NCBI GenBank assembly: GCA_947630175.1 | Contig: CANRGJ010000004.1 | Location: 124,001-188,000 of the forward strand | Source: an uncultured Ruminiclostridium sp. | GTDB lineage: Bacteria > Bacillota > Clostridia > Oscillospirales > Ruminococcaceae | Length of the DNA: 64,000 nt | Direction: 5' to 3' | Shown here: one piece after another, positions 1-64,000 of the stretch | Position numbering within the stretch: the stretch's first letter is position 1 | Layout of the letters: each line of letters starts with the position of its first letter | Position numbers and translations under genes: made by a program | Notes under the pieces: generated by a model | What the model saw: only the letters and a program-made list of their open reading frames with translations | Database searches by the model: none | What the model was told of the DNA's origin: nothing

Positions 1-442
1 CAGGGTCGATTACCCTGTCGTAATTCTTATCTTCTCTCGCCACACGCCAGAGCGTTTTTTCATCTCCGTTTCCCGTAAAACGGAAGAAGTCGGATTTCAC
101 TATCTCGCAATCGTTTGCCTTTGCCGCATTATACAGGGTTCTGAACATTTTGGGAAGTATAAAATCATCAGGCTCAACTATGCCTATATATTCGCCCTCA
201 GCAACCTTAAACCCGCTGTTCATCGCCTTGCCGTAACCGCCGTTGGGCTGAGTTATCACCTTTATCCTGCTGTCCTTTTCAGCGTACTTTGCAAGTATTG
301 CGGGACTGCCGTCCGTAGAGCCGTCATTGACGCATATTATCTCGATGTTTTTCAACGTCTGCGCCAGTATGCTGTCAAGGCACTTGGCGAGGTAATTCTC
401 CACATTGTAAACAGGCACTATGACCGAAACTGCTGTTTTCAC
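1..442 (-). CDS. Glycosyltransferase family 2, partial (cut by left edge)
   Basis: This is the N-terminal part of a GT-A fold glycosyltransferase, and its C-terminus lies beyond base 1. The start is read as GTG at 442-440, preceded by AGGAG 10 nt upstream inside the end of the previous gene. The protein begins MKTAVSVIVPVYNVENYLAK and continues with the family nucleotide-binding motif VNDGSTDGS and a GIVEPDDF segment carrying the DxD-like acidic pair. Family 2 enzymes move a nucleotide-activated sugar onto a growing glycan at the inner membrane face. One base separates it from the preceding GT4 gene, so it is the latest visible member of the leftward glf operon. The donor sugar cannot be inferred. 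Confidence 0.9.
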   Translation of the reverse strand, partial: MKTAVSVIVPVYNVENYLAKCLDSILAQTLKNIEIICVNDGSTDGSPAILAKYAEKDSRIKVITQPNGGYGKAMNSGFKVAEGEYIGIVEPDDFILPKMFRTLYNAAKANDCEIVKSDFFRFTGNGDEKTLWRVAREDKNYDRVIDP

Positions 443-443
443 C

Positions 444-1469
444 TTACATTATCTCCTGAAAAATTTTATTGAGTCCTGTGTAATAATCGTCTTTATCTGC
501 GTATTTCCCGAAATTTTCGTATGAAATACCTCCTGCTGTTTCCAGCTCGAATTTATGCTGAATAAAAAAGCTCATTGCCCTTGAAAGCGACTGGGCATTT
601 CCTGTTTTAACAACAAAGCCGTTTCCGTCCACGATATACTTTGCTCCCACGTTTTCCGTCACTATTATGGGTCTTGCGTACATTGCGCCCTCTAACGCTA
701 TTAAAGAGCAGGACTCGTCAAAGGACGGGACAAGCACCACGTTTGTTTTTTTGTACATTCGGCTTTTTCCGTATGTCAGTTCGCCGTGATACACAATGCC
801 GTCCCGCATTTTTTTAATGAGAGGCTTGTTATATTCAGCCGCCCAGCTCGGAGCGCTTCCGTATATGTCAAGGACCGCTTTTTTCCGCAGTTCGGGCGGA
901 AGCATTTCAAACGCTTCCATAGCTACCGAAATTCCTTTTCTCGGCTCGATTGTCGCCGCTATGAGAAAGTGTACCTTTTTTCGCACAGAATTAATTGTTG
1001 CCGTTCTGCCAAGCGGTTTTATCAAAAAGTTATGAAGTATATGTAAATCGTTAGGATCGTATGTTTTTTCAATAAAATGCGCCGCGTATTCGCTGACGCA
1101 GACGATGTGATCGGCGTTGCAGATACAGCCTTCGTCAATGTGATTTTTTGCCATTATTTCAGAAAGATTTTCAGCTTCTCTGAGGTACAAAATAGTGGGA
1201 ATATAGTCCTGCAAAGCAAGGGCGGCTTTTCCGCAGAAAACGGTATTGCAGACCGCTATATCAAAATTCCCTGAGATTTTTTTGCACTTTGATATGTCAA
1301 ATTTTCTTACTCTGAAACCGTGCTGATTAAACCTGAAAGAAAACGGTCCTTTCGTCTGTGTGTACACTTTTACGGAATGACCATGACTGCGCAAAACTCT
1401 CGCCACGTTAAGAAGGCTGTTCGGCGCGCCTGTGTAGGTCATTTCGTGGGACAACAAAAGTATTCTCAT
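444..1469 (-). CDS. Glycosyltransferase family 4 (GT-B fold)
   Basis: This 341-residue protein starts MRILLLSHEMTYTGAPNSL, the usual GT4 opening with a glycine-containing acceptor loop. Its second half has the donor-binding half of the GT-B fold, with AATIEPRKGISVAMEAF and the E-x7-E type region around FDESCSLIALEGAMYARPII. It should transfer a nucleotide sugar onto a cell-surface glycan. It overlaps glf upstream by 4 bases and sits 1 base from the GT2 gene downstream, so it is co-transcribed in a polysaccharide operon. The exact sugar and linkage cannot be read from sequence. Because glf is adjacent, galactofuranose is a possible donor, but that is inference only. Confidence 0.9.
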   Translation of the reverse strand: MRILLLSHEMTYTGAPNSLLNVARVLRSHGHSVKVYTQTKGPFSFRFNQHGFRVRKFDISKCKKISGNFDIAVCNTVFCGKAALALQDYIPTILYLREAENLSEIMAKNHIDEGCICNADHIVCVSEYAAHFIEKTYDPNDLHILHNFLIKPLGRTATINSVRKKVHFLIAATIEPRKGISVAMEAFEMLPPELRKKAVLDIYGSAPSWAAEYNKPLIKKMRDGIVYHGELTYGKSRMYKKTNVVLVPSFDESCSLIALEGAMYARPIIVTENVGAKYIVDGNGFVVKTGNAQSLSRAMSFFIQHKFELETAGGISYENFGKYADKDDYYTGLNKIFQEIM

Positions 1470-2563
1470 TGTAATTCTTTCTTTGAAGCTTCCAGTGCCA
1501 GCGCGATCACCTTGTCCATATCAAGATACTTGTAAAGTCCAAGTCTGCCGCCAAAAATCACGTCTTCGCGTTCGTCGGCAAGCTTTCTGTACTGCCCGTA
1601 GAGGGTGTTATTTTTTACGTTGTTTACGGGATAGTAAGGTTCAACTCCCGGCTTCCACTCTGCCGAATACTCACGGCTGATGACGGTTTTGGGCTGTTCG
1701 CCGAACTCGAAGTGTTTATGTTCTATTATTCTTGTGTAGGGAACGTCTGCGTCGGTGTAATTTACCACTGCGTTGCCTTGGTAGTTGTCGGTGTCCAAAA
1801 TTTCGGTTTCAAAGCGGACGGAACGATACTCCAGCGCTCCCAACTTAAAGCCGAAGAACTCGTCAATTGCGCCTGTGTAAACTGTCTTTTTGGCAATATC
1901 GGGGTTCTCTTTGATAAAATCAAAGTAGTCTGTATTCAGCTTTACTTCTGCTTTTTCCAGCATTTTCTCAATGATTTGAGTATAGCCGCCTATCGGTATT
2001 CCTTGGTATCTGTCGCTGAAGTAGTTGTTATCAAAGCGGAAACGGAGTGGCAGGCGCTTGATTATGAAAGCGGGCAATTCGTTGCAGGGGCGGCCCCACT
2101 GCTTTTCGGTGTAGCCTTTAACAAGCTTTTCGTATACGTCGGTGCCGACTAATTTTAGCGCCTGTTCCTCAAGGTTTTGAGGTTCGTCTATGTCAAGCTC
2201 CGCAATCTGCTCGGCTATCTTCGCTTTAGCCTCGGCAGGGGTTTTGATGTTCCACATTTTGCTGAATGTATTCATATTAAAGGGCAGATTGTATAGCTCG
2301 TCCTTGTATGAGGCGACGGGAGAATTGATGTAATTGTTAAATTCTGCGAACTGATTTACATATTCCCATACCAATTTATCGCTTGTATGGAAGATGTGCG
2401 CGCCGTATTTGTGGACGTTTATTCCCTCAACTTGTTCGGTGTAGATGTTGCCTGCTACGTTGGGGCGTTTGTCTATTACCAAGCACTTTTTACCCCTTTT
2501 GCCTGCCTCGTATGCGAATACTGCGCCGAACAGTCCTGCGCCGACTATTAAATAATCAAACAT
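1466..2563 (-). CDS. glf: UDP-galactopyranose mutase
   Basis: This flavoenzyme interconverts UDP-galactopyranose and UDP-galactofuranose, the donor of Galf residues in bacterial surface polysaccharides. The 365-residue length is typical. The N-terminus shows the FAD-binding Rossmann motif DYLIVGAGLFGAVFA with an acidic residue at LVIDKR, followed by the family signature NVHKYGAHIFHTSDK. The conserved Arg/Tyr-rich substrate region appears around YTEKQWGRP and RFDNNYFSDRYQGIPIGGY. The start codon overlaps the stop of the degenerate recombinase gene as TAATG, which suggests translational coupling. Two glycosyltransferases follow without gaps. It acts in the cytoplasm. The identification is secure; the polymer it serves is not visible. 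Confidence 0.97.
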   Translation of the reverse strand: MFDYLIVGAGLFGAVFAYEAGKRGKKCLVIDKRPNVAGNIYTEQVEGINVHKYGAHIFHTSDKLVWEYVNQFAEFNNYINSPVASYKDELYNLPFNMNTFSKMWNIKTPAEAKAKIAEQIAELDIDEPQNLEEQALKLVGTDVYEKLVKGYTEKQWGRPCNELPAFIIKRLPLRFRFDNNYFSDRYQGIPIGGYTQIIEKMLEKAEVKLNTDYFDFIKENPDIAKKTVYTGAIDEFFGFKLGALEYRSVRFETEILDTDNYQGNAVVNYTDADVPYTRIIEHKHFEFGEQPKTVISREYSAEWKPGVEPYYPVNNVKNNTLYGQYRKLADEREDVIFGGRLGLYKYLDMDKVIALALEASKKELQ

Positions 2564-3486
2564 TAGCTTACTTCCTCCGCTATAAGATTTATAGCATGAA
2601 TTTTACTGTCCATTGTTGGCTTTAAACAGCTTGAATAGGTACTTTGAACTGATGAATTCCCCAAAATATCAGTGATCGTAACAATATCTACGCCGCTGTT
2701 GACGCAGCGGTCGATGAACAGCCTGCGCAGTTCGCTGAAGCTGATGCTCGGCAGGTCCTCGCTTTTCAAAAGCGAACGCAGGCGGTACTGCATCGTTCTC
2801 GGCTCCACCGGGGTGAGCGTCCCTGAAAGGAAAAATCTATCGTCATCGGTCTGAAATTGCTTCAGTATCTCCTGCAAAAACGGCGCCAAAGGCACTTTTC
2901 GTACGCCGGAATCGGATCTCAGATCAGTCAGGATAAGCCCCGTGTTTTCACCTGCGGATATGCGCTGGAGCGTTTTTGATATGGTTAAAATCCCGTTTTC
3001 CATATCGATCTCACGCCACCTTAAGGCGCATAATTCCCCTATTTTCAGCCCCGCAAAAAGGGTGAGGAGTATGCCCGCCTTTGTAAGATTCGGTTCCTCC
3101 GTCAGCACCTCGCAAAGCCGCCTGCAATATATTTCATCATATATTTTTTTGGTAGGAGTTTCCTGCTCAGGGCGGACGAAAACCGCGTCTATCGCCGGGT
3201 CGGGGCAGCCGTAGGCTCTGGAAATATATTTGGTTATCATCTTTATCTGTATCAGAATATCGTATATGTACTGCGAAGTCAGCCCCTCGCCTGTCAGGTA
3301 TGTTTTAAATTCCATCAGCTTGTCCACAGTAACGTCTTTCAGCTTGGTTTTTCCGAAATAGGGGAGAATGTTTTTCTCAAGCTTCACCGTGTACTGAGCG
3401 CAGGAGGTGGGCTTCACCCGCAGTTTGACAGAGTCCAGCCACTTTTCTGCGGCGGTCGCAAAGGTCATATTCCTCGGATTTGTCAT
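2563..3486 (-). CDS. Tyrosine-recombinase-like protein lacking catalytic residues
   Basis: This 307-residue protein is a phage-integrase-family homologue. The start is placed at 3486 because AGGAGG lies 8 nt upstream; an upstream ATG at 3534 in the same frame lacks an SD. It has a SAM-like core-binding domain (about 5-105) and the catalytic-domain fold, but compared with the intact neighbour at 3585-4637 five of six catalytic positions differ. The first Arg is Lys (AGLKIGEL), Lys is Arg (LRSDSGVR), the first His is Ser (SELRR), the second His is Asn (LGNSS), and the nucleophilic Tyr is Cys (about residue 287). Only the second Arg remains. The AP2-like N-terminal arm of the neighbour is missing. 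Strand cleavage by Tyr is therefore not expected. A DNA-binding partner, a regulator or a decaying gene are the alternatives. Its stop overlaps the glf start. Confidence 0.9.
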   Translation of the reverse strand: MTNPRNMTFATAAEKWLDSVKLRVKPTSCAQYTVKLEKNILPYFGKTKLKDVTVDKLMEFKTYLTGEGLTSQYIYDILIQIKMITKYISRAYGCPDPAIDAVFVRPEQETPTKKIYDEIYCRRLCEVLTEEPNLTKAGILLTLFAGLKIGELCALRWREIDMENGILTISKTLQRISAGENTGLILTDLRSDSGVRKVPLAPFLQEILKQFQTDDDRFFLSGTLTPVEPRTMQYRLRSLLKSEDLPSISFSELRRLFIDRCVNSGVDIVTITDILGNSSVQSTYSSCLKPTMDSKIHAINLIAEEVS

Positions 3487-3584
3487 TGGCTTTTCCTCCT
3501 TTTTTTGGAATTTTTTGATTGTCTTGAATTTCATCTTTCACGAAAAAGCCGATGGCAAGGGCAAAAAAGCTGTTTTGACGGCAG

Positions 3585-4637
3585 TTATGCCGCAAAGGTC
3601 AGACGTTTCATAAACTTCTGCTTGCGCTCCATTGAGGAATGGACGTATCTGTTCAAGGTAATTTCTACGCCTGAATGACCGAGGATTTCCGATAACGACT
3701 TCACATCAAAGCCCATTTCAACGCAGTTCGTGGCAAACATATGGCGCAGGGCATGGAAATGTATTGACGGCAGGTTTGCTTTTTTCAGGACTTTTTGGAA
3801 GCGGTACTGCATTACACGGGGTTCAATGGGTTTCAGAGTGGAAGAAAGGAGGTAGCAATCTTTGCTTGCGGTATACCTTTTTACTAATGGTATTATGCAG
3901 TCAGGTATCGGAATTTCTCTGACGGAGGAATTGCTTTTTGGCTCGGTAATTATCAGCTTGGTGCCGCCGTTTGTTCTTATGCGTTGAATAGTTCTTGTTA
4001 CGGAAATAGTACGCTTAGAAAGGTCTATGTCTGACCATTTTAAGGCGCATAACTCACCTATGCGCAAGCCTGTGAACAGTGAAAGCGCAATACCAAGTGA
4101 AGTTAAATTCTGGTTTGCACTGAGGTATTTCTGTAAGCGGGTTTGCTGATTTTTTGAAAGCAGATTTACTTCCACCCGTTTCCTTTTCGGCAAAACTACT
4201 TCGGCAATTCTATTTCGGATATTGTAGCGGTTGACGGCAAATTTCATCACGGATTTCAGAAGTATCACAATATCTGCTACATAGTTTGAGGACAATCCGC
4301 TTTGCAGCCTGTCTGCTATGAATTTATTCAATAGAGAAGCGTCAAGCTTATCTGCGCAAACGTTGCCAAATGCAGGCAGGATATGGCTTTCCGCTTTGCC
4401 GACGTAATTGGAAATCGTCGATTCTTTCAGCCTCAATTTGGAAAATTCCAGCCATTCCAAAAAAAGATTTTTTACCGTCAGACCCACTTCGCAATAGCTT
4501 TGATTTTCCTTGAACTTTTTGATTTTTTGCCTAACCTCATCGCTGGTCTTTCCATAGAAATATCTGAGCTTGTGACAGCTTTTGTCCGTCAGCCGTCCTT
4601 CGTACCGTCCGTCCCTTCGCAAATAAATATTTTCCAT
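3585..4637 (-). CDS. Tyrosine site-specific recombinase (integrase family), catalytically intact
   Basis: This 350-residue recombinase should cut and rejoin DNA through a 3-prime phosphotyrosine intermediate. The start is taken at 4637, where AAAGGA lies 9 nt upstream; an ATG at 4664 has no SD. In order there are a short arm-binding AP2-like segment (MENIYLRRDGRYEGR), a SAM-like core-binding domain (about 55-140) and a catalytic domain. The expected residues are present: R192 (TGLRIGEL), K234, H295 and R298 (HALRH), H321 (LGHSG) and Y331 (LNRYVH). It is the first gene after the promoter at 4706-4733, and the degenerate paralogue and glf follow. No phage structural genes or evident att sites are nearby, so a role in switching the polysaccharide operon or another locus is more likely than prophage integration (inference). 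Confidence 0.93.
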   Translation of the reverse strand: MENIYLRRDGRYEGRLTDKSCHKLRYFYGKTSDEVRQKIKKFKENQSYCEVGLTVKNLFLEWLEFSKLRLKESTISNYVGKAESHILPAFGNVCADKLDASLLNKFIADRLQSGLSSNYVADIVILLKSVMKFAVNRYNIRNRIAEVVLPKRKRVEVNLLSKNQQTRLQKYLSANQNLTSLGIALSLFTGLRIGELCALKWSDIDLSKRTISVTRTIQRIRTNGGTKLIITEPKSNSSVREIPIPDCIIPLVKRYTASKDCYLLSSTLKPIEPRVMQYRFQKVLKKANLPSIHFHALRHMFATNCVEMGFDVKSLSEILGHSGVEITLNRYVHSSMERKQKFMKRLTFAA

Positions 4638-4705
4638 TATTTTTTCGTCCTTTCTTGTTGACATTTTTGCGGTTTTATGCTATCATTGTTGAAGAATTCA
4701 TGTTT

Positions 4706-4733
4706 ATCATACTATATTTTTTGCCTTTCGCAA
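4706..4733 (-). promoter_or_regulatory. Promoter of the recombinase-glf operon
   Basis: On the minus strand TTGCGA (4733-4728) and TATGAT (4711-4706) are separated by 16 bp. The site lies just downstream of two terminator hairpins that insulate it from the UPF0210 gene. The leader to the recombinase start is about 65 nt. Confidence 0.6.
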
Positions 4734-4748
4734 ATGATGAAATATACG

Positions 4749-4788
4749 AAAACAGACCGATGAGCAGGATAACTCATCGGTCTGTTTT
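4749..4788. terminator. Bidirectional terminator hairpin
   Basis: A 16-bp perfect stem (4749-4764 with 4773-4788, containing ACAGACCGATGAG) has an 8-nt loop. It is followed by a T run on the plus strand and a shorter TTTT on the minus strand. It is the second of two hairpins separating the UPF0210 gene from the recombinase operon. Confidence 0.75.
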
Positions 4789-4794
4789 TTACAT

Positions 4795-4830
4795 AAAAAA
4801 TACCCGAAAGGTCGTTACCTTTCGGGTATT
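4795..4830 (-). terminator. Rho-independent terminator of the UPF0237-UPF0210 operon
   Basis: A 14-bp stem (AATACCCGAAAGGT, 4799-4812 with 4817-4830) has a 4-nt loop. On the minus strand it is followed by six T. It lies about 35 bp downstream of the UPF0210 stop codon. Confidence 0.85.
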
Positions 4831-4863
4831 AGAAATTCACGGTTCTTAAATTCATAGTTCTTT

Positions 4864-6228
4864 TTAATTTTTCAGGCTTTGCAACGGGGCGGGAAGTCTG
4901 CCGCCTCTGGAAATGAATTTTGAGTTGCCGAAGCGGTTTATCTTCATTACGGGACCGCTGCCAAAAAGTCCGCCAAATTCAAGGGTGTCGCCCTCCTTCA
5001 TTCCTATGGCGGGGATAACTCTTACGGCAGTGGTCTTGCTGTTTACCATACCGATTGCCGCTTCGTCGGCTATTATTCCAGAAATTATATCAGCGGGAGT
5101 ATCGCCTGGAACTACCACCATATCAAGTCCTACGGAGCAGACGGCGGTCATAGCCTCCAGCTTTTCAAGTCCCAAAGAACCTGCGTTGACTGCATCGATC
5201 ATTCCTGCGTCCTCGGAAACGGGGATAAATGCGCCCGAAAGTCCGCCTACATGAGAGGACGCCATTACACCGCCTTTTTTCACTGCGTCGTTGAGCATGG
5301 CGAGGGCGGCGGTAGTACCGTATGCGCCGCAACTTTCAAGTCCCATTTCCTCAAGGATATGGGCGACGCTGTCCCCTACCGCAGGAGTTGGAGCAAGGGA
5401 AAGGTCGACTATTCCGAACGGTACGCCGAGAAGCTTGCTCGCCTCGGTTCCCACAAGCTGACCCATACGGGTTATTTTGAAAGCGGTTCTTTTTATTACT
5501 TCCGCCACCTGACTTATGTCGGCGTCGGGCATTTTTGCGAGGGCGGCTCTTACTACGCCTGGACCACTTACGCCTACGTTGAGGACGACGTCAGGTTCGC
5601 CTACGCCGTGGAATGCGCCCGCCATAAAGGGGTTATCCTCAACGGCGTTGCAGAAAACAACTATCTTTGCCGCACCGAAGCAATGGTCGTTGGCGGTGGC
5701 TTTTGCGCTGTCAAGTATCACCTGACCCATCAGCTTTACCGCGTCCATATTTATTCCCGCACGGGTGGAGCCTACGTTTACCGAAGAGCAGACGTTTGTT
5801 GTTTCGGCAAGGGCTTCGGGAATGGACTCGATAAGCTCTCTGTCACCTGCGGAAAAGCCTTTGTGCACAAGGGCGGAATAGCCGCCGATGTAATTCACGC
5901 CTGTTCCCTCCGCGACCTTCTGGAGGGTTCTGGCAAATTTTACGGGACTTCCCTTTGCAGCGGCGGCAAGCATTGCTATGGGCGTTACAGAAAGGCGCTT
6001 GTTTATAATAGGTATGCCATAGCGTTTTTCAATTTCCTCACCTGTTTTTACATGATTCTGAGCAGTTCTCATCATCTTTTCGTAAATTTTGGCGCAGGAC
6101 TTGTCTATGTCGCTGTCGATACAATCAAGGAGAGATATGCCCATTGTGATGGTGCGGATATCCAGATTTTCCTCCTGTATCATTTTTATGGTTTCAAGAA
6201 TATCGTTTGAGCTGAGCATTGTAGTCAA
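4864..6228 (-). CDS. UPF0210 / PFL-family (DUF711) protein
   Basis: This 454-residue cytoplasmic protein belongs to UPF0210 (DUF711), a family related to the pyruvate-formate-lyase/ribonucleotide-reductase fold that has no established biochemical role. The typical opening [20 protein letters not shown] and a glycine-rich C-terminal half are present, and the length is normal. The start could be TTG at 6228, with GAGGGG 5 nt upstream, or the in-frame ATG three codons later. The ACT-domain gene UPF0237 lies 30 bp upstream in the same operon. This pairing is widely seen and suggests that the small ACT protein senses a ligand for the larger one (inference). The family call is firm, but no reaction can be assigned. 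Confidence 0.93.
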
Positions 6229-6258
6229 AATATCCCCTCTGTTTCTTTGTTGTTACGT

Positions 6259-6528
6259 TCATATTTTGTGCATGGAGTTGAAGATGTCCTCGTGCATTAC
6301 ATGGACCTGAAGGTTCATTTCTTCGCCAGCTTTTTTGAGCTGTTCGGCAAGTACTCCGTATTCAGAGCTGCATTTTGAAATATCTATGAGCATTGTCATA
6401 GCGAACATATCCTGCATTATGGTCTGGGTAACGTCCATAACGTTGGCGTTGTATTCTGCGCAAATCGTGCTTATCTTGGCGAGGATACCCACTGTATCCT
6501 TTCCTATAACGGCTACTACGGCTTTCAT
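6259..6528 (-). CDS. UPF0237 ACT-domain protein
   Basis: This 89-residue protein consists of one ACT domain, a small beta-alpha-beta ligand-sensing fold that often binds amino acids. It starts MKAVVAVIGKDTVGILAKIS, with the glycine at the first strand-helix turn that is characteristic of ACT domains, and continues NANVMDVTQTIM. It is the first gene of a two-gene operon with UPF0210, behind a strong promoter at 6559-6587, and AAAGGA precedes the ATG. It is probably a regulatory partner of the downstream protein, but ligand and output are unknown. The protein has neither a DNA-binding domain nor a catalytic domain. Confidence 0.93.
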   Translation of the reverse strand: MKAVVAVIGKDTVGILAKISTICAEYNANVMDVTQTIMQDMFAMTMLIDISKCSSEYGVLAEQLKKAGEEMNLQVHVMHEDIFNSMHKI

Positions 6529-6558
6529 TTTATATGTTCCTTTCAGATGTTTTACTCT

Positions 6559-6587
6559 ATTATAACTAATTTTTCAGGAAATGTAAA
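6559..6587 (-). promoter_or_regulatory. Promoter of the UPF0237-UPF0210 operon
   Basis: The minus strand carries TTTACA (6587-6582), a 17-bp spacer and a perfect TATAAT (6564-6559), about 30 bp before the ATG at 6528. Confidence 0.8.
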
Positions 6588-6595
6588 GATTTAGA

Positions 6596-6624
6596 TAGAC
6601 AAAATTTTATTTTTGTGATAAAAT
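6596..6624 (+). promoter_or_regulatory. Probable promoter of the PHP phosphatase operon
   Basis: TAGACA (6596-6601), a 17-bp spacer and TAAAAT (6619-6624) lie about 55 bp before the TTG start. It is back to back with the minus-strand promoter at 6559-6587. Confidence 0.5.
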
Positions 6625-6677
6625 AGTTGTATATTTTATTTTGATAAAGCGTTAGACGTTACAGGAGATGCTGAATA

Positions 6678-7502
6678 TTGGAAAATGAAATAAGAATGAT
6701 AGCAGACTGTCACAATCATTCCACCCAGTCCCCCGACGGGAAAAATACCGTCAGGGAAATGGCGCAGCGGGCGGTGGAGCTTGGGATAGAGCATTACACG
6801 ATAACAGATCATCTGGAGATAAACAAGTTCTATGACGAGGAATTTCTTTATGAGGAGCCTGTCAGGGAATCGTCGGTATTGGTGCCGCAGGTGATAAGGG
6901 AATTTGAGGGGAAGCTGGATATGCATTACGGGGTGGAGCTGGGACAGCCGCTTCACGATATGAAGCTGACGGAGCGTATGCTTGACAGCTATGACTATGA
7001 GTTCATCATAGGCTCCTGCCATATGGTAAAGGGCTGGGACGATTTTTACTATCTGGATTATCAGAAGACAGACCCGTATTATCTGCTGGGACTTTATTTT
7101 GATGAAGTGCTGCAAATGGCGGAATGGGGACGGTTCGACGTGCTGGGACATCTTACGTATCCTCTGAGATATATACAGGGCGATTTCGGAATAAAGATAG
7201 ATATGAGCAGGTACGAAAATATCATTGAGGAAATTTTCAGAACGATTGTGAAAAACGGAATGGGAATAGAGATAAATTCCTCGGGACTGCGGCAGAAGAT
7301 AGGGGTGACGATGCCTGACGAGCATTACGTCAGTCTTTATAAAAAATGCGGCGGGGAGATAATCACGGTGGGTTCCGACGCGCACAGGGCAAGCGACTTG
7401 GGAAAAGGGATAAGAGAAAGCATATCTCTTGCAAAAAAGTGCGGATTTGATAAGATATATTATTATAAAAACAGAAAGCCCGTTGGGGTAAATATTGACT
7501 GA
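6678..7502 (+). CDS. PHP-domain phosphatase, histidinol-phosphatase (HisK/HisJ) family
   Basis: This 274-residue metal-dependent phosphoesterase belongs to the polymerase-and-histidinol-phosphatase superfamily. The first metal motif is DCHNHSTQSPDG (about residues 9-20) and the second is ITDHLEI. Further metal ligands are visible at GSCHM and at GSDAHRASDLG near the C-terminus. The start is TTG at 6678 with AGGAG 10 nt upstream. Family members hydrolyse histidinol phosphate, but no other his genes are nearby, so another phosphate ester is possible. The Lrp regulator follows after 14 bp, suggesting one transcript with amino-acid related functions. Confidence 0.85.
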   Translation: MENEIRMIADCHNHSTQSPDGKNTVREMAQRAVELGIEHYTITDHLEINKFYDEEFLYEEPVRESSVLVPQVIREFEGKLDMHYGVELGQPLHDMKLTERMLDSYDYEFIIGSCHMVKGWDDFYYLDYQKTDPYYLLGLYFDEVLQMAEWGRFDVLGHLTYPLRYIQGDFGIKIDMSRYENIIEEIFRTIVKNGMGIEINSSGLRQKIGVTMPDEHYVSLYKKCGGEIITVGSDAHRASDLGKGIRESISLAKKCGFDKIYYYKNRKPVGVNID

Positions 7503-7516
7503 GAAAGGATATAGGT

Positions 7517-7996
7517 ATGAAAAATCTGGTGGATCTGCTGAGAGAAAATGCAAGAATGTCAAATGAACAGCTTGCCACTCTCACGGGAATGACCCCCGAA
7601 GAGGTCGGAAAACAGATAAAGCAGCTTGAGGAGGACGGGATAATAATAGGCTATTCCGCCATAATCAATGAGGAAAAGGCTAACACAAACGCAGTCACGG
7701 CGTTTATCGAGCTTAAAGTTTCCCCTGAGGCGAAGTTCGGATATGACGATATTGCCGCAACTATCGCCCAGTATGACGAGGTGGATACGGTTCAGCTTAT
7801 GAGTGGAGGCTTTGATCTTGCGGTAATCATAAGAGGAAAAAATCTGAGACAGGTGGCTATGTTCGTGTCGGAAAGGCTGGCTCCCCTTGACGGAGTCCTT
7901 TCCACCGCCACTCACTTCATCTTGCAGAGATATAAGGAAAAAGGCGTTAATTTCGCAGGGGAAAGCGCTGACGAAAGGAGCCTTGTTTCACCGTGA
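7517..7996 (+). CDS. Lrp/AsnC-family transcriptional regulator
   Basis: This 159-residue regulator has an N-terminal winged helix (about 1-50; LRENARMSNEQLATLTGM then EEVGKQIKQLEEDGII) and a C-terminal RAM/ACT-like ligand domain (about 60-145) with the GGFDL turn. Lrp-type proteins form octamers and sense amino acids. The gene overlaps the start of the aminotransferase gene, an arrangement common in Firmicutes where the regulator controls its adjacent class I aminotransferase. It is a cytoplasmic DNA-binding protein. The effector is not identifiable, though an amino acid handled by the partner enzyme is a reasonable guess. Confidence 0.93.
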   Translation: MKNLVDLLRENARMSNEQLATLTGMTPEEVGKQIKQLEEDGIIIGYSAIINEEKANTNAVTAFIELKVSPEAKFGYDDIAATIAQYDEVDTVQLMSGGFDLAVIIRGKNLRQVAMFVSERLAPLDGVLSTATHFILQRYKEKGVNFAGESADERSLVSP

Positions 7997-9162
7997 TGGA
8001 TTATGACAAGCTGCTGTCCAAAAGGGTCACGGAGGTCAGGTTTTCGGGAATAAGAAAATTTTTTGATATTGCCGCAACTATGGACAATGTCATTTCGCTG
8101 TCTGTGGGAGAGCCTGATTTCAAAACGCCTTGGAATATAAGAAAAGAGGCTGTGAGGACTCTTGAAAAGGGCAAGACCACCTATACCGCAAACGCAGGGC
8201 TGATAAAGCTGAGAGAGGCAATAAGCGACTATACCTTCAAAAACAACGGCATAAGATACGACCCTGCGAGCGAGATACTTGTGACCGTGGGAGGGTCTGA
8301 GGCGATAGACGACGCCTTCAGGGCGCTGCTCGACCCGGGCGACGAGGTGCTGGTGCCTGAGCCCAGCTTTGTTTGCTACGCTCCGCTGGCGAATATGGCG
8401 GGAGGAGTTGCGGTAACTATCGAAACGAAGTTAGAGGATAACTTCAAGTTGACGCCTGAGGAGCTGAAAGAAAAAATAACCGACAGAACAAAGGCGCTGG
8501 TGCTTCCCTATCCCAACAATCCCACAGGCGCTGTTATGAGGAGAAGCGAGCTTGAGGCGATAGCTGAAGTTCTGAGAGATACGAACATAATCGTTATTTC
8601 AGACGAGATATACGGCGTTCTCACCTATGGGGAGGAAAGGCACGTTTCCATTGCAGAGATCGAGGGAATGAAGGAAAGGACGATACTGATAAACGGATTT
8701 TCAAAGGCGTTTTCAATGACAGGGTGGAGAATGGGGTATTCTATGGCTCCAGCTCCCATAACAACGCAAATGCTGAAAATACATCAGTACGGGATAATGT
8801 GCAGTCCCACCGTGAGTCAATATGCGGCGATAACCGCGCTTACGGAATGTGACGAGGACGTGCAGAATATGAAGGACGAGTACGACTCAAGGAGAAGATT
8901 TGTTGTAAAAGGCTTCAACGATATGGGACTTCCCTGCTTTGAGCCTGAGGGCGCTTTTTACGCTTTTCCCTGCATAAAGTCCACGGGACTTTCCTCTCAG
9001 GAATTCTGCAAAAGACTGCTACAAACAAAAAAGGTTGCTATCGTTCCGGGAGACGCATTCGGGGACAGCGGCGAGGGATTTGTGAGGGTCAGCTACGCTT
9101 ATTCGCTGGCGCACCTTGATACGGCGATGCAAAGGATACGGGAGTTTCTGAATGAACTTTAA
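7993..9162 (+). CDS. Class I/II pyridoxal-phosphate aminotransferase
   Basis: This 389-residue fold-type I PLP enzyme transfers amino groups between an amino acid and a 2-oxo acid. The Schiff-base lysine is in the motif SKAFSMTGWRMGY (about residue 236). The substrate/PLP residues LPYPNNPTGA and the C-terminal Arg region EGFVRVSYA are also clear. Two adjacent starts are possible, GTG at 7993 and ATG at 7996; AAAGGAG lies 12 or 15 nt upstream. It overlaps the Lrp gene by 4 bases and ispE by 11 bases. The sequence is closest in style to aspartate/aromatic aminotransferases (PatA-like). Substrate preference cannot be settled from sequence. Confidence 0.93.
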   Translation: MMDYDKLLSKRVTEVRFSGIRKFFDIAATMDNVISLSVGEPDFKTPWNIRKEAVRTLEKGKTTYTANAGLIKLREAISDYTFKNNGIRYDPASEILVTVGGSEAIDDAFRALLDPGDEVLVPEPSFVCYAPLANMAGGVAVTIETKLEDNFKLTPEELKEKITDRTKALVLPYPNNPTGAVMRRSELEAIAEVLRDTNIIVISDEIYGVLTYGEERHVSIAEIEGMKERTILINGFSKAFSMTGWRMGYSMAPAPITTQMLKIHQYGIMCSPTVSQYAAITALTECDEDVQNMKDEYDSRRRFVVKGFNDMGLPCFEPEGAFYAFPCIKSTGLSSQEFCKRLLQTKKVAIVPGDAFGDSGEGFVRVSYAYSLAHLDTAMQRIREFLNEL

Positions 9163-10006
9163 GGGTGAGATTTCTGTTCCCGCATACGCTAAGATAAATC
9201 TTTTTCTTGATATAACGGGAAAGGCGGATAACGGCTATCATAACCTTTACACCGTTATGCAAAGGATAAGCCTTTGCGATACGGTGAGTGTCAGGCTGTG
9301 CAAAAAAGAGGGGATTTCTGTTTCCTGCGACAGGGCGGATATTCCCTGCGGCGAGAAAAATATCGCCTATAAAGCCGCAAAGATTTTTTTTGAAAAAACA
9401 GGGCTTTCTATCGGTGCGGAAATACATATAAGCAAGAAAATTCCCGTTATGGCGGGGCTGGGCGGAGGAAGTGCTGACGCCGCAGCTGTTTTGACGGCGC
9501 TGAACAGGCTGTGCGGAGATGTTTTGTCAGGCGAGGAGCTTGAAAAGGCGGGCGCTGAAGCAGGGGCGGACATTCCCTTTTGTATAAGGGGAGGGACCGC
9601 TGTTTGCGAGGGCATAGGAGATAAGATGACCGGCGTCAGGGGGCTTGACAAAGGGGTATTTCTGCTGATCGTGAAACCTGATTTCTCCTGCGATACTGCC
9701 GCAGGGTATAGGAAATATGACGAAAAACCTGTTGGTATTAACGAGGAAAGAAATTTGTTCATATCAGCTTTAAAAGATGAAAATTATGACGAAGTTTACA
9801 AAAGATTTTACAATGTTTTTGAAGTGATCTATGAAGATGAGAGGATAGAAAGGCTTAAAACAACGCTCTTTCAATACGGAGCAAAGGGCGCTTGTCTTAC
9901 GGGAAGCGGCAGCTCAGTGTTTAGTGTTTTTCAAACATATGAACAGGCGAAATTAGCTTGTGAGAAAATTGAGTTTAGGGAAAAATTTATCGTTTCGCCG
10001 ATGTGA
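9152..10006 (+). CDS. ispE: 4-diphosphocytidyl-2-C-methyl-D-erythritol kinase
   Basis: IspE phosphorylates the 2-hydroxyl of CDP-methylerythritol with ATP, the fourth step of the non-mevalonate isoprenoid pathway. The 284-residue length is normal. The N-terminus has the family signature AYAKINLFLDITGKADNGYH, the GHMP kinase glycine-rich ATP loop is MAGLGGGSADAAAV (about residues 98-111), and the third GHMP motif is LTGSGSSVFSVF near the C-terminus. The ORF overlaps the aminotransferase by 11 bases, so it is translated from the same message. A weak terminator hairpin follows. The assignment is firm. Confidence 0.97.
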   Translation: MNFKGEISVPAYAKINLFLDITGKADNGYHNLYTVMQRISLCDTVSVRLCKKEGISVSCDRADIPCGEKNIAYKAAKIFFEKTGLSIGAEIHISKKIPVMAGLGGGSADAAAVLTALNRLCGDVLSGEELEKAGAEAGADIPFCIRGGTAVCEGIGDKMTGVRGLDKGVFLLIVKPDFSCDTAAGYRKYDEKPVGINEERNLFISALKDENYDEVYKRFYNVFEVIYEDERIERLKTTLFQYGAKGACLTGSGSSVFSVFQTYEQAKLACEKIEFREKFIVSPM

Positions 10007-10008
10007 TG

Positions 10009-10050
10009 AGGCGGGTTGTGGTATGTTCCAAAAGATACCCGCCTGATTTT
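10009..10050 (+). terminator. Probable terminator after ispE
   Basis: An 8-bp stem AGGCGGGT / ACCCGCCT (10009-10016 with 10037-10044) is followed by GATTTT. The 20-nt loop and short T tract make it only a moderate candidate. Confidence 0.5.
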
Positions 10051-10110
10051 ATGCAAACTGACAAAATTTTTATCAAGGCGGCTTTCCCACGACAAATATT
10101 CGGCTTTGCC

Positions 10111-10139
10111 TTGAAATAAAGGCGATTTTATGTTACAAT
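10111..10139 (+). promoter_or_regulatory. Promoter of the asp23-fakA pair
   Basis: TTGAAA (10111-10116), a 17-bp spacer and TACAAT (10134-10139) lie 45 bp before the proposed TTG start at 10185. Confidence 0.75.
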
Positions 10140-10184
10140 ATCTTAGCGGTAATTGCCGCAATCGGTCAAAGGAGTGTGAGAGCG

Positions 10185-10544
10185 TTGGTACTGGTAAAGG
10201 GACATCTGGGAAATATAAATATTTCAAAGCGGTTCTTTGAACAGCTTATCGGAAACACGCTGAAAAAATGCTTCGGCGTGGCGGACATCAATTCCGCAAG
10301 CGCAGGAAAAACCTTTCTTGAGGCTCTGCCCGTTATCGGAAAAAAGGAAAAGGACGGCAAGGGCGTAGCGGTAAAAAGCGTTGACGGAAAATTGCAGATA
10401 GATCTGCATATCACCGTGACGTACGGCATAAACATTTCCTCTGTGGTGAAAAGCATACAGCATAAGATAGCTTATGCGGTAAACGAGGAGACTGACCTTG
10501 AAGTTGAGGCAGTCAATGTTTACGTTGACGGAATAAAATCATAA
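10185..10544 (+). CDS. Asp23/Gls24 (YloU-like) family protein
   Basis: This small cytoplasmic protein of the Asp23/Gls24 envelope-stress family has about 119 residues. I place the start at TTG 10185, giving MVLVKGHLGNINIS, because AAAGGAG lies 10 nt upstream. A GTG at 10176 is too close to that SD. The characteristic C-terminal part LQIDLHITVTYGINISSVV and EVEAVNVYVDGIK is present. In Firmicutes this gene (yloU) regularly precedes the DhaL-domain protein yloV/fakA, as it does here with 19 bp between them. Its function is unclear; family members have been linked to cell-envelope homeostasis and acid tolerance. Confidence 0.9.
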   Translation: MVLVKGHLGNINISKRFFEQLIGNTLKKCFGVADINSASAGKTFLEALPVIGKKEKDGKGVAVKSVDGKLQIDLHITVTYGINISSVVKSIQHKIAYAVNEETDLEVEAVNVYVDGIKS

Positions 10545-10563
10545 TTTTTGGGGGAAGCAGATT

Positions 10564-12219
10564 TTGAATATCAGCGGAAAAATGCTCCGTGACGCTATAA
10601 TTTCGGGAGCAAACAACATTGTCAACAATAAAGCTATGGTGGACGAGCTGAACGTGTTCCCCGTTCCTGACGGAGATACGGGCACGAATATGTCTATGAC
10701 CATAAAAAATGCTCTGCCTGAGCTGGAAATAATGAAGGACGACGTTACTGCGGGAGCAGTGGCGTCTGCAACGGCGTCGGCTATGCTGAGAGGAGCAAGG
10801 GGCAATTCGGGCGTTATACTTTCCCTTTTGTTCAGAGGGATCTCAAAGGGTCTGAAAGAAAAAACCGAGGCGACTGCGGCTGATTTTGCCGCTGCTCTAA
10901 CAAAAGGCGTTGAGGCGGCTTATAAATCGGTGATGAAGCCCACTGAGGGGACCATTCTCACAGTGGCGAGGGAAAGCGCTGAGGCTGCGACGAAAAAGGC
11001 TGAAGAAACGGACGACGTTGCTCAGGTGTTTGAAACTCTTATAGGTGCGGCTGAAAGCTCTCTGGAGAATACTCCGAAGCTGCTGCCTGTACTGGAAAAG
11101 GCGGGTGTCGTGGACGCAGGCGGTATGGGCTTTCTTGTGATAATGAAGGGTATGAAGCAGGTGATAGACGGGGGCGAAATAGTTCCCGACAGCGCAAGCG
11201 ATGAGGAAAACGCAAGGAAAGAGCCTGTCATTACCAATGCGGCGGGGAGCGTCAAGGCGGATATTGAATTTACCTACTGCACCGAGTTCATCGTTCAGAA
11301 AAAGGCGGACAGCAAGGACGCAAGCTCGCTGAGAGCTTATCTTGAAAGTATCGGCGATAGCGTTGTGGTGGTGGACGACGACAGCATAATCAAGGTCCAC
11401 GTTCACACTGAACACCCCGGTAAAGCGCTTGAACAGGGGATAAAGTTCGGTCCGCTGGTGAATATGAAAATTGAAAATATGAAGGAACAGCACAAATCCC
11501 AGGAAAAAAAGGTGGAAATGGCGAAGAAGCAGAAGATACAGCCTGCAAAACCTGAAAAGGAGTTCGGCTTTGTTTCCGTGGTGAACGGAGCAGGACTTGA
11601 AGCGATCTTCACCGATCTGGGCGTTGACAGTATCGTAAGAGGCGGGCAGACCTCTAATCCCTCTACTGAGGATATTCTTGAGGCGGTTATGGCTACTCCT
11701 GCGAAAAACGTGTTCGTTCTTCCAAACAATAAAAATATAATAATGGCGGCTGAGCAGGCGGCAAAGCTGGTGAAGGACAGAAACGTCATCGTTTTGCAGT
11801 CAAGGACGATACCTCAGGGTATCTCGGCTATGCTGGTGTTTGACGAGACCGCTACCGCCGCTGAAAACGGCGTGAATATGACTGGCGCTCTGGACAACGT
11901 TGGGACGGGCTCTATCACCTTTGCGGTGAGGGACAGCGATTTTGACGGCAAGAAGATAAAGCAGGGCGATATTTTAGCTATGGAAAACGGAAAACTGGCG
12001 TTTGTGGAGAGAGACGTGACAAAGGCGCTGCTGAAGGTCACCAAAAAGCTGATAAAGAGCGATTCTTCGTATATAACCGTTATTTACGGAGCAGATGTCA
12101 CCGATGAAAGCGCAGAGGAGGCGTATCAGCTGCTGAAATCGAAGCTGGGCGACGATCTGGAGATCGTGCTGGTAAACGGCGGACAGCCTATTTACTACTA
12201 TATCGTTTCGGTGGAATAA
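10564..12219 (+). CDS. fakA: DhaL-domain fatty acid kinase catalytic subunit-like protein (YloV/FakA)
   Basis: FakA with a FakB lipid-binding partner phosphorylates exogenous fatty acids for phospholipid synthesis. This 551-residue protein has an N-terminal DhaL nucleotide-binding domain, with FPVPDGDTGTNMSMT carrying the Mg-binding aspartates (about residues 32-46) and RGARGNSGVILS. A middle FakA domain and a C-terminal EDD/DegV-like region follow (about 340-551). The start is TTG 10564 with GGGGAA 7 nt upstream. It forms a transcript with the Asp23-like gene. No FakB is in the window. The role as fatty acid kinase is by family; some members are only annotated as DAK phosphatase. Confidence 0.9.
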   Translation: MNISGKMLRDAIISGANNIVNNKAMVDELNVFPVPDGDTGTNMSMTIKNALPELEIMKDDVTAGAVASATASAMLRGARGNSGVILSLLFRGISKGLKEKTEATAADFAAALTKGVEAAYKSVMKPTEGTILTVARESAEAATKKAEETDDVAQVFETLIGAAESSLENTPKLLPVLEKAGVVDAGGMGFLVIMKGMKQVIDGGEIVPDSASDEENARKEPVITNAAGSVKADIEFTYCTEFIVQKKADSKDASSLRAYLESIGDSVVVVDDDSIIKVHVHTEHPGKALEQGIKFGPLVNMKIENMKEQHKSQEKKVEMAKKQKIQPAKPEKEFGFVSVVNGAGLEAIFTDLGVDSIVRGGQTSNPSTEDILEAVMATPAKNVFVLPNNKNIIMAAEQAAKLVKDRNVIVLQSRTIPQGISAMLVFDETATAAENGVNMTGALDNVGTGSITFAVRDSDFDGKKIKQGDILAMENGKLAFVERDVTKALLKVTKKLIKSDSSYITVIYGADVTDESAEEAYQLLKSKLGDDLEIVLVNGGQPIYYYIVSVE

Positions 12220-12274
12220 GCTGCTGAGCAATTGCTCAGTACCGTGAAAAACTGAATAAATGCTGATTTTCTAA

Positions 12275-12298
12275 AGAGAACCGTACGGTTCTCTTTTT
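12275..12298 (+). terminator. Terminator after fakA
   Basis: The perfect 20-bp palindrome AGAGAACCGTACGGTTCTCT (12275-12294) is followed by a T run. A second perfect palindrome, CTGAGCAATTGCTCAG, lies upstream at 12224-12239, directly after the stop codon. Confidence 0.8.
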
Positions 12299-12314
12299 CA
12301 GCAGGGAGAAATTT

Positions 12315-12845
12315 ATGAAATTCAAAGAAATAGAGACCGAAAGGCTTTTGCTGAGAAAGCTGAGGATAGAGGAAGCGGAACACATTTACAAAACGTGGAC
12401 AGGCGATGAGAGAGTTACAAAATTTATGATTTACACTACGCACGAATCTGTGGAAGTGACAAGAGAGTGGCTGTCGGGAACGATAAAGCATTATGACGAG
12501 GAGGACAGCGGGTCCCTTCAATGGAGATTTCAGCTTAAAAGCACGGGAACGCTTATCGGAAGCGGCGGCGCAAAATTTACACCTGAATATCAAATGTATT
12601 CCATCGGGTACAATATCGCTTATGACTACTGGGGAAACGGATATACCACCGAGGCTGTCAAAGGGATAATAGAATATCTGAAAAGTATCGGAATAAAGCA
12701 GATATATTCCGACCACGCCGTGGACAATCCCGCAAGCGGGAGAGTTATGGAAAAGGCGGGTATGCACTACTGGAAGGACGGGAGCTACACCTGCCTTGAC
12801 GGGAGAGTTTTTCAGGCAAAATTTTACAGGCTGGATCTTGAGTGA
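12315..12845 (+). CDS. GNAT-family N-acetyltransferase (RimJ/RimL type)
   Basis: This 176-residue acetyl-CoA dependent acetyltransferase begins KFKEIETERLLLRKLRIEEA, the opening typical of the RimJ/RimL branch. The fold continues with IGYNIAYDYWGNGYTTEAVK, which contains the acetyl-CoA pyrophosphate-binding loop, and DHAVDNPASGRVMEKAGM near the C-terminus. Targets in this branch are ribosomal protein N-termini, antibiotics or small amines, and nothing here discriminates among them. It sits 6 bp before recG, in a likely operon recG-rsmE. GGGAG lies 6 nt before the ATG. The family is certain; the substrate is unknown. Confidence 0.9.
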   Translation: MKFKEIETERLLLRKLRIEEAEHIYKTWTGDERVTKFMIYTTHESVEVTREWLSGTIKHYDEEDSGSLQWRFQLKSTGTLIGSGGAKFTPEYQMYSIGYNIAYDYWGNGYTTEAVKGIIEYLKSIGIKQIYSDHAVDNPASGRVMEKAGMHYWKDGSYTCLDGRVFQAKFYRLDLE

Positions 12846-12851
12846 GGTTTT

Positions 12852-14864
12852 ATGGATATAACGTATCTCAAAGGCGTGGGCGAAAAAAAAGCCAAGCTGT
12901 ATGAAAAGCTGGGGATAACCACCGTTGAGGGATTGGTGGGGTTTTATCCCAGAGATTATTTTGATTTCAGCGCTCCGAAAAATATCTGCGAGATAGAAAA
13001 CGGGGAAAGCTGCGCCTTTAAAGGAAGAGTCGTCAAAAAGTTCCGCCCGCACCTTGGGAGGATAGCGGTATATCAGGCGGCGATAAGCGACGACACGGAC
13101 GAAATGCTGGTGACGTTCTTTAACACGCAGTTTTCTTTTGACAAGTTAGTGGTGGGACAGAGCTATCTTTTTTACGGAAAGGTGAACTGCGATTTTGTTA
13201 AGAAAGAGACCGCTTCCCCGCTTTTTATCCCCGAATGGGAGGAAAACAAAATAACTCCCAAATATTCTCTCACAAAAGGGCTGTCAAACAATATGATATC
13301 CGCAAATATGAGGACGGCGCTGGAAATTTACAAGGGCGAGGAGCTTTTGCCGGATTATATCAGGGAAAAAGCGGGGCTGCTCCCTATTGATGAGGCGCTG
13401 AGGAATATTCATTTTCCCGAAAGCGCGGAAATGCTGGGTAAGGCTAAGTACAGGCTGATATTTGAGGAGCTGCTGGTGCTGCAGCTTGGGCTTATGCTGC
13501 TGAAAAACAGGAAGAAAAGCAAGGCGGGGGTAAGGCTGAAGCCTGTGGATATGAGTGGGTTTTACGGTTCCCTGCCCTTTGTTCCCACGAACGCTCAGAA
13601 AAAAGCAGTGGAGGAATGTATTGCAGATATGCTGGGCGAGCTGCCGATGAACAGGCTTTTGCAGGGCGACGTTGGCAGCGGCAAAACTCTGGTGGCGGCG
13701 GCGCTGATGTATTTTGCGGCGATGAACGGGGTGCAGTCAAGCTTGATGGCGCCTACGGAAATTCTGGCAAAACAGCATAGGGACAGCCTTTCAGCGTTCC
13801 TTGAGCCATTTGGGATAAAGGTAGAATTGTTGACAGGCTCCCTTTCGCAAAAGGAAAAAAATGAAGTAAAGGCAAGGCTGAAAAGCGGAAAATCGCTGGT
13901 CGCCGTGGGAACGCAGGCGCTGATACAAAAAAACGTGGAATTCAAGGAGTTGGGACTTTCGGTAACAGACGAACAGCACCGTTTTGGCGTGGCGCAAAGG
14001 TCGGAATTGCAGGCGAAAGGAACAAGCCCTCACAGTCTTGTAATGTCGGCTACGCCTATTCCCAGAACGCTGGCGCTGATGATATATGCCGATCTGGATA
14101 TTTCCGTGCTGGACGAAATGCCGAAGGGACGAATACCAATAAGGACGTACTGGGTGGACGAAAGCTATCATCAGCGGCTGTATAATTTTGTGATAAAGTA
14201 TGTTAAAGCGGGGTATCAGGCTTATATCGTATGTCCGCTGATCGAGGAGGGGACAAGCGAAAAGACCGCCGCAACGGCTTATTTTGAAAAGCTGAAAAGC
14301 GGATATTTTTCAGGTATTTCAGTGGGACTGCTCCACGGAAAAATGAAACAGGCGGAAAAGGACGCTGTTATGGCGGACTTTAAGGCGAACAAGGTCTCAG
14401 TGCTTATTTCAACCACGGTTATCGAGGTGGGAGTTGACGTTCCCAACGCCGTGGTGATGATAATAGAAAATGCGGAGCAGTTCGGGCTGTCACAGCTTCA
14501 TCAGCTGAGAGGCCGTGTGGGACGTGGAAACGTTCAATCGCACTGTATTCTGGTGAGCGACAGCAAGACCGAATACACAAAGGCGAGAATGGAAACGATG
14601 GTCGCTACCAGCAACGGATTTGAGATAGCGGACAAGGACCTGGAATTAAGAGGTCCGGGAGATTTCTTCGGATATGCGCAGCATGGACTTCCGCCGCTGA
14701 AAATCGCAAGTATGACGGGAAATATGGAAACGGTAAAGCAGGTGCAAAGATATTCGGCGGCGATCCTTAAGGACGACCCTAAGCTGACCAAGGAAAAGAA
14801 TAAGGGACTGAGGGAGCTTACAAAGCGGCTGTTCAGCAGCGGGGAGAAATTCGGCTTTAATTAA
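12852..14864 (+). CDS. recG: ATP-dependent DNA helicase RecG
   Basis: RecG drives regression and branch migration of stalled replication forks and Holliday junctions. The 670-residue protein opens with ITYLKGVGEKKAKLYEKLGI, a helix-hairpin-helix-like wedge lead-in. Next come the OB-fold wedge domain, the helicase motor with Walker A QGDVGSGKTLVAA (about residue 270), the DEQH box (TDEQHRFGVAQRSELQAKG), and motif VI HQLRGRVGRGNVQSHCIL. The C-terminal ELRGPGDFFGYAQHG motif is diagnostic of RecG. The length matches the family. It lies in a tight cluster with the GNAT gene and rsmE. Confidence 0.97.
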   Translation: MDITYLKGVGEKKAKLYEKLGITTVEGLVGFYPRDYFDFSAPKNICEIENGESCAFKGRVVKKFRPHLGRIAVYQAAISDDTDEMLVTFFNTQFSFDKLVVGQSYLFYGKVNCDFVKKETASPLFIPEWEENKITPKYSLTKGLSNNMISANMRTALEIYKGEELLPDYIREKAGLLPIDEALRNIHFPESAEMLGKAKYRLIFEELLVLQLGLMLLKNRKKSKAGVRLKPVDMSGFYGSLPFVPTNAQKKAVEECIADMLGELPMNRLLQGDVGSGKTLVAAALMYFAAMNGVQSSLMAPTEILAKQHRDSLSAFLEPFGIKVELLTGSLSQKEKNEVKARLKSGKSLVAVGTQALIQKNVEFKELGLSVTDEQHRFGVAQRSELQAKGTSPHSLVMSATPIPRTLALMIYADLDISVLDEMPKGRIPIRTYWVDESYHQRLYNFVIKYVKAGYQAYIVCPLIEEGTSEKTAATAYFEKLKSGYFSGISVGLLHGKMKQAEKDAVMADFKANKVSVLISTTVIEVGVDVPNAVVMIIENAEQFGLSQLHQLRGRVGRGNVQSHCILVSDSKTEYTKARMETMVATSNGFEIADKDLELRGPGDFFGYAQHGLPPLKIASMTGNMETVKQVQRYSAAILKDDPKLTKEKNKGLRELTKRLFSSGEKFGFN

Positions 14865-14876
14865 GGCGGTGGAAAG

Positions 14877-15656
14877 TTGAAATTGAACGAGGGTTTTGAA
14901 AAGGTGATAACTGAGGAAAAAATCGAGCGATGGAGATACCCCAGATTTTTTGCCGATACAAGCGGTGAAAGCGTTGTCGTCACGGGAGAGGACGCAAAGC
15001 ATATTTCAATAGTCCTGCGTATGAAAGCGGGAGAACTGGTGGTGCTGTGCGACGGAAACGGTGAGGACAGCCTTTGCAGGATAACCGCTGTAAATAGGGA
15101 TTACGTGGAATTTGCGGTTATGGACAGGCAGAAAAACGAGGCGGAGCCTGACGTTTTCGTTACGCTGTATCAGTGTCTTCCCAAAGGGGACAAAATGGAT
15201 TTTATCGTTCAGAAGGCAACAGAATTGGGAGTTTCAAGAATAGTTCCTGTTTTGTCAAAGAGGTGCGTTTCACGTCCCGACGAAAAAAATGCAGGCAAAA
15301 AAATCCAAAGATGGCAGAAAATCGCCGAGGAAGCGTCAAAGCAGTGCGGACGTGGAAAAATACCGCAGATAGGCGATCTGACAGATTTTAAAAAAGCTGT
15401 TAAGGAATATTCTGTCGAAAAAACGGGGATACTTTTTTATGAATGCGGCGGAATGAAATTATCGGAGCTACCGCTTGAAAACGCAAAGGAAATTGATGTT
15501 TTCATTGGCAGTGAGGGAGGATTTGAGGCGGAGGAGGCAAAATTTGCCTTGGAAAACGGAATAGTTGCCGCTACGCTTGGAAAAAGAATTTTACGATGTG
15601 AGACGGCGCCTGTGGCGGCGCTTGCGGTGTTGATGAATTTAACAGGAAATATGTGA
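14877..15656 (+). CDS. rsmE: 16S rRNA (uracil-1498-N3)-methyltransferase
   Basis: RsmE methylates N3 of U1498 in the decoding region of 16S rRNA using SAM. It is a SPOUT-class enzyme with an N-terminal PUA-like domain (around YPRFFADTSGESVVVTGEDA). The C-terminal trefoil-knot domain shows DVFIGSEGGFEAEEAKFALE, LGKRILRCETAPVAAL and the signature QKATELGVSRIVPVLSKRC. At 259 residues it is slightly longer than usual because of an N-terminal extension before RYPRFFA. The start is TTG 14877 after GGTGGAAAG, so a shorter start is possible. It follows recG after 12 bp. Confidence 0.95.
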   Translation: MKLNEGFEKVITEEKIERWRYPRFFADTSGESVVVTGEDAKHISIVLRMKAGELVVLCDGNGEDSLCRITAVNRDYVEFAVMDRQKNEAEPDVFVTLYQCLPKGDKMDFIVQKATELGVSRIVPVLSKRCVSRPDEKNAGKKIQRWQKIAEEASKQCGRGKIPQIGDLTDFKKAVKEYSVEKTGILFYECGGMKLSELPLENAKEIDVFIGSEGGFEAEEAKFALENGIVAATLGKRILRCETAPVAALAVLMNLTGNM

Positions 15657-15691
15657 CGGATTTGTGTATTTTGCTATATTTTGCATAGGAC

Positions 15692-15720
15692 TTGAAAAAA
15701 AACGGATTTTGTTATATAAT
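15692..15720 (+). promoter_or_regulatory. Promoter of the acidic membrane-protein gene
   Basis: TTGAAA (15692-15697), a 17-bp spacer and a perfect TATAAT (15715-15720) lie 37 bp before the ATG. AGGAGG precedes the start. Confidence 0.85.
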
Positions 15721-15757
15721 GGTAAAAAATAAACGCTTTTTACAGGAGGATCTATAA

Positions 15758-16072
15758 ATGAACAAGGGACTTGTAGGATTTCTTATCGGACTTATAGCCG
15801 TTATCGGAGGCGCTTTTGTCGCTACCATTCTGCTCAAGAACAAGCTGATCCAAAACAAAGAGGATGAGGAAGACGATTTCCCCGAATATGATCCTCTGGA
15901 CGACGCTGTGGACGATGAGGAATTTGAAAACTTCTTCGGCGAGGACGAGCTGCCCTCAGTTGAAGATCTTGTTGACGACGTAAAAGACAAGGTCGAGGAT
16001 GCAGTTGAGGACGCAGCGGACGAGATAGAAGACGCTGCGGAAGAGGCTGAAGAAGAGGATCAGCAGCTCTGA
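15758..16072 (+). CDS. Small membrane-anchored acidic protein, unknown function
   Basis: This 104-residue protein was not assigned to a known function. One N-terminal membrane helix (about residues 4-25, GLVGFLIGLIAVIGGAFVAT) is followed by a short basic stretch and then a tail extremely rich in Asp and Glu. The last 45 residues (VEDLVDDVKDKVEDAVEDAA onward) form an amphipathic heptad-like helix resembling YtxH-type tails. It has its own strong promoter and a hairpin downstream, so it is a separate and probably well-expressed unit. The C-terminal tail would be cytoplasmic if the positive-inside rule applies to KNK. A role as membrane organiser or stress protein would be a guess. Confidence 0.85.
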   Translation: MNKGLVGFLIGLIAVIGGAFVATILLKNKLIQNKEDEEDDFPEYDPLDDAVDDEEFENFFGEDELPSVEDLVDDVKDKVEDAVEDAADEIEDAAEEAEEEDQQL

Positions 16073-16099
16073 TCCTGTCAAGGCTTAATTTAATAATGC

Positions 16100-16127
16100 A
16101 AAGGACGGGTCTTTCCGTCCTTTAAGT
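16100..16127 (+). terminator. Hairpin after the acidic membrane-protein gene
   Basis: A 9-bp stem AAAGGACGG / CCGTCCTTT (16100-16108 with 16115-16123) is followed by only a weak AAGTTT tract, so it may be an inefficient terminator or attenuator before the GH43 gene. Confidence 0.5.
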
Positions 16128-16153
16128 TTATATGATATTTTTCGGAGGTTCTT

Positions 16154-17635
16154 ATGAAGTACATAAATCCTGTGATAAGAGGGTTTTATCCCGATCCAAG
16201 CGTTTGCAGGGCGGACGACGGGTATTTTTATCTGGTTTGCAGCAGCTTTCAGTTTTTCCCCGGACTTCCGCTTTTTAAAAGCAAAGATCTGGTCGATTGG
16301 GAACAGATAGGACACTGTATAACAAGAACTTCACAGCTTGATTTAAACGGCGTTGATCCGTCAGGCGGCTTATTTGCTCCTACCATAAGATATCACAAGG
16401 GGAGATTTTACGTTGTTGTCACAAATACCAGCGGCGACGGGAATTTTTACGTTTATACGGACGACATAAACGGAGAATGGTCGGAGCCTGTTTTGGTGGA
16501 CAGAGGCGGTATCGACCCTTCCCTGCTGTTTGACGGGGACAAGGTCTACTTTATGAGCAACGGCGAGGACGACAGCGGAGAAAACGGAGTTTCCCTGTGC
16601 GAGATAGATATTGAAACGGGAAAGGTGCTTGGTCCCTGCAAATGCATTTCCAAAGGAAGCGGAGGAAGATTTCTTGAGGCTCCTCATCTGTATCATATCG
16701 GAGAATATTATTATCTCTTAGCGGCGGAGGGCGGAACCGAATACGGTCACACCGAGTGTATGTTCAGGAGCAGAGAGCCGTTTGGTCCTTATGAGGGATG
16801 TCCGCACAATCCCATACTTACAAACCGCCATTTAGGCGGATATATGGTGCAGGGGGCAGGTCACGCTGACATCGTTCAGGACGGAAACGGTCAGTGGTGG
16901 ATGGTAAATCTGGCGTTCAGGCAGATAAATATGTGGCGGCAGTTTCATCACCTTGGGCGTGAGGTGTTCCTTGAGCCTGTGTTCTTTGACGAAAACGGCT
17001 GGCTTAAAGTGGGCAGCGACGGCACGAGCCGCTGTGGGTTTGAGCTTGAAAACGGCGGTTGCAAAAGTATTCCTAACATGGAATATCCAGCTTATAAGTG
17101 GAGTTTTTCGAAAAAAGAGGCGTGCTATATAAGGCGTCCCGATTATAGCAATTACAGCTTTGAGGGGAACGTGCTGAAGCTGAAAGGAACGGAAAACAGG
17201 CTGAACAGCAGAGGGAACGTCACCTTTGCGGGCGTTAGGCAGAAGGAATTTGACTGCACAGCTGAAGTCGAGGTGAATATAAATTCTGTTTCGGAGGGTA
17301 TGAGGTGCGGACTGACCGTTTATATGGACGAGAACGACCACTATGACGTTGTGGTGGAGAAAAACGGTGAAAGCTGCACTGTAAGCGGTATAATAAATAT
17401 CGGCGGAGTTGCGTTGGCGACGAATAAAATCGAAACAAACGAGCTTAAACTGAAAATTGAGGGGCAGGCGCAGTATTACAAGCTGTACGGCTTTGAAAAA
17501 GGGCAGTGGGTGCAGCTTGGAGGAATGGAGTCGAAATATCTCAGCAGTGAGGTGTGCGAGGGATTTACGGGAATTATTATAGGCGTGTTCTGTGAGGACG
17601 AAAAGGGCGGTACTGCCGAATTTACGGTAAAATAA
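16154..17635 (+). CDS. Glycoside hydrolase family 43 (beta-xylosidase / alpha-L-arabinofuranosidase type)
   Basis: This inverting enzyme of 493 residues has no signal peptide, so it is probably cytoplasmic and acts on imported xylo- or arabino-oligosaccharides. The five-bladed propeller starts NPVIRGFYPDPSVCRADDGY with general base D14. The pKa-modulating D121 is in GGIDPSLLFD and the acid E175 in RFLEAPHLYH. A C-terminal beta-sandwich module (about 310-493) matches the GH43 C2-type domain of intracellular beta-xylosidases. GGAGG lies 5 nt before the ATG. It heads an operon with a GH13 glucosidase and an aldo/keto reductase. Xylosidase and arabinofuranosidase activity cannot be separated by sequence alone. 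Confidence 0.92.
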   Translation: MKYINPVIRGFYPDPSVCRADDGYFYLVCSSFQFFPGLPLFKSKDLVDWEQIGHCITRTSQLDLNGVDPSGGLFAPTIRYHKGRFYVVVTNTSGDGNFYVYTDDINGEWSEPVLVDRGGIDPSLLFDGDKVYFMSNGEDDSGENGVSLCEIDIETGKVLGPCKCISKGSGGRFLEAPHLYHIGEYYYLLAAEGGTEYGHTECMFRSREPFGPYEGCPHNPILTNRHLGGYMVQGAGHADIVQDGNGQWWMVNLAFRQINMWRQFHHLGREVFLEPVFFDENGWLKVGSDGTSRCGFELENGGCKSIPNMEYPAYKWSFSKKEACYIRRPDYSNYSFEGNVLKLKGTENRLNSRGNVTFAGVRQKEFDCTAEVEVNINSVSEGMRCGLTVYMDENDHYDVVVEKNGESCTVSGIINIGGVALATNKIETNELKLKIEGQAQYYKLYGFEKGQWVQLGGMESKYLSSEVCEGFTGIIIGVFCEDEKGGTAEFTVK

Positions 17636-17647
17636 GGGGGAAACGCT

Positions 17648-19189
17648 ATGCCGAGGTGGTTGGATAACGCAATATTTTATCAGATATATCCTCAGTCCTT
17701 CTGCGACTCAAACGGGGACGGAATAGGCGATATAAAAGGGATAATATCAAAGCTGGACTATGTGAAAAGCATAGGGAGTAATGCGATATGGCTCAATCCC
17801 TGCTTTGTTTCGCCTTTCGGGGACGCAGGGTACGACGTGGCGGACTATCTCTGCGTTGCTCCAAGATATGGGACAAATCAGGATTTAAAAGAGCTTTTTG
17901 AGGAAGTCCACAAAAGAGATATGCATATTCTGCTTGACCTGGTGCCTGGGCATACGTCGGTGGAGCATAAGTGGTTCAAGGAGTCGATGAAGCCTGAGAA
18001 AAATCAGTTTTCAGACAGGTATGTGTGGACGGACAGCGTGTGGGAACAGCCTGAGGGTATGAACTGCATAAGAGGTATCTCCCAAAGGGACGGGTGTTGT
18101 GCTGTGAATTTCTTTTCCACTCAGCCTGCGCTGAACTATGGGTACTACAAGCCTGAGAAGCCGTGGCAGATGTCTGCGGAGGACGAGGCGCCGAAAGCTA
18201 CATTACAGGCGATGACAGATGTAATGCGGTTCTGGCTTGAAATGGGGTGCGACGGATTTCGCGTCGATATGGCGGCGTCGCTGGTGAAAAACGATGTTGA
18301 CGGAAAAGGAAATATCGGGCTGTGGAACAAGGTGAGGAAAATGCTGGACAGCGAATTCCCGGAAGCCGCGATAGTTTCCGAGTGGGGAGAGCCTGACAAG
18401 TCTTTGCAGGCGGGATTTCATATGGATTTTCTCCTGCATTTCGGTCCGTCAAGATATAACGACCTGTTCCGCTGTGAAGAGCCGTTTTTCTCAAAGAGAG
18501 GAAAAGGAAATGCGGCGGGATTTGTGAAAAAGTATGAGGAAAATTACGCAAAAAGCGGCGGAAAAGGACTTATCTGTATCCCCTCGGGAAATCACGATAT
18601 GGACAGATTGGCGAGAAAGTTTGATACTGAGGAGCTGAAGATTTGCTTTGCTTTTCTGCTGTCTGTGCCGGGCGCTCCGTTTATTTACTACGGGGACGAG
18701 ATAGGAATGAGGTATGTTGAGGGGCTGACCTCGGTGGAGGGCGGCTACGGACGGACGGGTTCACGCTCGCCTATGCAGTGGGACGATTCGGCTAACGCGG
18801 GATTCAGCGTTGCTCCCGCAGAAAAGCTGTATATCCCTCTTGACCCTGACAGTGAAAGACCAACTGTTGAAAAGTGTATGAACGACAGCAATTCCCTGCT
18901 GAAAGAGATACAAAAGCTGATAAAGGTGAGAAACGAGCATAGGGCTTTGCAAAGCGGCGGGAAGATAGAATTTGTCTTCGCTGAGGAAAACAGGTACCCA
19001 CTTGCGTTCGTGAGGAGCTGCGGTGAAGAAAAAATACTGGCAGTTATAAATCCGTCGGGGGAGGAATGTGGATTTTCCCTTGACGTTGACATAAAAGAAA
19101 GCATTTACCGCCTTGGAGGCGGTATCAGGTCAGGCGGCGGAAAAATTACAGCAATGCCGCAGAGCGTTGAATTTTCAGTGATAGGCTGA
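17648..19189 (+). CDS. Glycoside hydrolase family 13 alpha-glucosidase (oligo-1,6-glucosidase-like)
   Basis: This 513-residue (beta/alpha)8 enzyme hydrolyses short alpha-glucosides. The N-terminus WLDNAIFYQIYPQSFCDSNG is typical of the oligo-1,6-glucosidase branch. The catalytic residues are seen as nucleophile D207 (GFRVDMAA), acid/base E245 (VSEWGEP) and transition-state stabiliser D317 (GNHDMDR). Region I reads LLDLVPGHTS, a small variation on the usual DVVxNHTS. No signal peptide is present, so it is intracellular. It is 12 bp downstream of the GH43 gene with GGGGG before its ATG, hence co-expressed. An odd point is an alpha-glucosidase in a transcript with a hemicellulose-type enzyme. 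Confidence 0.92.
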   Translation: MPRWLDNAIFYQIYPQSFCDSNGDGIGDIKGIISKLDYVKSIGSNAIWLNPCFVSPFGDAGYDVADYLCVAPRYGTNQDLKELFEEVHKRDMHILLDLVPGHTSVEHKWFKESMKPEKNQFSDRYVWTDSVWEQPEGMNCIRGISQRDGCCAVNFFSTQPALNYGYYKPEKPWQMSAEDEAPKATLQAMTDVMRFWLEMGCDGFRVDMAASLVKNDVDGKGNIGLWNKVRKMLDSEFPEAAIVSEWGEPDKSLQAGFHMDFLLHFGPSRYNDLFRCEEPFFSKRGKGNAAGFVKKYEENYAKSGGKGLICIPSGNHDMDRLARKFDTEELKICFAFLLSVPGAPFIYYGDEIGMRYVEGLTSVEGGYGRTGSRSPMQWDDSANAGFSVAPAEKLYIPLDPDSERPTVEKCMNDSNSLLKEIQKLIKVRNEHRALQSGGKIEFVFAEENRYPLAFVRSCGEEKILAVINPSGEECGFSLDVDIKESIYRLGGGIRSGGGKITAMPQSVEFSVIG

Positions 19190-19207
19190 AAGGAAAGGAG
19201 CAAGAAT

Positions 19208-20308
19208 ATGATCTTCAAACCGTTTAAGGATATTTCCCTTTCAAGGCTGGGAATGGGAAATATGAGACTGCCCCAAAGGTTCGACCTGCCGGGAAATCCC
19301 ATTGACAGGGACAAAGGTAGGGAGATGATAGACCTTATAATGAAAAGCGGGGTAAACTACTACGATACCGCTTACGTTTACAACGGCGGGGATTCGGAAA
19401 AGTTCCTGGGGGAAATTCTGGCTGATTACGACAGGGACAGCTATTATCTGGCGACAAAGTTCAACTACGGTGCAAATCCCGACTACAAGGCGGTTTTTGA
19501 GGAACAGCTCAGACGCTGCAACACCGATCATTTTGACTTCTATCTGCTCCACGCCGTGGGTGACGGAAACTATCAGGACTACATAAAATGCGGGTGCATC
19601 GAGTATTTCAAGGAATTGAAAAAACAGGGGAAGATAAAATATCTGGGATTTTCCGCTCACGCCTCTCACGAGGTCTTGAGAAAGTTCTCGGATCTGGAGA
19701 AGTGGGATTTCACTCAGATACAGCTCAACTACTACGACTGGCTTTTCGGCGGCGCAAAGGGCGAATATGAGATACTGGCGGAGAGAAATGTCCCCGTTAT
19801 AGTTATGGAGCCTGTAAGGGGCGGAAGGCTGGCTTCGCTTACTCCCGAAGCGGAGGCGGTGCTGAAAGAGGCTCACCCCGACTGGAGCATAGCAAGCTGG
19901 GCGTTCAGGTGGGTGAAAAGACTGCCGCAGGTGCAGGTGGTGCTAAGCGGTATGTCAAATATGGAGCAGGTGCGTGATAACCTGAATACCTTCTCCGACG
20001 ACAGGGCGCTCACCGATGAAGAAGAAAAGCTGTTGTTCAAAGCCTGCGATATGTTTAAAAGTCAGATACAGGTGCCGTGTACGGGCTGCCGCTACTGCTG
20101 TGACAACTGCCCGTCGCAGATAGATATTCCTAAGATGATGACGGTGTGCAACGATTACCGCATAAACGGTGAATGGGCGCTCCACGGGCTGAGGAACAGC
20201 GACAAGCCTACTCCTAAGAACTGCCTAGGGTGCGGAGAATGTACAAAGCACTGCCCGCAGGGGATAGATATTCCTGCGCTGATGAGTGAGATGAGGGAGA
20301 AGCTGTAA
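19208..20308 (+). CDS. Aldo/keto reductase with C-terminal 4Fe-4S ferredoxin domain
   Basis: This 366-residue oxidoreductase has an N-terminal aldo/keto reductase TIM barrel (about 1-270) and a C-terminal two-cluster ferredoxin-like segment. Barrel features include NYYDTAYVYNGGDSE with the catalytic Asp/Tyr, LATKF with the Lys and FYLLHAVGD with the His. The iron-sulfur cysteines are in CTGCRYCCDNCPSQIDIP and CLGCGECTKHCPQGIDIP. This fused form is common in anaerobes and may couple sugar or carbonyl reduction to ferredoxin rather than only NAD(P)H (inference). It lies 18 bp after the GH13 gene and ends the operon before a strong terminator. The substrate is unknown. Confidence 0.92.
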   Translation: MIFKPFKDISLSRLGMGNMRLPQRFDLPGNPIDRDKGREMIDLIMKSGVNYYDTAYVYNGGDSEKFLGEILADYDRDSYYLATKFNYGANPDYKAVFEEQLRRCNTDHFDFYLLHAVGDGNYQDYIKCGCIEYFKELKKQGKIKYLGFSAHASHEVLRKFSDLEKWDFTQIQLNYYDWLFGGAKGEYEILAERNVPVIVMEPVRGGRLASLTPEAEAVLKEAHPDWSIASWAFRWVKRLPQVQVVLSGMSNMEQVRDNLNTFSDDRALTDEEEKLLFKACDMFKSQIQVPCTGCRYCCDNCPSQIDIPKMMTVCNDYRINGEWALHGLRNSDKPTPKNCLGCGECTKHCPQGIDIPALMSEMREKL

Positions 20309-20340
20309 AATTAAAAGGTCATTATACTGCTTTAACAAAA

Positions 20341-20372
20341 AATACCCGATACTTTCGTATCGGGTATTTTTT
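20341..20372. terminator. Bidirectional terminator between aldo/keto reductase and wHTH gene
   Basis: A 12-bp stem AATACCCGATAC / GTATCGGGTATT (20341-20352 with 20357-20368) has a 4-nt loop and a T run on the plus strand. Preceding A residues give a T run on the minus strand. It lies between two convergent genes. Confidence 0.88.
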
Positions 20373-20376
20373 AGTT

Positions 20377-20997
20377 TTAGTCTGCCCAGTCGCCTTTGCC
20401 ATACTCGTTGTCAGTTAAATCGCTTATTCCCGCAAGGAGCATTATTATTCCCTGAACGCGGTAGGGCTGAACAATGTACAATTCCCTTTCACTGTAAACA
20501 AGGTCAGCGGCAACAAGTACATTCAGGTGATGATAAACCTGCCCCGTGGTGTTGAAGCCACAGGCTTTTACAAGCTGAGCGGCAGTCATAGGCTGCTTCA
20601 GCAAAGCCATAAGCAGCTTCATTCTGTCCTGACTGCCGATACAGCTTAAAGCGGTCACTGCGGTGCCGTTGTCTATCAGGGAAAGCAGGTCGTCGGTATT
20701 CATATAGTCTTTTATCCAGCTTGATTGTCTTCCTCCTGAAGCGAAAACGCCGACATAGGAAATACAGCCGCTGCTGCCGCTTTCGCCGCACTTGTTCTCC
20801 AATCTATCCATAATAGTCATCAGGGACGGGTCGGAGTGCATATTGTGCATTTTTTCAACATGTCCCACCATATCGGGAGCGTCCGACTGCTCCTGATAAG
20901 AGGGGATAAGAAAACGTTTCAACTCCTCAATGTCGGCTTTGAGAGAGTCAACTTCCTTGCGGAGAGCTTCAAGCTCGTTGTCTTTGTTTTCTGCCAT
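20377..20997 (-). CDS. ArsR-like winged-helix transcriptional regulator
   Basis: This 206-residue protein opens with a predicted coiled coil (about 6-30, LEALRKEVDSLKADIEELKR) and a variable central region, followed by a winged helix at about 115-185. The latter reads LSCIGSQDRMKLLMALLKQ then MTAAQLVKACGFNTTGQVYHHLNVLVAADLV, the ArsR/GntR-like recognition helix and wing. No metal-binding Cys cluster in the usual ArsR position was seen. AAGGAGG precedes the ATG. Two copies of a palindromic site flank its promoter, strongly suggesting autoregulation. The coiled coil probably mediates dimerisation. Ligand and other targets are unknown; the upstream engB-lon genes are read in the same direction but end before the promoter. 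Confidence 0.88.
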   Translation of the reverse strand: MAENKDNELEALRKEVDSLKADIEELKRFLIPSYQEQSDAPDMVGHVEKMHNMHSDPSLMTIMDRLENKCGESGSSGCISYVGVFASGGRQSSWIKDYMNTDDLLSLIDNGTAVTALSCIGSQDRMKLLMALLKQPMTAAQLVKACGFNTTGQVYHHLNVLVAADLVYSERELYIVQPYRVQGIIMLLAGISDLTDNEYGKGDWAD

Positions 20998-21026
20998 TGT
21001 TTTTCCTCCTTTTTGTAAAAAAATAT

Positions 21027-21050
21027 GATATTACGTAATTACGTAATATC
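21027..21050. promoter_or_regulatory. Operator 1: 24-bp perfect palindrome
   Basis: A perfect palindrome centred on TTACGTAATTACGTAA (core 21031-21046) lies directly downstream of the -10 box of the wHTH gene, covering the expected transcription start. A position like this would allow repression. Confidence 0.8.
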
Positions 21051-21079
21051 ATAATAGCATATTTTATTTTGATTGTCAA
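21051..21079 (-). promoter_or_regulatory. Promoter of the wHTH regulator gene
   Basis: On the minus strand TTGACA (21079-21074), a 17-bp spacer and TATTAT (21056-21051) sit between operators 1 and 2. Confidence 0.82.
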
Positions 21080-21110
21080 TAGAATTTTATAAATTTTCGT
21101 CATATTTTTT

Positions 21111-21130
21111 GAAATTACGTAATTTCGTAA
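21111..21130. promoter_or_regulatory. Operator 2: palindromic site upstream of the -35 box
   Basis: The palindrome GAAATTACGTAATTTC (21111-21126) overlaps TTACGTAATTTCGTAA (21115-21130), which differs from the core of operator 1 by one base. It lies about 32 bp upstream of the -35 box. The core centres of the two sites are about 84 bp apart. Confidence 0.72.
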
Positions 21131-21136
21131 TAATAA

Positions 21137-21727
21137 TCATTCCTCGGCGGAGGCTATCTCTTCAACTATCGCTCTTATCTCCTCAATTCCCTCCCCTGTT
21201 TCGGCGGAGAATGGGACAACTGTTATCTGGTCGGCGCAGGGCAGTTCGGTTTGCAGGGCTTTCAGCCGTTCCTCACGCTGCGTTTTTTTCAGCTTGTCGG
21301 CTTTGGTGAGTACGACTACAAAGGGAATTTCGCTGTCTATCAGGAAGTTTATCATCATCAAGTCGTCTGCTGTGGGAGGGTGACGGAAATCCACTAACTG
21401 AAACACCAGATCAAGTTCCCTGTCGGCGTTCAGATAGCCCTCGATAAGTCCCGCCCAGCGAACCTTTTCGGTTTTCGCCACCTTGGCATAGCCGTAGCCG
21501 GGAAGGTCGACTATATAGATATTTTCCAAGGAGTAAAAGTTTATCGTGACGGTCTTGCCGGGAGTGGCGCTGACGCGGGCAAGGCTTTTGCGGTTGAACA
21601 GCTTGTTGATGAGGGAGGATTTTCCCACATTTGAACGCCCAGAAAAGGCTATCTCCGTCCTGTCGGAGGCGGGTATCTGGCTGAATTTTCCGTATGAGGC
21701 GATAAACTGCGCTTGGCTGAAATTCAT
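21137..21727 (-). CDS. engB: Ribosome-biogenesis GTPase EngB (YsxC/YihA)
   Basis: EngB is an essential small GTPase needed for assembly of the 50S ribosomal subunit. The 196-residue protein shows G1 GRSNVGKSSLINKL (about residues 31-44), G2 with TPGKTVTINFY, G3 DLPGYGYAK and G4 LTKADKLKK, plus the C-terminal VVPFSAETGEGIEEI G5 region. The family N-terminus FSQAQFIASYGKFSQIPASD is complete. It starts 4 bp after the lon stop codon, so lon and engB are translated from one message, as in Bacillus subtilis where lonA precedes ysxC. The identification is firm. Confidence 0.97.
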   Translation of the reverse strand: MNFSQAQFIASYGKFSQIPASDRTEIAFSGRSNVGKSSLINKLFNRKSLARVSATPGKTVTINFYSLENIYIVDLPGYGYAKVAKTEKVRWAGLIEGYLNADRELDLVFQLVDFRHPPTADDLMMINFLIDSEIPFVVVLTKADKLKKTQREERLKALQTELPCADQITVVPFSAETGEGIEEIRAIVEEIASAEE

Positions 21728-21731
21728 AATA

Positions 21732-24149
21732 TCACTCTACTTCTATATTGTTGGGGCGGCGGTGGTCGGGTCCTGTCAGACTGCCCTTTCCTCTCAGCTT
21801 TTCAAAATGGTCGGAGGCGGAGGTGTTGGGCTTTGTGAGGGCGTTTTCAAGGACCTCGGTTATCGTCTTGACGGGAATGAAATTGATATGCTGTTTTACA
21901 ACATCGTCCACTTCCTCAAGGTCGGACTTGTTGTCATACGGAATTATCACAGTCTTTATTCCCGCCTTGTATGCCGCCATGGACTTTTCACGCAGTCCGC
22001 CAATTGGAAGCACCCTGCCGAGGAGCGTTATCTCGCCTGTCATTGCGACTTCACGCTTTACGGCAATTCCCGTCAGGGCGGAAACAAGGGCGGTAGTCAT
22101 TGTGACGCCCGCTGAAGGTCCGTCCTTGGGGACTGCGCCCTCGGGAGCGTGGATATGCAGGTCCTTGGTTTTGTAAAAATCGGGGTCGATGTGGTATTTG
22201 TCGGCAAGACTGCGCACAAGGCTGACCGCTATCTTGCCTGATTCGGTCATTACTTCTCCGAGAGAGCCTGTAAGCTCCAGCTTGCCTGTGCCGTTCAGCA
22301 CAAGGACTTCAAGGGGCATTGTAACGCCGCCGACGGAAGTCCAGGCAAGGCCTGTGACTGCTCCCACCTGATCCTGCTCAAAGCGGGAATCGGGAAGATA
22401 TTTCCTTGCACCAAGAAGGTCGGAAAGGTTCCTGTCGGTGACGGAAACACGCTTTTTGCCGTTTACAAGCTCCTTTGCCGCTTTGCGGCATATTGAGGCT
22501 ATCTGCTGTTCCAGTCTGCGGACGCCTGCTTCCTTTGTGTAGCCGTCGATAATACTGTATATGGCGCTGTCGGAAATTTTAAGCTGTGAGGCTCTTTCTC
22601 CGTGCTTTTTAAGCTGTTTGGGGATAAGGTGGAGCTTTGCTATATGAAATTTTTCCTCCGCCGTGTATGAGGGCAGTTCGATGACCTCCATACGGTCAAG
22701 GAGAGGAGCAGGGATAGTATCGGTGGTGTTTGCGGTGGTGATGAACATAACGTCGCTGAGGTCAAGAGGAATTTCCAGATAATGATCCACAAAAGCAACG
22801 TTCTGTTCAGGGTCGAGGACTTCCAGAAGGGCGGACGCAGGGTCGCCCTTGTAATCGGCGCAGAGCTTGTCGATCTCATCAAGGACAATAACGGGATTCA
22901 TAGATTTTGCCTGAGTCATAGCCTTTACTATTCTGCCGGGCATTGCGCCTATGTAGGTCTTTCTGTGTCCTCTTATCTCAGCTTCGTCGCCGACGCCGCC
23001 GAGAGAAATGCGGGCGTAATTGCGCTGTACAGCCGCGGCTATGGAACGTCCCACAGAGGTCTTTCCTACGCCGGGAGGTCCTACAAGGCAGATTATCTGT
23101 CCCTTTACGTCGGGGTTCAAGGCTCTAACGGCGATGGTCTCAAGTATGCGCTCTTTCACCTTTTTCAGTCCGTAATGGTCCTTGTCAAGCTGTTTTTCCG
23201 CTTTTTCAAGGCTTATTTTATCGCCTGTCTTTACGTTCCACGGAAGGTCAAGCACGGCGTCAAGATATGTTTTGATAAGACCGTAATCCTGAGAGGAGGG
23301 AGAGAGCTTTAACAGCTTATCCGCCTCTTTCAGCAGCTTTTCCTCGGTTTCCTTTGGAAATCCCACGGCGCATATCTTATCCATATATTCATATGCGTCC
23401 TCGGGAGAATCCTCGCCGCCAAGCTGACGGGAGATGACCCTCATCTGCTCACGGAGATAATATTCACGCTGGTTTTTGTCCAGATTTTCGCAAACCTCCA
23501 TATTTATCTCGGACTCAAGACGGAGTATCTCGGTCTCGTCGCTGAGCATCATCAGCAGAAGCTCAAGGCGTTTTTTCTCGGAGACTGTTTCAAGGAGGAG
23601 CTGTCTGTCCTCAACTCTGAAATAGGTGTTGAAGATTATCAGGTCTACCAGCTTGCCCAGATCCTTTTCCTCCATTGCGCCCTCGTAAAGCTCCTTGGGC
23701 ATTTTGGGAGCAAGACTGCAATATTCGGCGTAAGCGGTTTTCAAGGAGCGAAGGAAAGCGGTGCTTTCCTCTTCGGTGAGAAGGGTGTTTTTGCGGTCTT
23801 CAAGGCGGGTGGGAGTGGCTATGTAGTAATTTCCCTCATAGTGAAAATCCACCGCTTTTGCTCTGTAAAGTCCTTCGGCAAGCACTCTCGTTGCGCCGTC
23901 GGGGGTTTTGAGTATCTGCCTTACCTCGGCAACTACACCTATCTGATATACGTCTGAGGGCTGCGGGTCGCTTATGGAAGCGTCCTTCTGCGCTACAAGG
24001 AATATCCTGCGTTCGCCCTCTGAAGCGGCTTTCAGCGCATTTACAGAATAATCTCTTCCCACTTCAAAATGAAGTATCATTCTGGGAAATATAACAAGTC
24101 CCCGCATAGCAATAGCGGGCATTGTCTTTTTTTCTTTACTCTTACTCAT
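21732..24149 (-). CDS. lon: ATP-dependent protease Lon
   Basis: Lon degrades damaged and regulatory proteins in the cytoplasm. The 805-residue protein has the N-terminal substrate-binding domain (about 8-200, beginning PAIAMRGLVIFPRMILHFEV) and the AAA+ module with Walker A GPPGVGKTSVGRSIA and Walker B MNPVIVLDEIDKL. The C-terminal Ser-Lys protease domain has the catalytic serine in PKDGPSAGVTMTTAL and the lysine in the following KAGIKTVII region. The length is standard. AAAGGCAG lies before the ATG, and a strong promoter lies at 24256-24284. The engB gene follows directly. No CIRCE or CtsR box was recognised in the leader. Confidence 0.97.
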   Translation of the reverse strand: MSKSKEKKTMPAIAMRGLVIFPRMILHFEVGRDYSVNALKAASEGERRIFLVAQKDASISDPQPSDVYQIGVVAEVRQILKTPDGATRVLAEGLYRAKAVDFHYEGNYYIATPTRLEDRKNTLLTEEESTAFLRSLKTAYAEYCSLAPKMPKELYEGAMEEKDLGKLVDLIIFNTYFRVEDRQLLLETVSEKKRLELLLMMLSDETEILRLESEINMEVCENLDKNQREYYLREQMRVISRQLGGEDSPEDAYEYMDKICAVGFPKETEEKLLKEADKLLKLSPSSQDYGLIKTYLDAVLDLPWNVKTGDKISLEKAEKQLDKDHYGLKKVKERILETIAVRALNPDVKGQIICLVGPPGVGKTSVGRSIAAAVQRNYARISLGGVGDEAEIRGHRKTYIGAMPGRIVKAMTQAKSMNPVIVLDEIDKLCADYKGDPASALLEVLDPEQNVAFVDHYLEIPLDLSDVMFITTANTTDTIPAPLLDRMEVIELPSYTAEEKFHIAKLHLIPKQLKKHGERASQLKISDSAIYSIIDGYTKEAGVRRLEQQIASICRKAAKELVNGKKRVSVTDRNLSDLLGARKYLPDSRFEQDQVGAVTGLAWTSVGGVTMPLEVLVLNGTGKLELTGSLGEVMTESGKIAVSLVRSLADKYHIDPDFYKTKDLHIHAPEGAVPKDGPSAGVTMTTALVSALTGIAVKREVAMTGEITLLGRVLPIGGLREKSMAAYKAGIKTVIIPYDNKSDLEEVDDVVKQHINFIPVKTITEVLENALTKPNTSASDHFEKLRGKGSLTGPDHRRPNNIEVE

Positions 24150-24255
24150 TATTGTCTGCCTTTCTGTGAGAGTAGTAGTTTTTTTCGTCCCTCTCCAAGG
24201 ACTCGGTTCTATATCTTATGTCAAAATAAAGAAATTAGTTTTTGTCAATGAGTTT

Positions 24256-24284
24256 ATTATACAGCAAATACGGTATAATTTCAA
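24256..24284 (-). promoter_or_regulatory. Promoter of lon-engB
   Basis: On the minus strand TTGAAA (24284-24279), a 17-bp spacer and TATAAT (24261-24256) are followed by a leader of about 100 nt containing two further TTGACA hexamers. Confidence 0.75.
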
Positions 24285-24368
24285 GCGGGAATATATGCCA
24301 CTGTGAAATGACAGTTAAGGAGTTTTCCGTTGAACGAAAAACTCCGTGACAGTAGAGAAATCATATTC

Positions 24369-25265
24369 TCAGCTATTCTGTTCTTTTCTTACCGCAATAA
24401 TTTTCTTTATGCAGTTGTCGTCCACTTCCGTGACTATGAAGCGTATGTCTTCATAATCAATGTGGGGCGGCTTTATCACGTTTTCGGGAATGTAGCCCAG
24501 CAGGTCGGTGACAAAGCCCGCTATGGTGTCATACTCGTGATTTTCGGGGAGCTCGTAGCCGAAAAGCTCCAGAATGTCCTCGGGGTCACATTCGCCGTCT
24601 ATTTCGTATTTTTCTTTTCCTATGGTCTTTATCGCTATCTCTTCGTCGTCGTATTCGTCCTGTATGCTGCCCATTACGGATTCGATAAGATCCTCCACCG
24701 TGATCACGCCTGCGGTGCCGCCGTATTCGTCAACTACCACCGCCATGCCGGATTTGCTCTCGGTGAGCTGTTTGAATGCGTCCGTGCAGGAACAGCTTTC
24801 GGGGATATACGCAACTGTTCTGACAAAATCCTTGGCGGTGTAATTTTCGGGGTGGTCGTTCCCTATCAGGCAGAGAAGGTCTTTGACTATAATTATCCCC
24901 ACAATGTGGTCCACGCTCTCACGGTATACGGGTATGCGGGAAAATCCCTCCTCAAGGGCAAGGTAAACTATATCGTCGGGCTTAGCGTCCTCTTCCACCG
25001 CTGTAATGTTTACACGGTGAGTCATAACGTCCGACGCCTTTAAGTCGTCAAATTCAAACACGTTGCTGATAAGCTCCACGGAGGAGGTCTCAAGCTCGCC
25101 GTTTTCTGCTCCCGCGTCGACAAGGGACAGTATCTCGTCCTCGGTGGCTCCCCTGAAATTGTCGCCCAGCGCCTTTTTCAGCAGCCAGCTGAGTCCCCTT
25201 TCAAGAAGTATAAGCGGATAAAGCAGATAGTAGGCAGGTTTTCGTTTTCGCCCGTCAGCGTCCAT
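24369..25265 (-). CDS. CorC/HlyC-type CBS-domain protein without DUF21 membrane domain
   Basis: This 298-residue protein has tandem CBS domains (about 75-200; starting LKASDVMTHRVNITAVEED and with VDEYGGTAGVITVEDLIESV) and the C-terminal CorC/HlyC transporter-associated domain (about 215-295). The usual four-helix DUF21 domain of Firmicute homologues is absent. Only one hydrophobic stretch remains at the N-terminus (YYLLYPLILLERGLSWLL, about 12-29). It therefore resembles the short CorC form linked to magnesium/cobalt efflux, which is cytoplasmic or peripheral at the membrane. AAGGAG is 13 nt before the ATG, rather far. It may have arisen by loss of DUF21. The ligand is unknown; CBS domains usually bind adenosine nucleotides. 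Confidence 0.88.
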   Translation of the reverse strand: MDADGRKRKPAYYLLYPLILLERGLSWLLKKALGDNFRGATEDEILSLVDAGAENGELETSSVELISNVFEFDDLKASDVMTHRVNITAVEEDAKPDDIVYLALEEGFSRIPVYRESVDHIVGIIIVKDLLCLIGNDHPENYTAKDFVRTVAYIPESCSCTDAFKQLTESKSGMAVVVDEYGGTAGVITVEDLIESVMGSIQDEYDDEEIAIKTIGKEKYEIDGECDPEDILELFGYELPENHEYDTIAGFVTDLLGYIPENVIKPPHIDYEDIRFIVTEVDDNCIKKIIAVRKEQNS

Positions 25266-25371
25266 AATAAAAAATTTTCTCCTTATTCATTCGATATTTA
25301 ATATGTAGGTATTACTATATCACATTTTCAATGATATTGCAAGTGAAAGCAGGTGAAAAATCAATGAAATT

Positions 25372-26136
25372 TCATATCCCGAAAAAATTATCGGCGTTTT
25401 TGTTGCAGATATTTATAAGCTCGCTGGCGTCAATTCCCTTTATTTCCGCCGCTTTTGCCGCTGTGAAATGCACCATTGAGCTGTCGCACCGTTCGCCTCT
25501 GTGGGGAACGGGGGACATATATGGGCAGTCGGTTTCCAGCATCAGGCGGTCAAGTGGGACTTCGGCGCAGGCTTCCAGCGCTTTTCTGGCGTTTTTAAAG
25601 GTGAGGACGCCTGTAAAGCTGACGTGAAGTCCCAAGGAAAGAATTTCCCTTGCGGTTTCGGCGCTGCCTGAAAAGCAGTGCATTACCGCTTTTTTGGGGC
25701 GCAGCTCACGGAGTATATTCAACGTGTCCTCGGTGGCGTCACGGCTGTGGATTATAACGGGCATTGAAAGCCTGTCGGCAAGGATAAGCTGCTCTCTGAA
25801 GGCGGCTATCTGCTTTTCACGGTCGTAATTTTCGTAGTGATAGTCAAGTCCTATCTCGCCCACGGCGACGACCTTCGGATTCTGAGAAAGGCGTTCAAGC
25901 TGTTCAAGATAGTCCGAGGGCATATCGTAAATATCCTCGGGGTGTACGCCTAAAGCGGCGTATAAGCAGGGATAGCGTTCTGTAAGGCGCAGGGTGGGTT
26001 CCCAACGGTCATAGGCGCAGCCTACGGAAACTATCTTATTGACAGAAGTTTCAAAAAGTCGGTCGAGAAGCTCGTATCTGTCGCTGTCGAACGCTTCGTC
26101 GTCGTAATGGGCGTGAGTGTCCGTTACCTTAACCAT
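25372..26136 (-). CDS. tatD: TatD-family metal-dependent hydrolase (DNase)
   Basis: This 254-residue TIM-barrel hydrolase belongs to the amidohydrolase superfamily; relatives have 3-prime to 5-prime exonuclease activity. The metal-binding motif DTHAHYDDEAFD (about residues 6-17), VGEIGLDYHY with the conserved Glu and Asp, VIIHSRDA, MHCFSGSAE and LETDCPYMSP are all present. The length is standard for TatD/YcfH. It overlaps the LacI regulator gene upstream by 8 bases, so it is translated from the regulator message, and it ends about 100 bp before the CorC-like gene. A DNA-repair or RNA-processing role is the family expectation. The link to the regulator has no obvious explanation. Confidence 0.93.
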   Translation of the reverse strand: MVKVTDTHAHYDDEAFDSDRYELLDRLFETSVNKIVSVGCAYDRWEPTLRLTERYPCLYAALGVHPEDIYDMPSDYLEQLERLSQNPKVVAVGEIGLDYHYENYDREKQIAAFREQLILADRLSMPVIIHSRDATEDTLNILRELRPKKAVMHCFSGSAETAREILSLGLHVSFTGVLTFKNARKALEACAEVPLDRLMLETDCPYMSPVPHRGERCDSSMVHFTAAKAAEIKGIDASELINICNKNADNFFGI

Positions 26137-27148
26137 GACGCACGTCCTTTACGCTGTCGCGCTCTATCAGCTTGCCTGTAACAAGTATCCTGCCGCAGTG
26201 GTAGTTGGCGTCCCTTATTTTCTTTACCATTATCTCCACCGCTTCGCTGCTCATACGGTAGCTGTCTACGTCAAGAGTGGTTATGCGGGGATTGCTGATG
26301 GTGGAATAAATGTGATTGTCATATCCCACGATGGAGATATCGTCGGGTATGCGGTAGCCCATTGATTTAAGCTGATTTATAAGCTGATAGGCTATCCTGT
26401 CGCAGTTGCATACAAAAGCGGTGGGCATTTCATCGGGAAGGCGAATGGTGCGGTAGCTGAGACCCTCGCTGTCCCTGTCGCCTATTACCCAGTCGTCACG
26501 CAAAGGTATACCGTGTTCAAGGAGGGATTTATAATATCCCATATATCTGTCCTGTATGCTGGAGGTGGCGGTTATCGTGCCGATAAAGCCTATACTGCGG
26601 TGACCCTTGTTTATAAGGTAATTCGTAAGGGTGTAGGCGCCGAAAAAGTTGTCGGACAGCACCGTTTCCACGTCAGAACGGCTGCTGTAAAAATCCAGGA
26701 AAACGACAGGCATGGGAACGGACAACATTCTCTCCACATAGCCGTCGGAAAACTGTCCCAGAACGATTATGCCGTCCACCTTTTTCTCGCTGACTGATTG
26801 AGGCATAATGCCGCTGCGCTCGTCGCTTTCGGGGACTACCTCCAGAATTCCGTAATAGCTTTGCTTTTGCAGAAGCTCCACGATATAACGGTAAACTACC
26901 CAGTAAAAAGCGCTGGCATCGTTTATAAAGCGCTTTGCCACAAGCACTCCTATATTATGCGTCAGCACCTCGCCCGATACCTTGGAAACGTAGCTGAAAC
27001 GGTAGCCCATATCGTTTGCCTTTTGCTTTATACGGCTGCGAAGCTCTTCGCTGACGCCGTCCTTATCGCCTAACGCTTTGGAAACAGTGACGGTGCTGCA
27101 GCCCATTTCACGGGCAATATCGCTCATTGTGACGCTTTTCTTTATCAT
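26129..27148 (-). CDS. LacI-family transcriptional regulator (first of a divergent pair)
   Basis: This 339-residue repressor has an N-terminal LacI HTH (about 5-50; VTMSDIAREMGCSTVTVSKAL, with hinge KANDMGYRF) and a periplasmic-binding-protein-like sugar domain (about 65-335). The sugar domain includes VDGIIVLGQFSD, NKGHRSIGFIG and PDDISIVGYDN, which are typical of the GalR/LacI fold. It is divergent from a second LacI gene across a 344-bp region with two opposite promoters. The GH26/GH3 genes lie on the other side, so it may control them or itself in response to a mannan- or glucan-derived sugar (inference). It overlaps tatD. The effector is unknown. Confidence 0.92.
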   Translation of the reverse strand: MIKKSVTMSDIAREMGCSTVTVSKALGDKDGVSEELRSRIKQKANDMGYRFSYVSKVSGEVLTHNIGVLVAKRFINDASAFYWVVYRYIVELLQKQSYYGILEVVPESDERSGIMPQSVSEKKVDGIIVLGQFSDGYVERMLSVPMPVVFLDFYSSRSDVETVLSDNFFGAYTLTNYLINKGHRSIGFIGTITATSSIQDRYMGYYKSLLEHGIPLRDDWVIGDRDSEGLSYRTIRLPDEMPTAFVCNCDRIAYQLINQLKSMGYRIPDDISIVGYDNHIYSTISNPRITTLDVDSYRMSSEAVEIMVKKIRDANYHCGRILVTGKLIERDSVKDVRHG

Positions 27149-27222
27149 AACGACCTCCGCTGATATGCTCCGCCCAGCCGCCGCTGAAACGGATCTGTAC
27201 AGATATTTAAGTTCTTTATTTT

Positions 27223-27251
27223 ATTTTAAGTAAATTTAAGCTGATTGTAAA
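27223..27251 (-). promoter_or_regulatory. Promoter of the leftward LacI-tatD unit
   Basis: On the minus strand TTTACA (27251-27246), a 17-bp spacer and TAAAAT (27228-27223) lie 75 bp before the ATG. Confidence 0.65.
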
Positions 27252-27409
27252 GTAAAATTATAAACAAAATTTAATATACACTGTTGTAGAAAACGACGGC
27301 ACGTTAAATTTATGCATTTTGCAAACCCGCTTTACAGCTTAATGAAAAGGATTTCACAAGAAAGGTCAATATTGCTAAATAATACCTAAATTTTTGGGTA
27401 AAAAATAGC
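27252..27409. other. AT-rich spacer between divergent LacI promoters
   Basis: The 27149-27492 interval has no gene. Between its two promoters I see only AT-rich sequence, with one imperfect inverted repeat TACCTAAATTTTTGGGTA at 27383-27400, 10 bp upstream of the rightward -35 box. It could be an operator; no CG-centred LacI-type palindrome was found. Confidence 0.4.
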
Positions 27410-27438
27410 TTGTATTGATAAATAGTATGTGATAAAAT
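27410..27438 (+). promoter_or_regulatory. Promoter of the rightward LacI / mannanase cluster
   Basis: TTGTAT (27410-27415), a 17-bp spacer and TAAAAT (27433-27438) lie 55 bp before the ATG at 27493. GGGAGGGG precedes the start. Confidence 0.6.
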
Positions 27439-27492
27439 AAATCAGAAGGGTTTTATTTCCCGTATGTATTTCAGTGTCCGGGAGGGGATAAA

Positions 27493-28488
27493 ATGAGCGT
27501 CACTATAAAGGACGTGGCAAAGGCGGCGAACGTTTCGGTAGCTACCGTTTCAAGAGTCCTGAACAAGCACTCCAACGTGTCGGAAGAGGCTTACGAAAGA
27601 GTCACGAAGGTGATGGAGCAGCTTGGGTACAGTCCCAATCATCTGGGGCGGGACCTGAGAAAAAGCGAAACAAAGCGTATCCTTGCCATAACCGCCTCCG
27701 CTGAACAGAGCTTTTACTCCGAGGTGCTGAGAGGAATGGAGGAGGCGGCGTTCGCTCAGGGGTATGACGTGCTGTTTGCGGCGACAAGAGATGACCCGAA
27801 GCATGAGATGCACCTGCTGAATATGCTGTTCTCACATTCGGTGGACGGAGCAGTGCTGCTGGGCGCAAAGCAGGACGCCGCCACCATTTCAAAGCTGGCG
27901 GAAAATCACAATATCGCACTGTGCCTTGAACGTATGGAGGGGTGCAACGTGCTTACCGTCACGATAGACAACGTAAAGGCGGGAAAGGACGCTGTAAGCT
28001 ATCTTATCGGAAAGGGTCACAGGAGGATAGGGCTTATCTCCACGGAAACAAGGAGCCAGAGCTCAGTGGACCGTGAAAAGGGGTATCGACTGGCGCTGGA
28101 GGAACACGGTATTCCCTACGACGAGGAGCTGGTGTATCTGGGTTCTTATGAAACGGAATCGGGCACTACGGGCTGCAAGTATCTGCTGGGACTGGACGAC
28201 CCGCCTACCGCTATTTTCGCCATTTCGGATATGATAGCAATAGGCGCTATGAATTATGCCATATCAAAGGGCGTAAATATAGGAAAGGACATTATTTTCT
28301 TCGGCTTTGACAATATCGCTTATTCTCATATATTCGTTCCTCACCTTTCAACGGTGGAACAGCCCTGCTACGCTCAGGGAAAGCTGGTAATAGAAAAGCT
28401 GATTGAAAATATGAAGAGCGAGATCCCCGACAAGAGCATATATATGCTGCCCCACAGTCTGGTGCTGAGGGAATCCACAGGCGACTGA
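27493..28488 (+). CDS. LacI-family transcriptional regulator (second of the pair)
   Basis: This 331-residue regulator has a classical LacI HTH (MSVTIKDVAKAANVSVATVS, with RVLNKHSNVSEEAYERV and hinge MEQLGYSPNHLGRDLR) and a sugar-binding core with RGMEEAAFAQGYDVLFAAT, SHSVDGAVLLG and KGHRRIGLIST. It is the first gene of a rightward group followed by a nitroreductase, a GH26 mannanase lipoprotein, an aldose epimerase and a GH3 enzyme. Local control of these genes by a released oligosaccharide is therefore likely. It is only distantly similar to the divergent LacI protein, so the two probably read different signals. Confidence 0.93.
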   Translation: MSVTIKDVAKAANVSVATVSRVLNKHSNVSEEAYERVTKVMEQLGYSPNHLGRDLRKSETKRILAITASAEQSFYSEVLRGMEEAAFAQGYDVLFAATRDDPKHEMHLLNMLFSHSVDGAVLLGAKQDAATISKLAENHNIALCLERMEGCNVLTVTIDNVKAGKDAVSYLIGKGHRRIGLISTETRSQSSVDREKGYRLALEEHGIPYDEELVYLGSYETESGTTGCKYLLGLDDPPTAIFAISDMIAIGAMNYAISKGVNIGKDIIFFGFDNIAYSHIFVPHLSTVEQPCYAQGKLVIEKLIENMKSEIPDKSIYMLPHSLVLRESTGD

Positions 28489-28511
28489 CAATAATACGAA
28501 AGGAACATGTT

Positions 28512-29027
28512 ATGAACGAAACAATAAAGACTATTCTTTCAAGAAGAAGCACAAGAGATTTTTCAGACAAGCCGATATCGGCTGCCGACCTGGATTTGCT
28601 GATACAAGCGGCGCTGCACGCTCCTACCGCTATGAACAAGCAGACATTTCAGTTCACAGTGCTGACCCAGAGAAAAAATATCGAGGAGCTGGCAAACGCA
28701 ATAGGAAAGGCGCTTGGGAGAGAGGGCTACGATATGTACAGACCCGTTGCGCTCATAATCCCGTCAAACGACCGTGATTCGCTTTACGGCAGGGACGACA
28801 ATGCCTGCGCTTTGCAGAATATCTTTCTGGCGGCGCACTCGCTGGGTATCGGCTCGGTATGGATAAATCAGCTCCACGGGATATGCGACAGACCTGAAAT
28901 AAGAAAGCTGCTGAACAGGTACGGAATACCTGAAAATCACGTTGTTTACGGAATGGCGGCGCTGGGATATTCACAAAGCGGAGAATACAAAGAGATAGAA
29001 AGAGTGGGAAAGGTAAATATAATCTGA
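28512..29027 (+). CDS. Nitroreductase-family FMN oxidoreductase
   Basis: This 171-residue flavoprotein of the nitroreductase fold uses FMN and NAD(P)H to reduce nitro groups, quinones or other acceptors. The FMN-phosphate motif SRRSTRDFSDKPIS is at the N-terminus (about residues 10-23). HAPTAMNKQTFQF and the later GIGSVWINQL are typical of the family, and the length is on the short side. AAAGGA precedes the ATG. It follows the LacI gene after 23 bp and precedes the mannanase gene, so it may be part of the same transcript, although its chemistry has no clear link to glycan breakdown. The substrate is unknown. Confidence 0.9.
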   Translation: MNETIKTILSRRSTRDFSDKPISAADLDLLIQAALHAPTAMNKQTFQFTVLTQRKNIEELANAIGKALGREGYDMYRPVALIIPSNDRDSLYGRDDNACALQNIFLAAHSLGIGSVWINQLHGICDRPEIRKLLNRYGIPENHVVYGMAALGYSQSGEYKEIERVGKVNII

Positions 29028-29076
29028 AGTTCAGATATGAACAGCATTTTTATTTAATCAGAAAGGAAAAAACAAA

Positions 29077-30348
29077 ATGATAAAAACAAGAAAAATTATT
29101 GCCTCACTTCTGGCTTGCGCAATGCTTTGCGCTTATCTTCCCGCCTGCTCGGAGAATGGGGGAAATCTGTCCAATCCCGTGGCGGTAAACGAGGACGGCG
29201 ACGTGGATATGGACGTTGCACTTGCGTATCAGACTGACGTGGACGCGCTTATAGAAGAGCTTGAATCACGCCCCGTTGACCCTACAAAGCCTGTTTCTCA
29301 GAACACAAACGCAAAAACGATGGCTGTGTTCAACTTTTTGAGAGAAAATTACGGGAAAAATATGATAACCGCACAGCAGATGTATTCTGACGACGAATAC
29401 GAGGATACGGTATATTATATGCTGACAGACGATCTGCCCGCTATAAAGGGCTTTGATATGCTTCAAGTCACTGCAACAGGAGACGCATCTCAGGTGGATC
29501 AGGCGATAGAATGGCACACCAAGTCGGGCGGTCTTGTTGCTATGATGTGGCACTGGTTCGTTCCAAGAGATATAGATAATCCCGAGAGCTCGGGAGTGGC
29601 GTTCTATACAGATGAAATAGTGAATTTCTCTTTGCAGAATGCAGTGACTCCCGGAACAAAAGAATATGAGCAGGTCATACACGATATAGACGAGGTGGCT
29701 ATTCAGCTTCAAAGATTGGAAGCGGCAGGCGTTCCCGTTATCTGGCGTCCTCTCCACGAGGCGGCGGGCGGCTGGTTCTGGTGGGGCAAGGCAAGCCGTG
29801 ACGAAACTGTAACAGGAGCATATAAAAAGCTGTGGTATATGGTGTTCGACAGGCTTGAAAACTATCACAAGCTGACGAACCTTATCTGGGTGTGGAACGC
29901 TCAGAGTCCCACTATGACTGTAAATCCAAACACATATGATATTTCGGGAACAGACATTTATCCCAGCAATGAAACTCATTCCGCTCAGTTGGCAGAATAC
30001 AATGATCTTGCCAAGATGACGGAAGAAGGAAAGATGATAGCGCTCACCGAATGCGGATATCTTCCCGACATCAAGGATATGCTGGACAAAAATGCAATGT
30101 GGCTTTACAGTATGCCCTGGTGCGGAGATTTCGTGTATGCTTCCGCAGGGTCGTCAGGCGCTCCTCAGCTTAACCTTGACGGACTTCCCAAGATAAACAC
30201 GGAGCGTATGTCAGAGGAATTCGTAAAAGAGCTGTTCGCCAGCGAAAACGTAATAACCTGGAAGGAGCTGCCCGACTGGGAGGGCACTGAAAGAAACGTT
30301 CCCCAAGCTACTCAAACACGTATAGCTCTTGCAAATCTGAACAAATAA
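29077..30348 (+). CDS. GH26 beta-mannanase, lipoprotein
   Basis: This 423-residue secreted retaining endo-beta-1,4-mannanase is anchored by lipid. The signal peptide ends in lipobox LPAC with the lipid-modified C24. A linker of about 45 residues is followed by the GH26 barrel (about 75-420). The acid/base E228 is in VIWRPLHEAAGGWFWWG and the nucleophile E325 in IALTECGYLPD. MMWHWFVP and LIWVWNAQSP are further GH26 hallmarks. As a surface lipoprotein it would cut mannan or glucomannan into oligosaccharides. No carbohydrate-binding or dockerin domain is visible. AAAGGA precedes the ATG. The neighbouring epimerase and GH3 enzyme would process the products. Confidence 0.95.
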   Translation: MIKTRKIIASLLACAMLCAYLPACSENGGNLSNPVAVNEDGDVDMDVALAYQTDVDALIEELESRPVDPTKPVSQNTNAKTMAVFNFLRENYGKNMITAQQMYSDDEYEDTVYYMLTDDLPAIKGFDMLQVTATGDASQVDQAIEWHTKSGGLVAMMWHWFVPRDIDNPESSGVAFYTDEIVNFSLQNAVTPGTKEYEQVIHDIDEVAIQLQRLEAAGVPVIWRPLHEAAGGWFWWGKASRDETVTGAYKKLWYMVFDRLENYHKLTNLIWVWNAQSPTMTVNPNTYDISGTDIYPSNETHSAQLAEYNDLAKMTEEGKMIALTECGYLPDIKDMLDKNAMWLYSMPWCGDFVYASAGSSGAPQLNLDGLPKINTERMSEEFVKELFASENVITWKELPDWEGTERNVPQATQTRIALANLNK

Positions 30349-30384
30349 CATCACAAAACTGATAAGACGGGAGGGGAAAGTGAA

Positions 30385-31254
30385 ATGGAAAAAACTATAC
30401 GCTATGGCAATTCTTCTGCTGTTATCAACAGCTTCGGCGCAGAGCTGAAGTCCTTTAAGGCGGACGGAAGAGAGCTTATGTGGAGGGGCGACCCCGCTTA
30501 CTGGGGAAAGACGTCCCCTGTGCTGTTCCCCGCTATCGGCGGACTTAAAGGCGGAAAAACAATGATAGACGGCATTGAATATGAAATGACAAAGCACGGC
30601 TTTGCAAGGGACAATGAATTTCAATGTGTTGACGAGGCGGAGGACAAAGTCAGCTTTAAGCTGTGTAGCAGCCATGAAACGCTTAAAATGTTTCCGTTCA
30701 GCTTTGAGTTGATAATGACCTATAAGCTGTCCCAAAGCGGGTTGGAGATAGTTTATGACGTTATCAACAAAAGCAGTGTTTCTATGCCGTTTTGTATCGG
30801 TGCGCACCCTGCTTTTGCCTGTCCCGCTGAGGGAAAGAGCTTTGATGATTACCGTCTTGTGTTTCAGGAAAAGGAAACGGTGTGCAGTCCTGTTTTGGAC
30901 GTGAGAACAAGGCTGTTCAAGAAAAACGGAGTATGGCGGCTGAAAAACGAAAATGAATATGCGCTTTCATATCCGCTGTTTGACAACGACGTGCTGTATT
31001 TCAGGGGGATAGCTTCAAAAAGCGTTGGTCTGCTGGACAATGACGGGCACGGGGTGAATATCTCATGGGAAGGGTTCAATTCTCTGGGAGTGTGGACTCC
31101 TGCGGGAAAGAATGCGCCTTTCGTCTGCATAGAGCCCTGGTGCGGGTGCGACGATTATGAGGACACGAACGGAAATTTCCGTGATAAGCCTGAGGTGCAG
31201 ACCTGTCTGCCGGGAGGCTCGATGTATTACGTTATGAATATCGAAGCGGTATAA
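30385..31254 (+). CDS. Aldose 1-epimerase (galactose mutarotase-like)
   Basis: This 289-residue beta-sandwich protein of the galactose-mutarotase superfamily converts alpha and beta anomers of aldoses. The family opening RYGNSSAVINSFGAELKSFK and the substrate-binding RGDPAYWGKTSPVLFPAIG are present. The catalytic His/Glu region is seen as CIGAHPAFACP and CIEPWCGCDD. The sequence is close to the LacX-type branch. It has no signal peptide, so it acts in the cytoplasm. It lies between the GH26 mannanase and GH3 genes (23 bp before GH3), which suggests it interconverts anomers of sugars released by these enzymes. GGGAGGGG precedes the ATG. Confidence 0.92.
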   Translation: MEKTIRYGNSSAVINSFGAELKSFKADGRELMWRGDPAYWGKTSPVLFPAIGGLKGGKTMIDGIEYEMTKHGFARDNEFQCVDEAEDKVSFKLCSSHETLKMFPFSFELIMTYKLSQSGLEIVYDVINKSSVSMPFCIGAHPAFACPAEGKSFDDYRLVFQEKETVCSPVLDVRTRLFKKNGVWRLKNENEYALSYPLFDNDVLYFRGIASKSVGLLDNDGHGVNISWEGFNSLGVWTPAGKNAPFVCIEPWCGCDDYEDTNGNFRDKPEVQTCLPGGSMYYVMNIEAV

Positions 31255-31276
31255 ATATTTTTAAGGAGAAGGGAAA

Positions 31277-33523
31277 ATGAAAAAAAGCGAAATAAAGGCT
31301 CTTATCAATAAAATGACGTTGGAGGAAAAGGTCTCGCTGCTGTCGGGAAAGGACGCATGGAGCACTGTTCCCATTCCGAGACTGGGTATTCCATCAATCA
31401 ATCTTTCGGACGGTCCTCACGGGCTTAGGTGCTGTCAGGGGCTGGGCTGGGGCGAAAGCGTTCCCGCTACCTGCTTCCCGCCTGCGGTGCTGCTTGCCTG
31501 CTCCTTTGACGAGGAGCTTGCAAAAAAGCAGGGCGCAGCGATAGGTGAGGAGGCGCAGGATCAGGACGTGCAGATAGTTCTTGGGCCCGGAAACAATATC
31601 AAGCGCTCGCCACTTGGCGGACGGTGTTTTGAGTATTTTTCCGAAGATCCCGTTTTGTCGGGTCATATGGCGGCGGGTGTTATTCAAGGCATACAGTCAA
31701 AAAAGGTGGGAACGGCGCTGAAGCATTTTGCCTGCAACAGTCAGGAGACGGACAGGTTCGTTATCGACGAAAAAGTAGGCGAGAGAGCGCTGAATGAAAT
31801 ATATCTTGCCAGCTTTGAATATCCTGTGAAAAAAGCGAAGCCGACGACGCTGATGTGCGCTTACAACAAGATAAACGGAGATTACTGCTCGCAGAGCAGA
31901 TGGCTGTTGAACGACGTGCTGAGAGAGCAGTGGGGGTTCGAGGGCTTTGTGATGTCCGACTGGGGCGCAGTCGATAACAGAGCGCAGGGCGTTTATGCAG
32001 GGCTTGAACTGGAAATGCCCGGAACAGGCGAGGAAAACAACAGAGAGCTGAAAAACGCTGTAAACGGCGGCGAGGTGGCTATGCCCGCCGTGGACAAGAG
32101 GTTCAAAAACAAGCTGAATATAAAACAGATAGACAAGGCGGTAGTGCGCCTGTTGGAGGTCGTGTTTGACCTTTACGAAAAGAAAAACGGCAAAAAGTGC
32201 GACTACGAAAAGCACCACAAGACCGCTGTTGAGATAGCTGAGGAATGTATGGTGCTGCTGAAAAACGACGGCGCTTTGCCTATCAAGGGCGGCAAAACGG
32301 CGGTTATCGGCGAAATGGCGGTGAAGCCACGCTATCAGGGCGGAGGCAGCTCCTGCGTAAAGGCAATAAATGTTTCTTCACCGCTGGAGGCTATGAAAAA
32401 ATACGGGAAGGTGGAATATGCGCAGGGCTATTCCCTTTCCGACGATTCTGACGAAAGTATGATAAAGGACGCTGTAAAGCTGGCGGCGTCCTGCGACAGG
32501 GCAGTTATAATCTGCGGACTGCCTAACGAATACGAAAGCGAGGGCTTTGACCGCACGCACCTGAATATTCCCGCAAGCCATATCAAGCTGATAGAGGAAG
32601 TTGCGAAAAAGCAGAAAAATACCATAGTTGTGCTGTGCAACGGCGCGCCTGTGGTAATGCCGTTTGTTGACAAGGTGAACGCTTTGCTGGAGGCGTATCT
32701 TGGCGGCGAGGGAGCAGGCGAGGCTATCGCAGACCTGCTTTACGGAAAGGCAAATCCCTGCGGAAAGCTGGCGGAAACGTTCCCTCAAAGGCTGGAGAAT
32801 ACTCCCGCTTATGGGAATTTCCCTGGAGAAAACTGTGAGGTTACTTACGCAGAGGGGATATATGTGGGCTACCGCTGGTACGAAAAGCATAAGATACCCA
32901 CGCTGTTCCCGTTCGGGTACGGGCTGTCCTATACTACTTTCAGGTATGACGGGATAAAGGCGGAAAAGACAAGGCTGAATGAACACGATGAGCTGAAAGT
33001 GACTGTAAAGGTCACAAATACGGGTAAGGTGGACGGAAAAGAAGTCGTTCAGCTTTACGTCAGGGAGAACGCTCCTAAAGTTTCAAGGCCTGAAAAGGAG
33101 CTGAAAGCGTTCAAGAAGGTGTTCATCAAGGCGGGCGAAACGAAAACAGTAACTTTGACGCTTGAGGACGGCGCTTTTGCTTACTATGACGAAAAACACC
33201 ACTGCCGCCGCACGGACAGCGGAAAATTTACCCTGCTTGCAGGCGGGAGCAGCGACAACTGCCCGCTTAGCTGTGAGGTCGAGGTCAAGGCGGAAAAAAT
33301 TTACGACGATATAACGATACATACGCGTTTTTGCGACCTCGGCGACAATCCTAAGGGAAAAATCTTTATGAACAAGCTGTTCAAGGCGACGGGGGCAAAG
33401 CTGAAAAAGGAATTCAAGTATCTTCCTATGGACTGGCCGCTGAGAACGCTGGTGCAGATGTATCAGTCGCCGCTTACAATGCCGCAGCTGATGGAAATAA
33501 TCAGACAGGCGAATGAAGAATAA
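31277..33523 (+). CDS. Glycoside hydrolase family 3 beta-glucosidase
   Basis: This 748-residue retaining beta-glycosidase releases glucose or related sugars from the non-reducing end of oligosaccharides. It has an N-terminal TIM barrel (about 1-260), with nucleophile D228 in FVMSDWGAVDN and KHFACNSQETDR. An alpha/beta sandwich (about 300-540) and a C-terminal fibronectin-III-like domain (about 590-690; VKVTNTGKVDGKEVVQLYV) follow. There is no signal peptide, so it is intracellular. It is the last gene of the mannan cluster and is followed by a strong terminator. Activities in GH3 range from glucosidase to xylosidase and N-acetylglucosaminidase; beta-glucosidase on glucomannan products is the likeliest. 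Confidence 0.95.
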   Translation: MKKSEIKALINKMTLEEKVSLLSGKDAWSTVPIPRLGIPSINLSDGPHGLRCCQGLGWGESVPATCFPPAVLLACSFDEELAKKQGAAIGEEAQDQDVQIVLGPGNNIKRSPLGGRCFEYFSEDPVLSGHMAAGVIQGIQSKKVGTALKHFACNSQETDRFVIDEKVGERALNEIYLASFEYPVKKAKPTTLMCAYNKINGDYCSQSRWLLNDVLREQWGFEGFVMSDWGAVDNRAQGVYAGLELEMPGTGEENNRELKNAVNGGEVAMPAVDKRFKNKLNIKQIDKAVVRLLEVVFDLYEKKNGKKCDYEKHHKTAVEIAEECMVLLKNDGALPIKGGKTAVIGEMAVKPRYQGGGSSCVKAINVSSPLEAMKKYGKVEYAQGYSLSDDSDESMIKDAVKLAASCDRAVIICGLPNEYESEGFDRTHLNIPASHIKLIEEVAKKQKNTIVVLCNGAPVVMPFVDKVNALLEAYLGGEGAGEAIADLLYGKANPCGKLAETFPQRLENTPAYGNFPGENCEVTYAEGIYVGYRWYEKHKIPTLFPFGYGLSYTTFRYDGIKAEKTRLNEHDELKVTVKVTNTGKVDGKEVVQLYVRENAPKVSRPEKELKAFKKVFIKAGETKTVTLTLEDGAFAYYDEKHHCRRTDSGKFTLLAGGSSDNCPLSCEVEVKAEKIYDDITIHTRFCDLGDNPKGKIFMNKLFKATGAKLKKEFKYLPMDWPLRTLVQMYQSPLTMPQLMEIIRQANEE

Positions 33524-33525
33524 AG

Positions 33526-33560
33526 AAAATACCTACGGAAAATTCCGTAGGTATTTTTTT
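33526..33560 (+). terminator. Terminator of the mannan-utilisation cluster
   Basis: A 14-bp stem (AAATACCTACGGAA, 33527-33540 with 33543-33556) has a 2-nt loop and runs into seven T. Confidence 0.88.
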
Positions 33561-34428
33561 ATATGTCGAGGCTGAGTTGTTGAGATGTTGAGGGGAATTC
33601 GTTAAGGTAGGAGAATATATCGTGGGGCTTATACATTATGCCGTGGCTTTCGCACTGGGTTTCGATAAGGGAAAAAAGCTGTTCAGCGTTGGGAGAGGGG
33701 AGTTCGTATGCGTCGCCGTAGGTTTCCTCGTACTTTTTTCTCAGGTTTGGGAAACGGCGGTCAAGGGCGGCGTAGTAGTATTCCCTGTCACCTTTGCGCA
33801 GGGTCATTCCTCCGCCGTCAAAGGTCAGGACGCCTTTTACGCCTGCGTCTATGCAGTAATCAAGTATTCCTTTGACGTTTTCCACCGTGTCGTTTATGAA
33901 AGGCAGCAGCGGGGTGAGCCAGACGACTGTGGGGATATGCTCGTGCTGAAATTCCTTTAACACCTCGTATCGGCGGCGGGTGGTACAGACGTTGGGCTCC
34001 ACAAAGCGGCACAATTCCTCGTCAAAGGTGGTGAGGGTCATCTGAGCGACGAATTTTGTATTGCTGTTGATTTTCTGTATAATGTCCATATCGCGGAGGA
34101 TAAGGTCGGATTTTGTCAGCAGGCAGACGCCGAAGCCGTATTTTTCCGCAACCTCAAGGCAGCGGCGGGTGATTTTCAGTTCCCTTTCGCAGTGAAGATA
34201 GGGGTCGCACATTGCGCCTGTGCTTATCATACATTTCGTGCGTTTGCGGCGAAGAGCGTCCTCCATAAGCTCGGGGGCGTTCTGTTTCACTTCTATGTCC
34301 TCAAAGGCGTGATTTATATTATAGCACTCGCTGCGGCTGTCGCAGTAGATACAGCCGTGAGTGCAGCCTCGGTAGACGTTAAATCCGCCTTTTGGGGAAA
34401 GTATGCCCTTGGCGCTGACAAAGTGCAT
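33559..34428 (-). CDS. SPL-family radical SAM protein
   Basis: This 289-residue radical SAM enzyme resembles spore photoproduct lyase (SplB). Its cluster motif is CTHGCIYC, i.e. C-x3-C-x2-C, in NVYRGCTHGCIYCDSRSECY. Further matches are STGAMCDPYLHCERELKITR and VWLTPLLPFINDTVEN, which are usual in the SPL-like family. True spore photoproduct lyases repair thymine dimers in germinating spores and carry an extra C-terminal cysteine. The C-terminal part here has one Cys in IETQCESHGIMYKPHD, but I cannot confirm that it matches. The enzyme may repair DNA or modify another molecule. It follows the terminator of the GH3 unit convergently. Confidence 0.85.
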   Translation of the reverse strand: MHFVSAKGILSPKGGFNVYRGCTHGCIYCDSRSECYNINHAFEDIEVKQNAPELMEDALRRKRTKCMISTGAMCDPYLHCERELKITRRCLEVAEKYGFGVCLLTKSDLILRDMDIIQKINSNTKFVAQMTLTTFDEELCRFVEPNVCTTRRRYEVLKEFQHEHIPTVVWLTPLLPFINDTVENVKGILDYCIDAGVKGVLTFDGGGMTLRKGDREYYYAALDRRFPNLRKKYEETYGDAYELPSPNAEQLFSLIETQCESHGIMYKPHDIFSYLNEFPSTSQQLSLDI

Positions 34429-34455
34429 ATGTAAACTCCTTTGACTAAAATATGG

Positions 34456-35364
34456 TTACTCCAAAGAGCCAAATTCACGCAAAAACAGCATATTATCAAT
34501 GGTGATGGCGGCTTTACACCAGTTTTCGGCAACATACCACTCTTTATAATCGCTCCACTGCCACGGAAGGTAAAATGAACCGTCAGCAAGCTGAGTGCTT
34601 TTTATATACTCACATTCGGCATGGCAGAGCTTTTTAAGCTCGTCGCTGTAAAGTCCCTGCCATTTAGGGAATGCTGAAGGTCTTGGGATATATTCGCCCC
34701 AGCGTGAGGTATCGCGGCAGATAGATCTGTCTATCACTTCGTCCAGCTTTGCGGATAAAGCTGCGCCGTCAAAGGGCATATCGCCTGCCTCCTTGCAGTA
34801 ATCAATAAGCGAGATGAAGCACGCCGCTATATGGCGTTCAATGGGAGCGTTTTTGATGAACCAATCTGCGGCTGTTTTTGCTATCTGTACGCCTTTTTCG
34901 TATAAAGGGCTTTGCTTTTTTGCATATTTAATGATAAATCCTGCAAGGGCGGCGGTGGGGTTATATTCAAAGGTCTTGCTTTCTTCTGAATACTTCCACC
35001 ACATTGCGCAGGGATAGTCGTTGCTTGAGGGTACGGTATTCAGCCACTGGTTGTGTTCGGGGTCAAAATCAGAGCCGCTTGAAAGATATTTCAATATGCC
35101 TTGTATTATGGGGTGATCAGGTTCAATGCCGCCTGTTTCTTTGACGTACTCTGTGGCTTTCCATACTCCGATGGGAATAGAGTTTGGGTTGAAATTGTCC
35201 GCCTCTATGCCGTGTCCGAAGCCGCCGTCAGGGTTCTGATAGGCAGAAAGGGCGGTGATAACGTCATTGGCGGAGCCGTTTTCAAAGTGATACTTAAAGA
35301 GCGCAAGGTCGATGGGTCTGGCATTGCGGTAGATAAATCTGCGGGCTTTTTCAAAAGTGTTCAT
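34456..35364 (-). CDS. Predicted alpha/alpha-toroid (prenyltransferase/squalene-cyclase-like) protein
   Basis: This 302-residue cytoplasmic protein has no assigned function. The segment NPDGGFGHGIEADNFNPNS with a QNPDGGFG repeat, plus the later STQLADGSFYLPW, matches the QW/terpenoid-cyclase-type alpha/alpha-toroid fold. No DxDD or DDTA cyclase signature is present, so a catalytic role is doubtful. The gene is followed by the SPL-like radical SAM gene 27 bp away, so the two may be one transcript. No signal peptide is seen. It could be a binding or structural protein; I do not recognise closer relatives. Confidence 0.75.
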   Translation of the reverse strand: MNTFEKARRFIYRNARPIDLALFKYHFENGSANDVITALSAYQNPDGGFGHGIEADNFNPNSIPIGVWKATEYVKETGGIEPDHPIIQGILKYLSSGSDFDPEHNQWLNTVPSSNDYPCAMWWKYSEESKTFEYNPTAALAGFIIKYAKKQSPLYEKGVQIAKTAADWFIKNAPIERHIAACFISLIDYCKEAGDMPFDGAALSAKLDEVIDRSICRDTSRWGEYIPRPSAFPKWQGLYSDELKKLCHAECEYIKSTQLADGSFYLPWQWSDYKEWYVAENWCKAAITIDNMLFLREFGSLE

Positions 35365-35422
35365 ATAAAACTCCTTTTAATATGATTTCGGATATTTTAT
35401 CCATGTATATTTTACAATATTT

Positions 35423-36238
35423 TTATCTGTCTGTATTGTAAAAATCCGACATTGCGTTTTGAAAAGCCTGCATCGGGGTCATACCGTGATGAGAGCGAAA
35501 ATCGTTCAGAAGGTGAGCCTGATCGGTATAATTGTATTTTTCTGTTATATCAAGAATTTTTGCGCCGCCGCGGGCGATCTCCTGCCATACAAGCTGGTAG
35601 CGGATAAGGTTGGAAAGCGTTTTGGGGCTGACGCCGATGTTCTCAGCAAAAATGCGCTCCGTTCTGCGCTGGGAAAGGGCGTTTCTGCGAGCAATCTCGG
35701 AAATTTTCATACGGCAGTTATACTTTATCATATCGTTTATCACGTTCATTACGTCAAAGTTCATACAGTTTAAATCAAGACGGCGAAGAAGCAGCTTTTC
35801 CGCCTCTTTTGCACGTTCGGGCAGGGTATTATGGCGAAAAACTATCTCGGTCAGCTCCGAAGTTATGCCGCGGAAAAAATCGTCGGGAAAATATGCGCTG
35901 TTTTTCGTATTGCGAAAGCTTTCTGCGCTGAATAAAACTGCGCTCCAGCAATAAAAACGAATACCGAATATATCCAATTCTGAGTTATGGGAAAGATAGC
36001 TTTTTTCGTCAAGGGTGCAAAATGCCGCAGTCAGCGTGTTATTTGAATTATCAGCTTTGATGATAATATCCATACAGGTGTCGGGGATAACAAGGCGTTC
36101 CGATGTTTCAAGCGAAGGGGCGTTGCCCCAGAAACAGCGGATATACGGTTTCAGGGCGGCGCAGGGCGGTATCTCGCAATAATTTCCACTTTTCAGAAAG
36201 GGCGTTGAGGTTATGGGGCGGTAATTTTCAAGCTGCAT
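35423..36238 (-). CDS. AraC-family transcriptional regulator
   Basis: This 271-residue regulator has two helix-turn-helix motifs at the C-terminus (about 160-260; YNCRMKISEIARRNALSQR with RRTERIFAENIGVSPKTL, and LDITEKYNYTDQAHLLNDFR). The N-terminal domain (about 1-145) resembles the DUF6597 type, opening YRPITSTPFLKSGNYCEIPP. GGGGGG precedes the ATG. It is leftward and sits 60 bp upstream of the toroid protein gene, which it might regulate. The signal and targets are unknown. Confidence 0.88.
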   Translation of the reverse strand: MQLENYRPITSTPFLKSGNYCEIPPCAALKPYIRCFWGNAPSLETSERLVIPDTCMDIIIKADNSNNTLTAAFCTLDEKSYLSHNSELDIFGIRFYCWSAVLFSAESFRNTKNSAYFPDDFFRGITSELTEIVFRHNTLPERAKEAEKLLLRRLDLNCMNFDVMNVINDMIKYNCRMKISEIARRNALSQRRTERIFAENIGVSPKTLSNLIRYQLVWQEIARGGAKILDITEKYNYTDQAHLLNDFRSHHGMTPMQAFQNAMSDFYNTDR

Positions 36239-36272
36239 TTATTTTTCCCCCCTTGTATGATTTGTTGTATAA

Positions 36273-36313
36273 AAAATCTGCCGATCAATTTTTCCGTTAA
36301 GTCGGCAGATTTT
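36273..36313 (-). terminator. Terminator of queT
   Basis: A 12-bp stem AAAATCTGCCGA / TCGGCAGATTTT (36273-36284 with 36302-36313) ends in a T tract when read on the minus strand. It sits just after the queT stop codon and before the AraC gene. Confidence 0.78.
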
Positions 36314-36325
36314 GCTGTTATATTA

Positions 36326-36838
36326 TCAGGCGGCTTTTTCAATGTTCTTTTCGTTGCCGATAAGCCGCATAAAGGGTTTGTTCCTCTGAAGTATAAATCT
36401 GAATACTGCGACGCCCAGTATGCTTACTACCACAAATTCTCCCAAAGCGACAAAGCCTGCGTTCATAAGGAAAGGAGTGTTGTCGATATAAGTAAGCTCT
36501 GCTCCTACCATAAGGGCGTTTGTTATGACTGGGAAAAGGGAGGCGACGTAAATGTTGGGGCATTTCCACATAAGCACCGCCGCAATAAGGGTAGCCGCTG
36601 TTCCAATAGGCACGTCAAGAAGCATAAACGGGCTGAACAGGTTGGCTATGGCGCAGCCTAATGTGAGGCTAACGCAATAGTCCTTGTTGTAGAAGCAGAG
36701 CAGCATAAGCATTTCCGCAATGCGAAACTGCACCGCCTCGTAAGTAAAGGGCAAAAATACCGTCAGGACGACGTAGATAGCAGCGACCGCCGCCAGTCTT
36801 ACCAGACGCACGGGGGCTGTGTTTTTGAGTTGGAACAT
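36326..36838 (-). CDS. queT: QueT-family queuosine precursor transporter (ECF S component)
   Basis: This 170-residue membrane protein should capture a queuosine precursor such as preQ1 for an energy-coupling-factor transporter. The start is placed at 36838 because AAGGAG lies in the leader and the protein then begins MFQLKNTAPVRLVRLAAVAA; an upstream ATG at 37000 would only add non-membrane residues. There are five or six membrane spans. EAVQFRIAEMLMLLCFYNKDYC and the loop GCAIANLFSPFMLLDVPIGT are typical of QueT. The shared ECF ATPase/T-unit genes are not in this window. An unusual structured leader precedes it. Confidence 0.9.
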   Translation of the reverse strand: MFQLKNTAPVRLVRLAAVAAIYVVLTVFLPFTYEAVQFRIAEMLMLLCFYNKDYCVSLTLGCAIANLFSPFMLLDVPIGTAATLIAAVLMWKCPNIYVASLFPVITNALMVGAELTYIDNTPFLMNAGFVALGEFVVVSILGVAVFRFILQRNKPFMRLIGNEKNIEKAA

Positions 36839-36839
36839 A

Positions 36840-36919
36840 GTTTTTTTCTCCTTGTTTTTTTGTAAGGTGGTTATCAAGCACACCGTTATTTGTTGGACAT
36901 AATTGAACAGTCCGAACAA
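36840..36919 (-). promoter_or_regulatory. Structured queT leader, candidate preQ1-type riboswitch
   Basis: Between the promoter and the SD the minus-strand leader forms a hairpin (36890-36898 with 36910-36919, one bulge). A short stem GGTG/CACC follows, then CCTT that can pair with AAGG of the SD. Hairpin, AU linker, hairpin, A-rich tail and SD is the order seen in preQ1-II RNAs, but the conserved bases do not match well. QueT genes are often preQ1-controlled; the ligand here is inference. Confidence 0.35.
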
Positions 36920-36925
36920 TATGAT

Positions 36926-36954
36926 ATTGTAGCATACATTTACAAAAAAATCAA
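36926..36954 (-). promoter_or_regulatory. Promoter of queT
   Basis: On the minus strand TTGATT (36954-36949), a 17-bp spacer and TACAAT (36931-36926) are present. It reads away from the feoB start 16 bp to the right. Confidence 0.7.
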
Positions 36955-36969
36955 GTGGGGTCGTAAAAG

Positions 36970-39081
36970 ATGATAAATATCGCTTTGGCGGGAAATCCAA
37001 ACTGCGGAAAAACTACGGTGTTCAATATGCTGACAGGGGCGGAAGAATATGTGGGAAACAGGGCGGGCGTTACCGTTGAGAAAAAAGAAAAAATCCTCAA
37101 GGGCAGAAAAGACGTTGTGGTGACGGATCTCCCCGGAATATACTCGCTGAGTCCTTATACGGCGGAGGAAGTGATAACGAGAGAGCATTTGCTTAGCGGA
37201 AGGTCGCAGGTGATACTGAACGTTGCGGACGCTACAAAGCTGCAAAGAAGCCTTTATCTCACGTTACAGCTTATGGATATGGGACTGCCGCTGGTATTGG
37301 GGCTCAATATGGCGGACGCGGCGGAAAAGCAAGGGGTCGTCATTGATACGGAAAAGCTGGGGAGGATACTTGGCGTTCCTGTGGTGAAAATGTCGGCAGT
37401 AAAGGGTATCGGACTTGATGAGGCGGTGGAAAAGGCTGTATATGCGGCGGGAAAAAAGGCGGCTCCTCCAAAGGCGTTTTCGGCGGGAACGGAAAGGGCG
37501 ATACTTAATATTGAAAATATGCTGAAAGGTCAAGCGGAGAAAACAAGGTGGTATGCGGCGGCGCTGTTTCAGCGGGACGAAAGGGTTTATGAAAATCTGT
37601 CCTTAAAGCAGGACATAAAAGATCAAATCGAAGCCGTTATACGAAAAAGGGAACGGGAATGCGGGGACAGCGCTGACAGCATTATAATAAGCGAACGGTA
37701 TGATATTGCGGAAAAGGCGGCGGAGCAGTGCGTTTTGAAAACGAAAAAGGAAAGCTCACTTTCGGAAAAGATAGACAGGATAGTTACGGGGAAATTTACG
37801 GCGCTGCCTGTGTTTGCCGTTGTGATGGCGGCGGTGTATTTTTTGTCGGCGGGTCCTGTGGGAAGTATGCTGAGTGAGTTTTTCGAGGATACGGTCATAA
37901 ACGGGGTGATAACGCAACCGCTGAGAGAGCTTCTTATCTACGTTGACTGCGCCGACTGGCTTGTCGGGCTGGTCATCGATGGGATAATGGGAGGAGTGGG
38001 GACGGTAGTAGGGTTTTTGCCTCAGCTGGCATTGCTTTTTGTTATGCTGTCGCTCCTTGAAGAATGCGGGTATATGGCGAGAGTCGCTTTCATAATGGAC
38101 AGGTTTTTCAGGGCGTTCGGACTGTCGGGAAAATCCTTTATTCCTATGCTTATTGCGACGGGGTGCGGAGTTCCCGCCGTGATGTCCTCAAGGACGGTGG
38201 ACAACGAAAGTCAGCGGAGAATGACAATAATCACGGCTACGTTTATGCCCTGCGGGGCAAAGCTGCCTGTTATCTCAATGATCGCAGGGACTTTTTTCGG
38301 CGGAGCGTGGTGGGTAGCTGTGCTGGCGTATTTTACAGGGGCGGCGGCAGTGCTGATATCGGGGCTTATTCTCAAAGGGCTGAAAATTTTCAGGGATAAT
38401 GACGCGCCGTTTGTTATGGAGCTGCCTGACTATCATTTGCCGAAAGGTAATATTGTTTTCAGAACGGTAAAGGAAAGGTGCGTTTCCTTTGTGAAAAGGG
38501 CGGGGACGGTGATACTGCCTGCGTCATGCGTGGTGTGGATTTTGCTGAACGTGGGGTGGAGCGCAGGAGGATTTGCGTTCGTCCGTGAGCCTGCCGACAG
38601 CGTTTTACGAAATCTGGGCGAGCTTTTGGCGGCGGGATTTCAGCCGCTGGGGTTCGGGAGCTGGCAGGCGGCTGTTGCGTCTGTTCTGGGGCTGCTGGCA
38701 AAGGAAGAACTGGTGGGAGTTTTCGGCGTGCTTGGGGACGCAGGAGAAATCTTTCGCGACAGCCTTTCGGCGTTCTCGTTTATGATGTTCAATCTGCTGT
38801 GTATGCCCTGCGTTGCGGCGATGTCGGCAATACGAAAGGAAATGAACAGCTTCTGGTGGACGGGATTTGCTTTGCTGTATCAGACGGTTTTTGCTTATGG
38901 GACGGCGCTTTGCATTTATCAGACGGGAATTTTTGTCAGGACGGGAAATATTACCGTGGGGACAATAACGGCGATGCTTACATTTGCGACGGCGGTGATA
39001 CTGATTCTTTACAGCTACAAAAAATCAAAAAATGAAAAAATAAAGAAAACACTGTTGACAAAAGAGAGAAAGAGAGTATAA
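36970..39081 (+). CDS. feoB: Ferrous iron transport protein B
   Basis: FeoB imports Fe2+ across the inner membrane under anoxic conditions. The 703-residue protein has an N-terminal G domain with G1 GNPNCGKTT, G3 DLPGIYSLSPY and G4 LNMADAAEK. A regulatory segment and the membrane domain follow (about 260-680), with Cys-containing gate motifs GYMARVAFIMDRFF and TGCGVPAVMSSR. GGGG lies 9 nt before the ATG. No feoA was found upstream or downstream, so it may be standalone or use a distant FeoA. Its end contains the promoter of the FMN-riboswitch unit. Confidence 0.96.
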   Translation: MINIALAGNPNCGKTTVFNMLTGAEEYVGNRAGVTVEKKEKILKGRKDVVVTDLPGIYSLSPYTAEEVITREHLLSGRSQVILNVADATKLQRSLYLTLQLMDMGLPLVLGLNMADAAEKQGVVIDTEKLGRILGVPVVKMSAVKGIGLDEAVEKAVYAAGKKAAPPKAFSAGTERAILNIENMLKGQAEKTRWYAAALFQRDERVYENLSLKQDIKDQIEAVIRKRERECGDSADSIIISERYDIAEKAAEQCVLKTKKESSLSEKIDRIVTGKFTALPVFAVVMAAVYFLSAGPVGSMLSEFFEDTVINGVITQPLRELLIYVDCADWLVGLVIDGIMGGVGTVVGFLPQLALLFVMLSLLEECGYMARVAFIMDRFFRAFGLSGKSFIPMLIATGCGVPAVMSSRTVDNESQRRMTIITATFMPCGAKLPVISMIAGTFFGGAWWVAVLAYFTGAAAVLISGLILKGLKIFRDNDAPFVMELPDYHLPKGNIVFRTVKERCVSFVKRAGTVILPASCVVWILLNVGWSAGGFAFVREPADSVLRNLGELLAAGFQPLGFGSWQAAVASVLGLLAKEELVGVFGVLGDAGEIFRDSLSAFSFMMFNLLCMPCVAAMSAIRKEMNSFWWTGFALLYQTVFAYGTALCIYQTGIFVRTGNITVGTITAMLTFATAVILILYSYKKSKNEKIKKTLLTKERKRV

Positions 39082-39082
39082 T
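39055..39082 (+). promoter_or_regulatory. Promoter of the FMN riboswitch-ribU unit
   Basis: TTGACA (39055-39060), a 16-bp spacer and TATAAT (39077-39082). The promoter overlaps the last codons and the stop of feoB. Confidence 0.8.
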
Positions 39083-39093
39083 ATAAGTATAAT

Positions 39094-39202
39094 CTGTTTC
39101 GGGGCGGGGTGCAATTCCCCACCGGCAGTAAAGTCTGCGAGCCCGCAAGGGTTGAATCGGTGAAATTCCGATACCGACGGTAAAGTCCGGATGAAAGAAC
39201 AG
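39094..39202 (+). promoter_or_regulatory. FMN riboswitch (RFN element)
   Basis: The conserved core is visible in order: CGGGGCGGGGTGCAATTCCC, CACCGGCAGTAAAGTCTGCG, AGCCCGCAAGGGTTGA, ATTCCGATACCGACGGT and AAAGTCCGGATG. The closing P1 stem pairs CTGTT at 39094 with GAACAG ending at 39202. It senses FMN and should shut off the downstream riboflavin importer. Confidence 0.97.
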
Positions 39203-39204
39203 AA

Positions 39205-39259
39205 TGTTTTACGTTACATAAAACATTTACGCCCCCGTTTATCGGGGGCTTTACTTTTT
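39205..39259 (+). terminator. FMN-riboswitch expression platform with terminator
   Basis: An alternative hairpin AATGTTTTA / ATAAAACATT (from 39204) is followed by the terminator stem GCCCCCG / CGGGGGC (39231-39237 with 39243-39249) and a T-rich tract. The arrangement fits transcriptional attenuation. Confidence 0.75.
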
Positions 39260-39294
39260 CCCAAAAATCATACAGATTATGGAAAGGTGTTATT

Positions 39295-39915
39295 ATGGCT
39301 GTTAAAACAGAAAAAACTCAGAGAATGGTAAATTCTCACGTCCGCAAGATAGCCGTTACAGCTATGCTGGCGGCGCTGTCAACGGTGCTGATGTTCCTCA
39401 GCTTCCCCGTTCCCACACTGATACCCAGCTTTGTGAAGATGGACTTTTCAGAGCTGCCCGCACTGGTGGCGGCGTTCGTCATTTCCCCCTGGGCGGGGGC
39501 GGCGGTGTGCCTTGTGAAAAATCTGATAAATGCGCTTTTCACAACGACAGGCGGTATCGGAGAGGTGTGCAACTTTTTGCTGGGGGGTATGATGGTAGTT
39601 CCCGCAGGGCTTATCTACAAGTATAAAAAGACCCGCACGGGGGCGCTGATAGCCTGCCTTACAGGGTGCGTCATAATGGCGGGGGCAAGCATACTGATAA
39701 ATTATTATATCATTTATCCCGTTTACTTTAATATTTTTGCTCCCGAAGAAGTTATTCTCGATTCTTACAGACTTATAAATCCTAATGTGGGAAATTTATG
39801 GGACGCTCTTATCTGGTTCAACGCTCCGTTCACTTTTGTTAAAGGCGTTCTTGTTTCGGCGATAACCTTTGTTATTTACAAGCCGCTTTCAAATGCGCTG
39901 AAAAAATTGTGGTAA
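39295..39915 (+). CDS. ribU: Riboflavin transporter RibU (ECF S component)
   Basis: This 206-residue substrate-binding membrane protein of an energy-coupling-factor transporter imports riboflavin. About five or six hydrophobic segments begin near VRKIAVTAMLAALSTVLMFL. The family motif FVKMDFSELPALVAAFVISPWAG and the GGIGEVCNFLLGGMMVVPAG loop are characteristic of RibU. The FMN riboswitch directly upstream independently supports the substrate. AAAGG precedes the ATG. A strong terminator follows. The shared ECF energy module is encoded elsewhere. Confidence 0.95.
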   Translation: MAVKTEKTQRMVNSHVRKIAVTAMLAALSTVLMFLSFPVPTLIPSFVKMDFSELPALVAAFVISPWAGAAVCLVKNLINALFTTTGGIGEVCNFLLGGMMVVPAGLIYKYKKTRTGALIACLTGCVIMAGASILINYYIIYPVYFNIFAPEEVILDSYRLINPNVGNLWDALIWFNAPFTFVKGVLVSAITFVIYKPLSNALKKLW

Positions 39916-39918
39916 AAC

Positions 39919-39953
39919 AATCTCCCCTGTCCTGACGGACAGGGGAGATTTTA
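39919..39953. terminator. Bidirectional terminator between ribU and FkbM methyltransferase gene
   Basis: A 14-bp stem AATCTCCCCTGTCC (39919-39932 with 39937-39950) has a 4-nt loop and a T run on the plus strand. The next gene is convergent and ends at 39951. Confidence 0.85.
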
Positions 39954-41012
39954 TATGCAGTATAAATTTGTGTCCCAGGCGGGAATATAGGGGTGGTGGC
40001 GGAGATACAGACTGTATTTGCCGTTCATTTCCATTATCTTCAAGGGCAAGTCAAGCAGGTCCTCGGTGCGGTGATAGAGGGAGAGGAGCAGTTTCGGCTT
40101 GTACGTTGAAATGGTCTTTGCTGCTCCATCAAGGGCCTCGCGCTCGCTTCCCTCCACGTCCAGCTTCATAAACGTGGCGGGAGAGCCGCCAAGGACAGAA
40201 TCAATGGAAACGGCGGGTATGTCGATGACTTTCCCTCTGCCGTAGGAATTGTCGGCGGAGCTGCTCCTGCTGCCGCTTTTTTGAAATTTCAGCGTGGTGT
40301 TTTCATTCCACGCGGCGGCGTTTATTGGGTGGAAAACGCTGCTGTCAAGATGTTCAAGGCGTTTCAGCATTTTTTTGAAGCTGCGGCTGTCAGGCTCAAG
40401 AGCGTATATCTGGTTGAACTTTCCGTTTGTTTGACTAAGAAATTTTTCAACAGTGTCGCCGTTATATGCGCCCATATCGACATATATCTCACTGTGGGTG
40501 AGGTTTAAAAGGCTGTACGCCTCCTCTTCGGGGGTTTCGCAGGATCTTAGATATTTTATCTGCCCTGTCAGCTTGTAAGTTATTATATCGTCAAGGACTT
40601 TTCTTGAAAAATCGTCGGCAAGGAGAGAACGGACCTGCTCCAGCTTATCACGGTTTTCTTCAAGATATTTTTCGTCAAAAAGTCCGCCGCCTGTTACGGG
40701 GACGTCGGGAGCGTAAAGCTCGTACCTGCTGTCAAGGTCATAAAGGCGGGAGGTCACTTCGGGAAGGCTGCTGCCAAAGCAGACAACGATGATGAAATCG
40801 CTGTATGTTTCTTGTATCTGGGAGAGGGTGTGGACTTTGTAGCCTAAAAAGCTTTGCCCACGAACGAACTCGTCGCTTGCCATAAATGCGGAGGGCTGTA
40901 TTTCAAGCACTCCGAACACTTTCATTATCTTTTCAGCTCCGTCGCCCATTCCGTACATAACTATGGGCTTGGAGGTCTCTTTCAGCCTTTGCCATACGGT
41001 TTTTATCTGCAT
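39951..41012 (-). CDS. FkbM-family methyltransferase with N-terminal Rossmann-like domain
   Basis: This protein of about 353 residues has its start at 41012, where AAAGGA lies 7 nt upstream. The C-terminal half (about 180-350) is an FkbM SAM-dependent methyltransferase, with YVDMGAYNGDTVEKFLS as the SAM loop, YALEPDSRSFKKM and FMKLDVEGSEREALDGA. The N-terminal part carries KPIVMYGMGDGAEKIMKVF, a Rossmann-like nucleotide-binding loop of the kind seen fused to FkbM domains in glycan clusters. Such enzymes methylate sugar hydroxyls in surface glycans. It starts 11 bp downstream of glmS. Substrate unknown. Confidence 0.85.
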   Translation of the reverse strand: MQIKTVWQRLKETSKPIVMYGMGDGAEKIMKVFGVLEIQPSAFMASDEFVRGQSFLGYKVHTLSQIQETYSDFIIVVCFGSSLPEVTSRLYDLDSRYELYAPDVPVTGGGLFDEKYLEENRDKLEQVRSLLADDFSRKVLDDIITYKLTGQIKYLRSCETPEEEAYSLLNLTHSEIYVDMGAYNGDTVEKFLSQTNGKFNQIYALEPDSRSFKKMLKRLEHLDSSVFHPINAAAWNENTTLKFQKSGSRSSSADNSYGRGKVIDIPAVSIDSVLGGSPATFMKLDVEGSEREALDGAAKTISTYKPKLLLSLYHRTEDLLDLPLKIMEMNGKYSLYLRHHPYIPAWDTNLYCI

Positions 41013-41023
41013 TTCAGTTTCCT

Positions 41024-42847
41024 TTATTCTACCGTTACAGATTTTGCCAGATTTCTCGGAGTGTCTATTGAACATTCCCTGTCAAGGGCGGTGTAATAGG
41101 CTGTCATTTGCAATGGTACTGCCGTTACAAGGGGCATAAGCAGGTCGTCGGTGTCGGGTATGCGGATAAAGTGGTCGGCAATGTCGGCGGTCACTTCGGC
41201 GCTGTCGCGGCAGACGAGGACTACCTTTGCTCCTCTCGCTTTGACTTCCTCAACGTTGGCTATGGTTTTGGCGAAGAGATTTGTCTGAGTAGCTACGGCG
41301 ATAACGGGCATTTCGTCGTCAATAAGGGAAATTGTGCCATGCTTCAGCTCGCCGCCTGCATAGCTTTCGGAGTGGATATAGCTTATCTCCTTTAGCTTCA
41401 GGCTTCCCTCCATACTCAGTGCATAGTCAAGTCCTCTGCCGATGTACAAAAGGCTCACTGCGTTCATCAGCTTTGCGGCTACACGCTGATACTGCTCTTT
41501 GCGGTCGATACATTCCTGTATAAGGTCGGGGAGTTGGAGCAGCTTGGCGGTGTAGTCACGGCAGGTTTCCGCCGATATTTTTCCTCTCGCATAGGCAAGG
41601 CGGAAAGCGAACATATACATAAATGCGCACTGTACCATATAGGCTTTGGTGGAGCAGACGCTTATCTCAGGTCCCGCAAGGGTCTTGACGGACATCTTCG
41701 CCTCGCGGTCGATAGAGCTTCCCGCCACGTTTACTGCCGCCAAGGTGTCAGCCCCTATGCTGTTGCCGAGGCGCAGGGCGGAAAGAGTGTCGGCAGTTTC
41801 GCCTGACTGGGAAATGATTATCAGCAGGTCGTCCTTGGTAATTAGGGGGTCGCGGTATTTAAATTCGGAGGCAATGTCAACCGTTACGGGTGTGCGGGCG
41901 ATCTGCTCGATGACGTACTTCCCTACCATTCCCGCGTGCATTGCGGAGCCGCAGCCGACGATAAACACGTTGCGGTAATTGCGGAGCATTTCGTCGGTAA
42001 GCCCACATTCCTCAAAGGAGGGCATTCCGTCGGATATCCTGGGGGTCAGGGTGTTTTTCAAGGCAGCGGGCTGTTCGTGTATCTCTTTCAGCATAAAATG
42101 CTCATAGCCGCCCTTCTGCGCGGCGGTGACGTCCCACTGAGCAGTCTGTATCTCCTTTTCTATCACGTTGCCGTGAATGTCGTAGAAGGTGACGCCGTTT
42201 TTGTCTATTTCCGCTATCTCTCCCGCTTCGGGGAGGTAGTAATTTTTTGTGTATTCAAGTATCGCGGTCATATCCGAGGCGATGAACATTTCGCCCTCGC
42301 CTATGCCGACTATCAGCGGGCTTTCCTTGCGGACGGCGTATATCTTGTTCTTATGCTCACGGAAGATTATTCCCAGAGAATATGCGCCCTCAAGCTCCGA
42401 AACGGTGGCGGCTATGGTTTCCAGCGGATTGCCGTTGTAATGATAGTCAAGCAGTTTTGCGACCGTTTCGGTGTCGGTCTGGCTCTCGAAAGAATAGCCG
42501 TTGCCAATTAAAAAATCCTTTATTTTGCGGTAGTTTTCGATTATGCCGTTATGTACTATGCTGACTCTGGCGTTGCCGTGGGGGTGGGCGTTTATGTCAG
42601 ACGGCTCGCCGTGGGTCGCCCAGCGGGTGTGTCCTATTCCCGCAACTGCTTTAAGCTCACCGTTTTCCAAGAGTCTTGGGACAAGTCCCTCGTCTATCTT
42701 GCCTTTTGCTTTTACCGTTTTCAGCTTGTCGCCCTCGAACACGGCGATACCCGCTGAGTCGTAACCCCTGTATTCCAGGTTTTTAAGAGAATGTACAAGT
42801 ATCTGTTGGCAGGCTTTGTCGCCTACATATCCTACTATTCCGCACAT
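41024..42847 (-). CDS. glmS: Glucosamine-6-phosphate synthase (isomerizing)
   Basis: GlmS makes glucosamine 6-phosphate from fructose 6-phosphate and glutamine, the entry to peptidoglycan and other amino-sugar polymers. The start at 42847 places the catalytic N-terminal Cys right after Met (MCGIVGYVGDKACQQ), with AAAGGAAG upstream. The 607-residue protein has the glutaminase domain (1-240; GHTRWATHGEPSDINAHPH) and two SIS isomerase domains with VGCGSAMHAGMVGKY, SQSGETADTLSAL and the C-terminal DTPRNLAKSVTVE. No glmS ribozyme core was seen in the leader. The FkbM gene follows in the same orientation. Confidence 0.97.
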   Translation of the reverse strand: MCGIVGYVGDKACQQILVHSLKNLEYRGYDSAGIAVFEGDKLKTVKAKGKIDEGLVPRLLENGELKAVAGIGHTRWATHGEPSDINAHPHGNARVSIVHNGIIENYRKIKDFLIGNGYSFESQTDTETVAKLLDYHYNGNPLETIAATVSELEGAYSLGIIFREHKNKIYAVRKESPLIVGIGEGEMFIASDMTAILEYTKNYYLPEAGEIAEIDKNGVTFYDIHGNVIEKEIQTAQWDVTAAQKGGYEHFMLKEIHEQPAALKNTLTPRISDGMPSFEECGLTDEMLRNYRNVFIVGCGSAMHAGMVGKYVIEQIARTPVTVDIASEFKYRDPLITKDDLLIIISQSGETADTLSALRLGNSIGADTLAAVNVAGSSIDREAKMSVKTLAGPEISVCSTKAYMVQCAFMYMFAFRLAYARGKISAETCRDYTAKLLQLPDLIQECIDRKEQYQRVAAKLMNAVSLLYIGRGLDYALSMEGSLKLKEISYIHSESYAGGELKHGTISLIDDEMPVIAVATQTNLFAKTIANVEEVKARGAKVVLVCRDSAEVTADIADHFIRIPDTDDLLMPLVTAVPLQMTAYYTALDRECSIDTPRNLAKSVTVE

Positions 42848-42921
42848 GGTGTTTCTTCCTTTCATCAGTTTGTTTCTATTTTACTGAAAAAATCTGTCAG
42901 TTATGTTCAGATATATGATTA

Positions 42922-42950
42922 AGTATAACACATATGAGGGAAAAAGTCCA
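42922..42950 (-). promoter_or_regulatory. Promoter of glmS
   Basis: On the minus strand TGGACT (42950-42945), a 17-bp spacer and TATACT (42927-42922) lie about 75 bp before the ATG. Confidence 0.5.
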
Positions 42951-42978
42951 GTGGAAAAAGCGATTTTATCAGGCGATA

Positions 42979-43007
42979 TTGACTTTTGGAGAGATAAGTG
43001 ATAACAT
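42979..43007 (+). promoter_or_regulatory. Promoter of recQ
   Basis: TTGACT (42979-42984), a 17-bp spacer and TAACAT (43002-43007) lie about 33 bp before the proposed ATG at 43040. Confidence 0.5.
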
Positions 43008-43039
43008 ATTTTTGTAATTTATTCATTTGGAGAGAAAAA

Positions 43040-44869
43040 ATGGACAAGCTGAAAACGCTTAAAGATATATTCGGTCATTCATATTTCCGTGCGGGGCAGG
43101 AGCAGGCGGTGGACTGTCTGCTGTCGGGACGGGATCTGCTTGCGGTTATGCCGACGGGTGCGGGAAAATCGGTCTGCTATCAGCTCCCCGCTGTGATGAG
43201 GGATGGGATAACGCTGGTGGTTTCCCCGCTAATCTCGCTTATGCAGGATCAGGCGCTGTCGCTTACGCAAAACGGTGTGGCGGCGGCGTTTCTGAACAGT
43301 TCCCTTTCCCACTCGGAATTTATGATGACGTTGCAAATGGCGGAGCAGGGAGCGTACAAAATACTGTTCGTTGCGCCTGAAAGGCTTGAAACGGAGACGT
43401 TCAGACGATTTGCGGCGGGGAGCGATATCGCTATGGTCATAGTTGACGAGGCGCACTGTGTAAGCCAGTGGGGGCAGGATTTCAGACCCAGCTACCTGAA
43501 AATCCCGGATTTTATAAATTCACTGGCAAAGCGCCCTGTGGTGGGAGCGTTCACCGCTACTGCCACCGAAAAGGTGAGGGAGGACATAAAGGAAAAGCTG
43601 AGACTGAAAGAGCCGATGGAGATAGTCACAGGCTTTGACAGACCTAATCTTTATTTTGAAGTTATAAAGACGGACACGAAAAGCAAGCCCGCTTTACTGG
43701 CGGAGCTTCTGAAAAAATTCGACGGGAAAAGCGGGATAGTTTACTGCTCCACAAGAAAACAGACGGAGCAGACCCTGGAGATATGCAGGGAAAACGGCGT
43801 TCCCGCCGCAATGTATCATGCGGGAATGTCCGACGCAGACAGGAGCAGAAATCAGGACGATTTCATCTTTGACAGGATAAGGGTCATTACCGCCACCAAC
43901 GCTTTTGGAATGGGCATTGACAAGTCCAACGTGGGATTTGTGATACACTACAATATGCCGAAAAGCCCCGAGGCTTACTATCAGGAGGCGGGACGGGCTG
44001 GGCGTGACGGAACCGCGGCGGACTGCGTACTGCTTTACAGTCCCGCAGACGTGAATACGGCAAGGTATTTTATCGACCACGCTGAGGGGGAGGGGCTTAC
44101 CGAGACGGAATTCAGGGAGTTCCAAAGGCAGGAAAAAAGACGGCTGAACGCTATGGTGGACTACTGCACCACTACGAAGTGTCTGAGGGAGTTCCTCCTC
44201 GCTTATTTCGGGGAGAAATGCACGAGCTGCTCGGGCTGTTCAAACTGCGGGACGGAGCTTGTGGAAAAGGATATAACCGATCCTGCAAGGAGGATAATAA
44301 GCTGTGTGTTCAGACTTCAGCAGAGAGGTTTTCACTACGGCTGGGCTATGATAAGCGCAGTGCTTATGGGAAGCAAGGGAGAAAAGGTTTTGCGTATGGG
44401 GCTGGACAGTCTTTCCACCTACGGGATAATGTCGGAATATCACAGGAAGGATATTCGGGATATGATAGATATGCTGGTGAACGACGGGTACCTTGGCAGG
44501 ACGGACGACGAATATCGGCTGATATACATAACCAAAAAGGGGCACAAGGCGGTCACAAGCGGGGAAGCCATAACTGTAAAAACAAGAGAAACAGTCAAGC
44601 TGAGAAAGCCTGATAAAAAGAGGGAGATCAAGAGCTACGACGAGGGGCTGTATCAGCGGCTGAAGGAGCTTAGGGCGATAGTTGCCAAAAGGAACAGGAT
44701 ACCCGCATATATGGTATTTACTAACGCCGCCCTTGAGGATATGGCGGAGAAAAAGCCGTCAGACGAGTATGAGTTTTTGCAGGTGAACGGAGTTGGCGCA
44801 GCAAAGCTGACAATGTACGGGCGGGAGTTCATAGACGAAATAAACGATTATGAAAATTTCAAGGAGTAA
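43040..44869 (+). CDS. recQ: ATP-dependent DNA helicase RecQ
   Basis: RecQ is a 3-prime to 5-prime helicase acting in recombination and repair. The start is taken at 43040 with GGAGAG upstream; an in-frame ATG at 42998 has no good SD. The 609-residue protein has the motor (about 1-330) with Walker A PTGAGKSVCYQL, DEAHCVSQWGQDFRPSY and the motif VI region QEAGRAGRDG. Next are the RQC zinc-binding part with cysteines in CLREFLLAYFGEKC and CSGCSNC, a winged helix, and a C-terminal HRDC domain (about 535-605). It is 2 bp upstream of the ArsC-like gene. Confidence 0.95.
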   Translation: MDKLKTLKDIFGHSYFRAGQEQAVDCLLSGRDLLAVMPTGAGKSVCYQLPAVMRDGITLVVSPLISLMQDQALSLTQNGVAAAFLNSSLSHSEFMMTLQMAEQGAYKILFVAPERLETETFRRFAAGSDIAMVIVDEAHCVSQWGQDFRPSYLKIPDFINSLAKRPVVGAFTATATEKVREDIKEKLRLKEPMEIVTGFDRPNLYFEVIKTDTKSKPALLAELLKKFDGKSGIVYCSTRKQTEQTLEICRENGVPAAMYHAGMSDADRSRNQDDFIFDRIRVITATNAFGMGIDKSNVGFVIHYNMPKSPEAYYQEAGRAGRDGTAADCVLLYSPADVNTARYFIDHAEGEGLTETEFREFQRQEKRRLNAMVDYCTTTKCLREFLLAYFGEKCTSCSGCSNCGTELVEKDITDPARRIISCVFRLQQRGFHYGWAMISAVLMGSKGEKVLRMGLDSLSTYGIMSEYHRKDIRDMIDMLVNDGYLGRTDDEYRLIYITKKGHKAVTSGEAITVKTRETVKLRKPDKKREIKSYDEGLYQRLKELRAIVAKRNRIPAYMVFTNAALEDMAEKKPSDEYEFLQVNGVGAAKLTMYGREFIDEINDYENFKE

Positions 44870-44871
44870 TT

Positions 44872-45216
44872 ATGAATATTCAGATATTCGGCACGAAAAA
44901 GTGCTTTGATACCAAAAAAGCGCAGAGATTTTTCAAGGAAAGAGGGATAAAGTTCCAGTTCATCGACCTTAACGAAAAGGCGATGAGCAAGGGAGAATTC
45001 AATTCGATATGCTCCGCTTTGGGAGGACTTGAAAAGGTGATAAACACCGAGGCGGAGGAATATTTTCAGGCAAAGTATTTGCTTGACGAGGCGAGGACAG
45101 AGAAGATACTTGCCACTCCTTCCCTGTTCAGAACGCCTATCGTAAGGGACGGGAAAAGGGTGACTGCGGGAAACTGTCCCGACGTATGGAAAAAGTGGAT
45201 AAGCGGGGAAAAATAG
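44872..45216 (+). CDS. ArsC/Spx-family thioredoxin-fold protein
   Basis: This 114-residue protein of the ArsC-like thioredoxin fold opens MNIQIFGTKKCFDTKKAQRF. Only one cysteine sits at the usual active site (KKCFDTKKA), so it matches the YffB/ArsC-related branch rather than the CxxC-containing Spx. LATPSLFRTPIVRDGKRVTAG is the conserved cis-Pro segment. Arsenate reduction would need additional cysteines, and there are no other ars genes here. It may be a thiol-redox protein of unknown substrate. It is 2 bp after recQ and uses an AGGAG within the recQ end. Confidence 0.85.
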   Translation: MNIQIFGTKKCFDTKKAQRFFKERGIKFQFIDLNEKAMSKGEFNSICSALGGLEKVINTEAEEYFQAKYLLDEARTEKILATPSLFRTPIVRDGKRVTAGNCPDVWKKWISGEK

Positions 45217-45230
45217 GAAAAGCTGTACTG

Positions 45231-45259
45231 TTGACAAAAAAATTTTTTTGTTGTATAAT
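45231..45259 (+). promoter_or_regulatory. Promoter of ssrA
   Basis: TTGACA (45231-45236), a 17-bp spacer and TATAAT (45254-45259) form a consensus promoter 16 bp before the mature 5-prime end. Confidence 0.9.
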
Positions 45260-45275
45260 AATTTTGCGCCTTAAT

Positions 45276-45626
45276 GGGACCGTAAAGGTTTCGACGGGGG
45301 CTGTGAAGCTTGCTAAGCATGCAGAGTTCTCCTAAACTCTTTAATAATGGGTAATTTAAAATTAAACGCAGATTATAGATCTGAACTCGTAGCTGCTTAA
45401 TTGCGGCTGCCGTCCTGCCGGGGAGTACTGCGGCCCCGGTTCGGGCGTCACTAAGCAGTGAACGTCTGCGGTAAGAGCCTTGTAACCTCAGATGTATCAA
45501 AGGGCTGCCGATTCGCTGTCCCGTCTGTCGGAAAGCGATGAGGGAGATTTTAAAGGCTGACTAAGCATGTAGAAAGGTGAGTGGAGTGGCTTTCGGACGC
45601 GAGTTCGACTCTCGCCGGTTCCACCA
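45276..45626 (+). ncRNA. ssrA: Transfer-messenger RNA (tmRNA)
   Basis: This 351-nt RNA rescues stalled ribosomes and tags their products for proteolysis. The 5-prime GGGACCG (45276-45282) pairs with CGGTTCC (45616-45622), followed by ACCA. The T-arm signature GAGTTCGACTCTCGC and the 5-prime block GTAAAGGTTTCGACGGGG are diagnostic. An open frame ending at TAA 45398-45400 reads NLKLNADYRSELVAA as the likely tag. Its C-terminal VAA suits ClpXP or Lon-type recognition. The exact resume codon is not certain. Pseudoknot-type pairings follow the tag. The gene is followed by two tandem terminator copies. Confidence 0.96.
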
Positions 45627-45681
45627 AACGAGAGCAAGGCGAACTTTGAGAGTTCGTTTAAGTTCTTCTTTGCTCCACCAC

Positions 45682-45832
45682 CAGCGTGACGCTGGACACA
45701 GCACGCTCCCAGATAACGGGAGCGTGTTTTTTATGTTCATCACCAAAAATCTTTTTGGTCGCAATATCACATCAGCGTGACGCTGGACACAGCATGCTCC
45801 CAAATAACGGAGTGTGTTTTTATTATGTTCTG
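45682..45832 (+). repeat. Tandem duplication of a terminator-bearing block
   Basis: Two copies of about 50 bp start at 45682 and 45773, 91 bp apart. Each has the palindrome CAGCGTGACGCTG, then GACACAGCA and a GC-rich terminator stem with a T run. Copy 1 has stem CACGCTCCC / GGGAGCGTG (45702-45710 with 45718-45726). Copy 2 differs by two transitions that leave the stem pairable through G-T wobbles. They act as terminators downstream of ssrA. Confidence 0.75.
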
Positions 45833-45913
45833 CTTATTTAGTATCATTTTGACAACCAATGAATAAGCGGGTGAAACGTTTTACCTTATATTTTTTAAAA
45901 TTCCTTTTTGCTA

Positions 45914-45942
45914 TTGACAAATTCTTCCCAAAATGCTAAAAT
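45914..45942 (+). promoter_or_regulatory. Promoter of the proS T-box unit
   Basis: TTGACA (45914-45919), a 17-bp spacer and TAAAAT (45937-45942) lie just upstream of the leader RNA. Confidence 0.8.
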
Positions 45943-45954
45943 ACTCATATAATC

Positions 45955-46194
45955 AAAAGGCTGTGAAAAGAATCACAATGCCTGGACATTTTCAGAGAGA
46001 GGGCGGTTGGTGAAAGCTCTCATTGTTCTGCGTTTGCCCATCTTTGAGCCTCCGCCGAAATAAGGCGTGACGGATGCTCCCGTTAAAGAGTAAATGCGGC
46101 GTTTGCCGCTGTAAGTGCGGTTTTACCGAAAACAGGTGGTACCACGGACTGAAAGTTCGCCCTGAGCAGTTTTGCTTGGGGCTTATATTTTTTT
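45955..46194 (+). promoter_or_regulatory. T-box leader of proS
   Basis: The leader has a Stem I with AGAGAGAGGGCGGTTGGTG, several middle stems and the T-box core AGGTGGTACCACGG (46134-46147). An intrinsic terminator follows (GCCCTGAGCA / TGCTTGGGGC, about 46161-46184, then a T run). It should sense uncharged tRNA-Pro and allow read-through into proS. I could not fix the specifier codon by eye, although CCT/CCG triplets occur at about 46049-46055. Confidence 0.9.
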
Positions 46195-46209
46195 GAAAGG
46201 AAAAATGCT

Positions 46210-47931
46210 ATGAAACTGGAAAAACTGGTCGGCGACCGATTCAAGGAAAGACCCTCCGACTGTCAGACGGACAGTCACGCCCTTATGGTAAGGGGCGGGT
46301 ATATGAAATATGTGGCAAACGGTATTTACTCCTCGTATATGCCTTTGCGCCGCATTACAAGAAAAATTGAGCAAATAATCCGTGAGGAAATGGACAGGAT
46401 AGACGGGCAGGAGGTGCAATTCCCTGTTGCTATGCCCGCTTCGCTGTGGGAGGAATCGGGAAGGTACACTTCCGTGGGAAAGGAGCTGCTGCGCTTTACC
46501 GACAGGAACGGCAGTCAGATGGTTCTGGGTATGACCCACGAGGAGGCGGCTGTCCAGCTTGTGCGTGATTACGGGCAAAGCTACGGAAAATACCCCTTTA
46601 TGATATATCAGATACAGACGAAATTCCGTGACGAGGCGCGTCCCAGAGCAGGGCTTATCAGAGTGCGGGAATTTACCATGAAGGACGGATATTCCTTCCA
46701 CACCTCTCAGGAGGATCTGGAGCAGTATTACGCAAAATGTCACAAGGCGTATGAAAATATTTTCCGCAGAACGGGTGTTCCCGAAGTTATTTCTGTTCTG
46801 TCAGACTCAGGTATGATGGGGGGAAATATCTCTCACGAATTTATGCTGCTCACGCCTATCGGTGAGGACAGCATAGCTATCTGTCAGGAATGTGGGTACA
46901 GCGCCAATATGGAGGCGGCTGAATGTCTGTACGATAACAGGGATAATTCCGAGGCGGAGGCTCTTACCAAAAAGGCTACTCCCAACGTTAAATCTATCGA
47001 AGAGGTTTGCGGATTTCTGGGAAGCTCCGCTGAAAAAAGCTGCAAAGCGGTGGTTTATCAGAAGAACGAGGACGACGCTTATGTTATCGTGTTCCTGAGA
47101 GGAGATCTGGACGTAAACGAAACGAAGCTGCGCAACTTTGTGGGCGGCGAGCTGCACCCTGCAATTATCACCGAGGAATCGGGAATTTGCGCAGGCTTTA
47201 TCGGTCCTGTGGGGCTGAACGTGAAAGCGACTGTGCTTTACGATCGCTCCTTGCAGGGGCAGAAAAATCTTATCTGCGGAGCGAACGAAGTTGACGCTCA
47301 CTACATGGGATTCTGCCCTGAGCGCGACGCAGACGTAAAGGAATACGGAGATTTTGCAAAGATCGCTGACGGCGGTATCTGCCCTATATGCAAAAAGCAC
47401 GCAATAAAGGTTTCAAGGGGTATTGAGGTAGGAAATATTTTCCAGCTTGGAACAAAGTACACCAAAACTATGGGAATGACCTATCTTGACGAAAACGGCG
47501 AGAGCCACTATCCTATAATGGGCTGTTACGGTATCGGCGTGGGAAGGCTTGCGGCATCGATATGCGAGGCGCACCACGACGATTACGGTCCTATATGGCC
47601 TATGCCTATTGCTCCGTGGCAGGTGCATATCTGCGCAGTGCGCGCAGATGACGCCGAGGTAAAAAAGACCGCAGATGAGCTTTACGAAAAGCTGGAGAAT
47701 ATGGGTGCAGAGGTTATGTATGACGACAGAGACGTGAGCGCAGGAGTTATGTTCTCAGACGCAGACCTGCTGGGTATTCCTGTCAGGGCAGTTGTAAGTC
47801 CCAGAAATCTTAAAGAAAACTGCTGTGAAATATCCGCAAGGGATAAGAGTTTCAGCATAAAAGTTCCTGTAAATGAGGCGGCGGAAAAGATAATGGAGCT
47901 TATAAAAGAGTTGATGGAGAAATATAACTGA
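46210..47931 (+). CDS. proS: Prolyl-tRNA synthetase (bacterial type)
   Basis: ProS charges tRNA-Pro. The 573-residue length and the insertion (editing) domain between motifs 2 and 3 (about 225-405) mark the bacterial class. The N-terminus KLVGDRFKERPSDCQTDSHA is typical. Class II motif 2 reads RPRAGLIRVREFTMKDGYSF and motif 3 is GCYGIGVGRLAASICEAHHD, followed by the anticodon-binding domain starting PIAPWQVHICAV. Expression is likely controlled by the T-box leader. A short stretch without a hairpin terminator precedes the tRNA-Thr gene. Confidence 0.97.
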   Translation: MKLEKLVGDRFKERPSDCQTDSHALMVRGGYMKYVANGIYSSYMPLRRITRKIEQIIREEMDRIDGQEVQFPVAMPASLWEESGRYTSVGKELLRFTDRNGSQMVLGMTHEEAAVQLVRDYGQSYGKYPFMIYQIQTKFRDEARPRAGLIRVREFTMKDGYSFHTSQEDLEQYYAKCHKAYENIFRRTGVPEVISVLSDSGMMGGNISHEFMLLTPIGEDSIAICQECGYSANMEAAECLYDNRDNSEAEALTKKATPNVKSIEEVCGFLGSSAEKSCKAVVYQKNEDDAYVIVFLRGDLDVNETKLRNFVGGELHPAIITEESGICAGFIGPVGLNVKATVLYDRSLQGQKNLICGANEVDAHYMGFCPERDADVKEYGDFAKIADGGICPICKKHAIKVSRGIEVGNIFQLGTKYTKTMGMTYLDENGESHYPIMGCYGIGVGRLAASICEAHHDDYGPIWPMPIAPWQVHICAVRADDAEVKKTADELYEKLENMGAEVMYDDRDVSAGVMFSDADLLGIPVRAVVSPRNLKENCCEISARDKSFSIKVPVNEAAEKIMELIKELMEKYN

Positions 47932-48030
47932 GGGTTATAATAATGTAAGGAGCAGACGTTTTTGTCTGTTCCATTTTGTTATGATTTTTTCAACGCTAAA
48001 AATTTATTTGAAATTTTTTGACAAATTCTG

Positions 48031-48059
48031 TTGACAAAGAGGGGGAGTTGTGATATAAT
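48031..48059 (+). promoter_or_regulatory. Promoter of tRNA-Thr
   Basis: TTGACA (48031-48036), a 17-bp spacer and TATAAT (48054-48059) are a full consensus 10 bp before the tRNA. A second TTGACA begins 12 bp upstream. Confidence 0.9.
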
Positions 48060-48069
48060 CATTTAGGTC

Positions 48070-48145
<76 letters not shown>

Positions 48146-48175
48146 AATGCTCCTCTGTATGAGGGGCATTTTTTA
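48146..48175 (+). terminator. Terminator of tRNA-Thr
   Basis: The stem AATGCTCCTC / GAGGGGCATT directly after the CCA end is followed by TTTTT. Another hairpin (AATCAGGCTT / AAGCCTGATT, 48213-48234) with a T run follows and lies against the end of the leftward gene at 48238. Confidence 0.85.
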
Positions 48176-48237
48176 ATATAAATTTTATATAATAGAAATT
48201 ATCTTGTATTATAATCAGGCTTGAAAGCCTGATTTTT

Positions 48238-48657
48238 TTAAATGAGAGTTTTTTTCAGATAATCCCCGTGGATATAATCGCCGCTGTCAAGGCGGTAATA
48301 GCCTGTGTCGGTCACGGCGGTGACGACTACTTCCTGGTCAAGGCTGTATCTGCTCACCTTTTTGCTCCCTTCGATGGCGTAAATGCGGCTGTAAACGCCG
48401 TCTGCGCTTACATACATTTTTCCCACGGCGGAATTTTCTTTCCAGAGAACGGTCTTATCCTCGGGCGCTATGCTGTTTTCGGAGGAAAAAGCATTTACGT
48501 ATGTGAACACGGTTTGATTTTCGGTGTTTTCCGACGGCTCGGCGCTTTCGTTCACGGTCTGGGGCTGCTCCGACGCTGATAAGTCGGGCTGTTTTACGGG
48601 TATCAGCGTTACGATAAGCAATACCATTGCTGCTATAAATACGGCTTTCTTGTTCAT
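48238..48657 (-). CDS. Small exported protein with possible SH3-like C-terminus
   Basis: This 139-residue protein has an N-terminal signal or anchor segment (about 3-20, KKAVFIAAMVLLIVTLIPV), a Ser/Glu/Asn-rich linker to about residue 50, and a beta-rich C-terminal part. The latter, with VYSRIYAIEGSKKVSRYSLD and VTAVTDTGYYRLDSGDYIHG, resembles bacterial SH3 domains of cell-wall proteins. No lipobox is visible, so it is either released or anchored by the helix. It stands alone behind its own promoter. A wall-associated role is the most that can be suggested; I do not recognise a specific family. Confidence 0.78.
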   Translation of the reverse strand: MNKKAVFIAAMVLLIVTLIPVKQPDLSASEQPQTVNESAEPSENTENQTVFTYVNAFSSENSIAPEDKTVLWKENSAVGKMYVSADGVYSRIYAIEGSKKVSRYSLDQEVVVTAVTDTGYYRLDSGDYIHGDYLKKTLI

Positions 48658-48698
48658 ATCATTCGTCCTTTCTGCTTTGCGCTTATCCTTACGCCTAT

Positions 48699-48727
48699 AT
48701 TATATTTATTTTTTCAAATCAAGTCAA
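48699..48727 (-). promoter_or_regulatory. Promoter of the small exported protein gene
   Basis: On the minus strand TTGACT (48727-48722), a 17-bp spacer and TATAAT (48704-48699) lie about 40 bp before the ATG. Confidence 0.75.
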
Positions 48728-48786
48728 TAGTTATCAGACCGATAAAAGGGACACTGTATTATCGGTACTTTTTATTGTATTGAAAA

Positions 48787-48820
48787 GCACAAATTCCCCC
48801 GAAAACGGGGGAATTTGTGC
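48787..48820 (-). terminator. Perfect 15-bp hairpin downstream of spoIVA
   Basis: GCACAAATTCCCCCG (48787-48801) pairs exactly with its complement (48806-48820) over a 4-nt loop. On the minus strand it is followed by CTTTTC rather than a long T run. It probably terminates or stabilises the sipL-spoIVA transcript. A smaller hairpin CAGGAA / TTCCTG lies next to it. Confidence 0.65.
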
Positions 48821-48881
48821 AGGAACACTTCCTGTGGGTGCAAAGCACGCACTTGTTATATGAAAGTGAAGGAAAGCGTTT

Positions 48882-50357
48882 TCAGAGTATTATGCAGATA
48901 AGTCCGCCGCAACCGTCGTTGATTATGCGCTGAATGGTTTCCTGGAGCTTTTGCCTTGCGTCGACGGGCATACGGTACAGTTTGTTGTGAAGTCCCTCGG
49001 TAACAAGCTCGTGGAGAGATTTGCCGAAGATGTTGCTTTCCCATATCTTAGTGGGATTTTCCTCAAATTCTTTCAGAAGGTAGCGCACAAGCTCCTCGCT
49101 CTGACGCTCAGTGCCGACTATTGGGGAGATCTCCGTGTTTATCTTGGCGCTCATCATGTGGATAGAGGTGGATTCTGCTCTCAGCCTTATGCCGTATTTT
49201 CCGCCCTGCTTTACTATCTCGGGTTCTTCAAGGGTCAATTCGTCAAGGCTGGGCATTACAATGCCGTAGCCTGTCGCCTCTACCTCGTCAAGGGCGCTCT
49301 TTACCTTTTCATACTTCTTCTTTATTCCTGCAAGCTCTATCATACAGGGCATAAGGTCGCTTTCGTCTTTGATGTCAAGTCCTGTGGTCTCGCCCAGAAC
49401 ACGGTAGAACAGGTCGTTGGAAAGCTCCGCCTTGACATAGCCTGCTCCGCTGCCCAGATCTACCTTTTCGACGTTGCAGTCGGTAATGTATTCGCTTTCG
49501 GAAAGGCGGCAGCTTACGTTCTTTATTTCACCGATGTTGGAAATGTCGGCGGCGGCACTTTTCAGTGCGCTGAAGATCTCCGTTTTGAGCCAGTGCCCAC
49601 GTTCAAGGGCGGTGAGCCATTTGGGTATTTTTATGTTTATTTCTTTTACAGGGAATTGCAAAAGCACCTCGGACAACAGATTTTTTATGGTGCTTTCATC
49701 TACCTCAAGGCAGTTCAGGGGAATGACGGGCTTTTCATATTTCTCGGACAGTTCTGCGGCAAGCGCTTTGCTTTCCTGTGAATTTGGGTCCTGACAGTTC
49801 AGGACTACAATAAAGGGCTTGTTTATCAGCTTTAGCTCGTCTATTACCCTTTGCTCAGCCTGCTGATATTCCTCTCTGGGTATACCTGTTATACTGCCGT
49901 CGGTGGTTATCACAAGACCGATGGTGGAGTGTTCGTTGATGACCTTTTGCGTTCCCACCTCGGCCGCCATATTGAACGGGACTTCGGTGTCGAACCACGG
50001 AGTCTTGACCATTCGGGGCATTTCGTTCTCAATGTAGCCGATAGCGCTGGGGATTATGTAGCCCACGCAGTCGATGAGGCGAACGTTCATTGTGACGTTT
50101 TCCTCTACTTCTATGGAAATGGCGTCCTCGGGAACGAATTTCGGCTCGGTAGTCATAATGGTCTTGCCCGCAGAGGATTGGGGGAGCTCGTCTATTGCTC
50201 TTTCCCTGCGAAACTCATTGCTTATGGAGGGGATAACAAGGGACTGCATAAATTTGCTGATAAAGGTGGATTTGCCCGAACGGACAGGTCCCACAACACC
50301 TATATAGATATTTCCGTCCGTTCTTTTGGCTATGCTTTGATATATGGAATTCGTCAC
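48882..50357 (-). CDS. spoIVA: Stage IV sporulation protein A
   Basis: SpoIVA is the ATP-driven basement-layer protein of the spore coat that polymerises around the forespore. The 491-residue protein opens SIYQSIAKRTDGNIYIGVVG. Its Walker A, GPVRSGKSTF (about residues 23-32), is followed by Walker B-like VRLIDCVGYIIPS and the C-terminal anchoring region with GCGGLICIIL. The start is GTG 50357, with GGGAGG 8 nt upstream. It lies 17 bp downstream of the sipL-like gene, which encodes its binding partner in Clostridia. This indicates a sporulation-competent lineage. Confidence 0.96.
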   Translation of the reverse strand: MTNSIYQSIAKRTDGNIYIGVVGPVRSGKSTFISKFMQSLVIPSISNEFRRERAIDELPQSSAGKTIMTTEPKFVPEDAISIEVEENVTMNVRLIDCVGYIIPSAIGYIENEMPRMVKTPWFDTEVPFNMAAEVGTQKVINEHSTIGLVITTDGSITGIPREEYQQAEQRVIDELKLINKPFIVVLNCQDPNSQESKALAAELSEKYEKPVIPLNCLEVDESTIKNLLSEVLLQFPVKEINIKIPKWLTALERGHWLKTEIFSALKSAAADISNIGEIKNVSCRLSESEYITDCNVEKVDLGSGAGYVKAELSNDLFYRVLGETTGLDIKDESDLMPCMIELAGIKKKYEKVKSALDEVEATGYGIVMPSLDELTLEEPEIVKQGGKYGIRLRAESTSIHMMSAKINTEISPIVGTERQSEELVRYLLKEFEENPTKIWESNIFGKSLHELVTEGLHNKLYRMPVDARQKLQETIQRIINDGCGGLICIIL

Positions 50358-50374
50358 TGCTGTTTCCTCCCTTC

Positions 50375-51919
50375 TCAGACTATGGGAATAAGCAGCAGCT
50401 GAGAAGCTGACAGCGTATCCTCGTCAAGCTCGTTTTCTTCTGTTATGGCTGACGGTCTGGTGTTGTATTTTTTCGCTATGGCGAACACTTCTTCGCCCTT
50501 GTCGGCGTAGTACATTTTAAGGGCGTATTCGCTGTTCTTTTCTTTGGGCTTGTCGGTATCCACAGCCGCATCTTCTATCACTGAAACGGTTTTTGTTCTG
50601 AAAATACAGCCGCTTATCTCGGCGGTTATACGAAGCTCCGCCTGAGCTTCTCCCGTTATGTTGAAGCCCACGTCGGTTATCTGAACGTTGGGCTCGATAA
50701 TGCAGTTTTCATCTGCGTTTGCGTCACAGGTAAGCTCTACATACTCGCTCTTTTCAATGAACATCGGCGTTCCCGACGGAGAAAGGCGGCCGATAGCCTG
50801 AGATACAAGCTGACCTGTAATTATCAAGCTGCCTTCGCTGTCAAAACGCCAGCCTATGCCGTTAAGCTCACAGCGGCAGTCGAATATCTCCTCTATGCCG
50901 CCGTCCTTGCATTCGATGACCGTTTTGTAGGTGGCCTGCTTTTTGATATGAGTGGGAGCATATTCTACCTTGACGTCGGCAACTGTGTAGTCGGTGGCAT
51001 ATTCGGTGGAGAAAAGGTCGGTGAGTACCGAAATACTGCTTTCTCTGTTGGCGGTTATCTTGCAGTCGACTGTAAGGTCACAGCCTAACATTCTGTTTTC
51101 TCCGCTGTCGCTTGGCTTTATCTCAAGTCCGCAGTCCATTATGCGCAGGTCCACGTTGCAGGTGTAGGTGTCGTCAAGTCCGTCCACGTCGATTATCCTG
51201 CTTATGGGAACGGCGGCTTCCATAACCTCGGTGGTGCGGGTGTTTTCGTCCGCTTTTACAAGATAAAGGGCTTTTACCTTTGCCTCTCCCTTTACCACCG
51301 CTTTTCCCGCTATTACCTTGACGTCGCTGACCTCGGCGGTGCAGTCGCAGTGGATTATGCCGACTATCCCGCCTCTGCCTGCGCCTGTTTCGATATCTTC
51401 CCTTATCACGAACTGACTGCCGCCGCAAAGTCTGTCGCCGCAGTAGCTGAGGGGCTGCGTTTTAGTCTCAAGTCCCTCTGCGCCCGTTATGACGTCAACG
51501 GTCCTGGCGGCGCAGGCTCTCACCTTACAGCTGACTGCTCCACGAACGTCAAAGCGCCTGCCGCTTACCGCACGGCAATTGACGTAATCCGTCTTGGCTC
51601 TGATGTATACGGAGGCTTTGTCGGAAGCCTTCGTAAGCTCCAGGGTTTTTGAATAGGTGTACTTTTGCTCCACGCAGTTGATGTTCATACCGTCATCGGA
51701 AAGATACAGTATCTTGATAAGTACCGCACCGTCGATGAAAAGCTGTGTTCCCGAAATACTGTATGAGGATATCCCGGGAGTGAGACTGCATCTGAGTATT
51801 TTGAATATATCAGGGTAGTAATCGGGAAGGACATAGTCAAATTCCACGCCCTGCTCGGTCTGACCGTCATATATCACTTCGTTCAGGAATACAGGCTCTC
51901 TGTTCAATTGAAGTTCCAT
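50375..51919 (-). CDS. sipL: SipL-like DUF3794/LysM spore-coat protein
   Basis: This 514-residue protein has DUF3794 repeats over most of its length (opening LQLNREPVFLNEVIYDGQTE, then two or three related beta-rich units) and a C-terminal LysM domain (about 463-514; YYADKGEEVFAIAKKYN then LLLIPIV). This is the architecture of SipL, which in Clostridioides difficile tethers SpoIVA to the forespore through its LysM domain. It directly precedes spoIVA in one transcript, which supports the assignment. No signal peptide was found, as expected for a mother-cell protein. No clear sigma-E promoter could be fixed by eye. Confidence 0.88.
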   Translation of the reverse strand: MELQLNREPVFLNEVIYDGQTEQGVEFDYVLPDYYPDIFKILRCSLTPGISSYSISGTQLFIDGAVLIKILYLSDDGMNINCVEQKYTYSKTLELTKASDKASVYIRAKTDYVNCRAVSGRRFDVRGAVSCKVRACAARTVDVITGAEGLETKTQPLSYCGDRLCGGSQFVIREDIETGAGRGGIVGIIHCDCTAEVSDVKVIAGKAVVKGEAKVKALYLVKADENTRTTEVMEAAVPISRIIDVDGLDDTYTCNVDLRIMDCGLEIKPSDSGENRMLGCDLTVDCKITANRESSISVLTDLFSTEYATDYTVADVKVEYAPTHIKKQATYKTVIECKDGGIEEIFDCRCELNGIGWRFDSEGSLIITGQLVSQAIGRLSPSGTPMFIEKSEYVELTCDANADENCIIEPNVQITDVGFNITGEAQAELRITAEISGCIFRTKTVSVIEDAAVDTDKPKEKNSEYALKMYYADKGEEVFAIAKKYNTRPSAITEENELDEDTLSASQLLLIPIV

Positions 51920-52007
51920 ATCTGACCTCCGCTTTCATATTAAGGACAACGCCCTTTTTCAACATCAATATATTCAGCGGCGGGACAGTTTATGACAAGC
52001 GTTAAAA

Positions 52008-52045
52008 AATAAAAGTCCCTGCCGGGAAAAGCAGGGACTTTTATT
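52008..52045 (-). terminator. Terminator of the NlpC/P60-like lipoprotein gene
   Basis: A 15-bp stem (AATAAAAGTCCCTGC, 52008-52022 with 52031-52045) has an 8-nt loop and a T-rich tract on the minus strand, after the stop at 52084 and before sipL. Confidence 0.85.
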
Positions 52046-52083
52046 ATAAGAGAGGATCTATGTAAAAACCGTCGGCTGAACGG

Positions 52084-52848
52084 TTATCTGGCTACTGCTA
52101 TGCCGTGTACAAAGGTGGTTTTATAATAATTGGTGGTTATATCTACGGATTTTACGGGGATACCGTCCGACATGCTTATCATCATCTGTCCGTCTCCAAC
52201 GTATATCCCGCCGAAGTCGGGGTTGCCGCTGTTCTCCATGCAAAAGAACACCAGATCGCCGGGCTGAAGCTCGTCATAGCCTATCTTGGAGCCTATGCGC
52301 GCTATCTCGTGGGTAAGGCGGGGGCAGGCAATTCCGTTCTGTGTAAGAACGTAGTAAATAAGTCCCGAATTGTCAAAGCCGTCTTCGGGAGACGCTCCGC
52401 CAAACTTGAACTCGTTTCCCGCAAGTGATTTTGCAAGTCCGACTATGGAATTTGCCTTTTCAGCGGGAGCAAGCGCCTTTCCGTCGGAGGGAGTGTCCTC
52501 CTTGTCCTTGGTGACTAACGGAGTGGTCTCGGTCTCAGGGGATTTGTCGGGGATAGAAGGCGTCGTTTCGGCAGACGTATTGTCAGGCTCAGGGTCTTCT
52601 GTCTCGGGAGTAGTTGCGTCGTCCTCCTGAGAATCAGGCGTAGATGAGCTTGACTGGGGAGTTTGTTCTTCTGCCGGAGTTTTCTCTTCCTCTTTATCGG
52701 GGGAAGACGAGGAAGAGCTGCTTGAGCTATTGGAGCTGCCTGAATCGCTGCCGTTGGCAGGTTCTTTGTTTTCAGAGCAGGCTGTAAGCTGGCAAGCCAG
52801 AATAAAGGTCAATACAATAGATAAAAATTTAACAGCAGTCTTTTTCAT
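52084..52848 (-). CDS. Lipoprotein with degenerate NlpC/P60 domain
   Basis: This 254-residue protein has its start at 52848, with AAGGAG 7 nt upstream. A signal peptide ends in lipobox LTAC with C24. A Ser/Pro/Glu/Thr-rich linker runs to about residue 120, and an NlpC/P60 fold follows (about 125-254). The fold is recognisable from EFKFGGASPEDGFDNSGLIY, LQPGDLVFF and GIYVGDGQMM. However, the catalytic Cys of FDCSG is Asn160, the His before VGIYVG is Phe212, and the third polar position is Ile. It should not cleave peptidoglycan. It may bind wall peptides or regulate another hydrolase. An array of WalR-like sites precedes its promoter. Confidence 0.88.
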   Translation of the reverse strand: MKKTAVKFLSIVLTFILACQLTACSENKEPANGSDSGSSNSSSSSSSSSPDKEEEKTPAEEQTPQSSSSTPDSQEDDATTPETEDPEPDNTSAETTPSIPDKSPETETTPLVTKDKEDTPSDGKALAPAEKANSIVGLAKSLAGNEFKFGGASPEDGFDNSGLIYYVLTQNGIACPRLTHEIARIGSKIGYDELQPGDLVFFCMENSGNPDFGGIYVGDGQMMISMSDGIPVKSVDITTNYYKTTFVHGIAVAR

Positions 52849-52951
52849 AATTTTTCTCCTTTTCAACAATGATGCTTGTTTTATAAAAAGGTGAAATATG
52901 TCATATTGCCGCGCGCTTGCAATCTACTTATTTTTTCCTTTCTCTGATTAT

Positions 52952-52979
52952 ATAATACCACATTTTCGGCAATAGTCAA
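52952..52979 (-). promoter_or_regulatory. Promoter of the NlpC/P60-like gene
   Basis: On the minus strand TTGACT (52979-52974), a 16-bp spacer and TATTAT (52957-52952) are present. The -35 box touches the last half-site of the upstream array. Confidence 0.72.
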
Positions 52980-53048
52980 TTACAAAACGGTTACAATTCA
53001 GTTACAATTTGGTTACAAATTGTTACAAAACGGTAACAAAAAGTAACC
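52979..53048 (-). promoter_or_regulatory. Array of WalR-like TGTWAH half-sites
   Basis: Read on the minus strand, hexamers TGTAAT, TGTAAC (four), TGTTAC and a weaker GGTTAC begin on the plus strand at 52979, 52990, 53001, 53012, 53022, 53033 and 53043, i.e. every 10-11 bp. Pairs fit TGTWAH-N5-TGTWAH, the consensus known for WalR. The array abuts the -35 box, an activator position. The regulator is inferred. Confidence 0.75.
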
Positions 53049-53084
53049 TTGTCTGAACTGCTTGAATAAAGACAAAAAACAAAG

Positions 53085-53107
53085 GCGGACGCAAATTACG
53101 TCCGCTT
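53085..53107 (-). terminator. Terminator of the envelope operon
   Basis: The stem GCGGACG / CGTCCGC (53085-53091 with 53099-53105) is followed on the minus strand by CTTTGTTTTTTG. It lies 20 bp after the stop at 53128. Confidence 0.75.
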
Positions 53108-53127
53108 TTCGTGTTCCGTTTATTTTT

Positions 53128-54177
53128 TCAGTTAAGCTGAAGAGTGGTTACCTTCCACGCTCCGTCTATGTTTACAAGATAAACCGTGTAATCGGCGGCG
53201 GAGTGGCGCTCGCCGTTGTCGGTCTGGACGCCGTATAAAACGTGGTCGTATTTTATCCTGACAGAGGCGCAGGTGTCGCTGTAAAACAGCGGGTCGCCCA
53301 TTTCAATATCGAGAAAATCATAGTCCGTGTGATAATTGTGCCATTGGTTCTCAAAGAAGTATAACTCGGTATAGAGGGGCATATCAGGCGCAAGGTAATT
53401 CGCCACATTGTAGAAGGTGCCGTCACCGAGGATATACTCGGAGTAGGCTTTTGAGAAATCAAGGGCAAGCTGCGAAAGCTCCTCGTTTTTTGTGTGGGAC
53501 ATCACATACTTGTCCCCGTCTTTTTTGAGAGTGTTGCCATAAGCGTCCTTGACGGTAACTTCGGGAGGAGCGATAAAGCCGTCCACCGTATACGTTACGT
53601 CGCATATTTTTCCCTCGAAATAGCCCTGAAAATTTTCGGTTTCGGGATAAGGCTCGCCTTTGGAAGTGATGTATTTTTCGTCCACCTTTTTGTTTCCAAA
53701 GTAGAGGACGGCGTTTGAGGGTATCGTCACGGAATATGAGGATACTCTAACCTTGCCGAACTGTACGCCTGAGACCTCGTATTCGTGCATACCGAAGCCT
53801 GCCTCCTCCTCGCAGGGAGTGACTGTGGCTCTGGCTACCGTCTTGTCGTTTATGGTTATGTCGTAGACGGTTTTTTCAGCGCTGCTTTCCTTGCCGTTGC
53901 GGCTGTATGAAGCCTCGCCGTTCATCATCTCGTTGATATAACTGTCCAGCACGGATTCATCTTCAAATTCATTAAAGGTGACGTTTATTGCTCCGTCGGG
54001 GACAGTTGAAAAGGTTCTGACGTATTCGATTATGGCGTTTTCGGGCTGGCATCTTTCGTATACTTCAAGAAAGCTCCAAAGCACCGTAAGCACATATATG
54101 ACGATACCGACGGCGGCAAGAGTTAAAAGGATATAAATTATTCTGAAGGCTATGGTGCCTTTTGTCGCTTTGCCCAT
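53128..54177 (-). CDS. Membrane-anchored extracytoplasmic protein of unknown function
   Basis: This 349-residue protein was not assigned to a family. One N-terminal membrane helix (about 10-36; FRIIYILLTLAAVGIVIYVL) is followed by a large beta-rich soluble part. Its end, TVYLVNIDGAWKVTTLQL, with VRIKYDHVLYG before it, resembles the NTF2/SnoaL-like fold seen in anchored wall proteins. No catalytic motif was recognised. It is the last gene of the leftward operon with the NAGPA-like protein and the GT2-GtrA fusion (3 bp after the former). It probably has a role at the cell surface together with them. Confidence 0.82.
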   Translation of the reverse strand: MGKATKGTIAFRIIYILLTLAAVGIVIYVLTVLWSFLEVYERCQPENAIIEYVRTFSTVPDGAINVTFNEFEDESVLDSYINEMMNGEASYSRNGKESSAEKTVYDITINDKTVARATVTPCEEEAGFGMHEYEVSGVQFGKVRVSSYSVTIPSNAVLYFGNKKVDEKYITSKGEPYPETENFQGYFEGKICDVTYTVDGFIAPPEVTVKDAYGNTLKKDGDKYVMSHTKNEELSQLALDFSKAYSEYILGDGTFYNVANYLAPDMPLYTELYFFENQWHNYHTDYDFLDIEMGDPLFYSDTCASVRIKYDHVLYGVQTDNGERHSAADYTVYLVNIDGAWKVTTLQLN

Positions 54178-54180
54178 TTT

Positions 54181-55344
54181 TTACTGACCTCTTACAAGAA
54201 ACGTAGTACACATTCTCCTCAAGCCGATAACGCTGGCGTTGGAATTGATATGCTCGCCGTGGAATATCATACTGGTGGAGGAGCCGCCGTCAAGGTTATA
54301 TGCGTTTACTGCGCCGAATTTCAGCATTACGTCCTGTTCGTCAACGTAGCTTGCGCCAAGGCTGCTGGTCTGACGCCCGTCTATGGCAAGCAGGAGCATA
54401 GCTCCGTCCGCCCGCTGTCCTATTGCTGTGCGCGGGTTAAGTCCGCCGCCTGTTCCAAGAGAGGGAGTGGGGACATTGTCCACTATAAGGGTAGGACCGT
54501 ATTTCGCGGCGTTGGTTATTCCCATATCAACCGCCTGCTGTACTGTAAAGGTGCCGACTATCAGCTTGCCCTCCTTTGTTATGCCGCAGCATTCCCAGAG
54601 GGTATTCATGGGAGTTCCCCAGAGGACTTGTCCTTCCGATATTACTATTCCCCAGGGCTCGCCGCCTGTCATATGCCCCGGACGGTCGTCCCAGCCGCCG
54701 CCGTTTATTCCCGCAACTACGCCGTCGTAGCTGGCGTATATCTCGTCTATCGTCCTGCCGTACTGGTCGATGCCGAAAGGCCCCGATACTCCCACAAAGA
54801 CTCTTGTGGGGTCGTAAACTATCATCATCTTTCCTCTGAAGGTAGGACCTGTTATCTCAACTATGTCTATGCCGTCGTGGTCGGGGTCTACCTCCTGATC
54901 TTCAGTGCCGGGGATTATATTTTTGTTTGAAGTATTGTTTTCATCATCGCTGAACGGGTCGTCGTTCCCGCTGTTGTTCGGGTCGCCGCCTATCACAACA
55001 AGGTCGGTGTCGGAAAAGCCGCCTGAGTCCTGCATTTTGTTTGCGGCAAGTATCTCGTCCACCTTTTCCTGTCCCAAAAACGAGGTTGCAAGGAATTTTG
55101 CGGCGCTGGTCTCCATAACGGATACCACAAACAGATCTCTTGCCCTTTCAGAAGGTCCGTATTCAAGTATCAGGACTGCGCCCAGCGTTCCTCCCACGGC
55201 TACTGCCAAGGCGGTGAACAGCGAGAGAACACACCTTAACACTATTCTTCTCACCTTGTGGGTCTTGGGCTGTTCGGGGCGGTTCTGATAGCCTTTCTTT
55301 TTTCTTTTTTTCCTTGATACAAGAACGCTGTCTATATCAGGCAT
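54181..55344 (-). CDS. Phosphodiester glycosidase (NAGPA/DUF2233) family membrane protein
   Basis: This 387-residue protein has an N-terminal basic segment, one membrane helix (about 32-55; VLSLFTALAVAVGGTLGAVL), a low-complexity acidic linker (about 115-150), and an extracytoplasmic NAGPA domain (about 155-387). The domain has YDGVVAGINGGGWDDRPGH, GGGLNPRTAIGQRADGAMLL and DGGSSTSMIF, the usual motifs of this family. Relatives remove GlcNAc from phosphodiester-linked sugars, or act in exopolysaccharide modification. The gene lies between a GT2-GtrA gene and an anchored protein in one operon. Likely substrates are surface phosphoglycans. Confidence 0.88.
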   Translation of the reverse strand: MPDIDSVLVSRKKRKKKGYQNRPEQPKTHKVRRIVLRCVLSLFTALAVAVGGTLGAVLILEYGPSERARDLFVVSVMETSAAKFLATSFLGQEKVDEILAANKMQDSGGFSDTDLVVIGGDPNNSGNDDPFSDDENNTSNKNIIPGTEDQEVDPDHDGIDIVEITGPTFRGKMMIVYDPTRVFVGVSGPFGIDQYGRTIDEIYASYDGVVAGINGGGWDDRPGHMTGGEPWGIVISEGQVLWGTPMNTLWECCGITKEGKLIVGTFTVQQAVDMGITNAAKYGPTLIVDNVPTPSLGTGGGLNPRTAIGQRADGAMLLLAIDGRQTSSLGASYVDEQDVMLKFGAVNAYNLDGGSSTSMIFHGEHINSNASVIGLRRMCTTFLVRGQ

Positions 55345-55358
55345 AATTTTCTCTCCTT

Positions 55359-56420
55359 TTAATTTTTCTCATCCTTGAATACCCACTCTCTTTGCACCGC
55401 AAAGCAGATGAAAAACAAGATTACGTCCACTATCATTTTAAATACGGTCTGGAGCAGGCTTTGTCCCGTGGAGGTGACAAGGGAGATAAGATATACGAGT
55501 CCGTAGGAGACGAACGCCTGACATATGCACAAAATGTAATACTTTATAAGAGAATTCCCCACGTTTGACTTGCTTTTGAACACGCCTTTCCTGTTTACCG
55601 TGTAATTTACGGCGGAGGAAACGACCCTTGCGGCGGCAGTTGCGGCGAATATCCTCGCCCAGTCCTCAAGATTTTCGGGAAGGAAAAGATTCAGCAGGGT
55701 GAAAATAATAAGGTCGATAAGCGCCGCACTGAGGGAGCTTAATATGTACTTGAATATAACGGCGTAGATCTTTACGGAATCACGGAAATAGCGAAAGTGT
55801 GAGGAGCTGTTGTTGTCGATGTAAATGGTCTCTATGGGGTGTTCCTCAAAGGGCAGGTCTGCTTTTTTCATTTCGAGCAGCATATTGGTCTCGTACTCAA
55901 ATCTTTCTCCGCTTGTTTTGATAAGGGTGGGAAGATAGGAGGCGGGGAGGGCGCGAAGCCCCGTCTGGGTGTCGGTTATCTTTATGCCGCACGCCGTTCT
56001 GAAAACAAAGGCGGTTATGTTATTGCCTGCTCTGCTTTTAAAGGGGACATTGCCGCTTTTGAAATTTCTGGCGCCGAATACCGCCTTGCCGCTTTTTTCC
56101 ATTTGCTCGGCGCAGGCTCGTATGTCCTTGCAGCTATGCTGAAGGTCGTCGTCAACGGTAACTACTCCCGCTTTGTCGGGGCGGTTTTCCAGAAAATATT
56201 CAAAGCCTGTTTTCAAGGCTCTTCCCTTTCCCATATTCTTTTCGTGAGAAAGAATAGTTATGCAGGGACGGCGCTTTACTTCCTCGAAAATTTCAGCGCA
56301 GCGCTGTTCGCTGCCGTCGTTTATTATGATAATGTCATCAAAGCCCGCAAGGGAAAGCTGTTCCACCGTCTTGAGCAGCTTGTCCGAGGGGTTGTAGCTT
56401 GGAAGAATGACCGAGACCAT
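55359..56420 (-). CDS. GT2-GtrA fusion: polyprenyl-phosphate glycosyltransferase-like protein with flippase domain
   Basis: This 353-residue protein combines a GT2 domain (about 1-215; VSVILPSYNPSDKLLKTVE, TVDDDLQHSC as the DxD region, TDTQTGLRALP) with a four-helix GtrA domain (about 225-350; KYILSSLSAALIDLIIFTLL, NYTVNRKGVF, REWVFK). The GT2 part resembles dolichyl/undecaprenyl-phosphate glycosyltransferases that make a lipid-linked sugar, and GtrA-type proteins help move it across the membrane. It is the first gene of the envelope operon, behind a WalR-like array at 56498-56535. The sugar is not known. It should work at the inner membrane. Confidence 0.9.
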   Translation of the reverse strand: MVSVILPSYNPSDKLLKTVEQLSLAGFDDIIIINDGSEQRCAEIFEEVKRRPCITILSHEKNMGKGRALKTGFEYFLENRPDKAGVVTVDDDLQHSCKDIRACAEQMEKSGKAVFGARNFKSGNVPFKSRAGNNITAFVFRTACGIKITDTQTGLRALPASYLPTLIKTSGERFEYETNMLLEMKKADLPFEEHPIETIYIDNNSSSHFRYFRDSVKIYAVIFKYILSSLSAALIDLIIFTLLNLFLPENLEDWARIFAATAAARVVSSAVNYTVNRKGVFKSKSNVGNSLIKYYILCICQAFVSYGLVYLISLVTSTGQSLLQTVFKMIVDVILFFICFAVQREWVFKDEKN

Positions 56421-56469
56421 AAATCCTGTTCCTTTTTATATAAATAAAATAATTTCTACGCTATTGATT

Positions 56470-56498
56470 ATTATATCATTTGATAAATATAATTTCAA
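56470..56498 (-). promoter_or_regulatory. Promoter of the GT2-GtrA envelope operon
   Basis: On the minus strand TTGAAA (56498-56493), a 17-bp spacer and TATAAT (56475-56470) form a near-consensus promoter directly adjoining the upstream half-site array. Confidence 0.8.
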
Positions 56499-56535
56499 TT
56501 ACAAAACGGTTACAAATTATTACAAAAAGGTAACA
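56498..56535 (-). promoter_or_regulatory. Second array of WalR-like TGTWAH half-sites
   Basis: Four half-sites begin on the plus strand at 56498, 56509, 56519 and 56530 (TGTAAT, TGTAAC, TGTAAT, TGTTAC on the minus strand). The spacings are 11, 10 and 11 bp. The last site overlaps the -35 box exactly as in the array at 52979-53048. Confidence 0.75.
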
Positions 56536-56540
56536 GAAAT

Positions 56541-56756
56541 AAAAAAAGCGGCGTTAGCCGCACTGACATAGGAAAACACAGGTTTTCACAGAAAATCGCA
56601 AAGCGTCGCAGACTTGCGCAAAAGCGGCAGATACGAGGAAACGTTCCGCAGCAATCCTGACGGATTGCAAGGGGCGTTGACGAAGTAGATGTCGTTTTTG
56701 CGGTAAAGTCTGCGGCTGTGTTTTCTTATGGCAGGGCGGCTTTTGCCGCTTTTTTT
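56541..56756. repeat. Long imperfect palindromic intergenic element (216 bp)
   Basis: The outer arms 56541-56581 and 56716-56756 are inverted repeats with 35 of 41 bases matching by eye. Pairing continues inward with interruptions to a perfect central hairpin GCAATCC-TGAC-GGATTGC (56651-56668). Each end also forms its own GCGGC/GCCGC hairpin with a T run, so it can terminate transcription in both directions. No ORF is convincing inside. It may be a MITE-like element or a structured RNA. Confidence 0.65.
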
Positions 56757-56766
56757 ATAGATATAA

Positions 56767-57267
56767 TTACTTGATCAGTCTGAATTTGCCGATAACGGGA
56801 AGCTCCTTAGCCTTGCCGGTAGCTGCGTTTACGATACCGAGTATCATAAGCGCCAGCGTGCACGCGCTCAGCAGGAAAGTGATGATTCCGCCGATGATAG
56901 GACCTGCAATGGGAATAAACGCCAGAATGACTGCAAGTATTCCTCCGACAATGCCGACGATAATGTCAACGATGAAAAGGATCAAGCCCTGATTGGTGTG
57001 GAAACGAGCGTAGGGAGACTGAGGTGCTGCCAGCAGGGGAATGAGAAAAAGTATTCCTATGTACGCCAGAACTGCCATTACCTTGTTCTGCTGAACGTCG
57101 TTGGGGTCGTACTGTCCCGAATAATCAGCGCCCTGCATATTTGCGGGGATAGGATTAGGAATGGGATTGGGGTTTGCATTATTGGCTGCGTTCTGCTGCG
57201 CTCCGCATGCAGGACATACAGCAGCGTTGTCGTCAATTTGTGCGCCGCACTTATTGCAAAAAGCCAT
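56767..57267 (-). CDS. Zinc-ribbon membrane protein (DUF4870-like)
   Basis: This 166-residue protein starts with a zinc-ribbon (FCNKCGAQIDDNAAVCPACG, about residues 3-22), then an Asn/Pro-rich linker and three membrane helices (about 62-155). The segment YARFHTNQGLILFIVDIIVG is the recognised DUF4870/Tic20-like core. The function is unknown; such proteins are common in Firmicutes and may help assemble membrane complexes. AAGGAGG precedes the ATG and a strong promoter lies at 57334-57362. It is a single-gene unit that ends just before the long palindrome. The family call rests on layout and the HTNQG motif. Confidence 0.85.
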   Translation of the reverse strand: MAFCNKCGAQIDDNAAVCPACGAQQNAANNANPNPIPNPIPANMQGADYSGQYDPNDVQQNKVMAVLAYIGILFLIPLLAAPQSPYARFHTNQGLILFIVDIIVGIVGGILAVILAFIPIAGPIIGGIITFLLSACTLALMILGIVNAATGKAKELPVIGKFRLIK

Positions 57268-57333
57268 TTGATAGATCCTCCTTAAAAATCAACGTATTTA
57301 TGAAGCCGCGCTTCACTTGTACATTCTGTAAAT

Positions 57334-57362
57334 ATTATACTATTATATGACAAAAAAATCAA
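57334..57362 (-). promoter_or_regulatory. Promoter of the zinc-ribbon membrane protein gene
   Basis: On the minus strand TTGATT (57362-57357), a 17-bp spacer and TATAAT (57339-57334) are present. The leader to the ATG is about 65 nt. Confidence 0.78.
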
Positions 57363-57392
57363 TAGTTTTTTTAAAATTAGCACAAATATATT

Positions 57393-58454
57393 TTACTTTA
57401 CGGATAATTTTCTCTCCATACTGTCAGGGTTGTATGCCGCTTTAAGTGCAGTGTCCGAAGTGATTATGCCCTTTTTGTACAAGTCGAGAAGATAATTGTC
57501 CATACTTATCATTCCCTCGTCGGCAAAGCTGTTTATGGCGTTGTCTATCTGGTGTATCTTGGATTCTCTTATCATATTGCGGACGGCGTTGTTGCAGTGC
57601 ATTATCTCAAAGGCAGGAACAAGACGTCCGTCAACGGAGGGAACGAGCTGCTGGCTTATTACGGTCTGGAGGAGTTGAGAAAGCTGAACTCTTATTTGCT
57701 GCTGCTGGCTGGGCGGGAATACGTCGATAACACGGTCTATCGTGTTTGCGGCGCCCATAGAGTGAAGGGTGGAAATAACAAGATGTCCCGTTTCAGCGGC
57801 GGTCATAGCGGTGCTTATGGTCTCAAAGTCACGCATTTCACCTACGAGAATAACGTCGGGAGATTGTCTGAGGCTTGCTCTCAAGGCAGGAACGTAGCCC
57901 TCGGTGTCGGCGAACACTTCACGCTGGCTGATAACGCTCTTTTTATTTCTGTGAAGATATTCGATAGGGTCTTCAAGGGTGATTATGTGAGCGTTTCTGG
58001 TCTTGTTTATCCTGTCGATAACGCAGGCGAGAGTTGTGGATTTTCCGCCGCCCGCAGGTCCTGTCACAAGGACAAGTCCCTTGGTCTTTTCGGCTATGCA
58101 CATTACGTCCTCGTGAATGGAAAGCTCCTCACAATTTGGAATATCAAAGGCGACAAGACGAATCACCGCCGCCATTGAGCCCCTTTGCTTGTAGGCGCTG
58201 ATACGAAAGCGGGAAAGTCCCTTTACCGAAACGGAAAAGTCGTCGTCTCCCGTTTCCTTGAATTTTCCTATATCTCGGTCCGCCAGCTTGTATGCGTCGG
58301 TGATGAGCTGCTCGGATACGTCGGGGAGAACCACCTCGTCGGACTGAGGCTGTATCACGCCGTTCAGCTTATACGAAACGGGAAGCCCAGATATGATAAA
58401 AATGTCGCTTGCCTGCTTATCAACAGCTTCCTTTAACAGCTTGTTAAGTTCCAT
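57393..58454 (-). CDS. pilT: Type IV pilus retraction ATPase PilT
   Basis: PilT is the hexameric cytoplasmic motor that depolymerises type IV pili and drives twitching. The 353-residue protein has the N-terminal PAS-like domain (SDIFIISGLPVSYKLNGVIQ), Walker A GPAGGGKSTTLACVID (about residues 130-145), the Asp box ITLEDPIEYLH and Walker B DVILVGEMRDFETISTAMTA. The His box TGHLVISTLHSMGAANTIDR is also present. Walker A has GPAGGG instead of the frequent GPTGSG, still compatible with function. It is the last gene of the pilus operon. No PilB extension ATPase is seen in the window. Confidence 0.95.
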   Translation of the reverse strand: MELNKLLKEAVDKQASDIFIISGLPVSYKLNGVIQPQSDEVVLPDVSEQLITDAYKLADRDIGKFKETGDDDFSVSVKGLSRFRISAYKQRGSMAAVIRLVAFDIPNCEELSIHEDVMCIAEKTKGLVLVTGPAGGGKSTTLACVIDRINKTRNAHIITLEDPIEYLHRNKKSVISQREVFADTEGYVPALRASLRQSPDVILVGEMRDFETISTAMTAAETGHLVISTLHSMGAANTIDRVIDVFPPSQQQQIRVQLSQLLQTVISQQLVPSVDGRLVPAFEIMHCNNAVRNMIRESKIHQIDNAINSFADEGMISMDNYLLDLYKKGIITSDTALKAAYNPDSMERKLSVK

Positions 58455-58500
58455 TGTAGTTCCTCTTTTCTGCTATATAAATTTTTATTATCTTCTTATT

Positions 58501-58968
58501 TTACGTCAACGGCGATGAGCCGTCCCATATGCCTATGCCGTCGTCGATGATGATCTCTTCGCCTGTGGAAACTATGCTTTGGGCGGAAATTTTCAGTTTT
58601 CCGTCCGCAGACTGTATAACCGTTTTAAGAGAACGGCGGTCGTCGATCTCAACGGAAAAGCTGAACTCTGTCACGTTCGGGTCGGAGGAAAGCTCCTGCT
58701 GCGCTCCGCACTGAACGGCAAGAGAAATTATCTGCTGAGGGTCGGTGACGCCCTCCAATGCCTGCTGAAGCTCGGCGCATTTTTCCGCCGCCGCTTTCTC
58801 CGCCGCATAATAATCGGAGGTTACCTTTGCCGTTCGGTTCACCGTCCCAAGCTCGTTTCTTGCGGAAACAAGGGTGAGAACGGAAAAGACCGTCAAGGTC
58901 AGCACTATGAAAATTATCAGAATAAGCGAACCGCCTATTCCCGATGAATGTCTGTTCTGTTTGACCAC
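58501..58968 (-). CDS. Pilus-operon membrane-anchored protein, pilin/PilX-like
   Basis: This 155-residue protein has one N-terminal hydrophobic helix (about 13-35; GGSLILIIFIVLTLTVFSVL) and a soluble domain rich in alpha helix and then beta strands. Its topology and size fit PilX-type or minor pilin-like proteins, but the helix does not have a standard prepilin site with Glu at +5, so processing by prepilin peptidase is doubtful. It lies between the pilin-like gene at 58985 and pilT in the same operon, with 16 bp upstream spacing. It may help initiate or stabilise the pilus. No specific family was recognised. Confidence 0.75.
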   Translation of the reverse strand: MVKQNRHSSGIGGSLILIIFIVLTLTVFSVLTLVSARNELGTVNRTAKVTSDYYAAEKAAAEKCAELQQALEGVTDPQQIISLAVQCGAQQELSSDPNVTEFSFSVEIDDRRSLKTVIQSADGKLKISAQSIVSTGEEIIIDDGIGIWDGSSPLT

Positions 58969-58984
58969 TGTGTATTTCCTTTCG

Positions 58985-59359
58985 CTAAAAAGCGTAGTAC
59001 GCCGAATCCACCGTGTATATAAGCTTATTGTCAGAAGCTCTGAAAACCTCCACCTTGTAGCCTGTAAGTCCGTTTTCAGACGGGGATAAGGTCATTGTGG
59101 CGGAATAAGCGGCGCTTTCGCTGTCGGAAGCCGCAAGTCCGCTGTCGTAATATTTTGTGGAATCGCTTCCCTGCCCGCCTTTGATAAGCTCCGCCTCGTT
59201 CTGTGCGATTATAAGGGCGTTGCTCATATCTCTGCTTTGCGATATGTCAGACCACGCCGCCGCTATTATTGCGGCGCACACGCAGGCGCAGACGGAAAAT
59301 ATGAGGAAAGCTATCATAAGCTCCATAAGAAAAAGACTTGAACGTCCGCTGTTTCTCAT
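58985..59359 (-). CDS. Prepilin-like minor pilin protein
   Basis: This 124-residue protein has a short basic leader and a hydrophobic helix starting SLFLMELMIAFLIFSVCACV (about 8-27). Its Glu sits at the place expected for type IV prepilins (LMELMIAFLIF resembles FTLIELMVVVAI), so cleavage by a prepilin peptidase is likely. The soluble part is small and beta-rich, ending KVEVFRASDNKLIYTVDSAY. It is 4 bp after the DUF4860-like gene, within the operon. It may be a minor pilin of the tip or initiation complex. The prepilin peptidase gene is not in the window. Confidence 0.8.
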   Translation of the reverse strand: MRNSGRSSLFLMELMIAFLIFSVCACVCAAIIAAAWSDISQSRDMSNALIIAQNEAELIKGGQGSDSTKYYDSGLAASDSESAAYSATMTLSPSENGLTGYKVEVFRASDNKLIYTVDSAYYAF

Positions 59360-59363
59360 CGGG

Positions 59364-59846
59364 TCATTCTCCTGAGATAGTATTCACGTAAACTGTGGTG
59401 AGCTTTCCTGATATATCGGTAAGCTCAATTTTTATAAGTTCTCCCTCTCTTGAAAAGGCAAGCTCGTTCGCTTTTGTAAGCTCCCAGCCCGCCGAGGGGT
59501 CCATAGTGTCCGCCACCTCGTCGCCGCAGGTAAGCTCTCTCACCGAGCCGCCGTATTGGTAAATGTAGGTGGTGTAGCCCTCGCCGCCGAAATTATCCTT
59601 TATAAGCAGTGCACTTTTTCCGCCAAATTCGCCTGCCTGCACCTTGCCGCTTTCGTTGTTTGAGCGTATTTTCGCTGTGATGTAATTGACGCAGGTCTGC
59701 TTATTGAAGCGTTCGTCCATTTGCTCAGCGGCATTTTTATATGCAAGGGCGCCGCTGGCGCTGACAAATAAGGCGGAGGCAACGAATACCGCAAAAAGTA
59801 TCAGTACAAAAATTTTATCAACAGAATGCAGGCTTTTTCCGTTCAA
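59364..59846 (-). CDS. DUF4860-like pilus-operon protein
   Basis: This 160-residue protein has one N-terminal membrane helix (about 10-35; VDKIFVLILFAVFVASALFV) and a beta-rich extracytoplasmic part. The sequence fits the DUF4860 family of Clostridia, usually found among type IV pilus genes, where it probably acts as a pilin-like component. It overlaps the upstream pilin-like gene by 4 bases and stands 4 bp before the minor pilin gene, so translation is coupled. No prepilin Glu+5 motif is visible near the helix (SVDKIFVLIL), so it may stay as a plain anchored protein. Confidence 0.78.
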   Translation of the reverse strand: MNGKSLHSVDKIFVLILFAVFVASALFVSASGALAYKNAAEQMDERFNKQTCVNYITAKIRSNNESGKVQAGEFGGKSALLIKDNFGGEGYTTYIYQYGGSVRELTCGDEVADTMDPSAGWELTKANELAFSREGELIKIELTDISGKLTTVYVNTISGE

Positions 59847-60166
59847 TTTGTCACCTGCTTTCTCATAACAAATATCTGGGGCATTATGTTATCGGCAAAA
59901 ATGCTGTAATCCACAACATAATCATCGCTGACGTACAGCCCGTAATTTTCCTTTAGATATTCTATGCTTTCGGGATAACGTCCCTCCTCGGCGTAACAGC
60001 TCATAACGGCGCGCCTTATGTTAGTTTCCGTTATGGAAAGGCTTTCGCTGTCGGCGGTGTTTTCCACGTCAAGAAACAGATATATTGCAATTGCAAGAAT
60101 AAGTATAAAAACGATCATGACAGGAAGGTACCTGACTATAACAGGCATTTTTTTCTTTTTTTCCAT
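59843..60166 (-). CDS. Small membrane-anchored pilin-like protein
   Basis: This 107-residue protein has a basic N-terminus (MEKKKKMPVIVRYLPVMIVF), one helix (about 13-32) and a small soluble domain containing RRAVMSCYAEEGRYPESIEY. That stretch is the alpha-helical and turn pattern found after the hydrophobic helix in type II secretion pseudopilins and major pilins (cf. AxxxYxxxxGxYPxS). The basic leader lacks the G-FxxxE cleavage site. It follows pilC by 35 bp in the same operon. It is possibly a pseudopilin-like subunit; the family call is tentative. Confidence 0.75.
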   Translation of the reverse strand: MEKKKKMPVIVRYLPVMIVFILILAIAIYLFLDVENTADSESLSITETNIRRAVMSCYAEEGRYPESIEYLKENYGLYVSDDYVVDYSIFADNIMPQIFVMRKQVTN

Positions 60167-60201
60167 TCAGGCACGCTCCTTTCACAAAATTTTGGGTAAA
60201 T

Positions 60202-61218
60202 TCATATTGCGGTTATAACGGACAGCATAGGTATCATAACCGAGAAAAGCACAAATCCCACAATAAGGGACATTATGATGACCAAGGCGGGCTCTACCCT
60301 GCTGATCTTTTCATCTATCGCATTGTTCACCTGCGCGGCGTACTCGTCAGCTATCTTCCTCATAGCCTCGTCGGTCTTGCCTGTTCTGAAGCTGACGGCA
60401 AGGCGTCTTGCGCCTGCGGGGTCAAGTATGCCCGAACGCTGAATGGCTTTGTCAAAGCTCATTCCCTCTTTCATATCGTTCTGGCAGGCGGTTATTCTGG
60501 CGGCGGTGTCGGCACCGCACAGCTTTTTGGACATACTGAGAGAATCGTCTATATCCATTCCGCTGGAAATCGTCATTGACATTGCGGAGGCAAAGACGGA
60601 GGAGGACATTTTGCGGCGCAGCTTTCGCCCCTGGAAAAAGGCGACTATTCCGCCGTGAGTTGCGGGGAGCTTGTACAAAATGAACACGATCGCCGCAAGT
60701 ATTGCCGCTGCCGCAGCGATAAACACGGCGTAGGTGCGGATAACGGAGCCGATATTCATTAAAGCAGTGGCGGCGGCGGACATAGATACTCCCAGCTGTC
60801 TGAACACGTCGTTGAAAATGGGGAGGACCTGAGTCAACAGTACCACTACTATCACTATCAGAATGACAAGCAGGATAACAGGAAAGGCTACGGCGTTCTT
60901 TATGTTTTCGGAAATTTCGTTCTGCCTTGCGTAATAAACGGAAAGCCCCTTCAGGACGGAATCAAGGCGTCCCGTCTGTTCGCCTATCTCCACCATTTCC
61001 TCAACGTAAGTGGGAAAGCCGCCAACTGCCTTTAAAGCGTCGGCAAAGCCGCCGCCATTGTTTGTTTCTTCAAGAAGGCGATTTATGACAGGGTCTTCCC
61101 TGCCGTCTTCTATCATCATATAAAGTCCGTCGTTTATCGTGACGCCTGCGCTTACCGCCTGCGCCAGTTCTCCGCAAAGCGCAGATATATATGCGGAGTC
61201 GATTTTTGTTTTACCCAT
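60202..61218 (-). CDS. pilC: Type IV pilus / type II secretion inner-membrane platform protein PilC (GspF)
   Basis: PilC is the polytopic platform on which the pilus is assembled. The start is set at 61218, with GAGGAAC just upstream, giving 338 residues; the in-frame ATG at 61335 would extend into the transglutaminase gene. Two GspF repeats are present, with RLDSVLKGLSVYYARQNEIS and FDKAIQRSGILDPAGARRLA typical. Membrane helices are at about 125-150, 175-200 and the C-terminus (ALVIIMSLIVGFVLFSVMIP). The protein is slightly shorter than usual, lacking the long N-terminal cytoplasmic extension. Confidence 0.92.
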   Translation of the reverse strand: MGKTKIDSAYISALCGELAQAVSAGVTINDGLYMMIEDGREDPVINRLLEETNNGGGFADALKAVGGFPTYVEEMVEIGEQTGRLDSVLKGLSVYYARQNEISENIKNAVAFPVILLVILIVIVVVLLTQVLPIFNDVFRQLGVSMSAAATALMNIGSVIRTYAVFIAAAAAILAAIVFILYKLPATHGGIVAFFQGRKLRRKMSSSVFASAMSMTISSGMDIDDSLSMSKKLCGADTAARITACQNDMKEGMSFDKAIQRSGILDPAGARRLAVSFRTGKTDEAMRKIADEYAAQVNNAIDEKISRVEPALVIIMSLIVGFVLFSVMIPMLSVITAI

Positions 61219-61229
61219 TGTTGTTCCTC

Positions 61230-62429
61230 TCAATAAACATACTTGGTAGTATAATTGCTTCCGTCGCCTATATATTGCATAATGCTCGGGTCGGATTTTG
61301 AAGATGCGGCAAAGGTGGGATCCATTCTGTGCCATGAAGAGCCGTCAAAGTATATCACGTTGTATACCCAGCCCACGTCTTTGACGTACACGTTTACCCA
61401 TGCGTGATAGGTGCTTCCCGCATAGCCTGCGATAAGCTGTGTGGGGACGTTCTGACTTCTCAGCATAGCCGTCATTGCTCCCGCATAATCATAGCAAATT
61501 CCCTTTTGAGAATTTATCACCTTGTCTATATCGGGCTCATAGCCGCCTGAAAGCTGTCCGCTGGTGACCTGCTGAGCGAGCGCCTTGTCGTATACCACGT
61601 TGTCGACTAACCATGTGTATACTCTGTCCACCTTTTCAAGAGCGTTGGAGGTGCCGCCGCAAAGCTGTGAGGCTTTGTTCACTGCGGGATCGCCATAGGC
61701 GTAATCCACGATTTTGCTGGGGCGGAGGAAAGGAGAAAGGGAGTTTGATATATTCACGTCGATAGTTCCCGCCGCCGCCTGAGCGTAGGAATTGCCCGAA
61801 ATGTTTTCCGCTACAAGTATGCTGTATTTGCCGTTTCCGCCTGTAAGGGGATAGGCGTTGTAGTTTCCGCCGCTGAGGTTGTAGGTCTGTGTCACGCCTT
61901 TGGGGTCGGTTATCTGGACCTTGACCTTGGAAACTGTTCCCAGATATTTCGCCATTATATAGCCGTCGTCCGCATTGCTGTAATCAATTATCGCCTTGGC
62001 GTTGGCGATAGTCAGCGTTCCGTCAGCGGTGTTTGCGTAAATGGTGGGCTCTGACGGCTCTGCGGGAGGGGGCGGAGGCGCAGTGGTGTGCGTCGTGGTA
62101 GTAGTCGTTGTTGTAGTCACAGGCGGTGGAGCTGTGACAGGTCTTGAGGAAGTCGTGCTTGCCGTGGTATTTTCAGTAGTTGAAGTGACGGTCTGCGAAT
62201 CCTCGGAGGAATCGGAAACGTCGGAAACGTCGGACGTGTCTGACGTTTCGTCTGTCGTATCGGTATCTGTGGGTTCTGTATCGTCTGTCAGTTCAGGCGT
62301 GACCGCTGTCGTCTGCGACGTTTCTTCCGTCGTGAGCGAAGGGTCATCTGGACCGGGTGTGTTTGTATTACAGCCCATAAGCGTTACGCAAAGCGCTGTG
62401 AAAAGCGCAAGCATTTTTCTTCTGCTCAA
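61230..62429 (-). CDS. Lipoprotein with transglutaminase-like domain
   Basis: This 399-residue lipoprotein has a signal peptide ending in LMGC (C20). A Thr/Ser/Asp/Pro-rich linker (about 21-128) includes a run of nine Thr. An Ig-like segment (about 135-230) is followed by a transglutaminase-like protease/cross-linker domain (about 255-380). The triad is visible as C312 (KGICYDYAGAM), H342 (YHAWVNVYV) and D370 (RMDPTF). It starts with TTG 62429, with AAAGGAGG 7 nt upstream. It is the first gene of the pilus operon and could cross-link or process pilus or wall proteins. The promoter has a palindrome at 62475-62489. Confidence 0.87.
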   Translation of the reverse strand: MSRRKMLALFTALCVTLMGCNTNTPGPDDPSLTTEETSQTTAVTPELTDDTEPTDTDTTDETSDTSDVSDVSDSSEDSQTVTSTTENTTASTTSSRPVTAPPPVTTTTTTTTTHTTAPPPPPAEPSEPTIYANTADGTLTIANAKAIIDYSNADDGYIMAKYLGTVSKVKVQITDPKGVTQTYNLSGGNYNAYPLTGGNGKYSILVAENISGNSYAQAAAGTIDVNISNSLSPFLRPSKIVDYAYGDPAVNKASQLCGGTSNALEKVDRVYTWLVDNVVYDKALAQQVTSGQLSGGYEPDIDKVINSQKGICYDYAGAMTAMLRSQNVPTQLIAGYAGSTYHAWVNVYVKDVGWVYNVIYFDGSSWHRMDPTFAASSKSDPSIMQYIGDGSNYTTKYVY

Positions 62430-62468
62430 GCGATCACCTCCTTTTTATGCCATAATCATATATAAGAA

Positions 62469-62497
62469 ATTTTATCACATTTTATGTGAAATGTCAA
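62469..62497 (-). promoter_or_regulatory. Promoter of the pilus operon with inter-box palindrome
   Basis: On the minus strand TTGACA (62497-62492), a 17-bp spacer and TAAAAT (62474-62469) are present. The spacer holds TCACATTTTATGTGA (62475-62489), a 15-bp palindrome. A protein bound there would block RNA polymerase, so it may be an operator. Confidence 0.7.
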
Positions 62498-62530
62498 TAT
62501 TGCGGAGTTACTTGAAGAAAAACGGCAAGG

Positions 62531-62559
62531 TTGATTTTTGGCGGGAACGGGTGTATAAT
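62531..62559 (+). promoter_or_regulatory. Promoter of tsaD
   Basis: TTGATT (62531-62536), a 17-bp spacer and TATAAT (62554-62559) lie about 30 bp before the ATG. It is divergent from the pilus operon. Confidence 0.78.
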
Positions 62560-62590
62560 TGTTATATCAATATGAAAAGGAAATAAACGT

Positions 62591-63589
62591 ATGAAGATAC
62601 TTGCAATAGAATCCTCCTGCGACGAGACAGCCTGCGCCGTTGTTGAGGACGGGAGAAAGATCATTTCAAGCGTTGTTGCTACACAGATAGAAGAACACAA
62701 GCTGTACGGCGGGGTGGTGCCTGAGATAGCGTCAAGGCGGCACTGTGAAAACATCGTCGGGGTTTGCAGAGAGGCATTGGAGCAGGCGGGAATGAGCCTT
62801 GAGGAATGCGACGGGGTGGCGGTCACTTATGCTCCGGGGCTTATCGGGGCGCTTTTAGTGGGGGTAAATTTCGCAAAGGGACTTGCGCTGGCGGCAAAAA
62901 AGCCGCTTATCCCAGTTCATCACATAAAGGGGCATATCGCCGCAAACTATATCGCTCACCCTGAGCTTGAGCCGCCTTATATCTGTCTGGTGGCAAGCGG
63001 CGGACATTCCCATATCATAAAGGTGAACAGCTACACCGAATTTCAGACTATCGGAAGGACGCTGGACGACGCCGCAGGAGAAGCCTTTGACAAGGCGGCA
63101 AGGTCGATGGGATTTCCCTACCCCGGAGGAGTTCACATAGACAGGGCGGCTAAAATGGGGGATCATACAAGATACAAGCTTCCTGTTCCCAAGACGGAAA
63201 ATCCGTATGATTTCAGCTTTTCGGGGCTGAAAACGTCGGTGATAAACTTAGTTCACAACGCGGAGCAAAAGGGCGAGGAGATCAACGTAAACGACCTTGC
63301 CGCGAGCTTTCAGCATACTGTTTGCGAAATTCTCACCTCACGGTTCATCAAAGCGGCGGAGGAAAACGGATATAAGACCGCTGCGCTGGCAGGCGGAGTA
63401 GCAGCTAACAGCGGGCTGAGGGAAATGCTGGAGAAAAAAGCGGCTGAAAAAGGAATGACGCTTTATATCCCGCCTGTGTCGCTTTGCGGGGACAATGCCG
63501 CTATGATAGGCAGTCAGGGGTATTATGAGTTTTTGGCGGGAAATACGGCGGGAAGCGAGCTGAATGCGGTGGCAAGTCTGAGGTTGTGA
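62591..63589 (+). CDS. tsaD: tRNA N6-adenosine threonylcarbamoyltransferase
   Basis: TsaD attaches the threonylcarbamoyl group to A37 of ANN-decoding tRNAs, working with TsaB, TsaC and TsaE. The 332-residue protein has the ASKHA fold with AIESSCDETACAVVEDGRKI at the N-terminus. The metal-binding HxxxH is in VHHIKGHIAANY, VASGGHSHI is the phosphate loop, and RTLDDAAGEAFDKAARSMGF is a family block. ALAGGVAANSGLREM and CGDNAAMIG are near the C-terminus. GGAAA precedes the ATG. The other Tsa genes are not nearby. The identification is firm. Confidence 0.97.
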   Translation: MKILAIESSCDETACAVVEDGRKIISSVVATQIEEHKLYGGVVPEIASRRHCENIVGVCREALEQAGMSLEECDGVAVTYAPGLIGALLVGVNFAKGLALAAKKPLIPVHHIKGHIAANYIAHPELEPPYICLVASGGHSHIIKVNSYTEFQTIGRTLDDAAGEAFDKAARSMGFPYPGGVHIDRAAKMGDHTRYKLPVPKTENPYDFSFSGLKTSVINLVHNAEQKGEEINVNDLAASFQHTVCEILTSRFIKAAEENGYKTAALAGGVAANSGLREMLEKKAAEKGMTLYIPPVSLCGDNAAMIGSQGYYEFLAGNTAGSELNAVASLRL

Positions 63590-63655
63590 AGGTTTTTTAA
63601 TCAAGTTTGCGGTGAAAGTTCAGAAGCATTACAGGTATGAAAAATACAAATAACA

Positions 63656-63697
63656 AAAACGGCTGAGCATTTTAACGATGTTCAGCCGTTTTATTCT
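63656..63697. terminator. Bidirectional terminator between tsaD and the YolD-like gene
   Basis: The stem AAAACGGCTGA / TCAGCCGTTTT (63656-63666 with 63682-63692) extends inward through CAT/ATG and has T/A runs at both sides. It overlaps the stop codon of the convergent YolD-like gene. Confidence 0.8.
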
Positions 63698-64000
63698 TCT
63701 ATCAATTCTATTTTGTACAAGTCATCAAAGGGTATTTTTTCTTCGCCTATGCACAAAAGCCGTGCGGTGGGTTCCGAGGAGATGAGAGCGCCTGTAATGG
63801 TGATATATTCTCCCTGATAAAAATAAGTCACCGCAAGGCGGTCGCCTTTTTGTATCAGGTTCAGCTTTTCGTTAAGGGCTTCTGCGTCCTCCTCGGAAAG
63901 CTCCTTTTTCGGTATCAGGGAAAGCTCCCTTTCCTGTCTTTCAAGGGCTTTTTCCAGACCTGTTACGGCGGCGAAGGGCGAAAACTGCTTCGCTCGCTCG
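63691..64000 (-). CDS. YolD-like protein, partial (cut by right edge)
   Basis: The C-terminal 103 codons are visible and the N-terminus lies beyond base 64000. Reading leftward, the fragment begins ERAKQFSPFAAVTGLEKALE and ends GEEKIPFDDLYKIELIEE, with the middle part YFYQGEYITITGALISSEPT. This is the YolD-like family, small proteins often found next to Y-family DNA polymerases (UvrX/DinB) in Firmicutes, so an error-prone polymerase gene may lie just outside. The function is unknown; an accessory or regulatory role in DNA repair has been suggested from context. The stop TAA is at 63693-63691. Confidence 0.85.
   Translation of the reverse strand, partial: ERAKQFSPFAAVTGLEKALERQERELSLIPKKELSEEDAEALNEKLNLIQKGDRLAVTYFYQGEYITITGALISSEPTARLLCIGEEKIPFDDLYKIELIEE

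Follow-up and report, generated by a model that had tools for sequence, protein, structure and literature searches.

The segment that the serine recombinase Hin inverts contains the recombinase gene itself together with an outward promoter that controls the neighbouring operon, and we know of no dead paralogue of Hin. In the XerC/XerD pair both partners are catalytic; recombinase-in-trio elements consist of three adjacent recombinase genes. The available text on Salmonella likewise places the hin gene within its invertible segment (PMC5903667). In E. coli, tyrosine recombinases invert the promoter elements fimS, hyxS and ipuS, which serve surface factors: there the recombinase genes are found outside the element, either next to it or at a distance, and the portion of the account that was available describes no dead partner (PMC6083910). 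Tyrosine-type recombinases also adjoin invertons of gut Clostridia, and neither a dead paralogue nor the cassette treated below figures in the accessible part of that work, with which the comparison is by description only (PMC11892184). A recombinase fold can also serve without catalysis: MrpR, the repressor of prophage SPbeta, is a DNA-binding protein of this fold that has lost catalytic residues (Asn stands at the first catalytic His) and has no recombinase activity, as far as the text at hand goes (PMC10516654). Finally, the UpxY and UpxZ regulators of Bacteroides, as presented in the available sections of their description, head each of several phase-variable capsule operons and act on transcription elongation, with UpxZ repressing the other capsule loci (PMC7315117). 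Searches of the open-access literature turned up no account of an inversion switch that includes a dead paralogue of its recombinase.

The locus considered here lies in the window, that is, the whole 64,000-nucleotide stretch of an uncultured Ruminiclostridium sp. contig (CANRGJ010000004.1) that was analysed. It holds two intact genes for paralogous tyrosine recombinases (36% identity over 281 columns), both matching the Pfam Phage_integrase and SAM-like domains. The first, A (3585..4637, minus strand, 350 aa, with an RBS-supported ATG at 4637), keeps all six catalytic residues, R192, K234, H295, R298, H321 and Y331, exactly as an earlier note on this DNA had it; its N-terminal extension is presumably an arm-binding domain. 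The second, D (2563..3486, minus strand, 307 aa, with an RBS-supported ATG at 3486), has K148, R190, S251, R254, N277 and C287 at the corresponding columns: five of the six are changed and only the second Arg is kept, in a clean 307-codon frame, again as originally described. D thus differs from a XerC/XerD-type partner in lacking the nucleophile, and the locus differs from a recombinase-in-trio element in having two recombinase genes followed by glf. The stop codon of D overlaps the ATG of glf (UDP-galactopyranose mutase; 1466..2563, minus strand), and the next gene specifies a GT4-type glycosyltransferase (444..1469, minus strand). The earlier view that the two recombinase genes head the glf operon holds for D; A, as it turns out, sits inside an invertible segment.

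Is D really dead, and is it anything more than debris? Its predicted fold (mean pLDDT 84.7) is that of an entire tyrosine recombinase, with a poorly predicted loop (pLDDT <50) separating the N and C positions, and only recombinase families are matched by D in Pfam searches. The closest PDB structure is Int of Tn1549, a transposon integrase of the Tn1549/Tn916 type; when the combined profile of A and D is aligned to it, the His/Asn and Tyr/Cys columns stay in register. A catalytic Tyr at a shifted position in D was considered and rejected by sequence alignment, by comparison across copies and by this profile alignment, so that the "dead" call stands. (A Tyr does lie one residue ahead of the Cys position, which is Phe in locus L087, in 15 of 21 D proteins, but the D of the window is without it.) The full R-K-H-R-H/W-Y set is present in 18/18 paired A proteins and in none of the 21 full-length D proteins, which come from 6 genomes. 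Only three losses are universal among the latter: the first His, the second His (Asn in 21/21) and the Tyr (Cys in 20/21, with Phe in L087).

One might take D for a degenerating remnant that travels with the switch, and the variability of its K column among copies would fit that idea. The other comparisons speak for maintenance: dN/dS, the check that the earlier note had proposed, is 0.025-0.144 in six pairs, which is purifying selection; all D proteins fall in one clade; all 21 full-length copies have open reading frames; and the Asn and Cys are fixed even between copies down to 30% identity. The relic, already disfavoured, can be given hardly any weight. That D is under selection for a non-catalytic role, as had been surmised, is well supported by this comparison of sequences. 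MrpR offers a precedent by fold class only: it is a phage repressor that keeps its Lys and Tyr and has no active paralogue beside it (PMC10516654, in the part available).

Aligning the two flanks of A reveals a pair of inverted sites that enclose A alone and not the glycan operon. The site adjoining D (3519..3545, plus strand) consists of an outer arm (3519-3528), a spacer (3529-3535) and an inner arm (3536-3545); the site at the promoter end (4726..4752, minus strand) has its inner arm at 4726-4735, its spacer at 4736-4742 and its outer arm at 4743-4752. Spacer to spacer, the segment spans 1214 bp (3529..4742). Inverted sites flank A on both sides in paired loci generally, with outer arms less regular than inner arms. 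A 6-bp spacer core agrees between the two sites in 14/14 loci, as against 22/182 between-locus pairings; this test covered 14 of the 18 paired loci (L085, L091, L114 and L149 were excluded), and the within-locus agreement is partly circular because the sites were picked by similarity. (A technical note: the sites of the window are absent among the 25 inverted repeats listed by a general search because their arms differ, and an ungapped site search missed those of the window and of L054, matching unrelated sequence there; both rest on flank alignment and the shared spacer, and those of the window also on the contig ends described next.)

Inversion can be seen between genomes. In two close genomes, an orthologous locus (C6 of G000, C8 of G005) lies in opposite orientations: the two copies share a common flank (95.6% over 1972 columns) that continues into opposite segment ends, and the overlap of those ends is confined to a 21-bp repeat, which places the breakpoint inside the repeat. 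As an independent check on the sites, the G005 contigs on either side of the counterpart of the window's own locus start exactly at the predicted spacer; such ends suggest a mixture of orientations. A and D are co-directional in 18 of the 23 loci whose orientation could be read and divergent in 5, with no divergent locus in G029 (2 loci read) or G035 (1 locus read). The enzyme performing the inversion is presumably A.

Might the pair instead belong to a mobile element that inserts and excises glycan cassettes, inversion being a side effect? In G018 there is a 76% relative of the upstream flank, with a match that breaks off ahead of the cassette, and A-D pairs are present not only in Ruminiclostridium-named MAGs but also in one that bears the name Acetatifactor. 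The inverted sites, on the other hand, enclose A without the operon, outward promoters recur from cassette to cassette, and no D is among the 42 viral loci found; mobility of this kind is thus quite improbable.

What would inversion accomplish? Just inside the promoter end of the segment, promoter scans predict a strong, near-consensus outward promoter (TTGACA-17-TATCAT with an extended -10; 4658..4686, plus strand), which in the window points away from the operon, and a weaker promoter for A (TTGCGA-16-TATGAT; 4706..4733, minus strand), whose -35 box lies within the inner arm of the site. Directly outside the segment stands a hairpin (4749..4788; scan and folds, the latter run without a shuffle control) that, read outward, presents a G+C stem followed by TTTTTT, while the scan calls it terminator-like on the inward-reading strand only. 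The outward promoter-like site exceeds shuffle level in 22 of 24 cassettes, being weak by this control in L085 (16/100) and L149 (28/100), and in 15 of 17 loci A has a -35 inside the arm together with a -10 that scores 5 or 6 matches (by this test the promoter of A is absent in L114 and L149). The outward promoter would drive D and the operon only where A and D diverge, and the orientation in the window is therefore probably OFF. The opposite assignment, in which the co-directional arrangement of A, D and glf is ON, was rejected: the promoter scans and the 24 cassettes have the stronger promoter facing the other way. Between the two recombinase genes of the window the scan lists no terminator-like site; D may therefore be expressed when they are co-directional as well. 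Inverted sites, an outward promoter-like site (so judged by its sequence) and both orientations together are the marks of an invertible-promoter switch, which these features support well; phase variation of a surface glycan, offered earlier as an inference, is borne out to the extent that the inversion itself is visible. The enclosure of A and the predicted promoters between the sites, the probable OFF orientation, the multiple copies of the pair and the variety of their glycan operons had not been foreseen.

The resemblance to Hin is that recombinase gene and outward promoter share a segment next to the operon they would control, but A is a tyrosine recombinase and not of the Hin serine type. 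Since D is the first gene of that operon, and since in the divergent state a recombination site lies directly behind the outward promoter, D could regulate transcription of the glycan operon itself, as an activator or a roadblock at that site, leaving inversion unaffected. D descends from a recombinase, however, and the arm overlaps the promoter of A, which directs attention to A and the sites before the operon; we regard this role as rather unlikely. UpxY and UpxZ are likewise operon-heading regulators, but D, by its Pfam matches a recombinase, belongs to neither sequence family.

The pair is multicopy. A genus scan (71 genomes) returned 16 matches in 5 genomes (12 full D, 1 partial D and 3 A types); a class scan (391 genomes) found 4 genomes other than the genome's own, with one match each, all intact A types; and a phylum scan (398 genomes) found G000 alone (E 1e-92). 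The relatives compared were the best 80 of 509, and more distant D proteins may be missed. The five named D-bearing genomes are MAGs whose isolate names contain "Lapin", taken here to mean rabbit. The first gene behind D is glycan-related in 21/21 full-length cases, and the glycan operons differ between copies.

D adjoins A in all 18 paired loci in which both flanks are visible. This constancy, the retained fold and second Arg, and the greater regularity of the inner arms would suit an obligate partnership after the manner of a one-sided XerC/XerD: A and D would form mixed tetramers that invert the segment, with one strand pair cut by A and with D lending structure or directionality. Six solo loci in which close relatives of A lie between repeats without D imply, however, that the family does not seem to need D, and at L085 the recombinase beside a normal D is a distant one and has a site of another kind; partnership is accordingly an unlikely reading, if a shade less so than regulation of the operon. 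Control of recombination directionality, which the earlier note had suggested for D, is one possibility among several.

D is probably a DNA-binding brake on A, to judge from its sequence and setting, and the reading that we favour, with some confidence, is of a self-contained glycan phase switch in which A inverts the segment and D is both product of the ON state and brake. In its favour, the sequence of the site covaries with D rather than with A (partial Mantel 0.79 and -0.23, respectively), a correlation that may reflect linkage. A would invert the ~1.2 kb segment holding its own gene, its weak promoter and the strong outward promoter. With A and D divergent, the outward promoter would read D, glf and the glycosyltransferases (ON); with the two co-directional, as in the window, it would read out of the segment into the hairpin (OFF). 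D, made mainly in the ON state, would bind the recombination sites, covering the -35 box of A's promoter, and would join or displace A there; recombinase production and inversion would be shut down and the ON state held. Acting in trans, D could hold sister glycan loci in the OFF state. What the DNA itself presents is a pair of inverted sites, an orthologous locus seen in either orientation, a promoter-like anatomy and a conserved dead D; we infer that the promoters work as read and that D plays this role.

A more ambitious version, which we put forward tentatively, gives the dead recombinase the part of memory and of exclusion factor in a glycan switch spread over several loci: an ON locus would yield high D, which would cover the shared arm motif TTTGCGAAA, silencing recombinase promoters and blocking synapsis at its own and sister loci, so that the chosen glycan stays ON and the others OFF. 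The brake would then be descended from the family of genes that also supplies the invertase under its control.

The findings point to invertible promoters, present in several copies, as a system for switching surface glycans in gut bacteria of the Clostridia type. In such a system the recombinase gene would lie within the segment, and the operon that is switched would begin with the gene of a conserved pseudo-recombinase. The anatomy makes the brake idea testable with two genes and a reporter. If D is indeed a brake, it would explain how a switch, once thrown, stays put, and by what means a cell might keep several of its glycan loci from firing at the same time.

Two recombinase genes lie next to the glycan genes of the window: the catalytic A (3585-4637, minus strand; 350 aa), with R192, K234, H295, R298, H321 and Y331 all present, and its paralogue D (2563-3486, minus strand; 307 aa), with K, R, S, R, N and C in the same six columns. 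Re-reading the sequence and aligning the two proteins returned the genes, coordinates and catalytic columns of the earlier note, and its call that D is catalytically dead is right: these columns stay in register when an A+D profile is aligned to the Tn1549 integrase. The AlphaFold model of D (mean pLDDT 84.7) has the whole recombinase fold, and its best structural match is this same integrase. The core-binding domain is preceded by 54 residues in A, by 8 in D and by 26 or fewer in 17 of 21 full-length D (the count for the other four is uncertain, having been taken from stop-to-stop frames). (An observation in passing: the A stop codon, in window 3580-3610, sits within a short inverted repeat, GCGGCA-TAAC-TGCCGT, and other A ends look similar by eye.)

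G000, the genome of the window, has three A-D pairs (window, contigs C9 and C6), and the 21 full-length D found are spread over six genomes (three in G000, one in G005, five in G018, two in G029, one in G035, nine in G445); the named ones are MAGs labelled uncultured Ruminiclostridium sp. and Acetatifactor sp. D-D identity ranges from 30 to 99% (median 47%). The second Arg is kept in 21/21 and the second His is N in 21/21; the Tyr column reads C in 20 and F in one, the first His column S in 18 and G, R and N in one each, the first Arg column R in 16 and K in five, and the Lys column K in nine, G in five, R and Q in three each and D in one. Paired A read RKHRHY in 18/18. The selection that the earlier note proposed from the clean frame of D is borne out: the frame is maintained by selection, with dN/dS (NG86) in six D pairs of 0.025 (window against G005), 0.075, 0.076, 0.120, 0.127 and 0.144, the last resting on saturated dS. 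Seven A pairs gave 0.042-0.127, and two pairs of A relatives lacking D ("solo") gave 0.117 and 0.513, the latter on a dS of merely 0.017. In a tree that includes 20 D and 18 paired A, made by a quick method without bootstrap, the D form one clade (SH-aLRT 99) and 17/18 paired A cluster (SH-aLRT 89). The remaining A lies at L085:3388-5568; its cassette comes from a recombinase lineage far from the others and carries another site, perfect over 28 bp, yet the D beside it is of the normal dead type, which looks like a cassette swap with D retained.

Alignment of the A flanks places A between inverted sites, each made of an outer arm, a spacer of about 7 bp and an inner arm (consensus nTTTGCGAAA). 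Those of the window, at 4726-4752 and 3519-3545, share the spacer TTTCATC and differ in their arms. Spacer cores are of nine kinds; the two sites agree within 14/14 loci tested, and different loci agree in 22/182 pairings. Repeats also enclose six A relatives that have no D, and in five of these they are perfect over 27-31 bp; one of the six, L020:8076-12010 (G000 C5), has perfect 31-bp inverted repeats and a predicted outward promoter, and stands ahead of the gene for a protein of 887 aa, apparently secreted and without a Pfam match. Elsewhere, the BrxA, BrxB and BrxC genes at L102:9776-15692 come directly after an A-type recombinase that is intact and has no D, so that the BREX defence system there may be phase-variable; L021:9075-10237 (G000 C5) is an A-type gene broken across two overlapping frames, and another recombinase (C9:81010-81996) contains two in-frame TAG.

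Does the segment invert? At G000 C6, A and D are divergent. In G005 contig C8 the upstream flank of that locus (95.6% over 1972 columns) runs instead into the opposite segment end (88% over 872 columns), and the only overlap between these alignments is the 21-bp repeat. At the window-type locus of G005, two contigs, C34 on the flank side (95%) and C23 on the D side, open with GATGAAA and thus at the innermost base of the spacer; the closest matches to the segment itself in that bin are 85% and 82%, so its own copy is missing from the bin; a fork at the spacer on both sides would be expected from mixed orientations. Orientation is readable at 23 loci, 18 co-directional and five divergent (G000 C6, G445 L114 and L149, G005 C59, G018 C35), those of G005 C8 and C59 and G018 C18 and C35 being called from the flank, with D outside the view. 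Phase variation of surface glycan, an inference in the earlier note, is supported by an inversion switch found in both orientations in relatives, and by these comparisons the window locus is such a switch. (At L250, G018 C4:60751-62164, lies a 76% relative of the gene on the upstream side of the cassette in the window; as the match breaks off 119 bases short of reaching the site, this place probably has no cassette.)

Directly upstream of A, on the other strand, lies a promoter-like site pointing outward (4658-4686; TTGACA-17-TATCAT, extended -10, 11/12 matches). The best outward match has 17-bp spacing in 24/24 cassettes (19 D-type, five solo), scores 10-12 of 12 in 23 (9 in L149), has TG ahead of the -10 in 20 and TTGACA exactly in 19; at most 2/100 mononucleotide shuffles equal it in 22/24, the exceptions being L085 (16/100) and L149 (28/100). 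This predicted promoter points out of the segment when the genes are co-directional and faces D only when they are divergent; the divergent state is therefore taken as ON, and the window probably shows OFF. In 15/16 loci, predicted folding of the 90 bases beyond the segment reaches -20 kcal/mol or lower, a count without shuffle control (G035 C13, -3.2); the window hairpin (4749-4788) is followed by TTTTTT reading outward, and the scan lists it on the inward strand only. A itself also has a promoter-like site, whose -35 (TTGCGA or TTACGA) falls within the inner arm. In 15/17 loci a -10 with five or six matches follows 16-18 bases on (the mean is 4.76, that of neighbouring positions 2.99; p about 5e-5); no such -10 was found in L114 and L149. 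With its predicted -35 there, A should be blocked by anything that binds the inner arm.

What, then, might D do? Its predicted fold, second Arg and C-terminal helix are retained, which makes DNA binding and assembly with A plausible and cleavage not. That D is an obligate partner of A is, in our estimate, improbable. Over 14 loci, site sequence tracks D distance (partial Mantel 0.79, p 0.0002) and not A distance (-0.23), or 0.73 and -0.22 with two near-copies dropped. The correlation would fit recognition of the site by D but linkage as well, because the A genes of one genome appear homogenised: between window and C9, A is 91% and D 51% identical. (Noticed at the window, 3585-4637, with L018 and L019: A genes group by genome, D genes and sites by type across genomes, as if gene conversion had homogenised A.)

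The first gene after D is glycan-related in 21/21: glf, GT8, GT4, GT2-like (in L076 under the Pfam cut-off), IspD-type, NeuB, RgpF, GHMP kinase or galactofuranosyltransferase-like. UpxZ is a precedent for a trans-repressor carried at the head of capsule operons (PMC7315117). That D regulates the glycan operon itself is less probable still than obligate partnership. Our first choice is a feedback brake: in the divergent state D would be the first gene under a strong outward promoter, and a protein sitting on the arm would be placed to repress A. MrpR is a precedent for a recombinase fold turned repressor (PMC10516654). A memory and exclusion factor of a multi-locus glycan switch is a tentative and rather unlikely reading: ON loci number 1/3 in G000, 1/2 in G005, 1/7 in G018, 2/8 in G445, 0/2 in G029 and 0/1 in G035, which would fit mutual exclusion in numbers too small for a test, and the less firm outward terminator and ON-locus count lower its odds slightly. 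What is new here is that the switched glycan operon begins with a conserved dead paralogue.
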